Positions 1 through 64,000 of a DNA stretch of 64,000 nt are shown here, in pieces. The stretch comes from an uncultured Pseudomonadota bacterium (GTDB lineage Bacteria; Pseudomonadota; Gammaproteobacteria; Steroidobacterales; Steroidobacteraceae), in the NCBI GenBank assembly GCA_903898785.1, contig CAIUGU010000142.1, forward strand, positions 24,795-88,794, read 5' to 3'. The translations under genes were made by a program, and so were the position numbers. The notes under the pieces were generated by a model, which searched no databases, was not told the DNA's origin, and was given only the letters and a program-made list of their open reading frames with translations. Position 1 is the stretch's first letter. The number at the start of each line of letters is the position of its first letter.

Positions 1-1952
<1,952 letters not shown>

Positions 1953-2015
1953 AGCCGGTGTAGCGAACCCGATGCGCGACTCATCTCTTCTGTCCTCTGG
2001 CCTTCCCGGACCCGA

Positions 2016-2513
<498 letters not shown>

Positions 2514-2731
2514 TCAGGTGCAGCCGGGGGCCGGACTGCTTCACGGCGGAGCGCAAACGGGGCTTTGGCAGTCGGCTTCGGGGGGCGGCGCGCCGCGAAG
2601 GAGCGAGAATCTGTACGTTCAGGCCGGTTTGTGAGGCTTGTCAGGACAGGGGCACGCTCCTAGAGTCTGGCCGCAACCGCCGAGCAGGCTCGGCAACCGG
2701 GCCCACGCGCCCCCACCCAGGCAGAACCCTT

Positions 2732-2980
2732 ATGGACCCACGCTTCATCGACGATCTCGCCAAGCGCCTGTCGGCCGCGCTGCCCCCGGGCATTGCGGCC
2801 TTCAAGCAGGACCTGGAATCGAATTTCAAATCGGTCCTGCAGTCCGGCCTCGCGAAGCTCGACCTCGTGACTCGCGAGGAATTCGACGTGCAGTCGGGCG
2901 TGCTGAAGCGCACCCGCGAAAAGCTGGCAGCGCTGGAGGCGCGGCTGGCCGCCCTCGAATCGGGCCGCCAGGAAAGCTGA
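2732..2980 (+). CDS. ubiK: Accessory factor UbiK family / BMFP-domain coiled-coil protein
   Basis: 82 aa MDPRFIDDLAKRLSAALPPGIAAFKQDLESNFKSVLQSGLAKLDLVTREEFDVQSGVLKRTREKLAALEARL; fits the YqiC/UbiK family. Confidence 0.85.
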   Translation: MDPRFIDDLAKRLSAALPPGIAAFKQDLESNFKSVLQSGLAKLDLVTREEFDVQSGVLKRTREKLAALEARLAALESGRQES

Positions 2981-3061
2981 TTCCGGCGCTCCTTAACCCG
3001 GAGCCCTGACAAGGCAGTCCTGCGCCCTCCGGCAGGGCTGCATCAACCGCTGGAGCCAAGG

Positions 3062-4573
3062 ATGGCGATCGCGACGGTGTTGAGTCGCGCACAGTTCGGC
3101 ATGGAAGCGCCGCTCGTGCGTGTCGAAGTCGATATCGGGAACGGCTTGCCGGCCTTCGGCATCGTCGACCTGCCTGAAGTCGTCGTGAAGGAAAGCCGCG
3201 ACCGCGTCCGCGCGGCCATCACCAACTCGCGGTTCGAATTCCCCGCCGGCCGCATCATCGTGAATCTCGCCCCCGCGGACCTGCCGAAGGAGGGCGGCCG
3301 CTTCGACCTGCCCATCGCCATCGGCATTCTCGTGGCCGCCGGGCAGTTGCCCGCGACGGCGCTTGAGCAGTGCGAGTTGTACGGCGAACTGTCCTTGAGC
3401 GGTGAGCTCAGGCTCGCGAAGGGGGTGTTGCCGGCGGCAATTGCGGCCCAGCGCGCGGGACATCTCCTGGTTCTGCCCCAGGGCAACGCTGAGGAGGCCG
3501 GGCTGGTCAGCAGCGGCCGCATCGCCGTCGCCGCCCACTTGCTGGAAGTGTGTGCCCACCTGAGCGGCGACCGGCCGCTGCCGCTGCTGGCGACTGCCGT
3601 TCGCGCGGCACCGTCCCGCCAAGGCCCGGACCTCGCTGACGTGAAGGGGCAGCCGCATGCGCGCCGTGCGCTGGAGATCGCAGCGGCGGGCAGCCACAGC
3701 CTGTTGTTCGTCGGTCCGCCGGGCTCTGGCAAGAGCATGCTCGCGCAACGACTTCCCGGACTGCTGCCGTCGCTGTCGGAGGACGAAGCCCTCGAAGTCG
3801 CGGCGATCCGCTCAGTGATCGGCCAGCCGGTGAATCTCGACGAATGGCGCGTGCGCCCGTACCGCAGCCCGCATCACACGGCATCTGCGATAGCGCTTGT
3901 TGGCGGCGGCAAGCATCCACGCCCGGGCGAGGTGTCGCTCGCGCATCACGGCGTGCTGTTCCTCGACGAACTGCCCGAGTTCGATCGGCGCGTGCTTGAA
4001 GTGCTGCGCGAGCCGCTTGAAGCGGGAACCATTGCCGTGTCGCGCGCGGCAAGGCAGGCGGAATTTCCAGCGCGCTTCCAGCTCGTGGCGGCCATGAATC
4101 CGTGCCCGTGCGGCTATCGCGGCGATACGGCGGGCCGCTGTCGCTGCACGGGCGACCAGGTGCAACGGTACCGGCAGAAGCTGTCGGGGCCGCTGCTCGA
4201 CCGCATCGACATGCAGCTCGCCGTGCCGCGCGTGGAGACGGCCTTGCTGTCGAATACGCAACTGCAAGGCGAAAGCAGCGGGCAGGTTGCGGCACGCGTG
4301 CAGGCCGCACGCGAAGTGCAGCTTGGTCGGCAGGGCGCACTGAACGCGCATCTGGATGTGGCGGGAGTAGCCGCTCACTGCCAGGTGGAGGTGGGAGAGT
4401 TGCCTGTGCTTGAAAAGGCGATCCAGCATTTCCAGCTGTCGGCGCGGGCGTATCACCGCATCCTGAAGGTGGCGAGGACCATTGCCGATCTCGCCGGATC
4501 CGATGTGGTGCTCGGAGCCCACCTGCGCGAAGCGATCAGCCTCCGTGGCCTCGAACGGGCACGCATAGTGTGA
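3062..4573 (+). CDS. comM: YifB/ComM family Mg-chelatase-like AAA ATPase
   Basis: 503 aa; GPPGSGKSMLAQRLPGLLP Walker A, HHTASAIALVGGG, MNPCPCGY motif. Confidence 0.93.
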   Translation: MAIATVLSRAQFGMEAPLVRVEVDIGNGLPAFGIVDLPEVVVKESRDRVRAAITNSRFEFPAGRIIVNLAPADLPKEGGRFDLPIAIGILVAAGQLPATALEQCELYGELSLSGELRLAKGVLPAAIAAQRAGHLLVLPQGNAEEAGLVSSGRIAVAAHLLEVCAHLSGDRPLPLLATAVRAAPSRQGPDLADVKGQPHARRALEIAAAGSHSLLFVGPPGSGKSMLAQRLPGLLPSLSEDEALEVAAIRSVIGQPVNLDEWRVRPYRSPHHTASAIALVGGGKHPRPGEVSLAHHGVLFLDELPEFDRRVLEVLREPLEAGTIAVSRAARQAEFPARFQLVAAMNPCPCGYRGDTAGRCRCTGDQVQRYRQKLSGPLLDRIDMQLAVPRVETALLSNTQLQGESSGQVAARVQAAREVQLGRQGALNAHLDVAGVAAHCQVEVGELPVLEKAIQHFQLSARAYHRILKVARTIADLAGSDVVLGAHLREAISLRGLERARIV

Positions 4574-4600
4574 TGCCACTGAAACCGTCAGAAAGATAAA

Positions 4601-4626
4601 GGCCCCGGACGTCGCCGTCCGGGGCC
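4601..4626. terminator. Bidirectional terminator-like hairpin between convergent comM and cytochrome c gene
   Basis: GGCCCCGGACG tcgc CGTCCGGGGCC, 11-bp perfect stem. Confidence 0.7.
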
Positions 4627-4650
4627 TCATGGAGAGTCTGCGTCCGCGGA

Positions 4651-5190
4651 TTACTTGGCGGCGTTGACCATGTACTCGACGGCGTTGACGATGGACTCGT
4701 CGGCGAGGTCCACGCGGCCGCCCTTGGCAGGCATCAGGCCGGCCTTGCCCTGGTAGCCCTTGATCGCGTGGTCGTTGAGGATCGCGATGCCCTGCGCAAT
4801 GCGGGGAGCCCAGGCAGCCTTGTTGCCGAAAACCGGCGCGCCGCCTATCCCCATGCCGTGGCAGGCCACGCAGGCCATGTTGTACACAGCGTCACCCGCC
4901 TGGACGGCAGCCGGGGCGGCCGGAGCAGCAGGCGCGGGGGTTGCCGCTTCGACGGCCGAATTGTCCTGTCCGGATACCGCCAGCAGTTGCGCGGGCTTGA
5001 TGCGTTCTGCCGCAGCCTCGGTATACGCCGGATCGTTCAGGACGTACTGTTCCTGGGTATTCGCCGCGATCACCCTTGCCAGGATGTACAGGCAGAAGGC
5101 GAAGAGCACCAAGCCGCCGATCACCAGCATGAAGGTGTCGAAGAAATGCTTGTCGTGCGAGGTACTGTGCTGATCAGGGGAATCGCTCAC
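4651..5190 (-). CDS. c-type cytochrome (c5-like), membrane anchored
   Basis: GTG start giving (V)SDSPDQHSTSHDKHFFDTFMLVIGGLVLFAFCLYILARVI...; CVACHGMG haem motif, C-terminal MPAKGGR. Confidence 0.88.
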   Translation of the reverse strand: MSDSPDQHSTSHDKHFFDTFMLVIGGLVLFAFCLYILARVIAANTQEQYVLNDPAYTEAAAERIKPAQLLAVSGQDNSAVEAATPAPAAPAAPAAVQAGDAVYNMACVACHGMGIGGAPVFGNKAAWAPRIAQGIAILNDHAIKGYQGKAGLMPAKGGRVDLADESIVNAVEYMVNAAK

Positions 5191-5382
5191 GATGTCTCCA
5201 GCGTCCGAAGGGGGGCACCATTTCAAGGCGCGCAAGTATAGCCATCTGGCGGCGGCGCATAAACCCGTAGAAATAACAGGGGGGTAGCCCTGGAGTTCGG
5301 GCGACCAGCCGGCCGCTGCCCGCGATGCCAGACGGATGCCCCGTCCGCTGGTATGATGCGCGGCCTTGAAGCCATCTACTAC

Positions 5383-5459
5383 GCGCCCGTAGCTCAGCTG
5401 GATAGAGTACTGCCCTCCGAAGGCAGGGGTCACAAGTTCGAATCTTGTCGGGCGCGCCA
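5383..5459 (+). tRNA. tRNA-Arg (anticodon CCG)
   Basis: gcgcccg acceptor pairs with cgggcgc, anticodon stem/loop ctgcc-ctCCGaa-ggcag, ggttcgaatc-like T arm (aagttcgaatctt), encoded CCA. Confidence 0.95.
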
Positions 5460-5695
5460 TTCTCAGCCGGGCCGGCACTTCAGGCCTAGTCCGGCAGGCC
5501 GGGTGCGCCCGTCCCCCGACCAAAAAATACAATTCCAGAGCCGAGGCCACGGGTCAAAATGGCGAGTTCGCGACCTGTCCTTTTGCGGCGCGTCCGAACT
5601 TGGCGACCGCTGTCAGGTACTAAATCAAGCGCACTCGGGATCAAACGCCCGGTCTGACGATCTATAATGCCGACCGCCACACGGGGGACCTCTTC

Positions 5696-6301
5696 ATGAC
5701 CAATCGCCGGGAATTCCTGCAGATCGGGCTGGCTGCGACTGCGCTGCCGGTCGCCGGGGGGCTGTTTGCGTCGGGCGCCAACGCCGCCGTCGCGTCACCA
5801 GTGCGCTCCATTCCGCTATACAAGGTGCTCTTCGATGACCGATTTGCCGAAGGGAAGGCCTTTGGCGAGGTTGCGTCGAACCTCGGGATGGCTTGCCACG
5901 CCATGCAGGGGGGTGACGTCACCGACTTCTGGTACCACGACCTCGACCTCGCGTGGCGCGCCGAGCCGAAGCCGATCGCCGGCTTCACGCGTCACGGCCC
6001 GCTGTTCGTCCTCGAGCACCTCGGGTGGGACCGCGGCCTGCGGGTCGTCTTCCGCGCGGAACACCGCAGTCTCGGCGACGGCGTGATCGAGCACCGGTTG
6101 TCCGGTCCAGCCGAGTCGCTGTCCGCCGCTGCCGCGCTTGCTCCTGCCGGCAGTGACTGGGTACGCCTCATGGCGGCCTCTGTAACGCAGTGTGCAGCGG
6201 GCTGTTCGCAGCCAGCCGAGCGCACGGTTGTCACGCGCGGGGCCGAACGCCTGCCAGACGACGAAACGTTCTACTCGTGGGTCATTGCGCCGAAGGCTTG
6301 A
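5696..6301 (+). CDS. Hypothetical protein with Tat-like signal (NRREFLQIGLAATALPVAGG)
   Basis: 201 aa ORF directly upstream of the flavoprotein gene; twin-Arg and hydrophobic segment at N-terminus. Confidence 0.7.
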   Translation: MTNRREFLQIGLAATALPVAGGLFASGANAAVASPVRSIPLYKVLFDDRFAEGKAFGEVASNLGMACHAMQGGDVTDFWYHDLDLAWRAEPKPIAGFTRHGPLFVLEHLGWDRGLRVVFRAEHRSLGDGVIEHRLSGPAESLSAAAALAPAGSDWVRLMAASVTQCAAGCSQPAERTVVTRGAERLPDDETFYSWVIAPKA

Positions 6302-6343
6302 GCCTTCGCGTTTAGCCCTTCCGACTCTTTTCAGGGGATCCTC

Positions 6344-7966
6344 ATGGCTACTTTGCCTGCTGGTGTCAGCGCAGCCGATTTCAACGCCGCGATCACGAAG
6401 TTCAAGGCCGCGGTCGGCGAGAAGAATGTGTTCACCTCGGACGATGATGTCGCGCTGTATCGCGATGCATACTCGCCGATGTGGGGGACGCCGCAGGAGC
6501 TGCTGGCCTCCGCTGCCGTCGCGCCCGACACAGTCGAGCAAGTGCAGGCGATTGTGCGCGCTGCGAACGAGCACAAGATCCCGCTGTATCCGATCTCGAC
6601 CGGCAAGAACGTCGGTTATGGCGGTTCCGCGCCGAACCTGCACGGCAGTGTCGTCGTCGACCTCAAGCGGATGAACCGCATCCTTGAAGTCGATGACCGT
6701 CGCGGGTTCGCGCTGGTCGAACCGGGCGTCGCGTATTTCGACCTGTATCGTCACATCCAGGAGAAGAAGCTCAAGGTCTGGATCGACTGCCCGGATCCGG
6801 GCTGGGGCAGCCTCATCGGCAACTCGCTCGACCACGGCGTCGGCTACACGTTCGGCGCTTTCCGCGATCACTTCGGGTCCCACTGCGGCATGGAAGTCGT
6901 GCTGCCGAACGGCGAAGTCATGCGCACGGGCATGGGCGCGCTCCCGGGTGCCAAGAGCTGGCAGGACTACAAGTACGGTTTCGGCCCTTACGTCGACGGC
7001 CTGTTCGGCCAGGGCAACTACGGCATCGTGACGAAGATGGGTTTCTGGCTCATGCCGGAACCGGAGGCGTACCAGTCGGGATACGTCAGCGTGCCGAAGC
7101 GCCGCGACATCATCTCGCTGGTTGATCACGTCAACTACCTCGAGCACATCGGCCTGATCGGCCAGCCCAACTACAGCAGCCCCCTCGGACGCGCCCAGCG
7201 CAACGAGCCGGACCTGCGCGCGATCGTCGGCAAGGCCGGTGGGCCGAGCGACGACGAACTGGACCGCTTCGGCGCCTCGAAGGGGATCCCCTCGTGGGAG
7301 GTGCAGCTGCAGTTCTACGGTCCGGCCAAGACTGTCGCTGCAAACTGGGAATATGCGCGCGAGCGCATCGGGGCTTCCATTCCGGGCAGCACGTTCCGGG
7401 ACGGGCACAGCTACCGGTTCCCACTGACGGCGGAGCAACAGGCTGCGGTTGAACACAAGGTCGCTCTCGGCATCCCGGCGATGTCGATCTTCTCGATTGG
7501 CGCGCGGTCGGAACTCAACCCGAGTCCGACAGACGGGCATCTGTGGTTTGCACCGATCATCCCGAAGACGGGCGAAGCCATCCTCGAGTCCCAGCGCGCG
7601 TTCGCCAAGGTGTACCAGGAGTTCGGCCTGAATGTCGGCGGCATTTTCCAGACGCCGGCCACGTGGATCTATCGCGCGTTCGTCATGATCGTCGGCTTGC
7701 CGGTCAGTCGCAGCAACAAGGAAATCAACGCGAAGTCCATGGCTGCCTTCAAGCGCGTGGTTGAAGTGGCTGCCGAGAACGGCTGGGCCGAGTACCGGTC
7801 CCCGCCCGCGTTCGCCGACCTCGTCGCGGATTCGTATTCGTACAACGACCATGCGCTCAGGCGGTTCAGCGAACAGCTCAAGGACGCCGTCGATCCGAAC
7901 GGCATCATTGCGGCCGGTCGCGGCGGCATCTGGCCGAAGCACCTGCGTGGCGGGAGGAAGGCATGA
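6344..7966 (+). CDS. FAD-binding oxidase/hydroxylase of the VAO/4-cresol dehydrogenase (PchF-like) type
   Basis: 540 aa; VAO-type FAD domain (YPISTGKNVGYGGSAPNLHGSVVVDLKRMNRILEVD, DHGVGYTFGAFRDHFGSHCGMEVVLPNGEVMRTGMGA); 4-bp overlap with downstream cytochrome c. Confidence 0.87.
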   Translation: MATLPAGVSAADFNAAITKFKAAVGEKNVFTSDDDVALYRDAYSPMWGTPQELLASAAVAPDTVEQVQAIVRAANEHKIPLYPISTGKNVGYGGSAPNLHGSVVVDLKRMNRILEVDDRRGFALVEPGVAYFDLYRHIQEKKLKVWIDCPDPGWGSLIGNSLDHGVGYTFGAFRDHFGSHCGMEVVLPNGEVMRTGMGALPGAKSWQDYKYGFGPYVDGLFGQGNYGIVTKMGFWLMPEPEAYQSGYVSVPKRRDIISLVDHVNYLEHIGLIGQPNYSSPLGRAQRNEPDLRAIVGKAGGPSDDELDRFGASKGIPSWEVQLQFYGPAKTVAANWEYARERIGASIPGSTFRDGHSYRFPLTAEQQAAVEHKVALGIPAMSIFSIGARSELNPSPTDGHLWFAPIIPKTGEAILESQRAFAKVYQEFGLNVGGIFQTPATWIYRAFVMIVGLPVSRSNKEINAKSMAAFKRVVEVAAENGWAEYRSPPAFADLVADSYSYNDHALRRFSEQLKDAVDPNGIIAAGRGGIWPKHLRGGRKA

Positions 7967-8331
7967 ACATGCGAGTCCTCGCCCTGTTTGCCCTCATGGG
8001 CATTGCCACTTCCGGATTTGCAGCGGCGCCAGGCAAGGCACAGCAGATCGCCGAAGGCGAGAAGTTGTACAAGTACTGGTGCGCAACCTGCCACGGGCCC
8101 GGCATCGGCCAGAACGGGGCGCCGTACTTGCCGGGGGAAACGGCGCTGCGCGCCAAGTACAAGGGTGCCGTGCCCGGCCTGTTGCATGAACGAACCGATC
8201 TCACGCCCGAGTTCGTGAAGCTGTTCGTGAGGCAGGGCATTTCGGTCATGCCGTTCTTCCGCAAGACGGAGATCGACGACCAGCAGCTCGACGCGATTGC
8301 GGCGTATCTGACGCGCAACAGCAAGAAGTAA
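7963..8331 (+). CDS. c-type cytochrome (probable electron acceptor of the flavoprotein)
   Basis: 122 aa with signal peptide and CATCHG motif; overlaps the flavoprotein stop codon. Confidence 0.85.
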   Translation: MNMRVLALFALMGIATSGFAAAPGKAQQIAEGEKLYKYWCATCHGPGIGQNGAPYLPGETALRAKYKGAVPGLLHERTDLTPEFVKLFVRQGISVMPFFRKTEIDDQQLDAIAAYLTRNSKK

Positions 8332-8395
8332 GTTTCCGAGCGGTGCGCGCCCGCATCGTGTGCCGCTCCCGAATTCCTAAAAAGCACTAATTAAG

Positions 8396-10210
8396 GTGAA
8401 CACAATGCAGGTATCCAAGTTGGTCCTGACGAGGACGGCGCTGACGGCAGCGATCATGGCGGCGATTGGCGGAGCGGCACTTGCCGCAGAGCAGCCGCCC
8501 GGCCCCCCCGGCGCCCCTGGCCTCGCGCAGGGCACGGTCTCGATCAGCCCGGTCACCGACGCGATGCTGCGCAATCCCGCGCCGGGCGAGTGGCTGCAGT
8601 GGCGCCATAACCAGGCCGGCTGGGACTACAGCCCGCTGAACCAGGTCAATACGCGCAACGTGAAGCAGCTGCAGCTCGTCTGGAGCCGCGCGATGGGCCC
8701 CGGCATCCAGGAAGCGATGCCCCTCGTGCACGACGGCGTGATGTTCCTGCCAAACCCGAGCGACCTGACGCAGGCCCTCGACGCGGCGACCGGCGACCTC
8801 AAGTGGGAGTTCCGCCGCCCGATCCCGGCCGATGCGAACAAGTACTTCCCCGTCCCGTCCATCAACCGCAGCCTTGCGCTCTACGGCAAGCTGATCATCG
8901 ACATGGGCATGGACAACTTTGCCTACGCGATCAATGCCGAGACCGGCAAGCTCGCGTGGGAAACGAAGATCCATGACTACCAGAAGGGCGCGCAGCAGAC
9001 CTCGGGGCCGATCATCGCCAACGGCAAGGTCATTGCGGGCCGTGGGTGCGAGCCGGAAGGTGGCCCGGACGCGTGCGTGATCACGGCGCACGACGCTGTC
9101 ACCGGCAAGGAGCTGTGGCGCACGCGCACGATGCCCCGCCCCGGCGAGCCCGGCAGCGAGACCTGGGCCGATCTCCCGGACGAAGCGCGCTGGCACACCG
9201 GCACGTGGCTCGTCCCGAGCTACGATCCCGAGCTGAACCTCGTCTACATCGGCACCAGCGTCACGTCGCCGGCGCCCAAGTTCATGCTGGGCGGCAACGA
9301 TCACCAGTACCTGTACCACAACTCGACGCTCGCGATTAATCCGGACACCGGCAAGATCGTCTGGCACTACCAGCACGTCGTCGACCATTGGGACCTAGAC
9401 CATCCCTTCGAGCGCATCCTCGTCGACACGGCCGTGACGCCCGACAAGTCGGAAGTGACCTGGATCAACCCGAAACTGAAGCCCGGCGAGAAGCGCAAGG
9501 TGCTGACGGGCATCCCGGGCAAGACGGGCCTCGTGTACACGCTCGATCGCGCGACGGGAGAGTTCCTGTGGGCGCGTCCGACCGTGTACCAGAACGTCAT
9601 CAGCAACATTGACGGCGCGACCGGCAAGGTCACGGTGAATCCCGCAGCGCTGATGCACAAGCAGGGCGATTCGGTCAACGTCTGCCCCAATGCCAACGGC
9701 GGCAAGAACTGGCAGGCCGGTACCTACAGCCCCTTAAGCAACGTGATGTTCTATCCCTTGCAGAACACCTGCATGCAGATCACCGCGATTGCGTCAAAGC
9801 CCAGCCTCGACTCGCTGTATGCGTTTGCTTCCAAGGCCAGCATCGCGCCCGGCACGACGAACGTCGGCACGATCCATGCGATCTCGGTCGAGACCGGCAA
9901 GACGCTGTGGAAGTACGAACAGCGTGCGGGCACGATGTCGCTGGTGTCGACGGGCGGTGGCCTCGTGTTCGGTGGCGATACGGCGGGCCGCTTCCGTGCC
10001 CTCGACCAGAAGACGGGCAAGGTGCTGTGGGAAGTGAACCTCGGCTCCAGCGTCACGGGCTACCCGATCTCGTATTCGGTGAACGGCCGGCAGTACGTCG
10101 CGGTGAGCACGGGCATCTCGCTCGCCGGTGGCGGCACGTCGCAGTTGACACCGGAAGTGCGGGCAAGCGCCGGCAACAACATCTTCGTGTTCGCACTGCC
10201 TGCGCGGTAG
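8396..10210 (+). CDS. PQQ-dependent (quinoprotein) alcohol dehydrogenase-like protein
   Basis: 604 aa with signal peptide; beta-propeller W-motif repeats (AATGDLKWEF, AVTGKELWR, PDTGKIVWHY, ATGEFLWA, VETGKTLWKYEQ, QKTGKVLWE). Confidence 0.9.
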   Translation: MNTMQVSKLVLTRTALTAAIMAAIGGAALAAEQPPGPPGAPGLAQGTVSISPVTDAMLRNPAPGEWLQWRHNQAGWDYSPLNQVNTRNVKQLQLVWSRAMGPGIQEAMPLVHDGVMFLPNPSDLTQALDAATGDLKWEFRRPIPADANKYFPVPSINRSLALYGKLIIDMGMDNFAYAINAETGKLAWETKIHDYQKGAQQTSGPIIANGKVIAGRGCEPEGGPDACVITAHDAVTGKELWRTRTMPRPGEPGSETWADLPDEARWHTGTWLVPSYDPELNLVYIGTSVTSPAPKFMLGGNDHQYLYHNSTLAINPDTGKIVWHYQHVVDHWDLDHPFERILVDTAVTPDKSEVTWINPKLKPGEKRKVLTGIPGKTGLVYTLDRATGEFLWARPTVYQNVISNIDGATGKVTVNPAALMHKQGDSVNVCPNANGGKNWQAGTYSPLSNVMFYPLQNTCMQITAIASKPSLDSLYAFASKASIAPGTTNVGTIHAISVETGKTLWKYEQRAGTMSLVSTGGGLVFGGDTAGRFRALDQKTGKVLWEVNLGSSVTGYPISYSVNGRQYVAVSTGISLAGGGTSQLTPEVRASAGNNIFVFALPAR

Positions 10211-10225
10211 GCCACGAAACCTCAC

Positions 10226-10261
10226 GGGGGCCTGACGCATTCAGAGTGCGTTCAGGCCCCC
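10226..10261. terminator. Terminator-like hairpin after PQQ dehydrogenase
   Basis: GGGGGCCTGA-CGCA ttcagag TGCG-t-TCAGGCCCCC followed by a T-rich stretch. Confidence 0.6.
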
Positions 10262-10344
10262 TCTTCATACTGGGTCTCGAAGGAAGTCCGGCATGGGTGC
10301 CGGTCGCGAGCTTCCTGACTTTTGCTTAAGACGGGTCTATACAG

Positions 10345-10788
10345 ATGAGCAAGCGGATCGTCGGTGGTGCAATCGTTGTCGCCCTCGCTGCAGTGGCGGC
10401 GGGCGTCGGCATTTCGTGGGGCGCGGAAGCCGGTCGCACCGTATGGGACGGCATCTACACTGAAGCGCAGGCGGCGCGCGGGCAGGCGGTGCTGACGGAG
10501 CAATGCGTGCTCTGCCATGGCGAGACGATGCGCGGCGGTGGCGGCGTGCCGTCGGCCGTGGGTCCCGAGTTCATGTTCAACTGGAAGGACAAGTCGGTTG
10601 CCGAACTGTTTGCCTACCTCAAGATGATGATGCCGCCCACGGCGCCAGGCAGCCTCAGCGACCAGAAGTACGCCGACGTGATGGCATTGCTGTTCAAGAT
10701 GAACGGCTTCCCTGCGAGCGAAGGCAACGACATCCCCGCCAATCCGGAAGCCCTGCCTGACGTGCGGATCACCCCCGACAAGCCCTGA
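10345..10788 (+). CDS. c-type cytochrome
   Basis: 147 aa, signal-like N-terminus, CVLCHGETMRGGGG haem motif. Confidence 0.85.
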   Translation: MSKRIVGGAIVVALAAVAAGVGISWGAEAGRTVWDGIYTEAQAARGQAVLTEQCVLCHGETMRGGGGVPSAVGPEFMFNWKDKSVAELFAYLKMMMPPTAPGSLSDQKYADVMALLFKMNGFPASEGNDIPANPEALPDVRITPDKP

Positions 10789-10919
10789 ACGGCCGCGTCC
10801 GGCATCCGCCGGCGTTTGAGAGTCCTCAAGTTGCGGGCGGGTGGTGCTACGATCATGCAGCCATGCGCAGCACTCCGCTTCCTTCCCCGGTCTCGATGAA
10901 CCGCCGCAGCGGGTGATCC

Positions 10920-11582
10920 ATGCGGCTGCTGCTCGTCGAGGACGACACGATGATCGGTGAAGCCGTTGCGACGGGCCTGAAGCGCGATGGTTTTGCCGTC
11001 GACTGGGTGCGCGACGGCAAGGCGGCCGACCACGCCCTCAAGGTCGAGACCTTCGACCTGCTCCTGCTCGACCTCGGCCTGCCGCACCTGAGCGGCCTCG
11101 GCGTGCTGAAGGCGTTGCGCGCACGCGGGCAGTCGCTGCCGGTGCTGATCCTCACCGCCCGCGACGCGGTGACCGACAAGGTGCAGGGCCTAGATGCAGG
11201 TGCCGACGACTATGTCGTCAAGCCCTTCGACCTCACCGAGCTGTCCGCCCGCATCCGCGCGCTGCTGCGCCGGCAGGCAGGCCGCGCCGAGCCCGTCATC
11301 GAACACGGCGGCGTATCGCTGAATCCGGTGACGCACCAGGTGCTTCACGACGGCAAGGAGATCGCGCTGTCGTCACGCGAGTTCGCGCTGCTGGAAGCGC
11401 TGCTCGACCGGCCCGGGGCGATCCTGTCGCGGTCGCAGCTCGAACAGCGGCTGTACGGCTGGGGCGAAGAAGTCGAGAGCAACGCCGTGGAAGTCCACAT
11501 CCACAGCCTGCGCAAGAAGCTCGGGACGGACTACATCCGCAACGTCCGCGGCGTCGGGTATCGCGTCGCTCCCGCCTCATGA
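10920..11582 (+). CDS. OmpR-family response regulator (QseB/PmrA-like)
   Basis: 220 aa; receiver (MRLLLVEDDTMIGEAVATGLKRDGFAVDWV, LLLLDLGLP) and winged-helix C-terminus (VHIHSLRKKLGTDYIRNVRGVGYRV). Confidence 0.93.
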   Translation: MRLLLVEDDTMIGEAVATGLKRDGFAVDWVRDGKAADHALKVETFDLLLLDLGLPHLSGLGVLKALRARGQSLPVLILTARDAVTDKVQGLDAGADDYVVKPFDLTELSARIRALLRRQAGRAEPVIEHGGVSLNPVTHQVLHDGKEIALSSREFALLEALLDRPGAILSRSQLEQRLYGWGEEVESNAVEVHIHSLRKKLGTDYIRNVRGVGYRVAPAS

Positions 11583-12892
11583 AGTCGATCCGCGCCCGCC
11601 TGCTCGTCTGGCTGCTCGGCGCCGTGCTGCTGACGGGCATTGCCGGCGGCTGGCAGATCTATCGCAACGCACTGGCCGAGGCGAATGAGTTCTTCGACTA
11701 CCAGTTGCGCCAGACCGCGCTGACACTGCGCGACCAGTCGTTCCAGTATGCGTTGCCGCCGGACCTCACGATCAACGAGCCTGGCTATGACTTCGTCGTG
11801 CAGGTGTGGAGCCTCGATGGCGTCCGCATCTATCTCTCGCAACCGCATGCGGTGCTGCCCGGCATCACGACGCTTGGCTTCTCCACGGTCGATACGACCG
11901 GAGGACAGTGGCGCGTATTCGGCGCACAAGCGCGTCGGCAGGTGATCCAGGTGGCACAGCCGATGAGCGTGCGTTCGGCGCAGGCCGCGCGGTTCGCGCT
12001 CAGGACACTGCTGCCGTTCGCATGGTTCGTGCCGCTGCTCGGCATCGCGATCTGGTTCCTCGTGGGTCTGAGCCTGCGGCCCCTCGATCGTCTTGCCGGG
12101 ACCGTGGAGGCTCGCGATCCCGCATCGCTGCAGCCGTTGCCGGATGCAGCCCTGCCAGAAGAGGCTCGTCCTCTCGTCGCGTCGCTGAACACGCTGCTCG
12201 GCCGGTTGAACTCGGTCTTGCAGCGGGAACGCGCCTTCATCGCCGATGCGGCCCATGAACTCAGGACGCCGATGACGGCGCTGCGGCTGCAGGTGGAGGC
12301 CGTCGAGAAGTCGCCCGACCCCGCCGAGCGCGCGCAGGCCGTGCAGCAGCTTGCCGCCGGGGTCGAGCGTTCGTCGCGACTCGTGGAGCAGTTGTTGTCG
12401 CTGGCGAGACAGGACCCGGGCATCGACCGCCCGCATATCGCCGTGGCGCTCGATCGTCTTGCAGCGGACGTGGTCTCCGAGATGGTGCCCGTCGCAGACC
12501 GGAAATCGGTGGATGTAGGCCTCGACGACACGTCGCCTGTCCAGGTGCAGGGCAATGAGGATTCGCTCAGGACACTGGTGCGCAACCTCGTCGATAACGC
12601 GATTCGCTACACGCCGGCCGGCGGCAAGGTGGACATCGCGCTCATCAAGGCCCCGGATCACGTCGCGTTGCGTGTCACGGATAGCGGCCCCGGTATTCAT
12701 CCCGCCGACCGCGGCCGTGTGTTCGACCGCTTCGTGCGCCTGCCTGGCAGTGGTGCCATCGGCAGCGGCTTGGGGTTGGCCATCGTCAAGACGATCGCCG
12801 AGGCCCACGGCGCCACGGTCGAGTTGGGCGATGGCCCGTCCGGGCGCGGCCTGGCCGTGACCGTGAAGTTTCCCGCCACCCGCACGGCCTGA
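11579..12892 (+). CDS. Sensor histidine kinase (QseC-like)
   Basis: 437 aa; ADAAHELRTPMTALRLQ H-box, NLVDNAIRYTPAGG N-box, DSGPGI, GSGLGLAIV; overlaps the response regulator stop. Confidence 0.93.
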   Translation: MKSIRARLLVWLLGAVLLTGIAGGWQIYRNALAEANEFFDYQLRQTALTLRDQSFQYALPPDLTINEPGYDFVVQVWSLDGVRIYLSQPHAVLPGITTLGFSTVDTTGGQWRVFGAQARRQVIQVAQPMSVRSAQAARFALRTLLPFAWFVPLLGIAIWFLVGLSLRPLDRLAGTVEARDPASLQPLPDAALPEEARPLVASLNTLLGRLNSVLQRERAFIADAAHELRTPMTALRLQVEAVEKSPDPAERAQAVQQLAAGVERSSRLVEQLLSLARQDPGIDRPHIAVALDRLAADVVSEMVPVADRKSVDVGLDDTSPVQVQGNEDSLRTLVRNLVDNAIRYTPAGGKVDIALIKAPDHVALRVTDSGPGIHPADRGRVFDRFVRLPGSGAIGSGLGLAIVKTIAEAHGATVELGDGPSGRGLAVTVKFPATRTA

Positions 12893-12939
12893 TTCATTTA
12901 AGTCAGCCTTAAGTCTTCGACTGCAGTCTCCCGCTCCAT

Positions 12940-12971
12940 GAGGCGGCCCTCCCCATGGGGAGGGCCGCCTC
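12940..12971. repeat. Perfect 32-nt palindrome between sensor kinase and Do-protease genes
   Basis: GAGGCGGCCCTCCCCA|TGGGGAGGGCCGCCTC, 16+16 with no mismatch and no T-tract. Confidence 0.9.
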
Positions 12972-13001
12972 CACCGTCACAGGACAGAGTGGAGAGTTGC
13001 C

Positions 13002-14516
13002 ATGTCGATTCAGACCTCAATCAGAAAGCCCCTGGTGGCCGCCGTGCTGGGTGCACTCGTCGCCGCCGTTCCCTTGAGCACGCTCCTTGCCCGCCAGTCG
13101 CCCGTGCGCGACGTGATGCCCGTCAGCTCCGTGGCCACGACCACGGCCCCGTCCGCTCCGGTGGTCGCCGATGCCCTGCCGGCTGCGGTTGCCGCGCCGT
13201 TGCCCCGGACCGGCGTGCAGCTTCCCGATTTCAGCGCGCTGGTCGAGCGCTACGGACCTGCCGTCGTGAACATCCAGGTCAAGTCCACGGTCAAGACCGC
13301 GGGCGGCCTGCAGTTGCCACCCGGCATGAGCCAGGACGATCCCTTCTTCCGCTTCTTCCAGGGCGATCCGCGCCAGCAGCGCGACATGCCCACCCGGGGC
13401 GAGGGCTCGGGCTTCATCGTCGATGCGAACGGCATCGTGCTGACGAATGCCCACGTAGTGCAGGATGCCAAGGAAGTGACGGTCAAGCTCACCGACAAGC
13501 GTGAGTTCACCGCCAAGGTGCTGGGCAGCGATCAGAAGAGCGACGTGGCCGTCCTCAAGATCGACGCGAAGAACCTGCCCACCGTGCGCCTCGGCGATCC
13601 GTCGAAGGTGAAGGTCGGCGAATGGGTCGTCGCGATCGGCGCGCCGTTCGGCTTCGAGAACTCGGTGACGCAGGGCATCGTGAGCGCGAAGGGTCGCGTG
13701 CTGCCCGACGGTTCCTATGTGCCATTCCTGCAGACCGACGTCGCGATCAATCCCGGCAACTCCGGTGGCCCGCTGTTCAATCTCGACGGCGAAGTGATCG
13801 GCATCAACTCGCAGATCTATTCGCGCAGCGGCGGCTACCAGGGAGTGTCCTTCTCCATCCCGATGGATGTCGCGATGAACGTCGCGGACCAGTTGCGGGA
13901 CAGCGGCCACGTGTCGCGTGCGCGCCTCGGCGTCACGATCCAGTCTCTCGACCAGGGTCTCGCGCAGTCGTTCGGTCTCGATACGGCGAAGGGCGCGCTC
14001 GTCGCGAGCGTCGAGAAGGACAGTCCTGCCGACAAGGCCGGCATCGAGGCCGGCGACATCATCCTGTCGGTCGGCGGCCAGTCCATTGCGGACTCGTCCG
14101 AGCTGCCCGTGAAGATCGCGAGCCGCCAGCCCGGCTCGAAGGTAGACGTCGAAGTCTGGCGCAAGAGCCGCAAGCAGTCGCTCTCAGTGAAGCTCGGCGA
14201 GATGGATGCGCCACGCACGGCCGCCACGCAGGGCGACCAGGGTGCGGACTCGGGTCGCCTTGGCCTCGCCGTCCGCCCGCTGACCGGCGACGAGCAGCGC
14301 GAGCTGGAAACGCAGGGTGGCTTGCTGGTGCAGCAGGTCGGCGGTGCGGCGGCAGAAGCGGGCATTCAGCCCGGTGACGTGGTGCTGTCGGCCAACGGCC
14401 AGCCCATCAGGAGTGTCGATGACCTGAAGAGCATTGTCGCGAAGAGCCAGAACCACATTGCGCTGCTCATGCAGCGAGGCGATACGCGGCTGTTCGTTCC
14501 GGTTGAGCTCGGTTGA
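13002..14516 (+). CDS. Do family serine endopeptidase (DegP/DegQ/MucD-like), two PDZ domains
   Basis: 504 aa; GSGFIVDANGIVLTNAHVV, SDVAVLKID, NPGNSGGPLFN catalytic motifs. Confidence 0.93.
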   Translation: MSIQTSIRKPLVAAVLGALVAAVPLSTLLARQSPVRDVMPVSSVATTTAPSAPVVADALPAAVAAPLPRTGVQLPDFSALVERYGPAVVNIQVKSTVKTAGGLQLPPGMSQDDPFFRFFQGDPRQQRDMPTRGEGSGFIVDANGIVLTNAHVVQDAKEVTVKLTDKREFTAKVLGSDQKSDVAVLKIDAKNLPTVRLGDPSKVKVGEWVVAIGAPFGFENSVTQGIVSAKGRVLPDGSYVPFLQTDVAINPGNSGGPLFNLDGEVIGINSQIYSRSGGYQGVSFSIPMDVAMNVADQLRDSGHVSRARLGVTIQSLDQGLAQSFGLDTAKGALVASVEKDSPADKAGIEAGDIILSVGGQSIADSSELPVKIASRQPGSKVDVEVWRKSRKQSLSVKLGEMDAPRTAATQGDQGADSGRLGLAVRPLTGDEQRELETQGGLLVQQVGGAAAEAGIQPGDVVLSANGQPIRSVDDLKSIVAKSQNHIALLMQRGDTRLFVPVELG

Positions 14517-14601
14517 TTGGATAGGCGTGGAGGATCGAGCGATCCTCCCGCGCCCTTTGGCGCTGTGTTTGAGTCGATGTTGATGTGTCTGTAGACGACT
14601 C

Positions 14602-14639
14602 GGGCCGGCACGCGTCCCCCGCGTGCCGGCCCTTTTTTT
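14602..14639 (+). terminator. Rho-independent terminator
   Basis: 13-bp perfect stem GGGCCGGCACGCG tcccc CGCGTGCCGGCCC followed by TTTTTTT. Confidence 0.9.
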
Positions 14640-14715
14640 CTTGAGCTTGTGGAGGGCGGGGCGGCATCATGTCACGCACCGGGGCGGTCTCCCGGGTAAC
14701 CCTCTGGCCAGACAC

Positions 14716-15561
14716 ATGCCGCAACCGCCGTTCACCAGCGAGGCGACGCTTTCCGGAAGAGTCATCGCGATTCCGGAGACACGCGAGCTCGACGTGTTTG
14801 CCGCCATGCTCGAACGGCGCGGCGCCACGGTCCTGCGTTGCCCGCTGGTGGCCATCCTGGACGCACCCGATCCCGCGCCGGTCCTCGAGTGGATACGGCA
14901 GTTCAACGCTGGCGGCTGCGATGACCTGATCCTGCTGACCGGCGAGGGGTTGCGGCGCCTCCTGGCGTGCATCGACCGGCATGCACCGGAGTTGCGGGCG
15001 CCGTTCGTCGAGCGACTGGCCGCCGTCCGCAAGATCACCCGGGGCCCCAAACCCGCGAGGGCGTTGCGTGAACTCGGCCTCAAGCCGGAGATTGCCGCCG
15101 ATGTGCCGACGACGGCGGGTGTCATCGCGGCCCTCACCCCGTTTGATCTCACGGGCAGGAGAGTGGGCGTGCAGCTGTATGGGACCGAGCCCAATCTGCC
15201 TTTGATGGAGTTCCTGCAGCAGGCGGGGGCCGTGCCGTTGACGGTCGCGCCCTATGTCTACGCCGACAAGTCGGCCGATGAAGCCGTCCGGGCGCTGCTC
15301 GATCAACTCGCCGCGGGAGTGGTGGATGCCATTGCGTTCACGAGCACGCCGCAGGTGACACGGTTGTTCGCGGTGGCAGATGCGGCAACGGTGCAGGCCG
15401 CGCTATCGAAGACGCTGGTGGCTGCAGTCGGGCCCGTCGTGGCCGAGACGCTCGCATCGCGGGGCATTCAGGCGCAGATCACGCCGACCGAATCGTTCTT
15501 TCTCAAGCCGCTGACCACGGCGCTGGAAGCGCGCTTAAGCGTGAAGCACCCGGGAGAGTAG
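14716..15561 (+). CDS. Uroporphyrinogen-III synthase-like protein
   Basis: MPQPPFTSEATLSGRVIAIPETRELDVFAAMLERRGATVLRCPLVAI...; HemD-type fold signatures (LTGEGLRRLL, VGPVVAETLASRGI). Start chosen at 14716; the listed ORF extends to 14623. Confidence 0.8.
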   Translation: MPQPPFTSEATLSGRVIAIPETRELDVFAAMLERRGATVLRCPLVAILDAPDPAPVLEWIRQFNAGGCDDLILLTGEGLRRLLACIDRHAPELRAPFVERLAAVRKITRGPKPARALRELGLKPEIAADVPTTAGVIAALTPFDLTGRRVGVQLYGTEPNLPLMEFLQQAGAVPLTVAPYVYADKSADEAVRALLDQLAAGVVDAIAFTSTPQVTRLFAVADAATVQAALSKTLVAAVGPVVAETLASRGIQAQITPTESFFLKPLTTALEARLSVKHPGE

Positions 15562-15665
15562 GGAAGCCGGGGAAGCCGGATGCCAGGGATTCCCTTCTTG
15601 GTGAAGGCGCTGGCTTCCGGGACTTCCCGGCGTTCGCAGGTCTTCCGGACAGTCCTGCAAGCGCG

Positions 15666-15770
15666 TCAGCGCTTGGTCGCCTTCTTCTCTTTCTTCGCCG
15701 CGCGCTTTTCCTCGAGCGTCTTGGCGGGCTTCTTCTTGTCTTCCTTCTTCCGTTCCATGCCCTTGCCCAT
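15666..15770 (-). CDS. Small Lys-rich hypothetical protein (34 aa), absent from the ORF track because of its size
   Basis: MGKGMERKKEDKKKPAKTLEEKRAAKKEKKATKR*, preceded on the minus strand by AAGGAG-cactacc-ATG. Confidence 0.6.
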   Translation of the reverse strand: MGKGMERKKEDKKKPAKTLEEKRAAKKEKKATKR

Positions 15771-15809
15771 GGTAGTGCTCCTTTCAGGTAGTGATGAACA
15801 ATCGGGAAA

Positions 15810-16727
15810 TCAGGGTTCGAGGCGCTCGCCCTCGGGCGGTGCGAACTGCCGGCAGCACTCGGCCAGCCAGTCGTGGAAGCGCATGACCTTGGGCAGGTCG
15901 TAGTGGTGCACCGGGGCAACGAAGTAATAGGCGGCCTTCTGGCGCACGCTCTGTTCCGATGGGCGCACGAGCCGGCCCGCCGCGAGGTCCGCAGCAACCA
16001 GCGACCAGCGTGCAAGGGCGAGACCCTGGCCGTTCTCCGCGGCCGACAATGCCTGCAGCGCATCGGCGAGCACGGGGCCGTGTTCGGCGCGCGTGGTATC
16101 GCCACCGACACGGCGCAGCCAGTCCTGCCACGGTTCCCCGGCGCTGTGCAGCAGCGGATACTTGTTGAGATCGCCGAGCGTGCGGATCGGCCCGAGCTTC
16201 GCGAGCAGCGCGGGGCTGCAGACCGGGAACACCCATTCGTCGAGCATCCTCTCGGCCTTGAGGTCGGGCCAGGGGCCGACGCCGTAGCGCACGGCGGCAT
16301 GGAAGTCCGTCTGCATGAAGTCGACCAGGTCGTCGCTGGCGTTGAATCGCAGGTCGATCTCGGGGTGTTTCTGGTAGAAGTCACCGAGGCGCGGCAGCAA
16401 CCACTTCTGCAGGAACGAACCGAGCAAGCTGATGTTGAGCAGGCCCGAGGTACGGTCGCGGCGGATCTGGTCGACGGCCAGCGCCAGTTCCTCGAACCCG
16501 CGGCGGACGCCCGGCAGCAGTCGCTTGCCTTGCGGGGTCAGCCGGACCGAGCGGCTGTGGCGTTTGAAGAGCGGCGTTTCGAGAAGCTGTTCGAGGGTCT
16601 TGATCTGGGTGCTGACGGCAGCCGTCGTGACGTTCAGCTTGGTTGCGGCGTCGGTGAAACTCATGTGCTCGGCGACGGCCACGAAGGCACGGAGCGCGGT
16701 CAGGGGCAGCTTGATAGCGTCTGACAT
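15810..16727 (-). CDS. LysR-family transcriptional regulator (GcvA-like)
   Basis: 305 aa; MSDAIKLPLTALRAFVAVAEHMSFTDAATKLNVTTAAVSTQIKTLEQLLETPLFKRHSRSVRLTPQGKRLLP. Confidence 0.93.
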   Translation of the reverse strand: MSDAIKLPLTALRAFVAVAEHMSFTDAATKLNVTTAAVSTQIKTLEQLLETPLFKRHSRSVRLTPQGKRLLPGVRRGFEELALAVDQIRRDRTSGLLNISLLGSFLQKWLLPRLGDFYQKHPEIDLRFNASDDLVDFMQTDFHAAVRYGVGPWPDLKAERMLDEWVFPVCSPALLAKLGPIRTLGDLNKYPLLHSAGEPWQDWLRRVGGDTTRAEHGPVLADALQALSAAENGQGLALARWSLVAADLAAGRLVRPSEQSVRQKAAYYFVAPVHHYDLPKVMRFHDWLAECCRQFAPPEGERLEP

Positions 16728-16832
16728 TGTTAGTTTCTTTAAAACCGGATCCTCGAAGTAGCGCCTAAACTACGCCTTCGCACAAAAAAAGTTAACTTCT
16801 ATTTTCGGACCCGGCCCCCGGAGGGCCCTTCG

Positions 16833-17330
16833 ATGAACCCGCAATCTTCCTGCCACATCGCTCCCGCCGGACACGCTGACGTCCCCGAGATCCTCGCAAT
16901 GATCCGCGAGCTGGCCGAATTCGAGCATCTGCTCCATGAAGCGGTGGCGACCGAGGACGGCATCGCGGCAGCCCTGTTCGGCCCGCGTCCCTACGCCGAA
17001 GTCCTGATCGCCCGGGTCGGGGAGGCCCTCGCGGGCTTCGCGCTGTTCTTCCACAACTACTCCACCTTCGTCGGCAAGCCCGGCATCTACCTCGAGGACC
17101 TCTACATCCGTCCGGCCTTCCGCGGTCAGGGGTGCGGCAAGGCGCTGCTCAAGGCCGTTGCGCAGTTGGCTCTCGAGCGGGGCTGCGGCCGGTTCGAGTG
17201 GTCGGTGCTCGACTGGAACCAACGGGCCATCGATTTCTATCAGTCGATCGGTGCGAGGCCGATGAGCGACTGGACGATGATGAGGGTGGCGGGGAAAGCG
17301 TTGGAGGAGTTGGGAGGCAAAGGCAGATAG
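16833..17330 (+). CDS. GNAT family N-acetyltransferase
   Basis: 165 aa; IYLEDLYIRPAFRGQGCGKALLKAVAQLALERGCGRFEWSVLDWNQRAIDFYQSIGA. Confidence 0.93.
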   Translation: MNPQSSCHIAPAGHADVPEILAMIRELAEFEHLLHEAVATEDGIAAALFGPRPYAEVLIARVGEALAGFALFFHNYSTFVGKPGIYLEDLYIRPAFRGQGCGKALLKAVAQLALERGCGRFEWSVLDWNQRAIDFYQSIGARPMSDWTMMRVAGKALEELGGKGR

Positions 17331-17331
17331 A

Positions 17332-17390
17332 CCGGCCGACTTCGTCGGCAAGGGGGCCTACCGGCAAGGGGGCCGACTTCGTCGGCAAAT
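17332..17390. repeat. REP-like GC-rich intergenic repeat, related to the 30578-30785 element
   Basis: Two copies of GGCCGACTTCGTCGGCAA (17334-17351, 17371-17388) around GGCAAGGGGGCCTACCGGCAAG, a 22-mer that also occurs at 30626-30647. Confidence 0.8.
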
Positions 17391-17571
17391 GTGCAGCGGG
17401 ACTGCATGAAGCCTGTCGGCAGGCCAGAGTGGAGGACCGAGCGAGCGCGGTGGATTGGTGTTCCTACACGGCAAATCGGCGGGTGGGATTGTTGCGGCGC
17501 TTCGGGGGTAAGCTCGGGGCAGGCGAGCCCATCGATGGGCTGGCGAGTCGTTTCAACAGAAGGAGCTTCCC

Positions 17572-17775
17572 ATGACCGTTGCGCGCATTACTGAAATCTC
17601 GTCCACGTCGAAGAAGAGTTTTGATGACGCCGTGGAGAACGGCGTGAAGCGGGCCACCAAGACGTTGAAGAACGTCACCGGCGCGTGGGTGGCGGATCAG
17701 GAAGTCGCCGTCTCGAAGGGCAAGATCACCGAGTACAAGGTGCGCCTGAAGGTCACCTTCATTCTCGAGGATTGA
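17572..17775 (+). CDS. Dodecin family flavin-binding protein
   Basis: 67 aa MTVARITEISSTSKKSFDDAVENGVKRATKTLKNVTGAWVADQEVAVSKGKITEYKVRLKVTFILED; SD AAGGAG upstream. Confidence 0.95.
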   Translation: MTVARITEISSTSKKSFDDAVENGVKRATKTLKNVTGAWVADQEVAVSKGKITEYKVRLKVTFILED

Positions 17776-17861
17776 TCCGCCCAGGGCTGCGGAGGTCGAT
17801 TGCGGCAGGATGTGTTCTTCATTGGCCATGAGTCTGGCCTTTTCCAACAGGAGATAAGCTG

Positions 17862-18386
17862 ATGTCACCCGGTGCATTGGCGCGCGCTGGCGCGCTCGTT
17901 CTGACGGTAATGGCGGTGGGTACCACGACGTCCCGCGCGCAGGGGTTGATCGCCCAGCAGAAATTGTCGGCGGCGCTGGCCAACGAGCTCGTCGGCGAGA
18001 CGGTCGCGATCTGCGCGAAGAAGGGCTACAAGGTGGCCGTGGCAGTCGTCGACCTCGATGGAGTTCGCCAGGCTTTCCTTCGCGGCGACGGATCGCCGAT
18101 CCATTCCAGCGACAACGCCTTCTACAAGGCCTATACGGCTGCCTCCATGACGCTCGGGCGCAATGAAGGCAGCACGCGTGAGGTGGCCGAGCGCATGGCG
18201 AAGAATCCGCCGTCCACCGTGCCGCCGACCCAGTTGCCGAACATCACGTATGCAGTGGGTGGCGTCGCCATCAGGGCGAACGGCGTCATCATCGGGGGCA
18301 TCGGGGTCAGCGGCGCGCCCGGCGGGCAGTTCGACGAAGAGTGTGCGCGCGAGGCATTGGCGAAAATCCAGGCAAGGATGAAGTAG
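17862..18386 (+). CDS. GlcG/HbpS family haem-binding-like protein, secreted
   Basis: 174 aa with signal peptide; AVVDLDGVRQAFLRGDGSPIHSSDNAFYKAYTAASM ... GGIGVSGAPGGQFDEECAREAL. Confidence 0.85.
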   Translation: MSPGALARAGALVLTVMAVGTTTSRAQGLIAQQKLSAALANELVGETVAICAKKGYKVAVAVVDLDGVRQAFLRGDGSPIHSSDNAFYKAYTAASMTLGRNEGSTREVAERMAKNPPSTVPPTQLPNITYAVGGVAIRANGVIIGGIGVSGAPGGQFDEECAREALAKIQARMK

Positions 18387-18496
18387 GCTGGAGGCTCGGT
18401 CAGGGCGAGGATGTGATACCAGCAACCGGACAGCGGTGTTCGATACCGCAGGACGTCTGTCCTTCCCAGGACGCCACTGGCGCATCGAAGTAGAAA

Positions 18497-18521
18497 GCCC
18501 CGGGACTCGGGTCCCGGGGTC
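18497..18521. terminator. Terminator-like hairpin downstream of the GlcG-like gene
   Basis: GCCCCGGGACtcgGGTCCCGGGGT-type inverted repeat. Confidence 0.5.
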
Positions 18522-18809
18522 CATGGCTGCCGTGGTGGCATTTCGGGCAGCTGAGCCGCATTTGAGTCCCTTCAGGCCGTCGTCGATCGGGTTCGCGTCC
18601 TGACTCGAGTTCTTTTGCAGCGCGAAAAGCGCGCAGAGCGGCCTGATCCCCTTTTGGCGTCCGCACATTGAAGCAATAACGTACGCAGCATTGAGCTGAA
18701 TAATCTTTGACAGCGTTGTCATGTTTACAGATCATCCACCGCCGAATTCGTATAACTAGCGGGTGGATCGGTATCGATACGCCCAAACCAGCGCAGCAGG
18801 GAGACAACC

Positions 18810-21227
18810 ATGCCGACTCACTTTTCGCCAAAATTGCTGGTAGCCAGCGTCTGCGGAATCCTTTCAACTTCGGCAGCACTGGCGGCGGCCCCGGCCGCAC
18901 CCGTGATCGAAGAAGTCATCGTCACCGCGCAGTTGCGTGCGCAGGACGTGCAGGACGTGCCGATCGCGATCGACGTGATCTCGCCCGAGCAGCTGGCCAA
19001 CGCCGGCTTCAAGGACGCCAACGACCTGAGCAAGATCGCGCCGGTTGCGCAGATCACGCAGGGCCAGGGCACAGTCAGCGTCACGATCCGCGGCATCGGC
19101 GACGTCACGACGGGTGCCGACACGTCGGTCACCTCCAACATCGACGGCGAGTACCTGAACGGCGGGCGGGCGCTGGCGACGGCGCTGTTCGACCTTGAAC
19201 GCGTCGAAGTGCTGCGCGGCCCGCAGGGCACGCTCTACGGCCGCAACTCGACGGCCGGCGCCGTGAACTACATCGCGCGCAAGCCGGGCAGCGAATTCGG
19301 CGGCAACGGCTCGATCAGCTACGGCAATTTCAGTTCGGTCCGCGCCGATGGTGGCGTGAACATCCCCGTCACGGGAGCCATTGCCGCGCGCGTCGCCGGC
19401 TTCTATGAAGACCGCGAAGGTTACGTGGAGCATCCGGCTTTCGCCGGCGGCAATGTCGGAGGCCTGAGCTTCCCCGCTTACGGCGCCTTCAAGTCGGACG
19501 ACAACAACGCCTGGGGAGGCCGCATTTCCCTGCAGGGCAACGACTTGGGCAATTTCAGTTTCTACGTCGCCGGTGAAGTCTCACAGCGCGAATTCACGCC
19601 GCAAATCAACGCGGGCGTGGACACGCATGGTGCGGCCTATGCACCGAATGCAACCTGCTCGAACCTGGGTTGGGCGCGCGGCGCGCCGCTGATTACCAGC
19701 AACGTGCTCTGCGTTCCGCAGAACACCCAGTTCCTCGATGGCGTCAATCGCGAGGAATATGCCGCTCCGGCCAATGGCGACGGCGTGCTGAAGTACGACA
19801 CCTATGCGTTCCGCGCGCGCCTGGATTATGAGTTCAGCACGGCGGCGACGCTGAGCTACCTCGGCGGCTTCCGGAACTTCGAGCAGGACAGCAGCAGCCA
19901 GAACTCGCTGCCGGTCGTTTACGTGAACCTTGTCGATCATGACACGACAGACACGCAAAGCCACGAACTGCGCCTGGCTGGCAACTTGAACAACATCGTC
20001 TACCAGGCCGGCCTGTTCTACTTCAAGCAGTCGTCGGACACGCTGAACGGCTTCTACAACGGTGACGGTACGCCGGGCACGACCAATAATGGCCGGTTCA
20101 TCAACACCTTCTCCCGCAAGAACGACAACGAGAGCCAATCGGTATTCGGCCAAGTCGAACTGCCTTTCTCCGACACGCTGACCGGCGTGCTGGGCGGGCG
20201 TTACACGAAGAACGACAACACCGGCGATTGGGCTTCCAGCAACGGCGGCATCGGCGCGATCAATCGCCCGATCGTCCAGAACCCGGCGACCAACCCGGCG
20301 GTGTTCAACTTCTCCAAGCTGGGCAGCTCCGAGAACAAGACCACGTGGCTGGCGGGCCTCAATTACAAGCCGGACGGCGACACGCTGTACTACGGCAAGG
20401 TGTCGACCGGCTTCAAGGGCGGCGGCTTCGATTCCGTGGGCGCGTACGGGCCGGAAACCAACACGGCCTTCGAAGTGGGCATGAAGAAGGAATTCGGCCA
20501 GAACGGCCAGCACCTCTTCAACCTCTCGGCGTTCCGCTACGACTACGAGGGCCTGCAGGTCAACGTGCTGATCGACTCGGCGATCGGCGGGCAGACGTTC
20601 AATGCCGGTTCGGCGACGATCTGGGGCCTTGAAGCGGAGGGCGCGTTCGAGCTGACGGAAAACGACCACGTGAGCCTGTCGTTCAACTACCTGAACAACA
20701 AGATCGACGATCTGCGTGCGAGTTTCGGCGTCTATTGCGTGCGCACGGCTCCGAACTTCGCACCGATCGGACCGGGATCGTGCGGCTCGAGCGCCTCGTT
20801 CCTGCCGGACATCACGTCGGTGGGTGACGTCGATCCGGTCACGGCGGGCGTCCAGAACCCGAACTTCGCGGGCAACGACCTGGCTTACGCGCCTGACGTG
20901 ATCGTCCGCCTCGGCTACGACCACGTGTTCCAGCTGGGCGGCGAGAACACCGTGACCTTCCGGGCGAACACGACGTACAAGAGCGACTACTTCACGTCGT
21001 TCTACAACTACCGCGACACCCAGCAGCAGGCGTTCTTCCTGAGCGACGCGAGCCTCGAGTACGCGAACGGCAAGGGCCTCGCGATCTCGGCGTTCGTCAA
21101 CAACCTCTCTGACAAGCGTATCCTGACGAACGGTACGTTCACCACGGCCGGTCCGGATGACATCTGGAACTACCAGTTCGGCAGCCCGCGTCTCTACGGG
21201 CTTCGCGTGAGCATGGACTGGAAGTAA
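18810..21227 (+). CDS. TonB-dependent receptor
   Basis: 805 aa; signal peptide, TonB-box-like EEVIVTAQLRAQDVQDVPIAIDVIS, plug motif RVEVLRGPQGTLYGRNSTAGAVNYIARKP, C-terminal beta-signal. Confidence 0.95.
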   Translation: MPTHFSPKLLVASVCGILSTSAALAAAPAAPVIEEVIVTAQLRAQDVQDVPIAIDVISPEQLANAGFKDANDLSKIAPVAQITQGQGTVSVTIRGIGDVTTGADTSVTSNIDGEYLNGGRALATALFDLERVEVLRGPQGTLYGRNSTAGAVNYIARKPGSEFGGNGSISYGNFSSVRADGGVNIPVTGAIAARVAGFYEDREGYVEHPAFAGGNVGGLSFPAYGAFKSDDNNAWGGRISLQGNDLGNFSFYVAGEVSQREFTPQINAGVDTHGAAYAPNATCSNLGWARGAPLITSNVLCVPQNTQFLDGVNREEYAAPANGDGVLKYDTYAFRARLDYEFSTAATLSYLGGFRNFEQDSSSQNSLPVVYVNLVDHDTTDTQSHELRLAGNLNNIVYQAGLFYFKQSSDTLNGFYNGDGTPGTTNNGRFINTFSRKNDNESQSVFGQVELPFSDTLTGVLGGRYTKNDNTGDWASSNGGIGAINRPIVQNPATNPAVFNFSKLGSSENKTTWLAGLNYKPDGDTLYYGKVSTGFKGGGFDSVGAYGPETNTAFEVGMKKEFGQNGQHLFNLSAFRYDYEGLQVNVLIDSAIGGQTFNAGSATIWGLEAEGAFELTENDHVSLSFNYLNNKIDDLRASFGVYCVRTAPNFAPIGPGSCGSSASFLPDITSVGDVDPVTAGVQNPNFAGNDLAYAPDVIVRLGYDHVFQLGGENTVTFRANTTYKSDYFTSFYNYRDTQQQAFFLSDASLEYANGKGLAISAFVNNLSDKRILTNGTFTTAGPDDIWNYQFGSPRLYGLRVSMDWK

Positions 21228-21238
21228 GCGACAGCATT

Positions 21239-21268
21239 CCCACCGACGGGTTCAGGCCCGCCGGTGGG
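21239..21268 (+). terminator. Terminator-like hairpin after TonB receptor
   Basis: CCCACCGaCGGG ttcagg CCCGcCGGTGGG. Confidence 0.55.
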
Positions 21269-21278
21269 AGCCTCATTC

Positions 21279-21331
21279 AAGGGACAGATCCGGTCTTCAG
21301 GGCACACGCCCGGGGGACGGTTCTGTCCCTT
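21279..21331. repeat. Imperfect inverted repeat AAGGGACAGAtCCG ... CGGtTCTGTCCCTT
   Basis: Read directly; GGGACAG/CTGTCCC ends spaced ~53 nt, followed by TTTTCTCTTTT. Confidence 0.6.
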
Positions 21332-21484
21332 TTCTCTTTTCGCGGTATCGCGAGTAGGAGTGTACTGCGCCGCTTCGATCCGGTGCGTGAGTGCGGCTAT
21401 TGATGCTCGCGGAATTCCGCTTTGGCTTGAGCTTCCAGGATTCCAGGATTCCAGGGTGCGGGCCGGAACCTGGCCTCTACGAGG

Positions 21485-22429
21485 CTATCTCTCCGAGTTA
21501 GCGCGAATGAACCGCTGGGTCTCCCGGCGGATCTCGTCCTGCTCAACCGCAATGAGCAGGTGTCCGCCTCTTGCGTAACGTTCTAGACGGGCGCCCGGAA
21601 TCCTGGCCGCGGCAAACTCGGCATTGCGATACAGCTGCAGTGAATCATCGGTCGCATGGATGATCAATGCAGGGGCAGTGATCGCGGCGATCCGGTCGTT
21701 CGGCATGGCGGCCGTGTTGTCGAACGTCACGCCGGCCGAGCGGGGTGCGACAGGGTTCATGTCGTCGATCACGTCGTCCATCAAGCGCCGCTGCTCCGGG
21801 GTGAGTTTCGCCATCACTTCGTCGCTCGCACCCATCAAACCCATGAGCTGCCGCCTCATCAGCGTACTGACCCCCCAATACAGCAGGTCGTAGCGGAAGA
21901 TCGTCGTCAGGGCAGAGCCCTTCTGATTGGCAGTCGCCTGTTCGGCATCGGTGGAGGACGCGACTCCGCATGAAAGAAGGGTCAGTGAAGAGACCCTCTC
22001 CGGATAGAGCACCGCGAACAGCAGCGCCGACGGCCCACCGTGGGAGAGGGCTACAACCGCGACCTTCCTGATACCGAGGTGGTCCAGCAAGCGTGCGTAT
22101 GCATGCGCCTGTTCATCGAACGTCGCGCCGTCATGGAATGTCGAGCGCAGGTAGCCAAAGCGGGACGGGGCAATCCAGTGGAAATTGCTGCCCAGGATCG
22201 CCTTCGCGATCAGCTCGCCCTGGTCGAATCCGCCCCCGCTGCCATGGATCACGAGGACGGGGAGCCCGGAACCTCCTTCGAGAAATTCGATGTCGCCGTA
22301 CGGGGAGGGGATGACCTTGCTCTTGCCGCCAATGCGCTCATACGCGTGGCGCAGGTCCCGCAAACAGGCAATCGACCCGACGACCACTGCCAGCAGCAGA
22401 GCGATGATGACCCAGCGGAGGATGGACAT
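21485..22429 (-). CDS. Alpha/beta hydrolase
   Basis: MSILRWVIIALLLAVVVGSIACLRDL...; VLVIHGSGGGFDQGE, VALSHGGPSALLFA nucleophile elbow, C-terminal GGHLL. Confidence 0.88.
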   Translation of the reverse strand: MSILRWVIIALLLAVVVGSIACLRDLRHAYERIGGKSKVIPSPYGDIEFLEGGSGLPVLVIHGSGGGFDQGELIAKAILGSNFHWIAPSRFGYLRSTFHDGATFDEQAHAYARLLDHLGIRKVAVVALSHGGPSALLFAVLYPERVSSLTLLSCGVASSTDAEQATANQKGSALTTIFRYDLLYWGVSTLMRRQLMGLMGASDEVMAKLTPEQRRLMDDVIDDMNPVAPRSAGVTFDNTAAMPNDRIAAITAPALIIHATDDSLQLYRNAEFAAARIPGARLERYARGGHLLIAVEQDEIRRETQRFIRANSER

Positions 22430-22554
22430 CAGAGGTTGAACTCCGGTCGTTGCCCGGCAAGTCGGACGGATGTTCTCCAGGCTCGCCCTATCTGGCTGAT
22501 TGCTGCTAGCTCGCGCCAATCACCGGCGTGCCTTGGCAGGCCGGATCGCGCCTG

Positions 22555-23292
22555 TCACTGCCTCGGCAATACGAACCTGAACCCTCTCTGGTTCAGCACG
22601 ACGCCATCGGTGCGGATCTTCTCGACGACGGGGCCTTCGGTGAGGGTGGCACCTTCCGTGTACTTCCGCATGTTGATGAAGACGAAGCGTTCGGCGGGGT
22701 TTGTCGAGAACACGTGGATGTCGAGATGCATGGGCGGCATGCCGACGGCGCGATCGCCCGTGAGTTCGTTCAACGTGGGGAGATTCTCCTCGCCGCCGGT
22801 CTGGCTGGTAGCGGCAGGAGCACCTGTGCTCAACGGTCGCACAATGGGTGCGCGGTTGGGGACGTTTGCAGCGAGCGCCGGTGCCTCGGGATCGACTGCC
22901 GGAGCCGAGCCTGCGGAAGCAGCTTCATCGGCGAGCGATCTCGCCGGCATCGCCTGCTCGGCGGCAGGATCCGCGGCTGGAGGCGCGGCCGCGACTTGTG
23001 AAGGGGCTACGGAAACCGGCGCAGCGGCAGTGGGTTCCGTAGGGACCGCGGGCAGCGCTTGAGGCGCCGCTGCGGGCGGTGCGACGGCCTGAGTCACCGG
23101 CGCAGGTTCAGGACTGCGCAGCAATACCACAAGCAGCACGATCAGGTTGACGCCGAGCAGTCCTGCAATCGCCCACACCCACCATGGCCGGCCTTCCCGG
23201 CGCCTCGCAATCGGGACTTCTGCAAGCGCCGGCCCTCCGTGCCGCTGCCGTGCATTTTCCGACTTTCTCAATGCGTCGAGGATGAAGCTCAC
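22555..23292 (-). CDS. General secretion pathway protein B (GspB/ExeB-like)
   Basis: MSFILDALRKSENARQRHGGPALAEVP N-terminus, single TM, C-terminal domain HLDIHVFSTNPAERFVFINMRKYTEG. Confidence 0.87.
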   Translation of the reverse strand: MSFILDALRKSENARQRHGGPALAEVPIARRREGRPWWVWAIAGLLGVNLIVLLVVLLRSPEPAPVTQAVAPPAAAPQALPAVPTEPTAAAPVSVAPSQVAAAPPAADPAAEQAMPARSLADEAASAGSAPAVDPEAPALAANVPNRAPIVRPLSTGAPAATSQTGGEENLPTLNELTGDRAVGMPPMHLDIHVFSTNPAERFVFINMRKYTEGATLTEGPVVEKIRTDGVVLNQRGFRFVLPRQ

Positions 23293-23296
23293 GCCG

Positions 23297-24946
23297 CTAT
23301 CCGCCCTTGGCCGGTGCCAGCAGCAACGGGGCTTCCGTGCTGGTCAGCGAATCGAGCAGCACTTGCGTCTGCAAGCCGGCCACGCCGTCCACGTCGAGGC
23401 GATGCTGGTGCTGGAACTCCTCCACCATCGCAGCGAGTTCCTCGTCGTACGTATCGCTGCCGGGTTCGGCTACGGGCTGGCCGAGCGCCGTGTAAAGGCT
23501 TTTACGCAACCAGCGGACACCTTCATCGCGGTTGCCGATCGACAGCGTGCCTGGCTCTCGCGTGTGCGGGCGCCACAGGATCAGGAACTCCCCGAACCAG
23601 TAACGCGACAACGCGGCAATCGTGACGTCATGCGTCGTGTCGCCGATGCGGATCTTCGCGGCTTCATCGTTCAGCGAAATCACGACAACCTGGTGCGCGT
23701 TGCCCTCCGGATCAGTGAGCGTGAGGATCGCCGGGCGATTGAGCTGGCGCAGCTGCGCCCAAGTGCCCTTCTGGAAAACACATTGCAGTTTCTGTGTGAG
23801 GGCCTGATCGCAGGCGCGACCCCGCGTGGCGTCGTACTGGGCGCCCCAGGCGGCGAACAGGCTGGCGAACGCGCCGTTGTTGCTTGTTTCTCCCGTCTCC
23901 GCGGCTGTGGTCTGCGGTACATCCGCGCTCAGGATGCCGGTCAGGTCGCTGAGAGGCGCAGGCGGTGGCGGCTCTGCGGCGACAACAGGCGCTTCCACCA
24001 CGGGGGCTGCGGCAACCACCGGCGGGGGAGGGGCCGGTTCCGTGCGCAGCAGCCGCCAGACTCCGAAAGCGCTCAACGCGAGCACCACTGCGACGGCTGC
24101 ACCCACCGCGAGGCCGCGAGGCAGTTGCGGAGCGGTCTTGCCGTGGACTTCCTCGGCCGCACGCCGCACGAGCCGCGGCGTGATGCGATGCTGGTCTTCG
24201 GTGTAGGCGCCGAGCAAGGCGCGGTCGCAGATGATGTTGATCAGGCGTGGAATGCCGCGGCTGTGCTGGTGCAGTTCCGCGAGCGCCGCCGGCGTGAAGA
24301 TCTCGGAGGTCGACCCGGCCACCTTGAGCCGGTGCTTCACGTAGGCGACGCTCTCGTCACGCGACAGCGGATCGAGGTGATACCGGCCCGTGATGCGCTG
24401 GGCGAGCTGTCGCAGGTCTTCGCGACCAAGCAACTCGCGCAGTTCGGGCTGGCCGATCAGGATGATCTGCAGCAGCTTGTGCGTTGCCGTTTCGAGGTTG
24501 GTCAGCAGCCGCACCTGTTCGAGCGTCTCCGGGCTCAGGTTCTGTGCTTCATCGACGATGACGACGACACGTCGGCCCTTGGCGTGGGCCGCGAGCAGTC
24601 GCGTGTTCAGGATGTCCACCAGCCCCTTCACGCTGTCCTCGTCCTCGTCGCGCACGAAGATGCCGAGTTCCTGGCAGATCGCGAGCAGGAACTCGATCGG
24701 CGTGAGCCGGGGATTCAGGATCACCGCGACGTCGGCATGCCCGGGCAGCCGTTCGAGCAGCGTGCGCACGACGGTGGTCTTGCCCGTGCCCACTTCGCCC
24801 GTCAGCTGGATGAAGCCGCCGGCCTCGTTGATGCCGTAAAGCAGGTGGGCGAGCGCCTCCGCATGCCGCTCGCTCATGAAGAGGTAACGCGGGTCCGGCG
24901 TGATCGAGAAAGGCTTGTCGGATAACCCGAAGAAGCTCGTATACAT
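23297..24946 (-). CDS. ExeA/GspA-like AAA ATPase with C-terminal peptidoglycan-binding domain
   Basis: MYTSFFGLSDKPFSITPDPRYLFMSERHAEALAHLLYGI, TGEVGTGKTTV Walker A, VVIVDEAQNL Walker B, PG-binding-like C-terminus. Confidence 0.92.
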   Translation of the reverse strand: MYTSFFGLSDKPFSITPDPRYLFMSERHAEALAHLLYGINEAGGFIQLTGEVGTGKTTVVRTLLERLPGHADVAVILNPRLTPIEFLLAICQELGIFVRDEDEDSVKGLVDILNTRLLAAHAKGRRVVVIVDEAQNLSPETLEQVRLLTNLETATHKLLQIILIGQPELRELLGREDLRQLAQRITGRYHLDPLSRDESVAYVKHRLKVAGSTSEIFTPAALAELHQHSRGIPRLINIICDRALLGAYTEDQHRITPRLVRRAAEEVHGKTAPQLPRGLAVGAAVAVVLALSAFGVWRLLRTEPAPPPPVVAAAPVVEAPVVAAEPPPPAPLSDLTGILSADVPQTTAAETGETSNNGAFASLFAAWGAQYDATRGRACDQALTQKLQCVFQKGTWAQLRQLNRPAILTLTDPEGNAHQVVVISLNDEAAKIRIGDTTHDVTIAALSRYWFGEFLILWRPHTREPGTLSIGNRDEGVRWLRKSLYTALGQPVAEPGSDTYDEELAAMVEEFQHQHRLDVDGVAGLQTQVLLDSLTSTEAPLLLAPAKGG

Positions 24947-24992
24947 CGCGATGTCTGCAGCGCCTCCTGGCTTGGTGCTGGCGCGAGGCCTG

Positions 24993-25412
24993 CTACTTCA
25001 CCGTGATCGTGATCTTCTGCGACACCACGGCCGGTTGGTGCGGGATGTGCAGGTGGTCGCCCAGGATCAGCTGCAGCGTGTGCTTGCCCGGGGCGAGCGT
25101 CAGCGTCGTTTCAGTCTGGCCCTTGCCGAAGTGCACGTGGTTCGCGTCGGCAGGAATCGGCTTGTCGAGGGGCGGGACGTCGGTGTCGACCAGCAGGTGA
25201 TGGTGACCCGTGTCCGCCAACTGGATGCCTGCGGGAGCAACACCCATTCCCTTCAGCCCGAAGCGCACCGTGACCGGACCGGTGACGGTGGCGTTGTCCG
25301 CGGGCGAAATGATGTACAGCTCGGCCCCCTGGGCCGCTGGCGTGCGCGGAGTCTGGGCGAACACGGCGACGGCGCCGAGCGTCAGGGCGGCAACAACGGC
25401 AAGTCTTTTCAT
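24993..25412 (-). CDS. DUF4399-type secreted protein
   Basis: MKRLAVVAALTLGAVAVFAQTPRTPAAQGAELYIISPADNATVTGPVTVRFGLKGMGVAPAG...HHHLLVDTDVPPLDKPIPADANHVHFGKGQTETTLTLAPGKHTLQLILGDHLHIPH. Confidence 0.8.
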   Translation of the reverse strand: MKRLAVVAALTLGAVAVFAQTPRTPAAQGAELYIISPADNATVTGPVTVRFGLKGMGVAPAGIQLADTGHHHLLVDTDVPPLDKPIPADANHVHFGKGQTETTLTLAPGKHTLQLILGDHLHIPHQPAVVSQKITITVK

Positions 25413-25452
25413 CGGCAGGTTCCTCAAGGGCCGGTCCATGGATTGGACCCTG

Positions 25453-27942
25453 TCACCCATTGTAAGTGCGCAGCCGAGGCGACTGCTCGTCTGTTCTCGG
25501 CCCGGCAGCCTCGGTGCCGAGCTCGCTCGGGTCGAAGTCGTCCACCTGGACGAGTTCCATGACCTTGCGATCGTACTCCCGCAATGTGGCCGCTTCCGTT
25601 TCGCTCAGGATGCCGGCCGCGAGTCCCTGCTGGATCTGTCCCGGCAGGTCGAGCGCGGTGACCTTGCCGGTCTTGACGCCGTCGACCCGCAGGCGCTTCT
25701 CGAGCGGTTCGGCCGTCTGGGCCAGGACGAGCGCCTCGTGCAGCAGGCCGATCGGGTTGCCCGGCTCCACCGTCCGGTAGATCCCCTGCGCCAGCCGGTC
25801 GCGGGTTGCCGTCGGGAGCATGATGGCCTCCACGAGCTTCTGGCTCAGCGAGTCGTCAGGGGCGGAGTACGTGCGGCCGCGCGGGAAGACCACGAAGCGC
25901 ATCAGCGCCGCGAGCGGCCGGTTCGGGAAATTGCGCAGGAAGCTGTGCAGTTGTTCCTGCGCCTTGTAAAGCAGAGTCCTGCACGCCCATTCGACAAACG
26001 GCAGGTCCTCTGCCGGGCGACCCTGGTTCTCGTAGTGCTTGAGCACCATCGACGCGAGGTACATCGCGGACACCACATCGCCCAGCCGCGCCGAGAGGCT
26101 TTCCTTCTTCTTGAGATAACCGCCGAGCGTCAGCATGGCGACGTCCGTGGCGAACGCGAACGACGCACTGAAGCGGTTGATGTGCTGGAAGTACCGCTTG
26201 GTGGCGCCGGTCTCCGGTACGTCCGAGAAGCGCGCCAGCGTCAGCGCCATGATGAGCGAACGCACGGCATTGCTGATCGTGAAGCCGATGTGGCCGAACA
26301 GGGCCTTGTCGAAGTCCCGCACCGACTTCTTCTTGTCCTTGGAGCGGGCGGCTTCCATTTCCTTCAGCACGAAGGGATGGCAGCGAATGGCACCCTGGCC
26401 GAACAGGATCAGGTTGCGCGTGAGGATGTTCGCGCCCTCGACCGTGATCGCGACCGGAATGATCTGGTAACCGCGGCCGAGGTAATTGCGGGGCCCGAGG
26501 CAGATGCCCTTGCCGCCATGCACGTCCATGGCATCGTTAGACACGACTCGCGCGAGTTCGGTGACGTGGTACTTCAGCATCGCGGCCGGGACCGCAGGCC
26601 GTTCGCCGTGGTCGATCGCGGCGATCGTGACGGACCGGGCCGCATCCATGATGTACGTGTTGCCGGCCATGCGCGCGAGGACTTCCTGCACGCCTTCGAA
26701 GTTGCCGACCGGCGTGTTGAACTGCTTGCGGATGCGGGAATACGCGCCCGATGCGAACACGGCGGCCTTCGCGCCGCCCGTCGCATTCGACGGCAGCGAG
26801 ATGCAGCGGCCCACGGAGAGCTGCTCGACGAGCATGCGCCAGCCCTGGCCCGCCATCTTCGGTCCGCCGATGATGCAATCGAGCGGCACGAACACGTCAT
26901 GGCCCTGGATCGGCCCGTTCTGGAACGGATTGTTCACCGGGAAGTGCCGGCGGCCGATGGTGATGCCCGCCGTGTTCCGCGGGATCAGCGCGCACGTGAT
27001 GCCGTAGTCCGTCGTGTCGCTGCCCAGCAGTCTGTCCGGGTCGAACAGCCGGAACGCGAGACCGACCACCGTCGCGATCGGCGCGAGCGTGATGTAGCGC
27101 TTCGAGAAGTTGAGCCTGAGGCCGATGACCTCACGGCCCTCGTGGATTCCCTTGCAGACGACGCCCGTATCGGGGATCGATGCTGCATCCGAACCGGCGC
27201 GCGGGCCGGTGAGCGCGAAGCAGGGGACTTCCTGGCCGCGGGCCAGGCGGGGCAGGTAATGGTTCTTCTGCTCTTCCGTGCCGTAGTGGAGCAGCAACTC
27301 GGCCGGGCCCAACGAATTCGGAACGGCGACCGTGGAGCACGCGGTGCCGCTGCGGCTCGCCACCTTGATCAGCACGCACGAGTGCGCGTACGCCGAGAAC
27401 TCGAGGCCGCCGTACTTCTTCGGGATGATCATCGCGAAGAAGCCCTTCGACTTCAGGTAATCCCAGACGGCAGGCGACAGGTCGCCGCGTTTGTGGGTGG
27501 TATCCCACTCGTCGATCATGCGGCACAGCTCTTCGCATGGCCCGTCGAGGAAGGCCTGTTCCTCCGCCGACAGCTTCGGGGCCGCTGCCGACATCAGCTT
27601 CTTCCAGTTCGGCCCGCCCGTGAACAGCTCCCCGTCCCACCACACGGTGCCCGCTTCGAGCGCTTCGCGCTCCGTTGAGGACATCGACGGCAGCAAGCGG
27701 CGGTACACGAGCAGGAAGGGCTTGGTGATGAACGACAGCCGCAGCCCGTCGATGTTGAGCAGCACCAGCAGGGCGAGCACGACCCAGAGGATCACGAGCC
27801 AGGCCATGCCGGCCGACCCCATCCAGGTGTACGCAAGCAGTGCGATGCCGTAGACGGCCGTCGCCGTCATCAGGCTCGAACGGCGGTAGGCAAGGAGGAG
27901 CGCGCCCCCGATGAAGATCAACAGCCAGATCACGGTGCCCAC
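25453..27942 (-). CDS. fadE: Acyl-CoA dehydrogenase, FadE type
   Basis: 829 aa; N-terminal membrane segments followed by acyl-CoA dehydrogenase domain (MDVHGGKGICLGPRNYLGRGYQIIPVAITVEGANILTRNLILFGQGAIRCHP). Confidence 0.93.
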   Translation of the reverse strand: MGTVIWLLIFIGGALLLAYRRSSLMTATAVYGIALLAYTWMGSAGMAWLVILWVVLALLVLLNIDGLRLSFITKPFLLVYRRLLPSMSSTEREALEAGTVWWDGELFTGGPNWKKLMSAAAPKLSAEEQAFLDGPCEELCRMIDEWDTTHKRGDLSPAVWDYLKSKGFFAMIIPKKYGGLEFSAYAHSCVLIKVASRSGTACSTVAVPNSLGPAELLLHYGTEEQKNHYLPRLARGQEVPCFALTGPRAGSDAASIPDTGVVCKGIHEGREVIGLRLNFSKRYITLAPIATVVGLAFRLFDPDRLLGSDTTDYGITCALIPRNTAGITIGRRHFPVNNPFQNGPIQGHDVFVPLDCIIGGPKMAGQGWRMLVEQLSVGRCISLPSNATGGAKAAVFASGAYSRIRKQFNTPVGNFEGVQEVLARMAGNTYIMDAARSVTIAAIDHGERPAVPAAMLKYHVTELARVVSNDAMDVHGGKGICLGPRNYLGRGYQIIPVAITVEGANILTRNLILFGQGAIRCHPFVLKEMEAARSKDKKKSVRDFDKALFGHIGFTISNAVRSLIMALTLARFSDVPETGATKRYFQHINRFSASFAFATDVAMLTLGGYLKKKESLSARLGDVVSAMYLASMVLKHYENQGRPAEDLPFVEWACRTLLYKAQEQLHSFLRNFPNRPLAALMRFVVFPRGRTYSAPDDSLSQKLVEAIMLPTATRDRLAQGIYRTVEPGNPIGLLHEALVLAQTAEPLEKRLRVDGVKTGKVTALDLPGQIQQGLAAGILSETEAATLREYDRKVMELVQVDDFDPSELGTEAAGPRTDEQSPRLRTYNG

Positions 27943-28033
27943 ACCCTTTCCCCTTTCTCGTCAGGGGCTTCAAGCCCCAAGGGACACTATAAGGCGACTT
28001 CGGATTTCAGGACACTAAGGATGAGCCAAAAGA

Positions 28034-28059
28034 AAAGGGCCGGTGTCGGCCGGCCCTTT
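28034..28059. terminator. Terminator-like hairpin between repeat copy A and fadE
   Basis: AAAGGGCCGG tgtcgg CCGGCCCTTT, 10-bp perfect stem with A/T tails. Confidence 0.7.
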
Positions 28060-28108
28060 ATCCCCAACCCCTAGGGAAGAATCAGGGGGTTGTGTGCAGT
28101 GCATTTTG

Positions 28109-28275
28109 GCAGGTTGATGCAAAAGTCTGTCCGTGCCTTTTGCATCTGGAGACAGCGAAAAGCGTGGTTTTCACTGTCTCCCGAAATCAACGAGTTACGA
28201 CTCGTGGATTTCGCCGAGTCGTCCGTGACTCGGACTAACAGGGTGCTGCAAGGGGGCTTGCATCACCCTGTTAGA
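28109..28275 (+). repeat. Copy A of a ~167-bp multi-hairpin intergenic repeat
   Basis: Five stems: 28116-28125/28137-28146; 28148-28161/28068-type partner at 28168-28181; 28182-28195/28200-28213; 28214-28220/28227-28233; 28236-28252/28257-28273. About 91% identical to 43385-43551 (15 differences by hand count), no indels. Confidence 0.93.
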
Positions 28276-29248
28276 GCAGTTCCTTCACGCCGTCCTTCTC
28301 TTCCAGCAGTTCCTTGTGGGTCGCGTCCATGCGGGCGCGGCTGAAGTCGTTGACGGACAGGCCCTGGACGATCTGGTAGTCGCCGTTCTTGCAGGTGACG
28401 GGGTAGCCGTAGATCACGCCCTTCGGGATGCCGTAGCTGCCGTCCGACGGGACGCCCATCGAGACCCAGTCGCCTTCCGCCGTGCCGAGTACCCAGCTGC
28501 GGATGTGGTCGATGGCGGCCGACGCGGCCGAGGCGGCGGACGAGGCGCCGCGCGCCTTGATGATCGCCGCGCCGCGCTGCTGCACGGTCGGGATGAAAGT
28601 GTCCGCATACCAGGCCTGGTCGACCAGCGACAGCGCAGGCTTGCCGTCGACCGTCGCATGATGCAGGTCGGGATACTGGGTGGCCGAGTGGTTGCCCCAG
28701 ATGATCGCCTTCCTGATCTTGTTGAAGTGCACGCCGGTCTTCTCGGCGAGCTGCGACAACGCACGGTTGTGGTCGAGACGGACCATCGCCGTGAAATTGC
28801 GCTGGTTCAGGTCGGGCGCGTTCTGCTGGGCAATGAGCGAGTTCGTGTTGGCGGGGTTGCCGACGACGAGCACGCGCACATTGCGGTCTGCCACGGCATT
28901 CAGGGCCTTGCCCTGCGCCGAGAAGATCTGCGCGTTGGCCATCAGCAGGTCCTTGCGCTCCATGCCCGGGCCGCGGGGACGGGCACCGACGAGCAGCGCC
29001 ACGTTGCAGTCCTTGAACGCCACCTTGGCATCGTCCGTCGCGACGATCTTGTTCAGGGTGGGGAACGCGCAATCGTTCAGTTCCATGACGACGCCCTGCA
29101 GGGCGCCGAGCGCCGGCGTGATCTCGAGCAGGTGCAGGTTGATCGGCTGGTCGGGGCCCAGCATCGCACCGGAGGCGACGCGGAAGGCGAGGGCGTAACC
29201 GATCTGGCCGGCAGCACCGGTGATGGCGACGTTCACGGGGCTCTTCAT
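28271..29248 (-). CDS. mdh: Malate dehydrogenase
   Basis: [63 protein letters not shown]...; alternative upstream Met at 29260. Confidence 0.95.
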
Positions 29249-29561
29249 GGGACTGTTCACTCCTTGGGAACGGACGATTCGAGGCTTCGAGGGGCGCGAA
29301 TTCTAGCAAAGCGCGTGCCCCAGCAGGGCGACCGGGACGCACAGGCTGTGCCTCATCTCTCATGATTTTCCTCAGGAAATGCCGAACCCCGCCGATGCCG
29401 GACCGGTGTCCACCCCGGGTTGAGGCGCGTCCCGGACCGGCCATCCGGTCGGTAGAAATGGGACATACTGCAATCAAAACAACAACTTCGGGTGCTAGTG
29501 TGCGCACCCTGGTTGCCTGGCCGGTGCCACGGTTCGACATACATACGGAGTCTCAAGCGTC

Positions 29562-30245
29562 ATGCACAAAGCAGTCATTGCAAGTCTGGTAGTCGGCGCG
29601 GCCGCCCTGGGGTCGTTCGAATCCGCCCATGCCGAGACGGCCTTAGGCCTCAGGGCGGGAACGCTCGGGGTCGGCGCGGAGCTGGCCATCGGGATGACCG
29701 AGAAGCTCAACCTGCGGCTCGGGTATTCCTTCTTCGACTACAGCACGACGCTCGAAGATACGGATGTGACCTACGATGCCGAGCTGCAGCTGCGCAATCC
29801 GTCAGCCGTGCTCGCGTGGCACCCTTTCAGCGGCGGGTTCCACTTTTCTCTCGGCGCAGTCGGCGCCAGCACCAAGGTCGTGGGCACGGGTGTCCCGAAC
29901 GGCACCCAGTACGTGATCAACGGCAACTCCTACAATGCGTCGCAGATCGGCAAGGTGGATGCGACCATCGAAGCCAGCAACAGCGTGGCACCCTACGTGG
30001 GCTTCGGCTGGGGCAATCCGGTCGGCGCGCAAGGACGCTGGACGGTGTTGCTCGACGTCGGCGCGGTCTACTATGGCAGCAAGCCCGACGTGGTCGCCGT
30101 CGCGACCTGTGGTGCCACGCTGCCGTCCCAGTTGTGCACCCGGTTGCAGACCGACATCGCGGCGGAACGCCAGCAGCTCATCGACGAAGTCGATACGCTG
30201 ACGTGGTATCCCGTGCTCAACCTCGGGCTCGCATTCAAGTTCTAG
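29562..30245 (+). CDS. Outer-membrane beta-barrel protein (OmpW-like size), hypothetical
   Basis: 227 aa with signal peptide; GLRAGTLGVGAELAIGMTEKLNLRLGYSFFDY ... PVLNLGLAFKF terminal Phe. Confidence 0.75.
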   Translation: MHKAVIASLVVGAAALGSFESAHAETALGLRAGTLGVGAELAIGMTEKLNLRLGYSFFDYSTTLEDTDVTYDAELQLRNPSAVLAWHPFSGGFHFSLGAVGASTKVVGTGVPNGTQYVINGNSYNASQIGKVDATIEASNSVAPYVGFGWGNPVGAQGRWTVLLDVGAVYYGSKPDVVAVATCGATLPSQLCTRLQTDIAAERQQLIDEVDTLTWYPVLNLGLAFKF

Positions 30246-30263
30246 TCAGCAAGGTCAAAGGCC

Positions 30264-30569
30264 ATGTACCGGATCGTGTGGCAATTCGAAGTCAAACCCG
30301 AGCGCGCAGCCGAGTTCGTCGATATCTACGGGCCGGTCGGCAAGTGGGCGACTTTCTTCCGCAAGAGTCCCGACTATGCCGGTACCGAGCTGTACCGCGG
30401 CACCACGAACGCGCTGCATTTCGTCACGCTCGATTCGTGGCGCTCGCGGGTCGCCTACGAACAGTTCCGCAAGGCCAACGCCGACGAGTACGCCGCGCTC
30501 GATGACTGGTGCGAACAGCTCATCGATCGCGAGCGGACGCTGGGCGTGACGGATGATGGGAGAGACTGA
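30264..30569 (+). CDS. Dimeric alpha/beta barrel (antibiotic biosynthesis monooxygenase-like) protein
   Basis: 101 aa MYRIVWQFEVKPERAAEFVDIYGPVGKWATFFRKSPDYAGTELYRG... Confidence 0.65.
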   Translation: MYRIVWQFEVKPERAAEFVDIYGPVGKWATFFRKSPDYAGTELYRGTTNALHFVTLDSWRSRVAYEQFRKANADEYAALDDWCEQLIDRERTLGVTDDGRD

Positions 30570-30577
30570 AAAAAATT

Positions 30578-30785
30578 CGACCGGCGGGCTTTGCCCGCAA
30601 GTGGGCCGCTGGCGGGAGGGCCTCCGGCAAGGGGGCCTACCGGCAAGTCAGAACGGAAACGGTACAGGCATTCTTCCCTTCAGCCGCGGATCTGAATCTC
30701 CTGCTCGGCCTCTGACCTGCCGGTAGGCCCCCTTGCCGACAGGCCTACTTGCCAGCGGCCCACTTGCGGACGAAGTCCGCCGGCC
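30578..30785. repeat. Head-to-head REP/BIME-like inverted repeat
   Basis: Arms 30578-30652 and 30711-30785. The inner 27 nt (30626-30652 vs 30711-30737) match at 26/27 as reverse complements; the outer arm has CGGGCtttGCCCG vs CGGACttcGTCCG. Confidence 0.88.
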
Positions 30786-30796
30786 GCTTCCGCGAC

Positions 30797-32773
30797 CTAG
30801 CCCATCAACAACAGCGACTCCCCTTTCTCCAGCGCCTCTGGCGTGCCGTAGAGCACGACCACGTCGCCTTCGCGCAGGACCGTCTCCGGGGCCGGCTGCG
30901 GGCCGACGATGCCGTCGCGGCGGAGTGCCGTGACCGTGCAGCCCTTGCGGTCGATCTGCAGCTGTTCGATGGTCTTGCCGATGGACCGCGCGCCACGCGG
31001 CAGGATCACGGATTGCAGCTGCTCACGCAGCGAGTGCGTCTGGTCGAGCGGGCGGGCATCCTCGCGGCGGAAGATCCGACGCAGCATGCTGTAACGGTTG
31101 CTGCGGATGTCGTTCACCGTCTTGACGACGCGCGACACCGGCACATGCAGCAGCAACAGCAGGTGCGACACCAGCATCAGACTGGCTTCAAGCGTCTCGG
31201 GCACGACTTCCGTCGCGCCGGCCTTCTGCAGTTCATCGAGCTTCGTGTCGTCCTGGGTGCGCACCAGCACAGGCACGTCCGGCCGCAGTTTGCGTACGGA
31301 CTTCAGGATGCCGAGCGCCACGTCCGGCTCCGCAAACGTGATGACGAGGACATTGCAGTGCTTGAGGCCCACCGCCTCGAGGATCTCCGTGTGCGCACCG
31401 TCGCCGTACACCACCGGGTCGCCGGCCTCGCGGGCCTGCCGCACGCGGCGCGGATCCATGTCGAGAGCAACGTACTCGAAGCCCTGCTTCTCCAGCACGC
31501 GGGCCACGTTCTGGCCGACGCGTCCGAAGCCACAGACGATGACGTGGTCGCGCCGCGAGACATCCCACTGCCTGGCGACCTCCTTCGCCATGTCGGCGAC
31601 CTCCGTCGACTGCCGCTTGATGAGCCACTCGGCGAGCCTGCCGCTGTGGCGGATGAGCAGCGGGCTGAGCGCCATGCTCACGACGGTGGCAGCCAGCAGC
31701 GGCTGCACGAGCTCGGGGCTCGCCAGCCGATCGTTGATCATGAGGGTGAGCAGCGCGAAGCCGAACTCGCCGCCCTGCGCGATCACGAGTCCCGTGCGGA
31801 GGGACTTGCGCCAGTCCTTCGCGATCTGGTTGGCGAGCACCATGACGATGCCGGCCTTCGCGACCTGCAGGACCAGCACCAGCAGGATCACGAACCACAG
31901 TTGCGTGAACAGCAGCCTGAGGTCGAGCAGCGTACCGATCGAGATGAAGAACAGGCCGAGCAGGATGTCGCGGAAGGGCCGGATGACTACCTCGATCTGG
32001 TGGCGGTACTCGGTTTCTGCGAGCAGCATGCCGGCCAGGAACGCACCCAATGCCATCGACAGTCCTACCGTCTGGGTGGCCCACGCGCTGGCAAGCGCCA
32101 CGAACAGCACGGCCAGCGTGAACAGCTCGGTGCTGCGGGCACGGCCGATCTCGTGGAAGAGCGGACGCAACAGCCAGCGGCCCCCCGCGAGCACGATCAG
32201 CAATGCGACCGCCGCACGCGCGACGGCAGCGGCCACGGCGGCGCCGTCGAAGGCTTCGGTGCTGCTCAGTGCGCTTTCCAGAGCCAAGAACGGCACGAAG
32301 GCCAGGTCCTGGAACAACAGGATGCCCACCGCCAGGCGACTGTGCGTGCGGTTCAGCTCGGACTGGTCCGCCAGCTGGCGGATGACGATGGCAGTCGACG
32401 ACATCGCGAGCGCACCGCCGATGACGATGGCTACCAGCGGAGGCGTGCCCAGAGCGCCGACCGCAAGTGCAATGAGCGCGGTGGTCAAGATGACCTGCGC
32501 GCCTCCCAGTCCCAGTACTTCCCATCGCATGGCCATCATGCGCGGCAGCGAGAACTCGAGCCCGAGCGTGAAGACGAGGAACACGACGCCGAACTCCGCG
32601 AGTACGCGCGTGGTCTCGTCGTTGGCCGCCAGGTTCAGCACATGCGGTCCGAGGAGCATGCCCACGGCGAGGTACCCGAGGATCGGGGGCAGGTCCAGGC
32701 GCCGGAAGCCCGCCACGACCAGCAGCGAGAAGGCGAGCAGGACCAGCAGTTGTGTCAGGGCGGACGAGACCAT
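30797..32773 (-). CDS. CPA2 family monovalent cation:proton antiporter with RCK/TrkA-N domain (KefB/YbaL-like)
   Basis: MVSSALTQLLVLLAFSLLVVAGFRRLDLPPILGYLAVGMLLGPHVL; HVIVCGFGRVGQNVARVLEKQGFEYVALDMDPRRV; TrkA-C C-terminus. Confidence 0.93.
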   Translation of the reverse strand: MVSSALTQLLVLLAFSLLVVAGFRRLDLPPILGYLAVGMLLGPHVLNLAANDETTRVLAEFGVVFLVFTLGLEFSLPRMMAMRWEVLGLGGAQVILTTALIALAVGALGTPPLVAIVIGGALAMSSTAIVIRQLADQSELNRTHSRLAVGILLFQDLAFVPFLALESALSSTEAFDGAAVAAAVARAAVALLIVLAGGRWLLRPLFHEIGRARSTELFTLAVLFVALASAWATQTVGLSMALGAFLAGMLLAETEYRHQIEVVIRPFRDILLGLFFISIGTLLDLRLLFTQLWFVILLVLVLQVAKAGIVMVLANQIAKDWRKSLRTGLVIAQGGEFGFALLTLMINDRLASPELVQPLLAATVVSMALSPLLIRHSGRLAEWLIKRQSTEVADMAKEVARQWDVSRRDHVIVCGFGRVGQNVARVLEKQGFEYVALDMDPRRVRQAREAGDPVVYGDGAHTEILEAVGLKHCNVLVITFAEPDVALGILKSVRKLRPDVPVLVRTQDDTKLDELQKAGATEVVPETLEASLMLVSHLLLLLHVPVSRVVKTVNDIRSNRYSMLRRIFRREDARPLDQTHSLREQLQSVILPRGARSIGKTIEQLQIDRKGCTVTALRRDGIVGPQPAPETVLREGDVVVLYGTPEALEKGESLLLMG

Positions 32774-32895
32774 GCTGCGCGATCGGGACGGCGGCGATGC
32801 GGGAGCGCACCGGGAAGGTCCAAGGTAGTCGGTGGACGCAGGGGAATGCAATCCGCGGGACAGGGAAATCGTTCACGGTCTGCTACGATCGCCGC

Positions 32896-34047
32896 ATGCC
32901 TGCCGACACCGCGTCCACCGCCTTGCTTGCCATGGAGTCCGGCACCGAAGGGATGACCCTGGCGCTCAAGGGCGACTGGCGGCTCGACAATGCCGGGGTC
33001 ATCGCGTCGGCACTTGCAGAAACGGACCGGATCGCGTCCGGCACGGCGCGGGTCGCTGTCGATTTCTCGGGCCTCTCGGCCATCGACCTTCCCGGTGCCT
33101 GGCTGCTTCGTCAGCGGCTCGACGCGCTGCAGGGGCAAGGCGTCGCAGTGGCCATGGCGGACCCGGTTCCGGAGCCGTTTGCCTTCATCGACGAGATCAT
33201 CCGCGACACGCCGCCCGAGGTGGCGAGTGAAGGGGCGCCCCTGCCGCTGGTTGCCCGCACGGTGGCGCTGATCGGGCGCGAGTCGGTCGAGCAACTGCAC
33301 GATGCCCGCGATGCGCTGGGCTATTTCGGCCGCATCGTCCATACCGGCGGGCAGTCCCTGGGCAGCCTGAAGCGCCTGCGCCTGCCGGCCATCGTGAGAC
33401 AGGTGTACGAGACCGGTATCCAGGCCGTACCGATCGTGTCGCTGATCGCCTTCCTCATCAGCGTGATCGTGGCCTACCTCGGCGCGGACCAGCTGCGCCA
33501 GTTCGGCGCCGACATCTACACCGTCGACCTGGTGGCCGTCGCGGTGCTGCGCGAGCTCGGCGTACTGCTCACGGCCATCATCGTTGCGGGCCGGTCGGGC
33601 AGCGCCTTCGCCGCGGAAATCGGCGTGATGAAGCTCAATGACGAAGTCGATGCGCTCAAGTCCATCGGCGTGAATCCCTTCGAGGTCCTGGTGCTGCCGC
33701 GGCTGATCGGCCTCGTCATCGCGATGCCGCTGCTCACGATCGTCGCGGACATGATGGGACTGGCCGGTGGCGCCATCCTGACGTCGCTGCTGCTCGACAT
33801 TCCCTTCTCCCAGTTCCTGCAGCGCATGCAGGAAATCCTCGCGCCGACGACCTTCTGGGCGGGCCTCGTGAAGGCGCCCGTGTTTGCCATGCTGATCGCG
33901 ATGGTGGGCACCTATCGCGGCATGCAGGTGCGCGATTCCTCGCGCGAACTCGGGCGGCTGACGACAGTGGCCGTGGTGCAGTCCATCTTCCTCGTCATTC
34001 TGGCTGACGCCATTTTTGCCGTGGTGTTTGTCGAGATCGACTTCTGA
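32896..34047 (+). CDS. MlaE-family ABC transporter permease with N-terminal STAS-like domain
   Basis: 383 aa; N-terminal GDWRLDNAGVIASALAETDRIASGTARVAVDFSGLSAIDLPGAWLL STAS-like, then MlaE core (LRELGVLLTAIIVAGRSGSAFAAEIGVMKLNDEVDALKSIGVNPFEVLVLPR). Confidence 0.93.
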   Translation: MPADTASTALLAMESGTEGMTLALKGDWRLDNAGVIASALAETDRIASGTARVAVDFSGLSAIDLPGAWLLRQRLDALQGQGVAVAMADPVPEPFAFIDEIIRDTPPEVASEGAPLPLVARTVALIGRESVEQLHDARDALGYFGRIVHTGGQSLGSLKRLRLPAIVRQVYETGIQAVPIVSLIAFLISVIVAYLGADQLRQFGADIYTVDLVAVAVLRELGVLLTAIIVAGRSGSAFAAEIGVMKLNDEVDALKSIGVNPFEVLVLPRLIGLVIAMPLLTIVADMMGLAGGAILTSLLLDIPFSQFLQRMQEILAPTTFWAGLVKAPVFAMLIAMVGTYRGMQVRDSSRELGRLTTVAVVQSIFLVILADAIFAVVFVEIDF

Positions 34048-34823
34048 TGGCCGCCGAACCGCTCATCTCCGTACGCAACCTCGTCAACCGCTTCGGGCGG
34101 CAGGTGGTGCATGACGGGCTGGACCTGGACGTGATGCCGGGCGAGGTGCTGGGCATCGTCGGCGGCTCGGGCAGCGGCAAGTCCGTCCTCGTACACACCA
34201 TGCTCGGCCTCAGGCGGCCCACCTCCGGCGAGGTCCTGTTCGAGGGCAAGGAGATCAGCCAGATGGGCGAGAACGAACTGCGCGCCGTGAAGCGCCGCTA
34301 TGGCGTCACGTTCCAGCATGGTGCGCTGTTCTCGTCGCTGACCGTGGCTGCCAACGTGCAGATGCCGCTGCGCGAGTACCTCGACCTGCCGAACGAGGTC
34401 CTCGACCAGATTGCGATGCTGCGTATCCGCATGGTGGGCTTGTCCCCGGATGCCGCGGGCAAACTGCCCTCGCAGCTCTCCGGCGGCATGATCAAGCGCG
34501 CGGCGCTGGCTCGGGCGCTGGCGCTCGACCCCACGCTGCTGTTCCTCGACGAGCCCACCGCCGGCCTAGACCCGATCTCCGCCGCCGCCTTCGACGAGCT
34601 GGTGAACTACCTGCGCAAGAGCCTGAAACTCACCGTTGTCATGGTGACTCACGACCTCGACACCATCTTCGCCACCTGCGACCGCGTCGCCGTGCTGGTT
34701 GACAGGAAAATCGTCGTCGATACGCTCCCCGGCATCGTGCAGAATCCCCATCCGTGGATCAGGGAATATTTCCACGGTCCCCGTGCCCGGGCCGCACGGG
34801 TCACCGCCCGGCAGGAAGACTGA
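34047..34823 (+). CDS. MlaF-like ABC transporter ATP-binding protein
   Basis: 258 aa; GGSGSGKSVLVHTMLGL, LSGGMIKRAALARALALDPTLLFLDEPTAGLDPI. Confidence 0.95.
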   Translation: MAAEPLISVRNLVNRFGRQVVHDGLDLDVMPGEVLGIVGGSGSGKSVLVHTMLGLRRPTSGEVLFEGKEISQMGENELRAVKRRYGVTFQHGALFSSLTVAANVQMPLREYLDLPNEVLDQIAMLRIRMVGLSPDAAGKLPSQLSGGMIKRAALARALALDPTLLFLDEPTAGLDPISAAAFDELVNYLRKSLKLTVVMVTHDLDTIFATCDRVAVLVDRKIVVDTLPGIVQNPHPWIREYFHGPRARAARVTARQED

Positions 34824-34828
34824 CAGCC

Positions 34829-35764
34829 ATGGAACGAGACGCCAATTACGTTGCGGTGGGAGCCTTCGTGATGCTGGTCATCGCGCTCGGCATCGCGTTC
34901 GTCGTGTGGTATTCGGATGCCCGCGACACGCGCGAATTCCAGCCTTACGAGGTCTATTTCGGCGGCAGCGTCAGCGGCCTGAACGAAGGCAGCCCGGTGC
35001 GTTACCTCGGCGTGGACGTCGGGCGGGTGCGCCGCCTGTCCCTGGACCGCGAGAAGCCGGGGCGCGTCAAGGTCCTCGTGGACGTCGACGACGCCGCTCC
35101 TGTATCCAGCGCAACCCGGGCAAGCCTCAGGCTGCAGGGCGTCACGGGCCTCCTGTATGTCGAGCTGCGCCAGGAGCCGGGTGCGGTCGAGAGTGCGCCG
35201 CTTGCTCAAGGCGAGCAGTATCCGGTCATCGAGTCCGTGACCTCCGATTTCGACGCGCTGATCGCGGGCCTGCCGGACCTCGTGTCGCGAATTGCAACGC
35301 TGACCGATCGTGTGTCACTCGTTTTCTCCGACGAGAACGCAGCAGCGATTACCGAAACGGTGGCGAACCTGCGTGCCTCCACGAAGGACCTGCCGCAGAC
35401 CGCGCGCGGCATCGCGGAGCTGGTCGCGGAGCTGCGCGGGACGGCCGACGAGATGACCAAGCTCACCGCGAGCCTGCGCGGTACTGCCGAGGAAGCGCGT
35501 CCGGAGATCCGCAAGGCGCTGGCGCGCTTCGCCGAAGTGGCGGACACGCTGGCGGGGACGGCGCAGCGGCTCGATGGATTCGTCAACGACAGCCAGGGCA
35601 ATCTCACGCGCTTCACCAGCCAGGGCCTGTTCGAAGTCGAGCAGTTGCTGCGCGAAGGGCGTTCGGCCGCGCGCGAGTTCCGCGAGCTGTCGCGCAGCCT
35701 CAAGGACAATCCGTCGCAGCTGCTGTACGAACCGCCGGCCGATGGCCTGGAGATCGCGCAATGA
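34829..35764 (+). CDS. MCE (MlaD-like) substrate-binding protein
   Basis: MERDANYVAVGAFVMLVIALGIAFVVWYSD...YEVYFGGSVSGLNEGSPVRYLGVDVGRV MCE domain. Confidence 0.93.
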   Translation: MERDANYVAVGAFVMLVIALGIAFVVWYSDARDTREFQPYEVYFGGSVSGLNEGSPVRYLGVDVGRVRRLSLDREKPGRVKVLVDVDDAAPVSSATRASLRLQGVTGLLYVELRQEPGAVESAPLAQGEQYPVIESVTSDFDALIAGLPDLVSRIATLTDRVSLVFSDENAAAITETVANLRASTKDLPQTARGIAELVAELRGTADEMTKLTASLRGTAEEARPEIRKALARFAEVADTLAGTAQRLDGFVNDSQGNLTRFTSQGLFEVEQLLREGRSAAREFRELSRSLKDNPSQLLYEPPADGLEIAQ

Positions 35765-36402
35765 AGTGGGCTATCTGTCTCCGGGGTGCGCTGGTACTCG
35801 GCATGGCGAGCGGCGTCGTCGCCTGCACCGGCTCGCTGTTCGACAGCGAAGCCGCGGCCACGCGGACCTATGTCCTTGCCGCTGCTCCCGCAACGTCGTC
35901 CGCTCCGGCCACTGCGTTTGACGTCATCGTGTCCGAGCCTACTACGGCGCCCGGCCTGCGCAGCGAACGCATCGCGGTATTGCACCCCGACAGGCATCTC
36001 GAGTACTACGCCGGCGCGCGCTGGGGCGGGACCGCTGCGGAAGTCATGCAGTCGATGCTCGTCGGATCGATGCGCAACCAGCAGGCATTTCGCAGCGTGA
36101 CAGCCGCCTCGTCCGGCAGCGCGGCCACGCACGTCGTGGACATCGAACTGCGCGACTTCCAGGCCGAGTATGCGGCCGGCCGCGATGCACCGACCGTCAA
36201 GGTGTCCCTGGTCGCGAATGTGGTGCGCCTGTCGGACCGCAAGCTGATTGCTGTCATTCCGGCGACTGCGACCGTGCCGGCCAGCGAGAACCGGGTGACG
36301 CAGGTGGTGGCGGCGTTCGAGTCGGCGGCCCGGCAGGTTGCGTTGGGCGTCAGTCGCGATACCGCTGCGGCGCTCGCGAACGACAGTGGTAGCGCACGCT
36401 GA
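35761..36402 (+). CDS. ABC-type transport auxiliary lipoprotein (PqiC-like)
   Basis: 213 aa; lipobox-like GVVAC; ATRTYVLAAAP..., overlaps the MCE gene by 4 nt. Confidence 0.83.
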   Translation: MKWAICLRGALVLGMASGVVACTGSLFDSEAAATRTYVLAAAPATSSAPATAFDVIVSEPTTAPGLRSERIAVLHPDRHLEYYAGARWGGTAAEVMQSMLVGSMRNQQAFRSVTAASSGSAATHVVDIELRDFQAEYAAGRDAPTVKVSLVANVVRLSDRKLIAVIPATATVPASENRVTQVVAAFESAARQVALGVSRDTAAALANDSGSAR

Positions 36403-36960
36403 ATGCCGTTGCTGCTGTGCCATCCCGCCACGCCCTGTACGGCGATCACCGCAGTCACGGCGGAGGCCCGCTGGCTCCCCGATGGCAGGCTGGGCTTCTA
36501 CTACGTGCTCGAAGGCCTCGTTGCGCAGGTGAAGGTGCCGGCATTGGCGCAAGCGGATCGTGCCGACGAACTGTGGAGACATACCTGTTGCGAGGCTTTC
36601 GTCGCCGGACCGGCGGCGGGCGCCTACACCGAGTTCAATTTCTCGCCCTCGGGCACCTGGGCCGCGTATCAGTTCACGTCCTACCGTGAAGGCATGCGGC
36701 CGGTAGCCGTCGTCGCGGATCCCGTGATCGACGTGCGCATCACCGCAGATCGCATCGAGCTCGACGCGTACATCGGCTCGCGCTCGGTGCCGCTCGCCGA
36801 CGACGGGCTGCATCTCGGGCTGGCGGTGGTCGTGGAAGAGCGGTCGGGTACGCTGTCCTACTGGGCGCTGTTCCATCCGTTGCCGCGCCCGGATTTTCAC
36901 CATGCGGACGGCTTTCGTTTCGCGCTGGCGGCGCCCGCATCTGACAGGCAGAGGCAGTGA
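36403..36960 (+). CDS. DOMON-like domain protein
   Basis: 185 aa; RWLPDGRLGFYYVLEGLV ... DELWRHTCCEAFVAGPAAGAYTEFNFSPSGTWAAYQFTSYREGM. Confidence 0.78.
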   Translation: MPLLLCHPATPCTAITAVTAEARWLPDGRLGFYYVLEGLVAQVKVPALAQADRADELWRHTCCEAFVAGPAAGAYTEFNFSPSGTWAAYQFTSYREGMRPVAVVADPVIDVRITADRIELDAYIGSRSVPLADDGLHLGLAVVVEERSGTLSYWALFHPLPRPDFHHADGFRFALAAPASDRQRQ

Positions 36961-38165
36961 TGCTGTTCGGGATTGATCGATTGCTGGCCGATCCCGCGTT
37001 GCGCGCGCCGCTCAACGGCAAGCGCGTCGCTTTGCTCGCGCACCCGGCTTCAGTCACGGCGGGCCTCGTGCATTCGCTGGACGCCCTCGCTGCACTACCC
37101 GACGTGAGGTTGACCGCGGCATTCGGCCCGCAGCACGGCCTGCGCGGCGACAAGCAGGACAACATGATGGAATCGCCGGACTTCACGGATCCGGTGAATG
37201 GCATCCCCGTGTTCAGCCTCTATGGGGAAGTGCGCCGTCCCACCGACGCGATGCTGGAGACGTTCGACGTCCTGCTCGTCGACCTGCAGGACCTCGGCTG
37301 CCGCATCTACACCTTCATCACGACGCTGCGCTACGTGCTGGAAGCGGCCGCAGCGAAGGGCAAGTCCGTCTGGATCCTCGACAGGCCGAATCCCGCGGGC
37401 CGTCCCGTCGAGGGGCTGCGCCTGCGCACGGGCTGGGAAAGCTTCGTCGGCGCGGGACCGATGCCGATGCGCCACGGCCTCACGATGGGCGAACTGGCGC
37501 AGTGGTTCGTCCGTTCGCTGCGGCTCGACGTCGATTGCCGCGTCATTGCGATGACCGGATGGCAACCCGGCGCAGGGCCGGGCTACGGCTGGCCGATGCT
37601 GACGCGCTCTTGGATCAATCCCAGTCCGAACGCGCCCAACGTGTCGATGGCACGGTGCTATGCAGGTACGGTCATGCTCGAAGGAACGACGCTGTCCGAG
37701 GGACGCGGCACCACGCGTCCCCTCGAGCTGTTCGGCGCACCGGACCTCGACGCACGCAGGGTGCTCGCGACGATGCAGTCGCTGGCTCCAGAGTGGCTCA
37801 AGGGTTGCGTGCTGCGCGAGTGCTGGTTCGAGCCCACGTTCCACAAGCATGTCGGCAAGCTGTGTGCCGGCCTCCAGATCCACGTCGACGACGGTGCCTA
37901 TGACCACGGCGCGTTCCGTCCGTGGCGCCTGCAGTCGCTCGCATTCAAGGCAGTCAGGCAGCTCCGTCCGGACTACGATCTGTGGCGCGACTTCCCGTAC
38001 GAATACGAGCACGGCAAGCTCGCCATCGACGTGATCAACGGCAGTGGACTGCTGCGCGAATGGGTGGATGACAAGGCGGCTGCACCCGGCGACCTCGACG
38101 CGCTGTCGCTGCGCGACGAGCACTCGTGGCTCGAAGAGCGGGACCCGGTACTGCTTTACCGCTGA
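36957..38165 (+). CDS. DUF1343 protein / exo-beta-N-acetylmuramidase NamZ-like
   Basis: 402 aa; GKRVALLAHPASV, FGPQHGLRGDKQDNM, PVFSLYGEVRRPT, DLQDLGCRIYTFITTL, ILDRPNPAGR. Confidence 0.88.
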   Translation: MMLFGIDRLLADPALRAPLNGKRVALLAHPASVTAGLVHSLDALAALPDVRLTAAFGPQHGLRGDKQDNMMESPDFTDPVNGIPVFSLYGEVRRPTDAMLETFDVLLVDLQDLGCRIYTFITTLRYVLEAAAAKGKSVWILDRPNPAGRPVEGLRLRTGWESFVGAGPMPMRHGLTMGELAQWFVRSLRLDVDCRVIAMTGWQPGAGPGYGWPMLTRSWINPSPNAPNVSMARCYAGTVMLEGTTLSEGRGTTRPLELFGAPDLDARRVLATMQSLAPEWLKGCVLRECWFEPTFHKHVGKLCAGLQIHVDDGAYDHGAFRPWRLQSLAFKAVRQLRPDYDLWRDFPYEYEHGKLAIDVINGSGLLREWVDDKAAAPGDLDALSLRDEHSWLEERDPVLLYR

Positions 38166-38172
38166 ACCCGGT

Positions 38173-38874
38173 TCAGGCGACCGCCTCGATCAGCGAAGCC
38201 TCGTTGTTCGCCGGCTTGTTCACGCGTTTTGAAACGGGGTGTGCGCGCATCCGTTCCGCAGGGTAGGGGGCAAGCAGCGCCTTCGCCTCGTCGGCCGTCC
38301 CCTTGAGCCAGGTTTCCACGGCGTCCTGCGGCAGGATGAGCGGCATGCGCTGCTTGTCGTTGTGGATGCTCGCCAGCAGCTCGTTCGCGTCGAGCGTGAT
38401 GATCGTGCAGCTCAAGATGGCGGCGCCGCTGTCGTCGATGCTCTCGTCCCACAAGCCGCCGATCGAGAACAGCTCGTCGTCGCCCGCGGGGCGGATGTAC
38501 CACGGCTGCTTCGTGCCGTCGGCCTCGACATGCCATTCGTAGAAGCCGGCGACGGGGAAGACGCAGCGCTGGCCCCGCTTCCATGGTCCGCGATAGGACG
38601 CGGCGGTCTCCACCGTTTCAGCACGTGCATTGATCGTGCTGTATTTCGGCGCGACGCCTTTCGCCCAGAACGGCACGAGGCCCCAGCGCATCGGTACCAG
38701 TTCGCGCTTGCCCTGCTGCTCGCGAATCACGCGGATGATCGGCACCTGCTGTGACGGCGCGACGTTGTAGCTCTCGGCGAAGGGCTGGCGCGCGAACCGG
38801 TCCGAGACCGCGTTGCGCAGGTCCCATTCGCGCTCGATGGCTGCCTGCGACGGACTGACGTAACGACCACACAT
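38173..38874 (-). CDS. SOS response-associated peptidase (HMCES/YedK family)
   Basis: MCGRYVSPSQAAIEREWDL with catalytic Cys2; INARAETVET, RCVFPVAGFYEWH. Confidence 0.93.
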   Translation of the reverse strand: MCGRYVSPSQAAIEREWDLRNAVSDRFARQPFAESYNVAPSQQVPIIRVIREQQGKRELVPMRWGLVPFWAKGVAPKYSTINARAETVETAASYRGPWKRGQRCVFPVAGFYEWHVEADGTKQPWYIRPAGDDELFSIGGLWDESIDDSGAAILSCTIITLDANELLASIHNDKQRMPLILPQDAVETWLKGTADEAKALLAPYPAERMRAHPVSKRVNKPANNEASLIEAVA

Positions 38875-38914
38875 AGCGCGACCTCGCTGGAGCTGGAACG
38901 GTTACGCCGCGGGA

Positions 38915-39559
38915 TCAGGCGGCCAGCACCTTCTCGACGGAAGCCTGCCACTCCGCGGGATGACCGAGGTAGCGGCCGAAATCCAGCACGGAAAGCTGCT
39001 GCTGGTGGAGGAGCGCAAAGGTCGGGAACCCGTGGCCCCCAACCTTGCTGAGCAACGCGCGGCTGTCGCTGATGTGCTCGAACGTCGCTTTGCCGGACAG
39101 CGACGCATAGGCCTTGTCGAATTCCGCTGCATCCAGTCCGAGCTCGATGGCGAGCGCCCGCAGGACGGCCGGGTCGGCCACCTTCCTCCCCTCGATGAAG
39201 TGCGCGTGCTGGATGCGCTTCAGCAGATCGAGTCCCCGCAGGCCGAGCTGCTCGGCGGCCAGGATGGCCGTAGTGGGCGGCTCGGAATCGAAGACCGCGG
39301 TAGAGTCGCCCAGCAGCCCGTTCTTGTAGGCGTCGCCGAACGGCTGGCCGCTCATCTGGGCGATGCGCTGGTCGTGGTGCAGCACGTAGTCCCGCAGCTG
39401 CGGCGTCACCGGCTGCCTGGCCCGTCCGGCCATCATCCCTCCCCCGTGCAGGGCCACCTTCAACCCGCTGATTTTCCTCAAGGACTCGACCAGCGGAGCG
39501 GCGCCGTAGCACCAGCCGCAGAAGGGATCGAAGACGTAGTGCAGAACCGGGTCGGTCAT
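38915..39559 (-). CDS. DsbA family (FrnE-like) protein
   Basis: MTDPVLHYVFDPFCGWCYGAAPLVESLRKISG; CGWC motif. Confidence 0.88.
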   Translation of the reverse strand: MTDPVLHYVFDPFCGWCYGAAPLVESLRKISGLKVALHGGGMMAGRARQPVTPQLRDYVLHHDQRIAQMSGQPFGDAYKNGLLGDSTAVFDSEPPTTAILAAEQLGLRGLDLLKRIQHAHFIEGRKVADPAVLRALAIELGLDAAEFDKAYASLSGKATFEHISDSRALLSKVGGHGFPTFALLHQQQLSVLDFGRYLGHPAEWQASVEKVLAA

Positions 39560-39684
39560 GGGAGTTCCCGCTGGCAAGGACGGCGATATGAGCATTCCCT
39601 GGGCGACGACGGCAAGTGCCGATGTCCCCAGTGCGGTCGTGATCCCGCGGCGCGGCGCTCTCCGGTCATCAGGGTCCGAGAACT

Positions 39685-39981
39685 TCAGAGCGGCGAGTCG
39701 CTCAACGTGATGAAGCCGAGGACGCCCGCGTTCGGGCTGTAGGCGATGTAGCGGCGGGGGTCGACCATGATCCACGTGCTGCCCGACGGCCAATGGCGGT
39801 CGAGCAGTTTCTGGAACTCGGGGGTCAGGGCCAGGGCGTGTTGCGGAGAATCGGCAGTAGGGTTCGGCGGGTTCGTGATGGGCTCCGAGCCCAACAACGA
39901 ACCTGAGGCGTTTTTCGCGATGAGCCAATGCCCCAAATTGCCGCCTTCTTGTTGTCCACGGGTGCCTATGACAGGCGTCAT
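39685..39981 (-). CDS. Small hypothetical protein
   Basis: 98 aa MTPVIGTRGQQEGGNLGHWLIAKNASGSLLG...PRRYIAYSPNAGVLGFITLSDSPL in the gap between same-strand genes; no family recognised. Confidence 0.35.
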   Translation of the reverse strand: MTPVIGTRGQQEGGNLGHWLIAKNASGSLLGSEPITNPPNPTADSPQHALALTPEFQKLLDRHWPSGSTWIMVDPRRYIAYSPNAGVLGFITLSDSPL

Positions 39982-40050
39982 AAGCGGTGGGCATTCTAGC
40001 GGCGATGTCCCTGCCGGTTCAAGACGCAGTTGTGCCAACCCGTGAAAAAG

Positions 40051-40076
40051 AGAAGGCCCCGCAAGGGGGCCCTCTC
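40051..40076 (-). terminator. Rho-independent terminator for the 40101 gene
   Basis: Minus strand AGAGGGCCCCCttgCGGGGCCTTCTCTTTTTC. Confidence 0.65.
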
Positions 40077-40100
40077 AGACTGCGGACGTGAACCGCGCGA

Positions 40101-40985
40101 CTATTCGCGGGTAGCCGACGTGCGCTGTCCCGAGCGCAGCTCGCGAACCTTCTGCATGTACTCGGGGTACATGGTCTGCGCGCCGCCCAGTACCGCTTCG
40201 AGCGGCAGCTTGTACTTGTCTGCGTACTCGGTCAGGAACGGATGCTTGCCCGGCAGGTAGGCCGGGACCAGGCCCTTCGGCTGGCCGGCGATCTCGACGG
40301 TCGGATCGCATGGATACGGCGGGATGTTGGCCTGGTTGTTGAGCTCGTAGTCCGAGCTGCGGATCATGGACTCGGTCAGGTTGGCCGGGTCCCTGATCAC
40401 CACGATGACCGTCACGTAGTTGCCGTGGCGGGCATAGTGCTCACGGGTCGTGGCGCGATCGCTGCGCGACACGCCGTTGCGCCGGATATACGACTGCTTG
40501 AGGTGCGTCGTCTCGACCGACAGCACGTCGCCTTCCCACTTGCCGAGCGAGAAGCCCTGGAACGTGTGCGCGGCGAACTCCGGCGGACGCTCGCGGCCAT
40601 CCATCCAGATGGTCCGTTCCGCCGCCTGCCACACCTTGCGCATGTGCCAGCCGATCGTGCTCTGCGTTTCCGAGTTCACGAGTTTCGTGAAGCGGAAGTT
40701 CGCGAAGCGGGTGTAGTAATCCGACGGATGCGGACGGCACTGGTATTCCTCCAGCGTCAGCAGCGAAGGATCCCACGACAGTGCACGCGCCCGGCCCGAT
40801 TCGCTGATGGGCAGGCCCTCGTATTCCACCATGTCCGGACCGGTGCCGCGTTCGAGGAAGTCCTCATGGACGCGGCCCACCCAGACGCCCGACAGGTCGA
40901 TCTCGGCAACGGCCGTTCCGGACAGGAACAGCATGCCAAGGCTCGAGGCCAGCACGGCCCGGCGCAGCGAAGGAATTAAAGACAT
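40101..40985 (-). CDS. Secreted hypothetical protein, paralogue of the 52380 protein
   Basis: MSLIPSLRRAVLASSLGMLFLSGTAVAEIDLSGVWVGRVHEDFLERGTGPDMVEYEGLPISESGRARALSWDPSLLTLEEYQCRPHP...THLKQSYIRRNGVSRSDRATT. Confidence 0.8.
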   Translation of the reverse strand: MSLIPSLRRAVLASSLGMLFLSGTAVAEIDLSGVWVGRVHEDFLERGTGPDMVEYEGLPISESGRARALSWDPSLLTLEEYQCRPHPSDYYTRFANFRFTKLVNSETQSTIGWHMRKVWQAAERTIWMDGRERPPEFAAHTFQGFSLGKWEGDVLSVETTHLKQSYIRRNGVSRSDRATTREHYARHGNYVTVIVVIRDPANLTESMIRSSDYELNNQANIPPYPCDPTVEIAGQPKGLVPAYLPGKHPFLTEYADKYKLPLEAVLGGAQTMYPEYMQKVRELRSGQRTSATRE

Positions 40986-41239
40986 GAAAGCCCCCTTGAA
41001 CGGATGTCTTCGGCTAAAGACTGATTTCTGTGCAGCCCGCAGGCACTCACCTGCCAGACGGACCCGCTGGGTGAATGGTAAACCGGCGCCCACCCGCCGC
41101 GCAGCCTGTCTTGACAAATTTCGTCAGAAAACCGGCCGGCAGGACGGGGCCGGCACTGGCCGACGCCCCCCATGGCGGGGAAGGGCTCAACAGGATCAGC
41201 AGCTTGCGTCGCGGCGAAGGATGGGGCCGGGCCGGAGCG

Positions 41240-43183
41240 CTATTGCGGACCGGGCTCCGGGGCCGAGCGCGCCGTGAAGCGGTAGCGCGTCTTGCCGATC
41301 ATCAATACGTCCTCGTTCTGCAGGACCTGCTTGCGGATGCGACGGCCGTTCACATAACACCCGTTCGTGCTGCCGAGGTCCTCGAGGATCACCGCACTGG
41401 CCCCGATGAGCAGGCGGGCGTGATGCCGGCTGATATGGCTGGAGCGGATCTGCAGGTCGTTCTCGTGGGTCCGGCCGATGGTCATGACCTTGCGGTTCAG
41501 GACATGGACGACGTCCGTGTTGTCGACCCCGATCAGGTAGCGCAGCGGCACGCGGGCGGCGTCGACCGCCTGGCCGTTTTCGATCCGGTTGATGTCGCGG
41601 CGAATCGCGGCGAGCGCATCGACATGCGTCGCGAGCTCCGACCGCAGGGCGATCACGGCGGCTTCCCTCGCATTCAGGTCTGACGCGAGCGCTTGCGACA
41701 GCGTCCGGGCCTCATCGAGCTGCGTGGCCAGCGTCGCAGACTCGCTGCGGAGCGTTGCGGCTTCCGCTTCGAGCGCCTGCACGCGCTCGTCCCGCGACGC
41801 CAGCTCGCCGTCCCGCGACGCGAGGCGCGATTCGAACTCTGACAGCCTGGCTTCGAGTGACAGGACATGATCGGACTGGCGGGCCGCAGCGCCTGCTGCG
41901 ACCAGGAACTCGTGTTTCAACTCGTCGAAGTCGGCCTGCACACCGCTGGCGTGTTCGGCACTGGCATCCCGCTCTCCCAGGGCTTCCGCCAGCGCAGCGC
42001 GGCTGGCGGCGAGCTGCGACCGGGCTTCTTCATTCGCCTCCGTTTGCGCCTTGACGGCCTCACGGAGCTGGTCGGCTTCCTCCGCAACGGAGGCCGAAGT
42101 CGCCGACAGCTGTTCCTGCAGGCGTGCCGAGTCCGCCAGCGCCTGCTCGCGTTCCTCCAGCAGCTGCTTGAGGGCCAGCTGTTCCCCGTTGAGGGCAGTA
42201 AGGGTGGCCTGCTGGCCCGTGACCTGGTCGTGCAGTGCGCCGATGCGGTTGTCGCCGGCATGCAGCGTGTTCTGGAGGGTTGCCAGCGACTCCTCGCGGT
42301 CGGCGAGGTCCTTGCCTAGCCTGTCGATCTGCTGCGCCGCTGCGGCGGCGGCCACCCTGAGCTCGTCGATCGAGCGATCGCGCAGGGCCAGCGCCTCCTC
42401 CAGGCGGGCCATGCCGGCATGCATCGTCTCAAGCGCGGCCTGCAGCTGGTCGGTGAGCGAATACTGGTGCGCAAAGCGCTGCGCAAGGGCAGCGGCGGCG
42501 CCCGTCTGTTCGGCGAGCTGCGATTCGAGTTCGGCTGCCCTGGCCCGGGTAGCAGCCAGTTCGGTCCGGGTCTGATCGAGGTCGGCCTGCAATGCGGCCG
42601 CATCGGACTGTGCCCTTGCTGCCGTGGAAGAATGCCCGGCTGCGCGCGACTCGATTTCCGCAAGCCGGGATTCCGTGGCCTGGCGTTCCGCAGCCAGCGA
42701 CTGCTCCAGCCCTGCAATGTGCGAGCGCTGTGCCTCATGCTCGCCGGACACGTCGGCGAGGTCGGCCTCCAGTCGGGAGCCGTATGCCTTCAGGAGGTCG
42801 CGCTCCGCTGCCAGTTCATTCGCGAGCGCTTCCAGCGAAGCATTGGCCGCAGTGGCCTCGCCGAGGCGCGCTTCGAGCTGCGCGATGCGATCCAGTACGC
42901 CGCTCAGCTCGCCGTCCAGGCGCGACTTGCTCGATGCCGCGACTTCGAGGGTGCCCTTCAGCGCGCGCAGCTCGGCCTCCCGATCCTTGAGTTCGCCCTC
43001 GAGCTGGTCGATTCGTGAGGCGTGCAGGTCCTCGGGCTTCGGGGCAATCCAGGTATCGGTGCTGTCCAGCCCGCCCGCTTCCATCGATTTGAGATGCGCC
43101 TCGTACGCCGCCGGATCGAGTTGCGGCAACTCGTCGGTGCGGTCGGGGTCGTCTTGCGAGGGATGGAATTCGCGCTTGCGCAT
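41240..43183 (-). CDS. Long coiled-coil protein with C-terminal FHA domain
   Basis: 647 aa; long heptad-rich Ala/Glu/Gln region; C-terminal VMTIGRTHENDLQIRSSHISRHHARLLIGASAVILEDLGSTNGCYVNGRRI. Confidence 0.92.
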   Translation of the reverse strand: MRKREFHPSQDDPDRTDELPQLDPAAYEAHLKSMEAGGLDSTDTWIAPKPEDLHASRIDQLEGELKDREAELRALKGTLEVAASSKSRLDGELSGVLDRIAQLEARLGEATAANASLEALANELAAERDLLKAYGSRLEADLADVSGEHEAQRSHIAGLEQSLAAERQATESRLAEIESRAAGHSSTAARAQSDAAALQADLDQTRTELAATRARAAELESQLAEQTGAAAALAQRFAHQYSLTDQLQAALETMHAGMARLEEALALRDRSIDELRVAAAAAAQQIDRLGKDLADREESLATLQNTLHAGDNRIGALHDQVTGQQATLTALNGEQLALKQLLEEREQALADSARLQEQLSATSASVAEEADQLREAVKAQTEANEEARSQLAASRAALAEALGERDASAEHASGVQADFDELKHEFLVAAGAAARQSDHVLSLEARLSEFESRLASRDGELASRDERVQALEAEAATLRSESATLATQLDEARTLSQALASDLNAREAAVIALRSELATHVDALAAIRRDINRIENGQAVDAARVPLRYLIGVDNTDVVHVLNRKVMTIGRTHENDLQIRSSHISRHHARLLIGASAVILEDLGSTNGCYVNGRRIRKQVLQNEDVLMIGKTRYRFTARSAPEPGPQ

Positions 43184-43384
43184 GGCTCAACTGGTTCCCG
43201 GAGGAAGGCGTACCCGCAGGATGTCTCGCCGCGGGACCCTATCTTAGGCGACGACCTTCGAGCCGCTGCAGGCAGAACGCGGAACTGTGCCCGGCCGCAC
43301 AGGAAGCCGGCGTTTCCGCGGGTGGCACGACGGGTACTCCTGCGCGCTGAACGACGGGTTACACGGAGTCAAATCAATCCCTTA

Positions 43385-43551
43385 GCAGGTTGATGCAAAG
43401 GTCTGTCCGTGCCTTTTGCATCTGGAGCCAGCGAAAAGCGTGGTTTTCACTGGCTCCCGAAATCAACGAGTTATCTCTCGTCGATTTCGCCGAGTCATCC
43501 ATGACTCGGAGCAACAGGGTACTGCAAAGGGCTTTGCATCACCCTGTTAGA
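43385..43551 (+). repeat. Copy B of the ~167-bp multi-hairpin intergenic repeat
   Basis: Same 167-nt length as copy A, ~15 substitutions, boundaries GCAGGTTGATGCAAA...CACCCTGTTAGA; stem-preserving changes. Confidence 0.93.
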
Positions 43552-43625
43552 CTGGCGATTCCCGGGTTTCCAAGGAGCCACTCCTGGCCGTTCGCCCGCT
43601 CCCTTTCGCAAGCACCTTCGCCGCA

Positions 43626-44123
43626 TTGCTGCTCCTCGCCAGCGTGCCGCCAGGGCCCCGCTCGCTTGCCGCGGAGTCTGGCGGGGCGCAGGCCCCCTGG
43701 TCTGCGAGGGTGATCCGCGTCCGCGATGGGGACAGCCTGCTGGTTCGCGCGGGCGGTCGCGACGTCGAAGTCAGGCTGGCCGACGTCGATGCCCCCGAGC
43801 GCGGGCAACCCCATGCCGACCAGGCGCGCAAGGCGCTCATCGACCTGCTGCAGCGACGGGACGTCATGGTGGAAGTCCTCGATACGGACACCTACAAGCG
43901 CAAAGTCGCGCGGGTGCGCCGCGTACCGGATGGCCTCGACATCAATGCCGAAGTGGTGCGTGCGGGCAATGCATGGGTCTTCCGCCGCTATCTCCGCGAC
44001 CCGTCGCTGTTGGCCCAGGAGGGCTCCGCCAGGGCCCGACGCGCAGGATTGTGGGCGCTGCCGGAAGACCAGCGCATTCCACCATGGACCTATCGCGAGC
44101 GCGAGAGGCGACGGCCGGACTAG
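43626..44123 (+). CDS. Staphylococcal nuclease-like (SNase/thermonuclease) secreted protein
   Basis: WSARVIRVRDGDSLLVRAGGRDVEVRLADVDAPERGQPHADQARKALIDLL...KVARVRRVPDGLDINAEVVRAGNAWVFRRY; TTG start used by the track, true start uncertain. Confidence 0.87.
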   Translation: MLLLASVPPGPRSLAAESGGAQAPWSARVIRVRDGDSLLVRAGGRDVEVRLADVDAPERGQPHADQARKALIDLLQRRDVMVEVLDTDTYKRKVARVRRVPDGLDINAEVVRAGNAWVFRRYLRDPSLLAQEGSARARRAGLWALPEDQRIPPWTYRERERRRPD

Positions 44124-45580
44124 AACGTCGACAGGCCCGTGGCTTCCATCAGGCGGTAGCGCCAGTAGCGCAAGCGTGAGCCGTCCTCATACGCCGCATA
44201 CGGCGCCGTGTGCTGCGCGCCGCCCTCGTTGTTCCACAGCCGGTCGAAGTACTGCGTCATCTCGACCGCGAGCGGCCCTGTGCGCGCCACGGCGACCTCG
44301 ATATTCGCTTCCAGGTTGTAGTTGCCGAGGTTGCGCCGGGTCAGGTTCGCCGACCCGAGCGACGCGGTGAACCGGTCGCCGTTCGCCACCATGACGAGCT
44401 TGGTGTGGAACTGCTCGCCGTTGGTCTGGTACCAGCGGACCGTGATCGCTCCGCCGCTGTCGTCCTGCAACTCGCGCGCGACGGGGCGGTTGGGGACGCC
44501 ATCCTTCTCGATGCCGAAGGCGTCCTTGTTCGGGTCGAGGATCAAGCGCACGCGCGCACCGCGCCGCGCCGCCTCCTTGAGCGCCCGGTCGGAGAAATAG
44601 AACATGGCAATCGCGACGTCGTCACCTTCCCGCGCAGCCCCGATGGCTCGCAGCATGCGTTCGCGAATCGGCGCCTCGGTCACGAAGGCTGCCTGCACCG
44701 TCTGGCCCGACGTCGCCGCAGGGAAGGCGGGCAGCGCCATGGCGCCCGACCATCCCGAGAAGCGTGCAATGTCGAGTTCGCTCGCCAGGATGTCGCGCGC
44801 GAGGCCGCCCGTGAAACGCAGCGCGACGTTCGAATGACCGCTGCTCGCGTCGTGGGGATTGCCGGACGTCACGAGACCGACCCACTCGCCGTCGGCCCGG
44901 TCCGCGACGATGACCTTGCGGTGATTGGCCTTGAAGTTGAGCAGCGCGAGCCAGCTGCGCAGGCTGATGCGAGATGGACCGTCGGCAAACGGATTGGGCA
45001 GCCAGCTCAATGCGGGCGAGTTGCCCCACCACTGGACGAAGAGCCGCCACCCCGACGAATAGGCGGGATTGGAGTCGCGCAAGCGGCGCAGGTCGGTCAC
45101 GACGACGTCGATTCCGGCGGCGTTCAGCTCCGCGAGGATCGGCGACGGCGCGCCGCCATAGACATCGTTGATCGGGTCCGTGACCACGACGACGTTGAGT
45201 GCCGGCACGGCGCGCTTGCGGGCCAGCAGGTGATCGGCGAGCTCGCGGCTCAATGGCCGCGGACTGTTGCGGCTGCTGCCGGCCTGGTCGTTGAACAGGA
45301 AGAAGTCGAGGACCAGCGTGGACTGCGCTCCGTCGACGATGGCCAGCACGGCGTCGAAGATCTCCTGTTCGTGGAGCCGCTCCCCCGACGGGCTTCGGTA
45401 GGTCAGGTCGTGCAGGAACTCGATCGATTGCGCGGGCACGGCGAGGTCGCCCGAATCGACTGCAGTGCCGGGCGGCATCGGCTTCACGGTCTGCCAGGTC
45501 CCGACGCCGATCCACAGCAGGAGCAGCACCGCGAGGACGACGCGCCGGCGCGAGCCCCGCCGCGTCGGCCCCACGTTCAC
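44120..45580 (-). CDS. Phospholipase D-like / cardiolipin synthase-like protein
   Basis: 486 aa; two HKD motifs (NHRKVIVADRADGEWVG and FHTKLVMVANGDRFTASLGSANLTRRN). Confidence 0.88.
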   Translation of the reverse strand: MNVGPTRRGSRRRVVLAVLLLLWIGVGTWQTVKPMPPGTAVDSGDLAVPAQSIEFLHDLTYRSPSGERLHEQEIFDAVLAIVDGAQSTLVLDFFLFNDQAGSSRNSPRPLSRELADHLLARKRAVPALNVVVVTDPINDVYGGAPSPILAELNAAGIDVVVTDLRRLRDSNPAYSSGWRLFVQWWGNSPALSWLPNPFADGPSRISLRSWLALLNFKANHRKVIVADRADGEWVGLVTSGNPHDASSGHSNVALRFTGGLARDILASELDIARFSGWSGAMALPAFPAATSGQTVQAAFVTEAPIRERMLRAIGAAREGDDVAIAMFYFSDRALKEAARRGARVRLILDPNKDAFGIEKDGVPNRPVARELQDDSGGAITVRWYQTNGEQFHTKLVMVANGDRFTASLGSANLTRRNLGNYNLEANIEVAVARTGPLAVEMTQYFDRLWNNEGGAQHTAPYAAYEDGSRLRYWRYRLMEATGLSTF

Positions 45581-47511
45581 GCGGACTCTTCCTCGCTGGC
45601 TTCGGCAGCGACGGCGGCTTCGTACTGTTCGGCTGCCGCAAGCCAGGCCTCCTCGGTGGAGGCGATCTGCGCCGCGAGCTGTCGACCGGTCTCCAGCAGT
45701 TTCAGCAGTTCCGCCTTTGCGTCCTGCGCATACAGTCCCGGGTCCGCGAGCGCCGCTTCGTTGGCAGCCTGCTTCGCGCTCAGCTTCGCGAGTTCCTGTT
45801 CCAGCCGGGACGCCTCCGCCTTGAAGCCGCCCAAGCGCTGGCGGCGTGCGGCATCGTCACGCTTGCGCTGCTTGCGCGCATCCGCGCTTTGCACCCGGGT
45901 CGCCGGATCCGCAGGCGCGTTGCCGGTGACGCGCTCGGACTCCTGCAGCCTGGCGTAGTCGTCGAGGTCGCCGTCGAAGACGCGCGCGCGTCCGTCCGCA
46001 ACCCGGTACAGCTCGTCGGCCACCGTGCGCAGCAGATGGCGGTCATGCGAGACGACCACGACTGCGCCGTCGTAGTCCTGCAGCGCGACCGTCAGCGCCT
46101 GGCGCATTTCAAGGTCGAGGTGGTTCGTGGGTTCGTCGAGCAGCAGCAGGTTGGGCCTCTGGTAACTGACGAGCGCCAGCACCAGGCGCGCCTTTTCACC
46201 ACCGGAAAACGGCGCAACCGCTTCGAAGACCCGGTCGCCCTGGAACCCGAAGCCCGCGAGGTAATTCCGCAGGTCCTGCTCCGTGGCGCGGTCTTCCAGC
46301 TTCTTCGAGAGCTGGCGCAGGTGGTCCATCGGCGACTCCTGCGGAAAGAGCTGCTCCATCTGGTGCTGCGCGAAATAGCCGATGCGCAGGTCGCGTGCTT
46401 CGGTGCGCTTGCCGGTGGAGCCCTGCAGTTCCCCGGCCAGCAGCTTCATCAGCGTCGACTTGCCCGCACCGTTGCGGCCGAGCAGGGCGATACGGTCCCC
46501 GGGCGACAGCGTCAGCGAGACCTTCTGCAGGATCGTCCTGTCGCCGTAGCCGACGGACTGTCCGTCGATCGCGAGCAGCGGGCGCGGCAGCTTCTCGGGC
46601 GCCCGCAGCGAGAACTCGAACGGCGAATCGACATGCGCGGGGGCGATGCGCTGCATGCGCTCGAGGGCCTTCAGCCGGCTCTGCGCCTGCGTGGCCTTGG
46701 TGGCCTTGGCACGGAAGCGCTCGACGAAGGACATCATGTGCGCGATCTCGCGCTGCTGCCGCTCGTACAGCGTCTGCTGCTGGCTCAGCTGCTCGACGCG
46801 CTGCGTCTCGAAGTCGGAGTAGTTGCCTGTGTACAGCCGCGCCGCGCCCTGCTCGATGTTGACAATGCGCGTCACGATGCGGTCGAGGAACTCGCGGTCG
46901 TGCGAGATCAGCAGCAGCGTCCCCGGGAACTCGCGCAGCCACTCCTCCAGCCACACGATGGCATCGAGGTCCAGGTGGTTCGTCGGCTCGTCGAGCAGCA
47001 TGAGGTCGCAGCGGCACATCAGTGCCTGCGCGAGGTTGAGGCGCACGCGCCAGCCTCCCGAGAAGTCCGTGACCGGACGCGTTTCGTCGGCGGCCGAAAA
47101 GCCGAGTCCATGCATCAGGCGGCCCGCGCGGCTGCGGGCGTCGTAGCCGCCGATGGCGGCGTAGTGGCCATGAAGTTCCGCCACCTTGATGCCGTCGTCG
47201 CGCGCTTCCGCCTTTCCTATCGCCGCCTCGACGGTGCGCAGTTCGCTGTCGCCGTCCAGCACGAACTCGATGGCCTGACGGTCGGTGGCCGGCAGTTCCT
47301 GCGCGACATAGCCGATCACGAGGTTGCCCGGCTTCTCGAAGCTGCCCGCATCGGGCTGCAGCTCGCCGCGCATCATCGCGAGCAGGCTCGACTTGCCGCT
47401 GCCGTTCACGCCGGTGAGGCCGACCTTCTCGCCGCGGAACAGGTTGAAGGTGGCGCCGGAGAACAGCAACCGCGAGCCGCGGCGCAGGGCAACGTCGGAG
47501 AAATTCAGCAT
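45577..47511 (-). CDS. ABC-F family ATPase (YheS-like)
   Basis: 644 aa; two ABC domains (GVNGSGKSSLLAMM, LLGRNGAGKSTLMKLL; LLDEPTNHLDLDAIVWLEEWL, LLDEPTNHLDLEMRQALTVAL). Confidence 0.94.
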   Translation of the reverse strand: MLNFSDVALRRGSRLLFSGATFNLFRGEKVGLTGVNGSGKSSLLAMMRGELQPDAGSFEKPGNLVIGYVAQELPATDRQAIEFVLDGDSELRTVEAAIGKAEARDDGIKVAELHGHYAAIGGYDARSRAGRLMHGLGFSAADETRPVTDFSGGWRVRLNLAQALMCRCDLMLLDEPTNHLDLDAIVWLEEWLREFPGTLLLISHDREFLDRIVTRIVNIEQGAARLYTGNYSDFETQRVEQLSQQQTLYERQQREIAHMMSFVERFRAKATKATQAQSRLKALERMQRIAPAHVDSPFEFSLRAPEKLPRPLLAIDGQSVGYGDRTILQKVSLTLSPGDRIALLGRNGAGKSTLMKLLAGELQGSTGKRTEARDLRIGYFAQHQMEQLFPQESPMDHLRQLSKKLEDRATEQDLRNYLAGFGFQGDRVFEAVAPFSGGEKARLVLALVSYQRPNLLLLDEPTNHLDLEMRQALTVALQDYDGAVVVVSHDRHLLRTVADELYRVADGRARVFDGDLDDYARLQESERVTGNAPADPATRVQSADARKQRKRDDAARRQRLGGFKAEASRLEQELAKLSAKQAANEAALADPGLYAQDAKAELLKLLETGRQLAAQIASTEEAWLAAAEQYEAAVAAEASEEESA

Positions 47512-47568
47512 GGGCTAGTCGTCGGGAGTCGGGAATCGAGCGGCGCCCTGGGCTCGCCGCGTCCGGCT

Positions 47569-49623
47569 TCAGGCAAACAGGCGATGCACGTTGCCGCGAC
47601 CGCTTTCCTGCCGGGTGATGAGCTCGAGGAAATCATCCGCACTCATGGCGTCGCCGAACAGGCGGCCCTGCGCGAAGTGGCAGCCGCGGCTGCGCAGGAA
47701 GTTGAACTGTTCCTCGTTCTCGACGCCTTCGGCAATGACCTCCATGTCGAGGCTCTTGCCCATGTCGATGATCGTGCGCACGATCGTGGCGTCGTCGGAG
47801 TCGATGGCCGCATCGCGCACGAACGACTGGTCGATCTTGAGCGTGCCGATCGGGAACTGCTGCAGGGCGGACAGCGACGAGTAGCCCGTGCCGAAGTCGT
47901 CGATCGACAGGTGCAGGCCCATCGCGTACAGCTCGTTCAGCAGTTTGACCGTCCGCTTCGCATCCATCATCAGCGTCGTCTCGGTGATCTCGAGCTCGAA
48001 GCACGTCGGCGACACGTCGTGGTCCTTGAAGACCGAGCGGCATTGCGTGATGAAGCTCGCCTGCTTGAGCTGCTTCAGCGACAGGTTGATGGACACGCGG
48101 CCGGGGTTCGCTACCTGGTCCTGCCACTTGCGGTAGTCGGAGCAGACGCGGCCCATGACCCACTGGCCGATCTCGAGGATCAGGTTCGTTTCCTCAGCCA
48201 GCGGAATGAACTGCGACGGTGCGATGTCGCCGTAGCCCGGCAGGCGCCAGCGCAGCAGCGCTTCCGCGCCGACGATGTGCCCGTTGCGCAGGTCCACTTT
48301 CGGCTGGTACTGGATCATCAGCTCGTCGCGCTCCAGCGCACGGCGCAGCCGGCTCTTCAGCATGAGCCGCTCGACCGCGGCCGCATTCATCTCGGGCGTG
48401 TACAGCGCATAGCTGTTCCCGCCGTTCTGCTTCGCGTGGTACATCGCCGCGTCCGCCGTGCGGATCAGGTCGATGACGTTCTCGGCATCCTTGGGGCAGA
48501 ACGCGATGCCGATGCTGGCCGTGAGGATCAGCTCGTGCTGCTGCACGTAGAACGGCTTGCCGACCTCGGTGAGCACGAGGCGCGCGAGGTCCACGGCCTG
48601 GGTGCGTTCTTCCTCACCCTGTGAAAGGGCCTCCTCGATGAACAGCGCGAACTCGTCGCCTGCAAGCCGGCCGACGACGGCTTCCTTCGGCACGATGCGC
48701 GTGAGGCGTTCGCTCAGGATCTCGAGCGTGCGATCGCCTGCGGCATGGCCGAACGTATCGTTGATTTCCTTGAACTGGTCCATGTCGAGGTACAGCAGCG
48801 CGATGCCGCTCTCGGCCTTGCGCGTGCGAGCGATGGCCTGCTGCAGCATGTGCTGGAACTGCATGCGGTTCGGGATCTTGGTCAGCGCGTCGTAGCGGGC
48901 GAGGTAACGGATGCGACGCTCGGCGCGCTTGCGGTCCGTGATGTCGCGGACGACGAAGATCGCGCCCTGGAACTGCGGGTCGTCGGCGGCGAGCGGCGCG
49001 CCCGAGAACGACACCGGGATCGTCTGCCCGTTATGAGTCAGGATCACGGTCTCGCCGGCGTCCGTGACGGCCGTGTCCATCGAGAACGCGCTGCGCTCCT
49101 GTTCGGCGATCAGTGTCTTCAGCGGCTGGCCGACGAGTTCCTTCTCGGTGTAGCCGAAGAGCCGCACGCCGGCATCGTTGATCTTCTTGATGACGCCTTC
49201 GGGCGACGTCACGAGGACCGCATCGTTCATCGAGTTGAGTACGGTGGTCAGGTAGTTGGTCGTGATCGTCGTCTGGCGCAGCTTCTGCCGCATGGCGTCG
49301 AGCGCGGTCTCGAGCTCTGCGGTCTGGTCGAGGCTCGAAACCTCGAGCGGTCGCGAATAGTCGCCTTCGCCGATGCGCTCCGCAGTGCGGATCAGCGCGG
49401 TAATGGGTCGCTCCATGCGGCGTGCAAGCAGACAGGAGACGCTCACGCCGAGGGCCGTCAGCATCAGGCCGCCGCCGGTCAGGATCCACAGCCATCGCTG
49501 GAACTCGTTGGGAGGTGCGGCGCGGTAGTCCAGGTAGAAACCGATGACGAGGATGGCCGTCACGAGCAGCCCCCCGCCGGCCGCGGCGGCAAGGTACTTC
49601 GCTTTGATGCCACACGATTTCAT
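47569..49623 (-). CDS. HAMP-PAS-GGDEF-EAL signalling protein
   Basis: MKSCGIKAKYLAAAAGGGLLVTAIL...; GGDEF-type site reads AGDEF (VVGRLAGDEFALF); EAL domain motifs VGAEALLRW and DDFGTGYSS. Confidence 0.93.
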   Translation of the reverse strand: MKSCGIKAKYLAAAAGGGLLVTAILVIGFYLDYRAAPPNEFQRWLWILTGGGLMLTALGVSVSCLLARRMERPITALIRTAERIGEGDYSRPLEVSSLDQTAELETALDAMRQKLRQTTITTNYLTTVLNSMNDAVLVTSPEGVIKKINDAGVRLFGYTEKELVGQPLKTLIAEQERSAFSMDTAVTDAGETVILTHNGQTIPVSFSGAPLAADDPQFQGAIFVVRDITDRKRAERRIRYLARYDALTKIPNRMQFQHMLQQAIARTRKAESGIALLYLDMDQFKEINDTFGHAAGDRTLEILSERLTRIVPKEAVVGRLAGDEFALFIEEALSQGEEERTQAVDLARLVLTEVGKPFYVQQHELILTASIGIAFCPKDAENVIDLIRTADAAMYHAKQNGGNSYALYTPEMNAAAVERLMLKSRLRRALERDELMIQYQPKVDLRNGHIVGAEALLRWRLPGYGDIAPSQFIPLAEETNLILEIGQWVMGRVCSDYRKWQDQVANPGRVSINLSLKQLKQASFITQCRSVFKDHDVSPTCFELEITETTLMMDAKRTVKLLNELYAMGLHLSIDDFGTGYSSLSALQQFPIGTLKIDQSFVRDAAIDSDDATIVRTIIDMGKSLDMEVIAEGVENEEQFNFLRSRGCHFAQGRLFGDAMSADDFLELITRQESGRGNVHRLFA

Positions 49624-49654
49624 GCGGGCATCATAACCGGTACGATGCCTGCCG

Positions 49655-50329
49655 ATGAACGAACTCGAGATAACGGGTCGCGCCCGCACGCACATCGTCG
49701 CGCTCGACTCCCCCCGTTGTGCGCTGCATTACGAAGTGGTCGCGGCGTTCCTCGCCATGCGGGATGCGGCGGCCCTCGACGGAATCGACCTGCAGGCGGC
49801 CTCGAGTTTTCGCGATTTCGACCAGCAGGTGGCCATCTGGAACGCCAAATGGTGTGGCGAGCGGCCGCTGCTCGATCGCCGGGGACAGCCGCTCGATCCT
49901 GCGTCCCTGCCGGAGGCCGAGCGGGTCGACGCGATCCTGTGCTGGTCCGCCGTTCCGGGCGGCAGCCGCCATCACTGGGGGTCGGACATCGATGTCATCG
50001 ATCGCGCCGCGCTCGGACCGGGCTACAAGGTACAGCTCGTCGAACAGGAGTACCGCCCGGACGGGGTGTTTGCGGGCCTGACCCGCTGGCTGGACGCCAA
50101 CATGCGCCGTTTCGGCTTCTTCCGCCCGTTCCGCGAGGACCGGGGCGGCGTCAGCCCCGAGCCGTGGCACCTGAGCTACGCGCCGGTATCGCTGCCCGCC
50201 ATCGAGCTGCTGGATCTGTCTGTCCTGCGGCGTGCCATCGAAGGCAGCGCCCTCGCGTGCAAGGCACAGGTGCTGTCGCGCCTGCCTGAAATCTATACGC
50301 GGTTCGTGCTGGCAATCGATCCGCCTTGA
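49655..50329 (+). CDS. M15 family D-Ala-D-Ala carboxypeptidase-like protein
   Basis: 224 aa; ASSFRDFDQQVAIWN, GGSRHHWGSDIDVID, EPWHLSYAP zinc-peptidase motifs. Confidence 0.85.
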   Translation: MNELEITGRARTHIVALDSPRCALHYEVVAAFLAMRDAAALDGIDLQAASSFRDFDQQVAIWNAKWCGERPLLDRRGQPLDPASLPEAERVDAILCWSAVPGGSRHHWGSDIDVIDRAALGPGYKVQLVEQEYRPDGVFAGLTRWLDANMRRFGFFRPFREDRGGVSPEPWHLSYAPVSLPAIELLDLSVLRRAIEGSALACKAQVLSRLPEIYTRFVLAIDPP

Positions 50330-50401
50330 TTGCCGTCGGGACGGCTGCTGCCCGGACCGGCAATTGACAGGGCCTGGAGCGAGGCGCGCCGGGGCTTGAT
50401 G

Positions 50402-50433
50402 CCTACCGGGGCAGGATTGCCTGCGCCGGTAGG
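50402..50433. repeat. Hairpin between convergent genes, CCTACCGG ... CCGGTAGG
   Basis: CCTACCGGggCAGGattgCCTGcgCCGGTAGG; shares the CCTACCGG core with the REP-like elements. Confidence 0.7.
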
Positions 50434-50440
50434 TGCCCAA

Positions 50441-51277
50441 TCACTGGATCGGCTTGCAGGGCGCAGGCGCCCATTTCGAGCCGTCCCTTTCACGGCGGAA
50501 GTGCGTGCTGGTGACGTATTGCTGGGCCAGGTACATCGGGTCATCGACCAGCGTGGTGACCGCCAGCCATTCCTGGCCGTCTTCCAGCTTGAACTGGTCG
50601 TAGAACTCCGTGACCTTGGCATTCGCGCTGTAGGGGACGCCATTCCGGCGCAGCCAGCCCGCGACGAGATCGGTCGTCACCACCTGGAGTGTGGCGCCGC
50701 CGGTGGGCGGCGGTACACCGCGCAGCGGGCTCCGCAGCGGTAACTGCCAGAGCGCCGCAGAGTAGCCCTGCAGGCTCTTGGCGTTCCCGGCAGGGGCCGG
50801 CTTGTTGAAGATGAAGCGCCGCGTCTGCTGGCCCGCGTCCGTCTCCACCTTGAGCACGTCGTCGGATTCCCAGCTGACGCGAAGCCGCGTCGGCATCCGC
50901 ATCAGTGCGGCCGCGCCGTAGGCCTTGCACGACCCATCCTCGGCGGGATTCCATTCGCTGGTGACCTTGCGGCCTTCCGGGTTCATCGGCAGGCTGGTCA
51001 CGTCGCCCTTCGGGGGCGTCACCATCCGGTACATCCAGTCTTCGGTCACGACCGAGACCCAGTACCCTGTCATGTCGAATGGGGCATCGGCCTTGCCCTG
51101 CGGAGGCGTCGGCGGTGCGGCGCGTGCTGCCGTGGAATTGGGTGTCGGCGGCTGCGGCGGGGCCTGGCCTGCCGTTGCCGCAATGACCACCAGCGAGAGC
51201 CCGCAGAACACGGCGCTCCGTGCTGCGTTCAACCAGGTGCGCGAAGTGCGGCGCTTGGATTGGGTATGCATCGTCAT
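50441..51277 (-). CDS. Secreted hypothetical protein, third gene of the MBL operon
   Basis: 278 aa with signal peptide; FDMTGYWVSVVTEDWMYRMVTPPKGDV; ATG overlaps MBL stop (ATGA at 51274-51277). Confidence 0.8.
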   Translation of the reverse strand: MTMHTQSKRRTSRTWLNAARSAVFCGLSLVVIAATAGQAPPQPPTPNSTAARAAPPTPPQGKADAPFDMTGYWVSVVTEDWMYRMVTPPKGDVTSLPMNPEGRKVTSEWNPAEDGSCKAYGAAALMRMPTRLRVSWESDDVLKVETDAGQQTRRFIFNKPAPAGNAKSLQGYSAALWQLPLRSPLRGVPPPTGGATLQVVTTDLVAGWLRRNGVPYSANAKVTEFYDQFKLEDGQEWLAVTTLVDDPMYLAQQYVTSTHFRRERDGSKWAPAPCKPIQ

Positions 51278-52380
51278 CTTCCTCCACCGCCGTTGGCCGC
51301 TTCCTTCAGCTGCTTGTAGACGGTCTCTATGAACATGTCCGTCGTCCAGAAGCCGGTCGTCGAGCCGTAGCGGCCGTCGTAGTCGAGCGTGGGCCGGGCC
51401 GCCTTCACCTGCTCGATCGTCATGCCCTTCGCCACCATGCTCTGGATGCGGTTGCGGATGATGGTGATCATGTCGCGATAGTCGAAGACGTCCGATTCGT
51501 CGCCCACGCGCCCGTGGCCCGGGATGATCATCGTGCCGCCTTCCTCGTTGATGTCCGGGATCGCGATGTCGACCAGCTTGTTGAGGCCGGCGATGATGCC
51601 GTTGATGTGCCCGCCGCGCGCGACATCGATGAATGGATAGCCGTTGGCGTTCCAGATGTCGCCGGCGCTGACGACATCGGAGCTGCGGAAGAAGACGAAG
51701 GTGTCCGCATCCGTGTGGGCCGTCGGCTGGTGCAGCAGCTCGATGCCCTCGCCGTTGAAGTAGATCTCGTACTTCTCGCCCGTGTAGTACTCGGTCGGCC
51801 AGTTGGCCTTGGCGGTTTCCTGCGGCGTGCCCTCGGCCCTGAGCAGGTTGAACTGCACGTTCTCGTGGGCAATCATCGTCGCGCCCTTCATGCCCTCGGG
51901 GTTGTCGTTGCGCTCGTTGCCGCCGAAGACCTTCGAGCCGTACTTGCCGACGGCGTAGTTGCCGCCGATGTGGTCCTCGTGCGCATGCGTGTTGAGGATG
52001 AAGCGCAGCGGCTTGTTGCCCGCCAGCTTGCGGACCTCGGCGATGATCTTTTCCCCCATCTGCGCGTACTGCGTGTCCACGAGCAGCACGCCCTCGTCGC
52101 CGATCTGCACCGTCACGTTGCCGCCGGCGCCCTGGAGGACCCAGATGTTGCCCTTGACGTGCTTCGACCGGACCTGCACGGCGGAAAAGTCGGGCTGTGC
52201 AGGGGGCTGCGCGGCGGGTGCGGCACGGCGTGGCGGCTGCGCGGCCAGCGATGACCCGGCGACGAGCACTCCCAGTACTGCTGCGGCGAGCAGCGCTTTG
52301 CCACCTGTCCGCTGCGAGAAGCTGTTACCCATGAATGATGCTCCAACGAGATTCTTGAGGCCTGGTAAGGCGGTGTTCAT
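51274..52380 (-). CDS. MBL-fold metallo-hydrolase, secreted
   Basis: LRFILNTHAHEDHIGGNYAVG (HxHxDH), IIPGHGRVGDESDV; signal-like N-terminus; ATG overlaps the upstream stop (ATGA at 52377-52380 region). Confidence 0.9.
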   Translation of the reverse strand: MNTALPGLKNLVGASFMGNSFSQRTGGKALLAAAVLGVLVAGSSLAAQPPRRAAPAAQPPAQPDFSAVQVRSKHVKGNIWVLQGAGGNVTVQIGDEGVLLVDTQYAQMGEKIIAEVRKLAGNKPLRFILNTHAHEDHIGGNYAVGKYGSKVFGGNERNDNPEGMKGATMIAHENVQFNLLRAEGTPQETAKANWPTEYYTGEKYEIYFNGEGIELLHQPTAHTDADTFVFFRSSDVVSAGDIWNANGYPFIDVARGGHINGIIAGLNKLVDIAIPDINEEGGTMIIPGHGRVGDESDVFDYRDMITIIRNRIQSMVAKGMTIEQVKAARPTLDYDGRYGSTTGFWTTDMFIETVYKQLKEAANGGGGR

Positions 52381-53261
52381 CAGCGCGCACGCGCCTTCAC
52401 TTCCTGCAGCTTCTTCTGGAATTCCGGCAGGAGCGTATCGGGGCCGCCCTGGATCATCTCGATCGGCAGGCCGACCGACTCCGCGAACTCCTTGCTCGCC
52501 GTGCGTTCGCCCAGTTCGCCGTGGGGGATCAGCCCGGCTTCGCGCGGCACTTCGATGGCGTAGCGGCACGGATACGGCGTCATCGTGCCGTTCGGCTGGT
52601 AACGGAAGTTGTTGGTGTGCACGTACGGTTCGCTCAGGTACACCGGGTCCGCCACGATGGATACGTGCATCAGCACGTCGCCGTGGCGGTGGAAGCGGTC
52701 GACCAGCGTGGCGCGATCGCTGACCACCACGCCGCTGCGGCGGATGTACGACGACTTGAGGTGCGTGGTCTTGCCGACGAGGTACTGGCCTTCCCACTTG
52801 GCCGTAGAGAAGCCCTGCCAGGTGTGCGGCGTCATGTCGTCCGGGTGCGGGCGGCCGTCCACCCAGAACTTGCGCTCCGGGCCGCCGGCCCATTGCTGGC
52901 GGGTATTGATGCTGAGGAGGTCCTGCGAACGCTCGTCGCGGTCGTGCCACATGCGCATCGCGCCCACGGCGCGGAAGCCGTAGAACGCCGGGTGCGGCTT
53001 GCACTGGTGCTCGGGCACCGTCAGCAGGCTGGGATCCCAGGTATCGGCCCGCAGCCGGCCCGCTTCATTGAGGGGGATGCCCGTGTAGTCGCCTGCGGGC
53101 GGGCCCTGGCCGCGCTCGAGGTTGTCCTCGTGGAAGATCGGGAACCAGTACCCGTCGAACGTGGCTGCCTGAGCATTGGCCTGCTGGTTGGCCAGCAGGC
53201 AGAACAGGAAGACGGCTGCGGCGCTCGCTGCCAGCACACGCCTGAAGAACTCGCTGATCAT
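52380..53261 (-). CDS. Secreted hypothetical protein, first gene of the MBL operon
   Basis: MISEFFRRVLAASAAAVFLFCLLANQQANAQAATFDGYWFPIFHEDNLERGQGPPAGDYTGIPLNEAGRLRADTWDPSLLTVPEHQCKPHP. Confidence 0.8.
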   Translation of the reverse strand: MISEFFRRVLAASAAAVFLFCLLANQQANAQAATFDGYWFPIFHEDNLERGQGPPAGDYTGIPLNEAGRLRADTWDPSLLTVPEHQCKPHPAFYGFRAVGAMRMWHDRDERSQDLLSINTRQQWAGGPERKFWVDGRPHPDDMTPHTWQGFSTAKWEGQYLVGKTTHLKSSYIRRSGVVVSDRATLVDRFHRHGDVLMHVSIVADPVYLSEPYVHTNNFRYQPNGTMTPYPCRYAIEVPREAGLIPHGELGERTASKEFAESVGLPIEMIQGGPDTLLPEFQKKLQEVKARAR

Positions 53262-53444
53262 GGCCCTGAACCCCCGCGGACAGTAGATGACGACCCAGCT
53301 GATGCAACGCTCTCGCGATCCCCGGCTGCGGCGCGCAGTCCTTCGCAATGACGCGAACGGTCAGGGAGCGCCGCCTCGGAAACCCCTGCTTACCCAATAC
53401 GCGCCTGCCAACGGAATCCTCACATCGGCGCGGGCAGGGGTTCC

Positions 53445-54002
53445 CTAGGGGGTTTCCACTTTACACAGGGCGCACAGCGGCCAGTAGTGCTTTTCCACCC
53501 TGCGCATCTGTGCAACCTGGTCCTGCTCGAAGTACCGAGTGAGCGCCGCGGCCGCGGGACCCTCATTGAAGCCGAAACCCGCGATCCGGACATGCGTCAT
53601 CTCGGCGCCGAGCGGCGCGAAATAGACGATCGACCACGTGTTGGCGAACGCGCCCGCATCGGGGAAGCCCGCAGGGGCCTGGCGGACGCGCAGCGACAAC
53701 AGCCGCTGCGGCTCGTAAGCGATGATCTCGCTGACCGTCGTGCCCGCGTCGCCCAGGGTTCCCTTCGGATCCGGCTGCACGCGCAAGAGCCCGCCCATCT
53801 TGAGATCCACTGCGGACTGCGCGACGCCGACGGATGCGTACCCCTCGCGAGTGGCAAAAGCCTGCCAGACGGTGGCGAGCGGGGCATTGATGATGGCTTC
53901 TGCCACCAGCGGCTCGGCAGCCTCGGCCCGCTGGGGCGACAGCGATACCAGGCAGCCCGTGGCGAGCAGGGCCAACGTCAGGTTACGTGCGAATGCGGTC
54001 AT
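53445..54002 (-). CDS. SRPBCC (START/AHSA1-like) domain secreted protein
   Basis: MTAFARNLTLALLATGCLVSLSPQRAEAAEPLVAEAIINAPLATVWQAFATREGYASVGVAQSAVDLKMGGLLRV. Confidence 0.83.
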   Translation of the reverse strand: MTAFARNLTLALLATGCLVSLSPQRAEAAEPLVAEAIINAPLATVWQAFATREGYASVGVAQSAVDLKMGGLLRVQPDPKGTLGDAGTTVSEIIAYEPQRLLSLRVRQAPAGFPDAGAFANTWSIVYFAPLGAEMTHVRIAGFGFNEGPAAAALTRYFEQDQVAQMRRVEKHYWPLCALCKVETP

Positions 54003-54030
54003 GCTGTTTCCCCGAAAAAGACTCGCGGCT

Positions 54031-57000
54031 TCAAGGCCGCTCGATGATGAACTCTACATCGGCGCTCTGGTGCTCGCCGGCTTCCGTCTTGAGCACCCAG
54101 CGATCGGTGATCGTATACCGAAGTTTCAGCGTGTTGATCGATTCCGTGAGCGAGATGCCGTAGCTGACGAACAGCCGCGGCGACAGGAACTTGCCGAGCA
54201 CCAGCGCCGTCTGGTTCGCGCCCTGCGTCTGCACGCCCACTTCCTCGAGGCCGAGGCGCCGGCCCAGTTGCGCCGCCAGGATCCCGCCGCCCTGCAGCGC
54301 GAGCGAGTCGCGCGCGGAGCCGACCGCCGCGGTATCGCGATTCTGCAGGTCGTCGAGCGGCTTGCCCACCAGCAGGTACGACAGGATCTGCGTCTGCGAC
54401 ATGCTCGGCTCGGAGTAGAACCCGAATCGCGGTTCACGCAGCGTGCCCCGCACGTTGAGGCCCACCTTCGTGGTCTCGATCCTGCGCTCGGCCTGGATAT
54501 CGAGCCCGGGATCGTCGAGCGGCGTCCCGTCGAACAGCAGCCGGCCGCGGCTGATGTCGAGCTTCTGGCCGTATGCCTCGTACTTGCCGTTCGCGACGGT
54601 GAGCTCGCCGCGACCGATCGCGATCAGGCCGGTGCGCGTCAGCGTATTGACGCTGCCGCCCAGCTTGCCTTGCAGGCCGAACGTGTCGAGCTGGACGTCG
54701 TCACCGAGGCGCACGCGGATGCCGCTGCTGACCTCGTACCTGCCGCCGCCCATGACGGGTTCGTCTGCCAGCAGGCGACTGTCCGCCGAGATCTGCACGG
54801 CGCCGCTCAGGTCCCGCGGCTGGATGCGCGCGCTCGGGATGAATACCTCGCCTTCGGCACGGATGCTGCGCGGGTCGATCTTGAACGTGAGGTCGGGAGA
54901 AGCGACGACGCGATACTCGGGCAGGTCGGCCACGAGCAGGTGGTCGCCCTTGAGCTGCAACGTACCGACCGGGCGGCCGTCTTGCCAGTTGAGCGTGCCA
55001 CCCAGGTTCCAGGTGCCGTCGCCCGCCCGGCCGTTGCCGGTGAACTGCAGGCGATTGGCGGCGAGGTTGAGTTGTACCTCCATCTGCCGCAGCGCCAGGT
55101 TCAGCCGGTAGAGATCGAGTTCGCCGCGATTGAGTTCGATGCGTCCGTCGAGCTGGGGGGCATCGACACGTCCCGACAGCGTGACGTCGGCTACCAGCGC
55201 ACCGGAGGCATCGTCGATCTCCGCGACGAGCACCGGCAGCAGGTTGGCGTCGCCCATGCGTCCGCGAATGCGGCCCGAGAGCGGCGACTGGCCGAGATCG
55301 ACGCCGGGCACGCGGGTCAGCGTCGCGTTGGCCGCGATGAAGGATTCCGCCGTGCCGGACAGGCCGACAGCCACCGACAGGCTCGTCGCGTCCGCGCGGA
55401 TATCCGCGCGACCCGACCCGAGCTGCACGGTCTCCGTGCTCTTGGCATCCTCGCTCGCGAGGCGATACACGATGCCGCCGCCCGTGAGCACGATCGACGC
55501 GTCGCCGCGCCACGGCATCGTGGGGCTGCCCTCGGCGGTGACATCGAGGTCCATCTTCCCGAGGTACTGCGGCTGGTCCGCGAGGATTTCGCGCAGGATG
55601 TCGAGCGGGATGTCATCGCCGGTGGCCGCGATGCGCCAGGGGCCTTGCCGCCGCCATAGGCCGCTGCCGCATACGCTGCTGTCGAGCAGGTACAGGCACA
55701 GCTCGCCGACCTCGATGCGCTCCCGGGAGAAGAGGGCTTGCGCAGGCTTGGCGAGGCGAAGGGGCTGCGTGCCGTCGGCATCGAGCAGGCGACCCGAAGC
55801 GATCTGCCCCGACCAGACCTCGTTCGCATAACTGCCTGATACCTCGAGTTCCGCGGTCGCCACCTTGCCGCGCGTGGCGCGCGACGCGAGCTGCGCGCGC
55901 AGCGTGTGCGCACCGGGGTTGCCGTTGCCGGTGATCCTGAGGCTGTCCGCCTGCACCGGCCCGCGGCGCAGTGCGCCGGCATCGATGCGAACCGCAGAGG
56001 CCGTCCTGCCCGCCGGGTCCACGTCGATGTCGGCGCTGAGCGATCCGACGGACCAGTCGCCGAGCGCAAGGCCTGCCGCCTCGATGTCCGCCACGACATG
56101 CGGCAACCGCAGCGGCCCCACGGCGCTGCCGCTGAATTGCACCCGTCCGGACGCCTCCGGCCACAACGAAGCGAGCGACGTGGCATTCAGCGACCATCGC
56201 AGGTTGACGGCTTCACTCACCGTCCCGGCGACCGAGAGCCGCGCATTGCCGAGTGCAAGCGTGGTTTCGCCGAGCTGCCAGCCGCTCGCGCTCCTCGCGA
56301 CAGTGCCAGAGCCGTTAAGCGGCTGGCCGCGCAGCGTGCCCCGTAGCCGCGCGACGGCGAGGCGGAAGTCCGCGTCCGCAGTGAGGCCGCTGCCGGTCGC
56401 AGTGGCAGAGAAGTCGATGCGACCCGGGAACTGCGCGTTCAGGGACGCAGGATTCACGTCCTTGCCCGTCGCGCTCACCGTCCAGCCTTGTGGTGCTGCC
56501 AGCGCAAGCGAGCCCGCGCCCGAGACCCGGCCGTCCAGCAGATCAAGCTGGTAGGACGCGATCTGCAGGGCATCCGGGGAGACGGAGCCCGTGACGGCGG
56601 CCGTGGCAGCGGGCAGCTGCGGCGTCACGATGCTTGCATTCGCAGTGAACTGGTAGGGCGACGCGCCCGACACCGTGAGGCGACCGGCCGGACTGCGGAC
56701 TGCGGGAGAGGTCGCGGACAGAGGCCACTGCAGTGACTGCCACGTGGTCGTCATGCTCAACGCTGGCGGTCCTCCCGCGAACCTCGCCTCGCCGGCAAGG
56801 TCGATGCGCAGCGCTGAACCGGGCTGCGTGAGGCGGGCCGCGGTAATGGCGAGCGTACGGTCCGCGTAGCGTCCGTTGGCATCGATCAGCAGGGGTGCAC
56901 GATCGAGCGCGGGCACGGCGAGCTGGCCGTTGACGCGGATGCCATCGGGACGGGCAGAGAAGTCGAGCGCCACCGCCTGGAGCGTGGTCCTGCTCGACGG

Positions 57001-57789
57001 CAGCCACGGCTCCAGCGCGAAGGTCGTCGAGGTCACCTTGCCGTCGATCTGCCATGCGTCCTCGGGACGTGTCAGCTTGGCGCTGACATGGGCCGCCGCC
57101 GGCGCCGTGAGGTCGGCCTCGATCTGCAGCATGTCGGCACTGCCTCGGGCGGTGGCCGCGAGCGCAAGGTCGGGCCGCTCGCCATCCGGCACGACGCCGT
57201 GAACGTCGATGTCGAGGCCGACCGGCCGCGCCGCCGCCAGCTGGACAGTGCCCCCAAGGTCCGCAAGCGCGGAATCGATCGCGAGCTCCGTCACCCTGAG
57301 GCGGCTGGCATTCAGTTGTGCGGCGGCCTGCACGCGGTCGATCGAGAACGTCTGGCCGTTCTGCAGTGTCAGCGTGACAGCCGAGAGATCGATCCGGTCC
57401 ACCGCGATGCTGAGGAAGCCGGGCAGGAACCTGACTGGTGTCGTGGGCTCCGGCTCATCGGGCGCCGGCTTCAGTTCGACCACGGACCTCGCGGCGGTGG
57501 CGGACGTGATGTCGATCGTCTGCAGCGCGAGCCAGCGCAGGTGCAGGTCGATGACGATGTCCTCCACGACAAGGTGCACGCGCTTGTGATCGAGCTCGAG
57601 ACGGGCAATGCGCAGCGGCCCCGTGAGCCGGCCCGACACGCCGTCGACGCGGATGCCCACGGTCTTGAGGCGCGACAGCTGCGTGGCCGCCAGCTCGATG
57701 CCCGTCTGCGTGTACGCGAGGACGTAGAACGCGGCCCCGGCTGCGACCAGCAGCAGCGCGACCACGACGAGGGCAATGCGCGTGCGCAT
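54031..57789 (-). CDS. tamB: Translocation and assembly module protein TamB
   Basis: MRTRIALVVVALLLVAAGAAFYVLAYTQTGIELAATQLSRLKTVGIRVDGVSGRLTGPLRIARLELDH...; C-terminal DUF490 (GLDIQAERRIETTKVGLNVRGTLREPRFGFYSEPSMSQTQILSYLLVGKP). Confidence 0.92.
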   Translation of the reverse strand: MRTRIALVVVALLLVAAGAAFYVLAYTQTGIELAATQLSRLKTVGIRVDGVSGRLTGPLRIARLELDHKRVHLVVEDIVIDLHLRWLALQTIDITSATAARSVVELKPAPDEPEPTTPVRFLPGFLSIAVDRIDLSAVTLTLQNGQTFSIDRVQAAAQLNASRLRVTELAIDSALADLGGTVQLAAARPVGLDIDVHGVVPDGERPDLALAATARGSADMLQIEADLTAPAAAHVSAKLTRPEDAWQIDGKVTSTTFALEPWLPSSRTTLQAVALDFSARPDGIRVNGQLAVPALDRAPLLIDANGRYADRTLAITAARLTQPGSALRIDLAGEARFAGGPPALSMTTTWQSLQWPLSATSPAVRSPAGRLTVSGASPYQFTANASIVTPQLPAATAAVTGSVSPDALQIASYQLDLLDGRVSGAGSLALAAPQGWTVSATGKDVNPASLNAQFPGRIDFSATATGSGLTADADFRLAVARLRGTLRGQPLNGSGTVARSASGWQLGETTLALGNARLSVAGTVSEAVNLRWSLNATSLASLWPEASGRVQFSGSAVGPLRLPHVVADIEAAGLALGDWSVGSLSADIDVDPAGRTASAVRIDAGALRRGPVQADSLRITGNGNPGAHTLRAQLASRATRGKVATAELEVSGSYANEVWSGQIASGRLLDADGTQPLRLAKPAQALFSRERIEVGELCLYLLDSSVCGSGLWRRQGPWRIAATGDDIPLDILREILADQPQYLGKMDLDVTAEGSPTMPWRGDASIVLTGGGIVYRLASEDAKSTETVQLGSGRADIRADATSLSVAVGLSGTAESFIAANATLTRVPGVDLGQSPLSGRIRGRMGDANLLPVLVAEIDDASGALVADVTLSGRVDAPQLDGRIELNRGELDLYRLNLALRQMEVQLNLAANRLQFTGNGRAGDGTWNLGGTLNWQDGRPVGTLQLKGDHLLVADLPEYRVVASPDLTFKIDPRSIRAEGEVFIPSARIQPRDLSGAVQISADSRLLADEPVMGGGRYEVSSGIRVRLGDDVQLDTFGLQGKLGGSVNTLTRTGLIAIGRGELTVANGKYEAYGQKLDISRGRLLFDGTPLDDPGLDIQAERRIETTKVGLNVRGTLREPRFGFYSEPSMSQTQILSYLLVGKPLDDLQNRDTAAVGSARDSLALQGGGILAAQLGRRLGLEEVGVQTQGANQTALVLGKFLSPRLFVSYGISLTESINTLKLRYTITDRWVLKTEAGEHQSADVEFIIERP

Positions 57790-59510
57790 CAGAAAAGCGT
57801 CGAGATGTGCAAGTGCAGCCGCGGCGACCGTCCCGGCTCGGACAGCGCCTGCGCGACATCGACGCCGATGCTGGCCACCGACACGTGCCAGCGCACGCCT
57901 AGTCCGGCGGAGTACTCGAGCGGGTCGCCGAACTTGTTGAACGCATTGCCGCCGTCGGCAAACACGGCCACGCCGAAGTTGCGTGGCAGTTGCCGCTCCA
58001 GCTCGATCGTGCCGACGAGCAGGTGCCGGCCGCCGATGCTGTTGCCGGCATCGTCCTTGGGCGACAGTTCGTTGAGGCCGAAGCCGCGGACGCTGTTGTC
58101 GCCGCCGGCGAAGAAGCGCTGCGACGCCGGCAGCTCGGAGAAGTCCGCCACCTGGCTGACCCCGAGTTCGCCGCGCACGCGCAGGTGCCAGAGATCCGAC
58201 AGGTCGAAGATGCGTTCGCCCTGGAAGCGGAAGCGGATGTATGACGCGTCCGATCCCAGCGAACTCGGCGAACCGGTGAGTTCCGCATACAGCGAGTAGT
58301 GCAGCAGGTCGGTGGTCAGGCCCGGTCTCACCGGCAGTGTCGAGAAGCTGATGCCGGGGATCAGCAGCGTGTCCTTCTGCGAGGACAGCGTACCGTCCTC
58401 GAGCGGCAGCTCGGTGACTTCCTGCGACAGCCTGAGGAACAGCACCCGCTGCCACTTGCCGAGCACCTCGGTCAGGCCCGTGCCCAGCTCGTACTTCTTG
58501 CTGAACGTGTCGCCGAGTTCCTCGTTGCGCGCCAGCGCGCTGAAGTCGACCTTCTCGAGTGCGATGTCCATGACCGGGACGGCGTAGTGCAGCGACGCCT
58601 CCTCGACCACGCCGGAGCCGATCAGGCCGAGCTGCATGCGATGCCCGCGCGAGTTGACGCGACGATCGTCCCACGTGAGCCGCCCGCGGGCCCGCGTGTC
58701 GGTGGCGTAGCCCACGCTCGCCGCGTACCGGTGGCGCAGGTTGGCCCTGGCGCGGATGGTGACCGGCACGACCAGCTTCTCCTGGTCGCGTTCCGCCGTC
58801 TCGATCTCCACCGTGGAGAAGTACTGCGTGTCGTCGAGCACGTATTGCGTGCGCAGCAGGGCATCGACCGAGTACGCGTCGCCCTCGCGCATCCGCAACA
58901 GGCGCTGCATCGCCGCGTCGCGGATGGCGTCCTGCGTGATGGTGATGGGGCCGAAGCGGTACTGCGGACCGGTCTCGAGCTTGAGCCCGACGGTGGCGAC
59001 ATGCTGTTCGGGATCGATGACGAGTTCGTTGCTCGTGAACTTCGCATCGAGGAAACCCTGCCCGGTGGCGGCCCGCAGCAGGTTCGACTTCACCTGCTCG
59101 TAGGTGCCGTGGTTGAGGCGCAGTCCCGGGCGCAGGTCGCGACGGTCGAGCATCCTCGCGATTTCCGTGTTGCTGCTGCCGTCGCCGGTGACGGCGATCT
59201 CCACCGTCGACAGGCGGATCTCGGGACCCGGCGCCACGGCGATCGTGACCTTCCAGTCGTTGCCTGCGGGCACGACTGCGAAGTCGACCGAGGGCTCGTA
59301 GTAGCCGAGCGGTTCGAGCGCGCGCCGCGTCTCGAGCGGAATGCGGCGTTCGAGGCGCGCCATCGTGTCGGGCGTGATGTCGTCGCGTTCGGCGTAGCGA
59401 GTGAGGCTCAGGAAGGCACGGATGTTGTTGGCGAGGGCGTCGTCCACGCCAGTGATGTCGATCGCGACGTCGGCCTGCGCAGGGACCGCCGCCAGCATCG
59501 TTGCCAGCAT
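57789..59510 (-). CDS. tamA: BamA/TamA family outer-membrane protein (start uncertain)
   Basis: POTRA region and Omp85 C-terminus (FFAGGDNSVRGFGLNELSPKD, VFADGGNAFNKF); ATGA overlap with tamB at 57786-57791. Confidence 0.9.
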   Translation of the reverse strand: MLATMLAAVPAQADVAIDITGVDDALANNIRAFLSLTRYAERDDITPDTMARLERRIPLETRRALEPLGYYEPSVDFAVVPAGNDWKVTIAVAPGPEIRLSTVEIAVTGDGSSNTEIARMLDRRDLRPGLRLNHGTYEQVKSNLLRAATGQGFLDAKFTSNELVIDPEQHVATVGLKLETGPQYRFGPITITQDAIRDAAMQRLLRMREGDAYSVDALLRTQYVLDDTQYFSTVEIETAERDQEKLVVPVTIRARANLRHRYAASVGYATDTRARGRLTWDDRRVNSRGHRMQLGLIGSGVVEEASLHYAVPVMDIALEKVDFSALARNEELGDTFSKKYELGTGLTEVLGKWQRVLFLRLSQEVTELPLEDGTLSSQKDTLLIPGISFSTLPVRPGLTTDLLHYSLYAELTGSPSSLGSDASYIRFRFQGERIFDLSDLWHLRVRGELGVSQVADFSELPASQRFFAGGDNSVRGFGLNELSPKDDAGNSIGGRHLLVGTIELERQLPRNFGVAVFADGGNAFNKFGDPLEYSAGLGVRWHVSVASIGVDVAQALSEPGRSPRLHLHISTLF

Positions 59511-59544
59511 CGCGAGGCCGGCGCTGACGCTGGCCTTCAGCGGC

Positions 59545-60393
59545 CTACTCCGGCGAGGAATCGAACGCCGGATCGCCGACGGCGACTTCATCGGGATCGC
59601 GCGTGTCGAACCAGACCTCCGGCAGGTCCGCGCTCTTGAACTCGAAACGCGAGCTGCCGGACTGCAGGCCGGTCGAGTCGAAGCGGCGTTCGTGCAGCAC
59701 CGTCCGGCCCGTGCGCTCGACCAGCAGCACGCTGGAGCAGCGCGTGCCGTAGCGTTCGTGCACGATGAACGGAGCGGACACGATGTGCTCCCATTCGAGC
59801 GGCAGCCCGGTGGACGGCAGGCTGTCGTGGTCCGCCCGCTCGCGATCGGCGAGGACGCGGAACAGTTCGTCCGGATCGACATCGCCGCCGCCGAGCGCGC
59901 GGCCGAACTTTTCCTTGGTCCGCGTGAGCTTCGGCCACGGCGTGTCGAGGAGATGGTTGCTGATGCCGTGGATCCCGCTCGGCAGTGCGCGTGGCACCGA
60001 GTCGCCGCGATTGGAGAAGTAGTACAGCGCACGGGGTCCGCCGACGAGCAGGTTGAAGCCGGAGTAACGCGGCGCTGCGCCGCGCAGGTCGTCCAGGAAT
60101 TCCTTCGGCGACGTGGCGCCGGTCAGGAAGCGGGGGATCAGGGAGCCGCGCGATGGCGCGCCTTCGATCGGCGCCTGCAGGTCGCGGTAGTTCGTGACGA
60201 CGCCGAAACGGCCGGAGCGGGCGACGCCGAGCCACGTGCCGTTCGCCTGCAGATCGCGTCCGCCCAGGATGCGCGGGTCGTCCTGCCACCAGTTGAGCGG
60301 CGCGGCGGCGCGGTCATGAAACTCGTCGCGGTTGGCCGCAAGGACGAGTCGGTAACGCGGGTGGCTTTTCCAGCCGATCAGGAGGAGGCACAT
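59545..60393 (-). CDS. NRDE family (TANGO2-like) protein
   Basis: MCLLLIGWKSHPRYRLVLAANRDEFHDRAAAPLNWW. Confidence 0.92.
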   Translation of the reverse strand: MCLLLIGWKSHPRYRLVLAANRDEFHDRAAAPLNWWQDDPRILGGRDLQANGTWLGVARSGRFGVVTNYRDLQAPIEGAPSRGSLIPRFLTGATSPKEFLDDLRGAAPRYSGFNLLVGGPRALYYFSNRGDSVPRALPSGIHGISNHLLDTPWPKLTRTKEKFGRALGGGDVDPDELFRVLADRERADHDSLPSTGLPLEWEHIVSAPFIVHERYGTRCSSVLLVERTGRTVLHERRFDSTGLQSGSSRFEFKSADLPEVWFDTRDPDEVAVGDPAFDSSPE

Positions 60394-60502
60394 GCCGCAG
60401 ATTGTAACGGCAACCGGGGTCCAGGCGACTGGCGATTAGCGACTGGCGAGGGGCTGGAGAAGACCGACATCGACTTGGCTGGAACCCGGATCAGGCCAGT
60501 CG

Positions 60503-61450
60503 CTAGTCGCCAGTCGCCCGCCCCTGCTGACCACCTGCCTGCGGGGCGTTCAGCCAGTCCTGGATCAGCCGGTACGAGATCGACTGCGGGGGCGGCAGCA
60601 GGATCCTGCCCGAGGCCAGGTCCTCGCGGCTGAACCAGCGGGCGTCCTCGAGTTCCCCGTCGCGGCAGGCGATGTCGGTGCTGAGCGCGCGAGCCGTGAA
60701 TCCCAGCATCAGCGAAGACGGGAACGGCCACGGTTGCGAGGAGTGGTAGGTCGGGGCAGTGGCCTCGATGCCGGTTTCCTCGAGTACCTCCCGCAGCACG
60801 GCGTCCTCGAGGCTCTCGCCCGGTTCGACGAAGCCCGCGATGGTGGAATAGCGTCCCGGCGGCCAGATCGCCTGCCTGCCGAGGAGCGCCCGCTCGTCCT
60901 GCCCTTCGCCCCGGCTCACGAGGACGATGATCGCCGGGTCGATGCGCGGGAATTGCGCCGTCCCGCATTCGGTGCACTTGAGCAGGTGGCCAGAGCGGCT
61001 GCTGGCGGTCGGTGCGCCGCAGGAACCGCAGAAGCGGTGGCGCGCCCGCCAGTGGACCATGGCCCTGGCATAGGCCAGCAGGCCGGCTTCGTCACCGGGC
61101 AGCAGGCTTCCCAGGCTGCGGAGGTCCTGGAACTCGGCGTCGCCCGGCAACGCAGGCGGCGGATCGCCGGTGAATTCAACGGCGAAGCAGGGGCGGCTGC
61201 GGAATTCCCCCAGCAGGATCAGGTCCTCGGAGCGCTCGATATGGGGGGCGGCCTCGTGCCACTCGAGCAGCCGGGCTGTCGGTGTGTCGCCGCCCGGTGC
61301 AATCAGGTTGCGGAGTTGCCAGACCGGCACCAGCCACGCGTTGCCCTGGTCACGCAGGACGTCGAGCCATGCCGTGTCTTCCCGGGGGTGGGCCGTCCGG
61401 TCCAGATAGGGGCCGGCGAAAATGTTGGGCTGGCGCGGCGGACCTGACAT
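60503..61450 (-). CDS. nudC: NAD(+) diphosphatase (NudC)
   Basis: Zinc ribbon FCGSCGAPTASSRSGHLLKCTECGTAQFPRIDPAIIVLV and Nudix box GFVEPGESLEDAVLREVLEETGIEA; start MSGPPRQPNI chosen, the listed ORF runs into repeat copy C. Confidence 0.93.
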   Translation of the reverse strand: MSGPPRQPNIFAGPYLDRTAHPREDTAWLDVLRDQGNAWLVPVWQLRNLIAPGGDTPTARLLEWHEAAPHIERSEDLILLGEFRSRPCFAVEFTGDPPPALPGDAEFQDLRSLGSLLPGDEAGLLAYARAMVHWRARHRFCGSCGAPTASSRSGHLLKCTECGTAQFPRIDPAIIVLVSRGEGQDERALLGRQAIWPPGRYSTIAGFVEPGESLEDAVLREVLEETGIEATAPTYHSSQPWPFPSSLMLGFTARALSTDIACRDGELEDARWFSREDLASGRILLPPPQSISYRLIQDWLNAPQAGGQQGRATGD

Positions 61451-61508
61451 CGGGCGGGGCGCTTCCGGGAGGGCGGGGCATGCAGTGTAGCAATGCCCCG
61501 CCGCCCGG

Positions 61509-61672
61509 GTTAACAGGACGCTGCAAGACTCATGGCAGCCCCCTGATCTATTCCGAGTCAGGGATGGCTCGGTGAAATCAACGAGTTCCAGTTCGTTGAT
61601 TTCGGGAGCCGGCGAAAACGACGCTTTTCGCCGGCTCCCGATGCAAAAGGCACGGATAGCCTCTTGCATCAG
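61509..61672 (-). repeat. Copy C (diverged, inverted) of the multi-hairpin intergenic repeat
   Basis: Reverse complement GATGCAAGAGgctatccgtgcCTTTTGCATCGGGAGCCGGCGAAAAgcgtcgTTTTCGCCGGCTCCCGAAATCAACGA...TCGTTGATTTCaCCGAG...CTCGG...CCTGTTA aligns with copies A/B. Confidence 0.88.
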
Positions 61673-61684
61673 GCCGGAGGAGTC

Positions 61685-63076
61685 TCAGGCTGCCCAGATC
61701 TCGTCGTCGGTGGGCACCTTCTTGGTGGTGATGACCTTGCCGATGCGCGACACGTTGATCAGGTGCTTGTAGTCGAGGTTCTCGGAAATCGAGTTGCCGC
61801 CCCACGAGCCGCAGCCCAGCGTCGTGGTCGGCGCGAAGCCGTTGGTGAGCGAACCGCCTGCCGTGAGGGCGCTGGCCTGGTTGACGACCAGCCGGCTGAT
61901 CGGCAATTCGACGCCCGCCTCGCGGATGTGCGCTTCCGTGTTCGAGTGCAGCGCCGCGGAATGTCCGGCCCCCTCGACGATCAGGTTGGCCTTCGCGTTG
62001 GCGACGGCTTCCTTGAAGGTCTTGTACGGCAGGATCGCCACCACCGGGCACAGCTTTTCCTTGGCCAGGATGTCCGCGGTGCCGGCGCCCTTCGCGGGCA
62101 GGAGGATGATGCGGGCCGTCGCGGGCACGTCGATGCCGGCCAGTGCGCCGATCTCGCGCGGCGTCTTGCCGACGACGTCCTTGTTGAGGTGGCCGCCGGG
62201 GAACACCACGTCGCGCAGCTTCTGGATGTGGCCTTCGTCGGCGGTGAACCAGACCTTGCCGGTCTGCTTGAAGAGGTCGATCGTCTCGTTGTACTTCTCT
62301 TCGGGCGTCAGCACGAACTGTTCGTGCGAGCAGATGATGCCGTTGTCGAACGACGCGCCCGTCAGGATCTTGCCGACGGCGTCCTTCAGGTCCACGTCGC
62401 GGTCGATGATGACCGGCACGTTGCCGGCGCCCACGCCGTACGACGGCTTGCCGGACGAGTACGCCGACTTCACCATCGCGCCGCCGCCCGTGGCGACCAC
62501 GACATCGACGGACTTCATCAGGTCCTGCGTCTTCTCGACCGAGCCGTTGCGCACGGTCTGGATCAGGTTGTCCGGGCCGCCGTGGTGCTTGACGATCTTC
62601 ATGAACTCGTTCGTCAGCAGCTCGGTGCACTTCTGTGCCTTGGGATGCGGCGCGAAGATGACGGCGTTGCCGCCCTTGAGCGCGAACATGCCGTTGCACA
62701 TCGGTGTCGCGACCGGGTTCGTGACGGGGCAGACGGCGCCCACGACGCCCATCGGCTTGGCGACGAACACGAGGTTGTTCTCTGCGTCCTCGCCGATGAT
62801 GCCGCGCGACTTCTTGCCCTTCAGGTTGTTCCAGATGACGCGCGCCTTGCCCTTCTTCTTCAGGACCTTGTCCTCGAAGTTGCCGATGCCCGTCTCGTCG
62901 ACCGCCATGCGGGCGAGCATCTCGGCGTTGTCGTACACGTACTTCGCCATGTCGCGCACGATCGCGTCGACCTGTTCCTGCGAGAAGCCTTCGTAGATGG
63001 CCTGCGCGGCGCGTGCCTTCGCAACCAGACTGCTGATCTCGTTGTCGGGGGCGGCGGCGCGTTCGGGCATGCTCAT
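61685..63076 (-). CDS. Acylating (CoA-dependent) aldehyde dehydrogenase family protein
   Basis: 464 aa; GVVGAVCPVTNPVATPMCNGMFALKGGNAVIFAPHP, VVATGGGAMVKSAYSSGKPSYGVGAGNVPVIID, GASFDNGIICSHEQFV catalytic Cys region. Confidence 0.9.
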   Translation of the reverse strand: MSMPERAAAPDNEISSLVAKARAAQAIYEGFSQEQVDAIVRDMAKYVYDNAEMLARMAVDETGIGNFEDKVLKKKGKARVIWNNLKGKKSRGIIGEDAENNLVFVAKPMGVVGAVCPVTNPVATPMCNGMFALKGGNAVIFAPHPKAQKCTELLTNEFMKIVKHHGGPDNLIQTVRNGSVEKTQDLMKSVDVVVATGGGAMVKSAYSSGKPSYGVGAGNVPVIIDRDVDLKDAVGKILTGASFDNGIICSHEQFVLTPEEKYNETIDLFKQTGKVWFTADEGHIQKLRDVVFPGGHLNKDVVGKTPREIGALAGIDVPATARIILLPAKGAGTADILAKEKLCPVVAILPYKTFKEAVANAKANLIVEGAGHSAALHSNTEAHIREAGVELPISRLVVNQASALTAGGSLTNGFAPTTTLGCGSWGGNSISENLDYKHLINVSRIGKVITTKKVPTDDEIWAA

Positions 63077-63232
63077 GGCTTTTCTCCTAATGGAAACGAC
63101 TTGTACATTGAAGAATAACATTATCCGGCTGCCGGCAGGGCGCTGGCAACCCGGGCCGTCTGGCCCGCAAGTGTACCTCCGCGGCGGACGGGGCGCGCCT
63201 CGCGGCCCCAGGGTGCCCCGGGGAACTGGTGC

Positions 63233-63835
63233 TCAGGAGCGCGGATCTGCCAGGTTGCGGCGCTCCGCGAGCAGCCTGCGAACGCCCCGGGTGTCGGTCT
63301 TCATGCGACATAAAGGGCACCGGCCCGGGGAGAGGGACAGCGTGTCGCGCACGAAAGCACCGCCGCATTCCGGGCAGCCATCCACCTGGAGATCCTCGCC
63401 GCTCGCCAGCGCCATCAGCAGGAACCATGCGTGCTCGAAGGACAGGTGACCGCTGCGCCAGAGCGACTGGTAGGTCTCGAACGCGTCGCAGAACAATGCA
63501 CCGAACTCGATGCCGCGCTGGGCCGGGTTGCGTGCGCCTTCGTCCTCGATCAGGCCGACGGCCGCGAACAGCCCCGCCAGCAGGGAGGCCTCGAGATGGG
63601 CGGAGGCATTGCGCAGGAAGTACGCGGTCCTGCGCGGCGACTTGCCGCGCTTGCGCCGTACCGCCTGGGCCGCGGGACCCGCGGAGACGTAGCTCCTGTA
63701 GAGCTTGCGGATCCGGTCGTCCGTGAGGGTCGTGCACAACCGGATCGTGCAGGTCCGGGCTTCGTGGCGAATCATCCTGAGCGCGAGGTGATGGCGCTCG
63801 AGGTCGCGGGAATAGCGGTGATCGGTGACACGCAA
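63233..63835 (-). CDS. FlhC-like transcriptional regulator (start uncertain)
   Basis: RHHLALRMIRHEARTCTIRLCTTLTDDRIRKLYRSYV resembles the FlhC N-terminal region; C-terminal CPECGGAFVR...CPLC zinc site. TTG start at 63835 inferred; the listed ORF extends to 63961. Confidence 0.68.
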   Translation of the reverse strand: MRVTDHRYSRDLERHHLALRMIRHEARTCTIRLCTTLTDDRIRKLYRSYVSAGPAAQAVRRKRGKSPRRTAYFLRNASAHLEASLLAGLFAAVGLIEDEGARNPAQRGIEFGALFCDAFETYQSLWRSGHLSFEHAWFLLMALASGEDLQVDGCPECGGAFVRDTLSLSPGRCPLCRMKTDTRGVRRLLAERRNLADPRS

Positions 63836-63937
63836 AGCGGGACTCCCTGTCCTCTGGTCGCGTTCCGGGGGTGGCAACGACGTCCCGCGCGGCCGGTTTC
63901 CCGGCTTGGCACATCCTGACGCCTTATGGCATAAATA

Positions 63938-63967
63938 CCATATATGGTCCAAACGGACCATATATGG
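63938..63967. promoter_or_regulatory. Operator-like 13-bp perfect inverted repeat upstream of the FlhC-like gene
   Basis: CCATATATGGTCC aaac GGACCATATATGG in a locally AT-rich segment. Confidence 0.7.
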
Positions 63968-64000
63968 CTTTTAATATGTACTTTTTGGGTTAAGGATGAC

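Follow-up and report, generated by a model that had tools for sequence, protein, structure and literature searches.

The question raised by this locus is why a strongly structured repeat should lie a short distance upstream of an SNase gene, and whether its structure serves that gene. The window analyzed here is a stretch of 64,000 nucleotides from the genome of an uncultured bacterium of the family Steroidobacteraceae. A first-pass annotation of the window reported that a repeat present in two copies, termed A and B, exhibited compensatory changes in its stems, took these changes as a sign of selection on structure, and implied that copy B served the SNase transcript as a structured element at its 5′ end. 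Comparison with related genomes upheld the reading as selection on base pairing but not the implied role for the SNase gene. Copy B is in all likelihood one insertion of a non-autonomous MITE-type element of ∼161 bp, which would be moved in trans and whose hairpins would be kept in transposing lineages.

The gap-free alignment of copies A and B spans 170 nt and contains 16 differences, one of which sits in the flanking duplication, outside the element (Table 1). Two stem changes were fully compensatory, as originally described: an A-T pair in hairpin 2 (hp2) of copy A (28152/28177) is C-G in copy B (43428/43453), and a G-C pair in hp5 (28252/28257) is A-T (43528/43533). The extra G-C pair reported for hp5 of copy B was confirmed and is formed through position 43532, and the A-to-G change in hp1, at 43400, does retain a G-U pair. 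The placement of both hp4 changes in the loop did not hold for position 43497, whose pair closes the loop and goes from G-U in copy A to A-U in copy B, and four changes in hp3, at 43474-43476 and 43482, had been overlooked, the last falling on a mismatch that is unpaired in both copies. The repeat was correctly located, but the extent given for it, 167 nt from 43385 to 43551, had to be narrowed to a true element of 161 bp. A third, diverged copy (C) was detected on the minus strand of the window. Relative to dinucleotide shuffles, copies A, B and C had folding z-scores of −7.8, −9.0 and −8.2, respectively, far beyond chance. Copy B lies, as annotated, between FHA and SNase genes, both of whose proteins match Pfam, and the first in-frame ATG, GTG or TTG of SNase is a TTG at 43626, ∼76 nt downstream of the element (∼75 nt had been claimed). 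Other features of the window include a tRNA-Arg (CCG) at 5383-5459, an inverted repeat at 30578-30786 (arms of 46 nt, 83% complementary, 117 nt apart), and diverged direct repeats (72 to 76%) in predicted coding regions at 40449-40621/52707-52879 and 2-150/2206-2354, which are probably paralogous domains.

Table 1. Components of copy B and positions of the copies of the element in the window
Feature	Position	Strand	Remarks
Left target-site duplication of B, TTAG	43382..43385	.	Direct TTAG...TTAG; TTAG present once at the empty orthologous site of G001
Copy B, five-hairpin element, 161 bp	43386..43546	+	
Left terminal inverted repeat of B, CAGGTTGATGCAAAG	43386..43400	+	Matches right end in reverse complement
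hp1, GATGCAAAGG/CTTTTGCATC, loop with TCC	43392..43422	+	96.9% of cells paired order-wide
hp2, GGAGCCAG-GAAAA/TTTTC-CTGGCTCC, loop GCGTGG	43424..43457	+	Fold and covariation
hp3, GAAATC.ACGAG/CTCGT.GATTTC	43459..43488	+	12/12 pairs change two-sidedly somewhere in the order
hp4, CCGAGTCA/TGACTCGG, loop TCCA	43490..43509	+	95.0% of cells paired order-wide
hp5, AACAGGGT..TGCAAAG/CTTTGCA..ACCCTGTT	43513..43548	+	Fold, own-genus covariation and end analysis
Right target-site duplication of B, TTAG	43547..43550	.	
Copy A: TTGG, element 28110-28270, TTAG	28106..28274	+	Empty site in G001 with TCAG
Copy A, aligned region	28106-28275	+	Compared with B 43382-43551
Copy C (diverged): element 61514-61676; TTAA at 61510-61513; left target degenerate (CCTC)	61510..61680	-	Empty site in G001 with CTGA

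The element has no gene-length open reading frame of its own and is not AT-rich (GC of 0.41 to 0.62 per copy). Its terminal inverted repeats are CAGGNTGATGCAAAA in this genome and of the CAGGNTGTTGAAAAA type elsewhere, the ends reading CAGGTTGATGCAAAA on the left and, as the reverse complement, CAGGGTGATGCAAAA on the right; they are near-perfect in the carrier genomes G202, G384 and G329. The 3′ arm of hp5 constitutes the right terminal repeat, with its final two bases inside the right TTAG. Hairpin number, order and lengths were constant over four families, as were short loop motifs (TCC in hp1 and hp4, GYGYGR in hp2), while the stems were rewritten; most relatives have TCCG in the hp4 loop, versus TCCA in copy B. 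A length below ∼200 bp, the absence of a protein gene, terminal inverted repeats, a target-site duplication and dispersed, polymorphic copies are all characteristics of MITEs. Short forms, in which the left arm of hp1 is joined to the right arm of hp4 via a common TCCGTG loop, were also observed in two species (L022:1481-1552 in G001; L090:1440-1640 in G000). Many genomes of genus g18 contain other interspersed hairpin repeats with the hp2 inner sequence GCAAAAAGCGTGGTTTTTGC (L054-L065, L069-L071, L152-L156), possibly distant relatives or a common protein-binding hairpin.

Evidence of insertion was provided by G001, a lake bin of the same genus. The FHA-SNase spacer of G001 reads AAATCAATCCC-TTAG-ACTG, while that of the window reads AAATCAATCCC-TTAG-(161 bp)-TTAG-ACTG. 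The one TTAG in G001 and the pair around the element in the window show that copy B inserted here and duplicated a 4-bp target site. Its arrival beside the SNase gene is recent. The joined flanks of copies A and C and of loci L011 and L012 were likewise uninterrupted in G001, with one YTRR-like 4-mer at each junction (CTAA for L011 and CTAG for L012). As MAFFT alignments of empty sites misplaced some flanks, BLAST coordinates and the raw sequence were read directly instead. A direct-repeat comparison of the outer 4-mers of 21 copies gave agreement at 57 of 84 positions (shuffled mean of 44, p = 0.0004), with 7 of the 21 identical; no agreement was detected when the same copies were compared as inverted repeats (p = 0.96). 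The targets are YTAR/CTAG-like and 4 bp long, most copies in families f7 and f10 lying between CTAG and CTAG. Locus L014 and the G001 copy L019 have common flanks, indicative of one old, shared insertion.

The copies are dispersed, multiple and polymorphic between relatives. At least 17 copies, this being the count of clear ones, are present in the genome containing the window, an incomplete bin of 3.15 Mb in 286 contigs that is 78% complete, and about eight, some partial, in G001. A covariance model built from alignment A6 (described below) detected relatives in f7, f10 and f11, three more families of the order. In G384 and G329, near-identical copies number in the tens, and some of them run into contig ends. 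A pattern scan of genome contigs matched five stretches, from Peristeroidobacter soli (G202) and uncultured bins including G001, placing the group in the Steroidobacteraceae. One contig binned as Gemmatimonadetes (L097; CAITQY010000619.1) has the same locus as G001 and, from this identity, is probably mis-binned. No covariance model in Rfam 15 matched the element at the gathering score or at an E value of ≤1, no match was obtained in the phage and plasmid collections searched with own-genus, G206, G202, G384 or G329 copies, the hairpin pattern was not found in viral contigs, and no description of the five-hairpin element was found in the literature searched.

Covariation was counted on a five-hairpin structure fixed in advance from copy B, with controls in which the 3′ partners were slid by one to three columns and with shuffle controls, as a surrogate for R-scape. 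Among 19 own-genus copies, 91.6% of cells were paired and 14 of 58 pairs changed two-sidedly, compared to 2 to 7 in the slid controls. With other genera of the family added (A6; hp1 to hp4), 23 of 44 pairs did so and the covariation score was 0.353 (0.05 to 0.08 when slid). Across the order (46 copies), two-sided changes were found at 36 of 44 pairs (14 to 20 when slid), with a score of 0.579 (0.06 to 0.12 when slid) and 90.0% of cells paired; the order-wide alignment, A8, was fitted to a covariance model and is hence biased towards the structure, and the effect was present already in A3 and A6, which were aligned by MAFFT without structure. Support for structural selection goes well past anything a two-copy comparison could offer, and stem positions varying independently in further copies, named at the outset as the contrary outcome, were not what was seen. 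These comparisons support selection on base pairing in the element family, and the unit under selection appears to be the mobile family rather than the SNase locus.

The level at which selection acts was judged from contrasts between sister copies and from counts of singletons. In own-genus copies, singletons were equally frequent in stems (66 of 116 sites) and unpaired positions (27 of 52), and 41 of the 66 stem singletons break a pair, a pattern indicating that these copies decay once inserted. Disjoint sister copies exhibited 11 double changes from one Watson-Crick pair to another, against ∼8 doubles of any kind expected. In the younger f7 and f10 subfamilies, deviations were rarer in stems (84 of 3,732; 2.3%) than at unpaired positions (78 of 1,227; 6.4%; Fisher p = 6e-11), and some constraint on already inserted copies could account for this deficit. 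As own-genus copies decay after insertion, the structure is probably selected in spreading lineages and not at each locus; the simplest reading is that selection acts on copies that are still spreading, with decay following later.

The proposed explanation is that a transposase recognizing the terminal repeats would cut or copy the element in trans; an enzyme of the DDE type would fit the 4-bp duplication and the inverted repeats. The hairpins, whether formed by DNA that is extruded or single-stranded or by RNA transcribed from either strand, would help the element to move or to be tolerated, the leading possibilities for their role, and would be retained by selection on lineages that go on transposing, with inserted own-genus copies then decaying. 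Against a simple one-step transposition are solitary terminal palindromes of 35 to 43 nt with CTAG on both sides (for example, CTAG-CAGGCTGTTGAAAAACGCAGTTTTTCAACAGCCTG-CTAG), which it does not explain. These were observed at L197:389-431 (G384), L174:301-335 (G329) and L201:394-428 (G314) and represent either what deletions left behind or the smallest unit that moves.

Among other explanations, the one that survives best is that the hairpins act as RNA, as bidirectional 3′-end barriers, stabilizers or RNase III sites, with pairing making insertions harmless or useful; we regard this as possible, if doubtful. With genes called approximately from codon-position GC, a gene 3′ end was found no more than 60 nt from 13 of the 17 own-genus copies. 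Seven of the 17 were situated between convergent genes, a class of spacer that makes up only ∼10% of the intergenic bases in the window; copy B is one of three own-genus copies between divergent genes. There are precedents in NEMIS, ERIC and YPAL (PMC2229807) and in SPRITE (PMC3049150), and the two strands fold about equally well; in 14 of 19 own-genus copies it is the complementary strand that is predicted to fold with the lower energy. However, hp5 is not followed by a T-tract, no intrinsic terminator was predicted at copy B, and the decay of own-genus copies does not spare the stems. The positional bias may also come from the target sequence alone: a YTAR/CTGA-like target would often hold a stop codon, which the duplication would restore. 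The stop codon of a predicted gene overlaps the target 4-mer in seven copies, and the right TTAG of copy A supplies the stop codon (TAA, minus strand) of the adjoining minus-strand gene. Selection on a plus-strand RNA would be expected to leave G-U over A-C among single-sided departures from pairing. This was seen neither in own-genus copies, for which the innermost pairs were excluded (19 versus 33), nor in four f7/f10 subfamilies (18 versus 25), and the pooled counts (37 versus 58, p = 0.04) ran opposite to that expectation. As the departures have no bias to the given strand, the probable site of action of the hairpins is DNA, or else a transcript of either strand.

It could also be argued that the covariation of hp1 and hp5 reflects four copies of one transposase-binding motif that shift jointly with recognition, rather than pairing. 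All four arms do switch together among GATGCAAAA, GTTGAAAAA and GTCGCAAAA in G206 and the own copies, but hp2, hp3 and hp4, which have no motif in common with the ends, covary at least as strongly, with 30 of 34 pairs changing on both sides order-wide; this reading is rather unlikely. A further proposal, to which we give little credence, is that the fixed array of five hairpins with conserved loops and rewritten stems represents a new class of element in which the array itself is the substrate recognized by a host or transposon protein. If such recognition occurred on single-stranded DNA or RNA, the element would be selected as a fold and not as a sequence.

Compensatory changes could also arise by mutation, with no structural selection, if the template is switched from one arm of an imperfect palindrome to the other and one arm is thereby converted to match its partner, a mechanism established for quasipalindromes. 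Such a process would give paired changes on both strands, as observed, but many stem mutations in own-genus copies remain uncorrected, most of the stem singletons breaking a pair, and a mutation bias alone would not hold the hairpin plan and loop motifs over four families; this explanation is quite improbable.

An autonomous element with these ends was not found in the genomes scanned, in a search that was not exhaustive. Exact matches to the terminal repeat in five f7 and f10 genomes were all listed and most were fetched; those examined were the element, fragments of it, solitary palindromes, matches within genes or copies cut by contig ends. None of the terminal-repeat pairs inspected at distances of 0.4 to 3 kb had matching target duplications together with extended repeats, and the PF01609 transposase loci of five genomes had no matching terminal repeats. 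A DUF772/IS1182-type partner was rejected, PF05598 being absent from five carrier genomes, as was DDE_Tnp_1 as a cis-linked partner, for which few genes were found, without these ends. A REP/BIME- or REPIN-like element moved by a Y1 (RAYT) transposase via single-stranded hairpins would match the intergenic hairpins, the short flanking tetranucleotide, the solitary palindromes and the one Y1 transposase gene of the own genome, but we consider it very unlikely. The element was not found near that gene, and G202 and G206 carry the element without a Y1 match. Moreover, it has direct 4-bp duplications and terminal inverted repeats, while the IS200/IS605 family has neither terminal inverted repeats nor larger target-site duplications (PMC2817692), and membership in REP/BIME-RAYT was rejected both on this anatomy and on the lack of a Y1 gene flanked by the element. 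The Y1 (RAYT-like) gene of the own genome (L098:1501-1842; G000, contig C69) has its own flanking inverted repeats of the GGGGACATTCCTGAT type. An attC site is a single imperfect hairpin with no target duplication, and an attC-like integron site was set aside on this anatomy.

The weakest reading, in which copy B acts in cis as a regulatory RNA leader for SNase, is suggested by the proximity of this copy to the start codon and by its strong RNA fold but is highly improbable, as the element is missing from the same gene pair in G001 (the one relative with the locus examined), lies beside unrelated genes elsewhere, mostly at their 3′ ends, exhibits no plus-strand bias in its pairing, and has no promoter-like or terminator-like consensus in the scanned region around copy B. 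Any effect of copy B on SNase expression is incidental to the insertion. Covariation among repeat copies is, more generally, not to be taken as evidence of a regulatory RNA at one locus, and empty sites separate selection on a mobile family from function at the insertion. Strong secondary structure is routinely ascribed to bacterial MITEs, but it can rarely be tested whether that structure has a function or merely follows from the inverted repeats; the same five-hairpin plan, present in several families of one order with almost every stem pair replaced, gives a mobile element a large set of natural covariation data.

Insertion sequences such as the IS5-like elements have 4-bp YTAR/CTAG-type targets. 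Their target duplication is similar, but the PF01609 loci noted above lack matching ends. Bacterial MITEs (type II; PMC10969869, PMC2229807) resemble the element in being below 200 bp, gene-less, multi-copy and intergenic, with terminal inverted repeats, short target-site duplications and strong hairpins. They form one long fold, whereas here five hairpins stand in series, in a ∼161-bp plan that is not AT-rich and is kept over four families with rewritten stems; no partner insertion sequence was found in the genomes scanned. REP/BIME with RAYT (PMC2817692) are also interspersed intergenic palindromes with a flanking tetranucleotide but differ in the direct 4-bp duplication, the terminal inverted repeats and the lack of a link to a Y1 gene seen here. 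YPAL/RU-2 of Yersinia (168 bp) is alike in size, in its palindromic nature, in having empty and filled sites and in being found by transcript; it has internal inverted repeats and duplications that vary between 3 and 26 bp, in contrast to the constant 4-bp YTAR-like duplication and terminal repeats of this element (PMC2229807). CIR of Caulobacter and Brucella has independent hairpin arms, a conserved motif exposed in the loop and a phylogenetically conserved fold but consists of two arms, carries a GANTC motif and lacks a terminal inverted repeat, compared to five hairpins, terminal repeats and a target-site duplication here (PMC2229807). BOX of Streptococcus pneumoniae is likewise a modular interspersed repeat with IS-like terminal inverted repeats and several stem-loops, in which the number of boxB modules varies, whereas the five hairpins are constant here apart from deletions (PMC3049150). 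The element is set apart from YPAL, NEMIS, BOX and CIR by a five-hairpin array that is constant across the order while nearly every stem pair has been exchanged.

Follow-up and report, generated by a model that had tools for sequence, protein, structure and literature searches.

Copy C is probably (about 70%) an old insertion of a non-autonomous element with MITE-like ends and a BOX-like interior, which would be moved in trans by a putative YTAR-specific DDE transposase. It lies on the minus strand of the window, that is, the whole 64,000-nt stretch of Steroidobacteraceae DNA that was analysed, which carries three related stretches of about 165 nt, A and B on the plus strand and C on the minus strand. 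The mobility of these copies was followed by comparison with one other genome of the same genus, a sister species (G001). The features concerned, in window positions, are as follows.

28110..28270, plus strand: body of copy A (stretch 28106-28275), with flanks TTGG and TTAG; site empty in G001
43386..43546, plus strand: body of copy B, CAGG...CCTG (stretch 43382-43551); site empty in G001
43382..43385, plus strand: left target duplication of copy B, TTAG; the G001 empty site reads AATCAATCCC-TTAG-ACTG
43547..43550, plus strand: right target duplication of copy B, TTAG; the G001 empty site has a single TTAG
60503..61450, minus strand: nudC (NAD+ diphosphatase match), downstream of copy C, with a probable start codon at 61450
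61510..61513, minus strand: TTAA resembling a target duplication, at the 3' end of copy C; the equivalent place in G001 reads CTGA-CCCGG
61514..61677, minus strand: body of copy C, CCGG...CCTG, five hairpins; old, diverged insertion, site empty in G001
61514..61545, minus strand: hp5 of copy C, CAGGggGCTGC/GCAGCgtCCTG, diverged stem with pairing kept
61553..61572, minus strand: hp4 of copy C, loop ATCC
61574..61603, minus strand: hp3 of copy C, 11-bp stem GAAATCAACGA/TCGTTGATTTC
61604..61639, minus strand: hp2 of copy C, perfect 15-bp stem GGGAGCCGGCGAAAA/TTTTCGCCGGCTCCC, with AAAAGCGTCGTTTT (family consensus AAAAGCGTGGTTTT)
61640..61670, minus strand: hp1 of copy C, stem of the GATGCAAGAG/CCTTTTGCATC type with one G-U, TCC in the loop
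61678..61681, minus strand: 5' flanking tetranucleotide of copy C, decayed counterpart of the 3' TTAA
61685..63121, minus strand: acylating aldehyde dehydrogenase-like gene, upstream of copy C, TGA stop codon at 61685-61687

A preliminary description had placed copy C at 61509-61672, which is about 5 nt off at each end but denotes the same element (body at about 61514-61677). Every stem that it named can be found on the minus strand: hp2 is a perfect 15-bp stem and hp3 an 11-bp one, the G-U wobble of hp1 is retained, and hp5 has a different sequence whose pairing persists. The two changes relative to copy A, an A-T pair that became G-C and a C-A mismatch that was repaired, are both real, and the element does sit a few nucleotides past the aldehyde dehydrogenase TGA and ahead of nudC. 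Copy C folds with an MFE of -102.9 kcal/mol, while its shuffled versions average -65.3 (z -8.18, with 0 of 200 shuffles as low), and the corresponding z values of copies A and B are -7.9 and -9.7. Copy C shares 69-80% identity with the other copies.

The source genome (G000) is a fragmentary, Steroidobacteraceae-type assembly of 3.15 Mb and 77.7% completeness. Searching its DNA with copy B gave 17 copies, in both orientations, two of them at contig ends, and a covariance model (R1) built from 14 of these has the same 17 copies as its strong hits in that genome. The terminal inverted repeats of these copies are CAGGKTGATGCAAAA at both ends. Two-sided compensatory changes occur at 11 of 58 pairs in the 14 sequences, above all 500 shuffles within the genome, and structure-preserving changes are very strong across phyla.

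Mobility of the element, with a 4-bp YTAR duplication on insertion, is seen directly in the comparison with G001. The flanks of copy C have collinear counterparts in G001, 81-89% identical, but about 175 bp are absent. The element is also absent in G001 at A, at B and at L004, L009, L010, L011 and L017, and the L014 element is common to both genomes. At copy B the window reads AATCAATCCC-TTAG-[CAGG...CCTG]-TTAG-ACTG and G001 reads AATCAATCCC-TTAG-ACTG, an exact insertion with a 4-bp duplication. At further empty sites the insertion point reads CTAG, CTAA or CTGA, and in several cases this tetranucleotide takes in the adjacent gene's stop codon. The empty sites in G001 and the exact TTAG duplication at copy B identify copy C as a mobile insertion and not as a local terminator; given the 17 or more strong copies of the genome, this is what the preliminary description had expected of a diverged, inverted family member. 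The insertion of copy C is an older one, TTAA being left at one end while the other flank has decayed. The flanking tetranucleotides of L002, L003 and L005 are unequal at the third base (G on the left, A on the right), for which a single duplication event does not account. At L002, L012 and L013 the element is absent in G001, but the gap is occupied by other sequence; the G001 sites orthologous to L013 and L002 (L156 and L157) hold purine-rich GGAAGC tandem repeats, so these intergenic gaps gather different repeats.

R1 relatives within the bacterial family are only sporadic; the hits there share the loops AAAAGCGTGGTTTT (hp2) and RTCCNTG (hp1 and hp4), and their stems differ. A scan of named genomes with a pattern made of the hp2 and hp4 loops gave at least 115 stretches among the matches listed, in Gammaproteobacteria including Peristeroidobacter, Pseudohongiella, Lysobacter and Xanthomonadaceae, in Mariprofundus (Zetaproteobacteria) and in Desulfarculus/Desulfocarbo, together with chance coding matches in Clostridia, Bacteroidales, Sulfitobacter and Terasakiella and with hits in Deltaproteobacterium Smac51, which are repeats of poor fit to the architecture. 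Although trained on the source genome alone, R1 matches most of the other scan stretches, down to E = 7e-23 in Desulfocarbo. The five-hairpin architecture of about 150-165 bp is found in 16 named genomes, with 1-109 R1 matches each, these counts including some antisense or partial matches: a Pseudomonadales MAG has 109, two Desulfarculus MAGs have 79 and 39, G198 has 54, a Muproteobacterium 34 and Mariprofundus erugo 29. A class-wide draw was positive in 16 of 185 genomes, the source genome included. Carriage by plasmids or phages was dropped as an explanation, as the plasmids and phages searched gave no matches and the viral contigs one hit.

In other taxa, 17 elements have both ends resolved; they measure 146-163 bp where both ends are fixed, and 7-12 of their 12 terminal bases are matched. 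Their YTAR duplications (five TTAA, four TTAG, four CTAG, three CTAA and one unequal pair) are identical in 16 of the 17, a figure that partly reflects the choice of ends, which had to match at three or more of the four bases; end pairs chosen by end pattern alone are identical in 13 of 21 cases, where 25% would be expected (p 4e-4). The terminal repeats differ by lineage around the same core, being CAGG.TG.TG.AAAA, GGAAGC.CTGA or others, and G207 harbors both end types, one inserted beside the other. The number of internal modules varies as well, since G198 elements span 160, 209 and 258 bp through added hairpin modules of about 49 bp. Solo palindromes of 27-28 bp, identical or close to hp5 and with YTAR on both sides, occur at L380-L383 (G205) and at L371 and L418 (G198), and are minimal mobile units or else, like a solo LTR, products of deletion. 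A 140-bp element with GGAA.CTCTGA terminal repeats (L417 121-269, G198) has no hairpin core, so the ends can move on their own.

The 17 end-resolved elements are all intergenic. In 8 of them the YTAR falls on a stop codon, where non-coding YTAR sites would lead one to expect 18% (p 0.006). Intergenic DNA has 6.6 YTAR per kb and coding DNA 1.7, a roughly fourfold difference; since the tetranucleotide is scarce in genes and often includes a stop codon, insertions settle at the 3' ends of genes. Of the 47 elements that could be classified, with crude gene calls based on ORF length and codon-position GC, 17 lie in convergent, 27 in co-directional and 3 in divergent gaps, against 21, 57 and 22% expected (p 0.004); for the divergent gaps the expected share is 22-28%. 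They face the neighbouring genes at random (13 sense-only, 14 antisense-only and 17 convergent), and the orientation bias of an RNA function, sought among them, was not seen.

Such a conserved hairpin core would not be expected of a simple MITE derived by deletion. An alignment of 73 R1 matches, itself fitted to the structure, has pairing in 92% of cells and two-sided changes at 57 of 58 base pairs, and its covariation score is 0.50 against 0.115 for shuffled and at most 0.08 for slid alignments. Conservation of the hp2 and hp4 loops is ascertained, because both sat in the search pattern. The hp1 loop lay outside that pattern; of 119 parsed cases, 93 have TCC in the region of this loop, which reads GGA on the opposite strand, with a background of 17%. 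hp4, whose loop lay inside the pattern, and the extra modules bear the same motif, so that GGA recurs in hairpin loops, as in CsrB/RsmZ-type RNAs, on one strand only. GGA in a loop resembles the consensus of CsrA sites. The G198 elements were located by their ends and not by their loops, yet all five stems are present in them, and their hp2 loop is a related one, reading AAAAGYRTGRTTTT in several.

The model favoured here proposes a geneless element of about 150-165 bp, in which lineage-specific terminal inverted repeats enclose the ordered array hp1-hp2-hp3-hp4-hp5. A trans-acting DDE transposase, YTAR-specific and thus IS5-like in its target choice, would recognize the inverted repeats and move the element, whose insertion at YTAR leaves the 4-bp duplication; as YTAR often includes a TAA or TAG stop codon, the reading frame is left intact. 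The core may be kept as a folded form that is recognized by the mobilising machinery or by a host protein, the candidate forms being single-stranded or cruciform DNA, or read-through RNA.

Candidates for the mobilising partner were sought in the transposase families PF01609 and PF01797. PF01609 gave no match in the source genome (77.7% complete), G198 or G201, and no matching element ends were found at the PF01609 or PF01797 loci examined in these incomplete genomes. A decayed IS5-like transposase remnant abuts a GGAAGC-type element end in Mariprofundus erugo, adjoining dnaA (L288 946-2050). An IS5-type partner sought through PF01609 was set aside, with none in the source genome and no matching ends at the Mariprofundus remnant, and a RAYT/Y1 partner was rejected because some carriers have none. 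A search for an IS with matching ends at the unpaired end sites of G198 and G207 yielded none; it led to more hairpin elements, solo hairpins, the hairpin-free 140-bp element and contig breaks.

Several observations count against the insertion model: these searches turned up no autonomous partner, the 5' flank of copy C is decayed, the flanking tetranucleotides of L002, L003 and L005 are unequal, other sequence fills the G001 gap at L002, L012 and L013, and so conserved a core is not what a simple MITE would lead one to expect. Other origins have to be weighed as well. According to one of them, copy C would be a local terminator or a 3' structure protecting the aldehyde dehydrogenase mRNA, as its strong hairpins a few bases past the stop codon might suggest. 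This is hardly credible: the site is empty in the sister species, the same sequence stands at many unrelated genes in either orientation, and the intrinsic-terminator signature of a stem followed by a T-run, sought at copy C, was found 0 times. As an ancestral local feature, the terminator is refuted by the empty site and the missing T-run. It is also most unlikely that these are REP/BIME-like palindromes moved by a single-strand Y1/HUH (RAYT) transposase, with the apparent duplication being part of the element end. Hairpins at both ends and the solo hp5-like palindromes flanked by YTAR would fit such a system, as would the Y1 genes of 8 of the 12 carrier genomes, the source genome among them. 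However, four carriers (G199, G201, G203 and G205) are without a PF01797 match, and the GTAG or CGTC tag arrangement of REPs (PMC3733652) is absent, the ends being YTAR-CAGG or YTAR-GGAAGC. Moreover, the duplication is a true one, because the tetranucleotide varies between copies and yet matches on both sides, and the empty site already has one copy of it.

The remaining alternatives concern the reason why the core is kept. A structured non-coding RNA, or RNA sponge, could be spreading as a mobile element, its GGA loops binding CsrA/RsmA as those of CsrB/RsmZ-type RNAs do. The TCC of the hp1 loop, its recurrence in hp4 (part of the search pattern) and in the extra modules, and the very strong covariation speak for such an RNA, which is nevertheless very unlikely: the hp2, hp3 and hp5 loops do not fit, a promoter-like site is absent at copy C, and up to 109 matches per genome are unlike a regulator. 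The random orientation to neighbouring genes further argues against selection for one transcript. It could also be argued that the stems are kept by template-switch correction of palindromes and not by function, in which case compensatory changes would say nothing about a folded molecule. Such correction is documented for perfect stems (PMC8794818), and the solo palindromes and the gains and losses of modules are replication-prone behaviour; part of the covariation could come from it. As the full explanation it is distinctly unlikely, as pure repair would maintain stems but not loop sequences or order, whereas the TCC loop of hp1 and the order of the five hairpins persist across phyla while the stems vary freely. 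Unlikely, too, is a bolder extension, namely an ancient mobile class that crosses phyla as a folded five-hairpin unit, with loops and terminal repeats that might be read by a putative structure-dependent mobiliser or a CsrA-like host RNA-binding protein, and with end modules exchanged between lineages.

Several known repeats resemble the element. Prokaryotic MITEs (Correia, ERIC, Nezha, Chunjie and QMITE; PMC10969869) are likewise small, non-coding, intergenic and multicopy, fold well, and have terminal inverted repeats and short target duplications; the present element matches them in its terminal inverted repeats, in the duplication seen against an empty site and in being short, transposase-free and multicopy. 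It differs in its ordered array of five covarying hairpins kept across phyla, its varied terminal repeats and the partner IS, which was not found. Streptococcal BOX elements (PMC3049150) also have end modules around a core of variable copy number, alternative ends, enrichment between convergent genes, terminal inverted repeats and a target duplication. The present elements differ in that they occur in Proteobacteria and Desulfobacterota, that every module is a hairpin and that the target is YTAR. REP/BIME sequences with RAYT (PMC3733652) are extragenic hairpins, often between genes; here, in contrast, there is no GTAG/CGTC tag, the length is fixed at about 150-165 bp, terminal inverted repeats go with a 4-bp duplication, and RAYT is missing in some carriers. 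The IS5 family shares the target tetranucleotide, IS5 being known to duplicate YTAR (PMC10359306) and IS711 to target it (PMC2266754), but the present element has no transposase, and an IS with matching ends was not found. Rfam 15 has no family that matches at gathering score, weak chance hits apart, which rules out a known Rfam RNA. A full-text search of the open literature, which takes in few subscription papers, found no description, also when the loop and end sequences were used.

This repeat class thus reaches tens to about 100 copies per genome in several groups, though it is not in Rfam. It combines proven mobility with an interior structure kept across phyla, for which ordinary MITEs have no need, and so offers a test case for whether the hairpins of mobile repeats are functional or are maintained by template-switch repair. 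Stop codons within the YTAR target may explain why insertions are tolerated. In practice, the repeat breaks assemblies and gives rise to false calls of terminators or sRNAs.

Some other repeats were met along the way. At L128-L136 (G008) and L143 (G059) there are shorter units of two hairpins, in which GGCAGAAAGTCGCC..GCTTTCTGC-ACGC precedes the hp2 hairpin, possibly a sub-family. A repeat of high copy number in Deltaproteobacterium Smac51 (L186, L188, L193, L207, L239, L258 and L278) contains the hp2 loop and CCATCCATGG but does not fit the five-hairpin order and is a separate repeat family. The window itself also contains, at 30578-30786, a 46-bp inverted repeat with arms that are 83% complementary and 117 nt apart.
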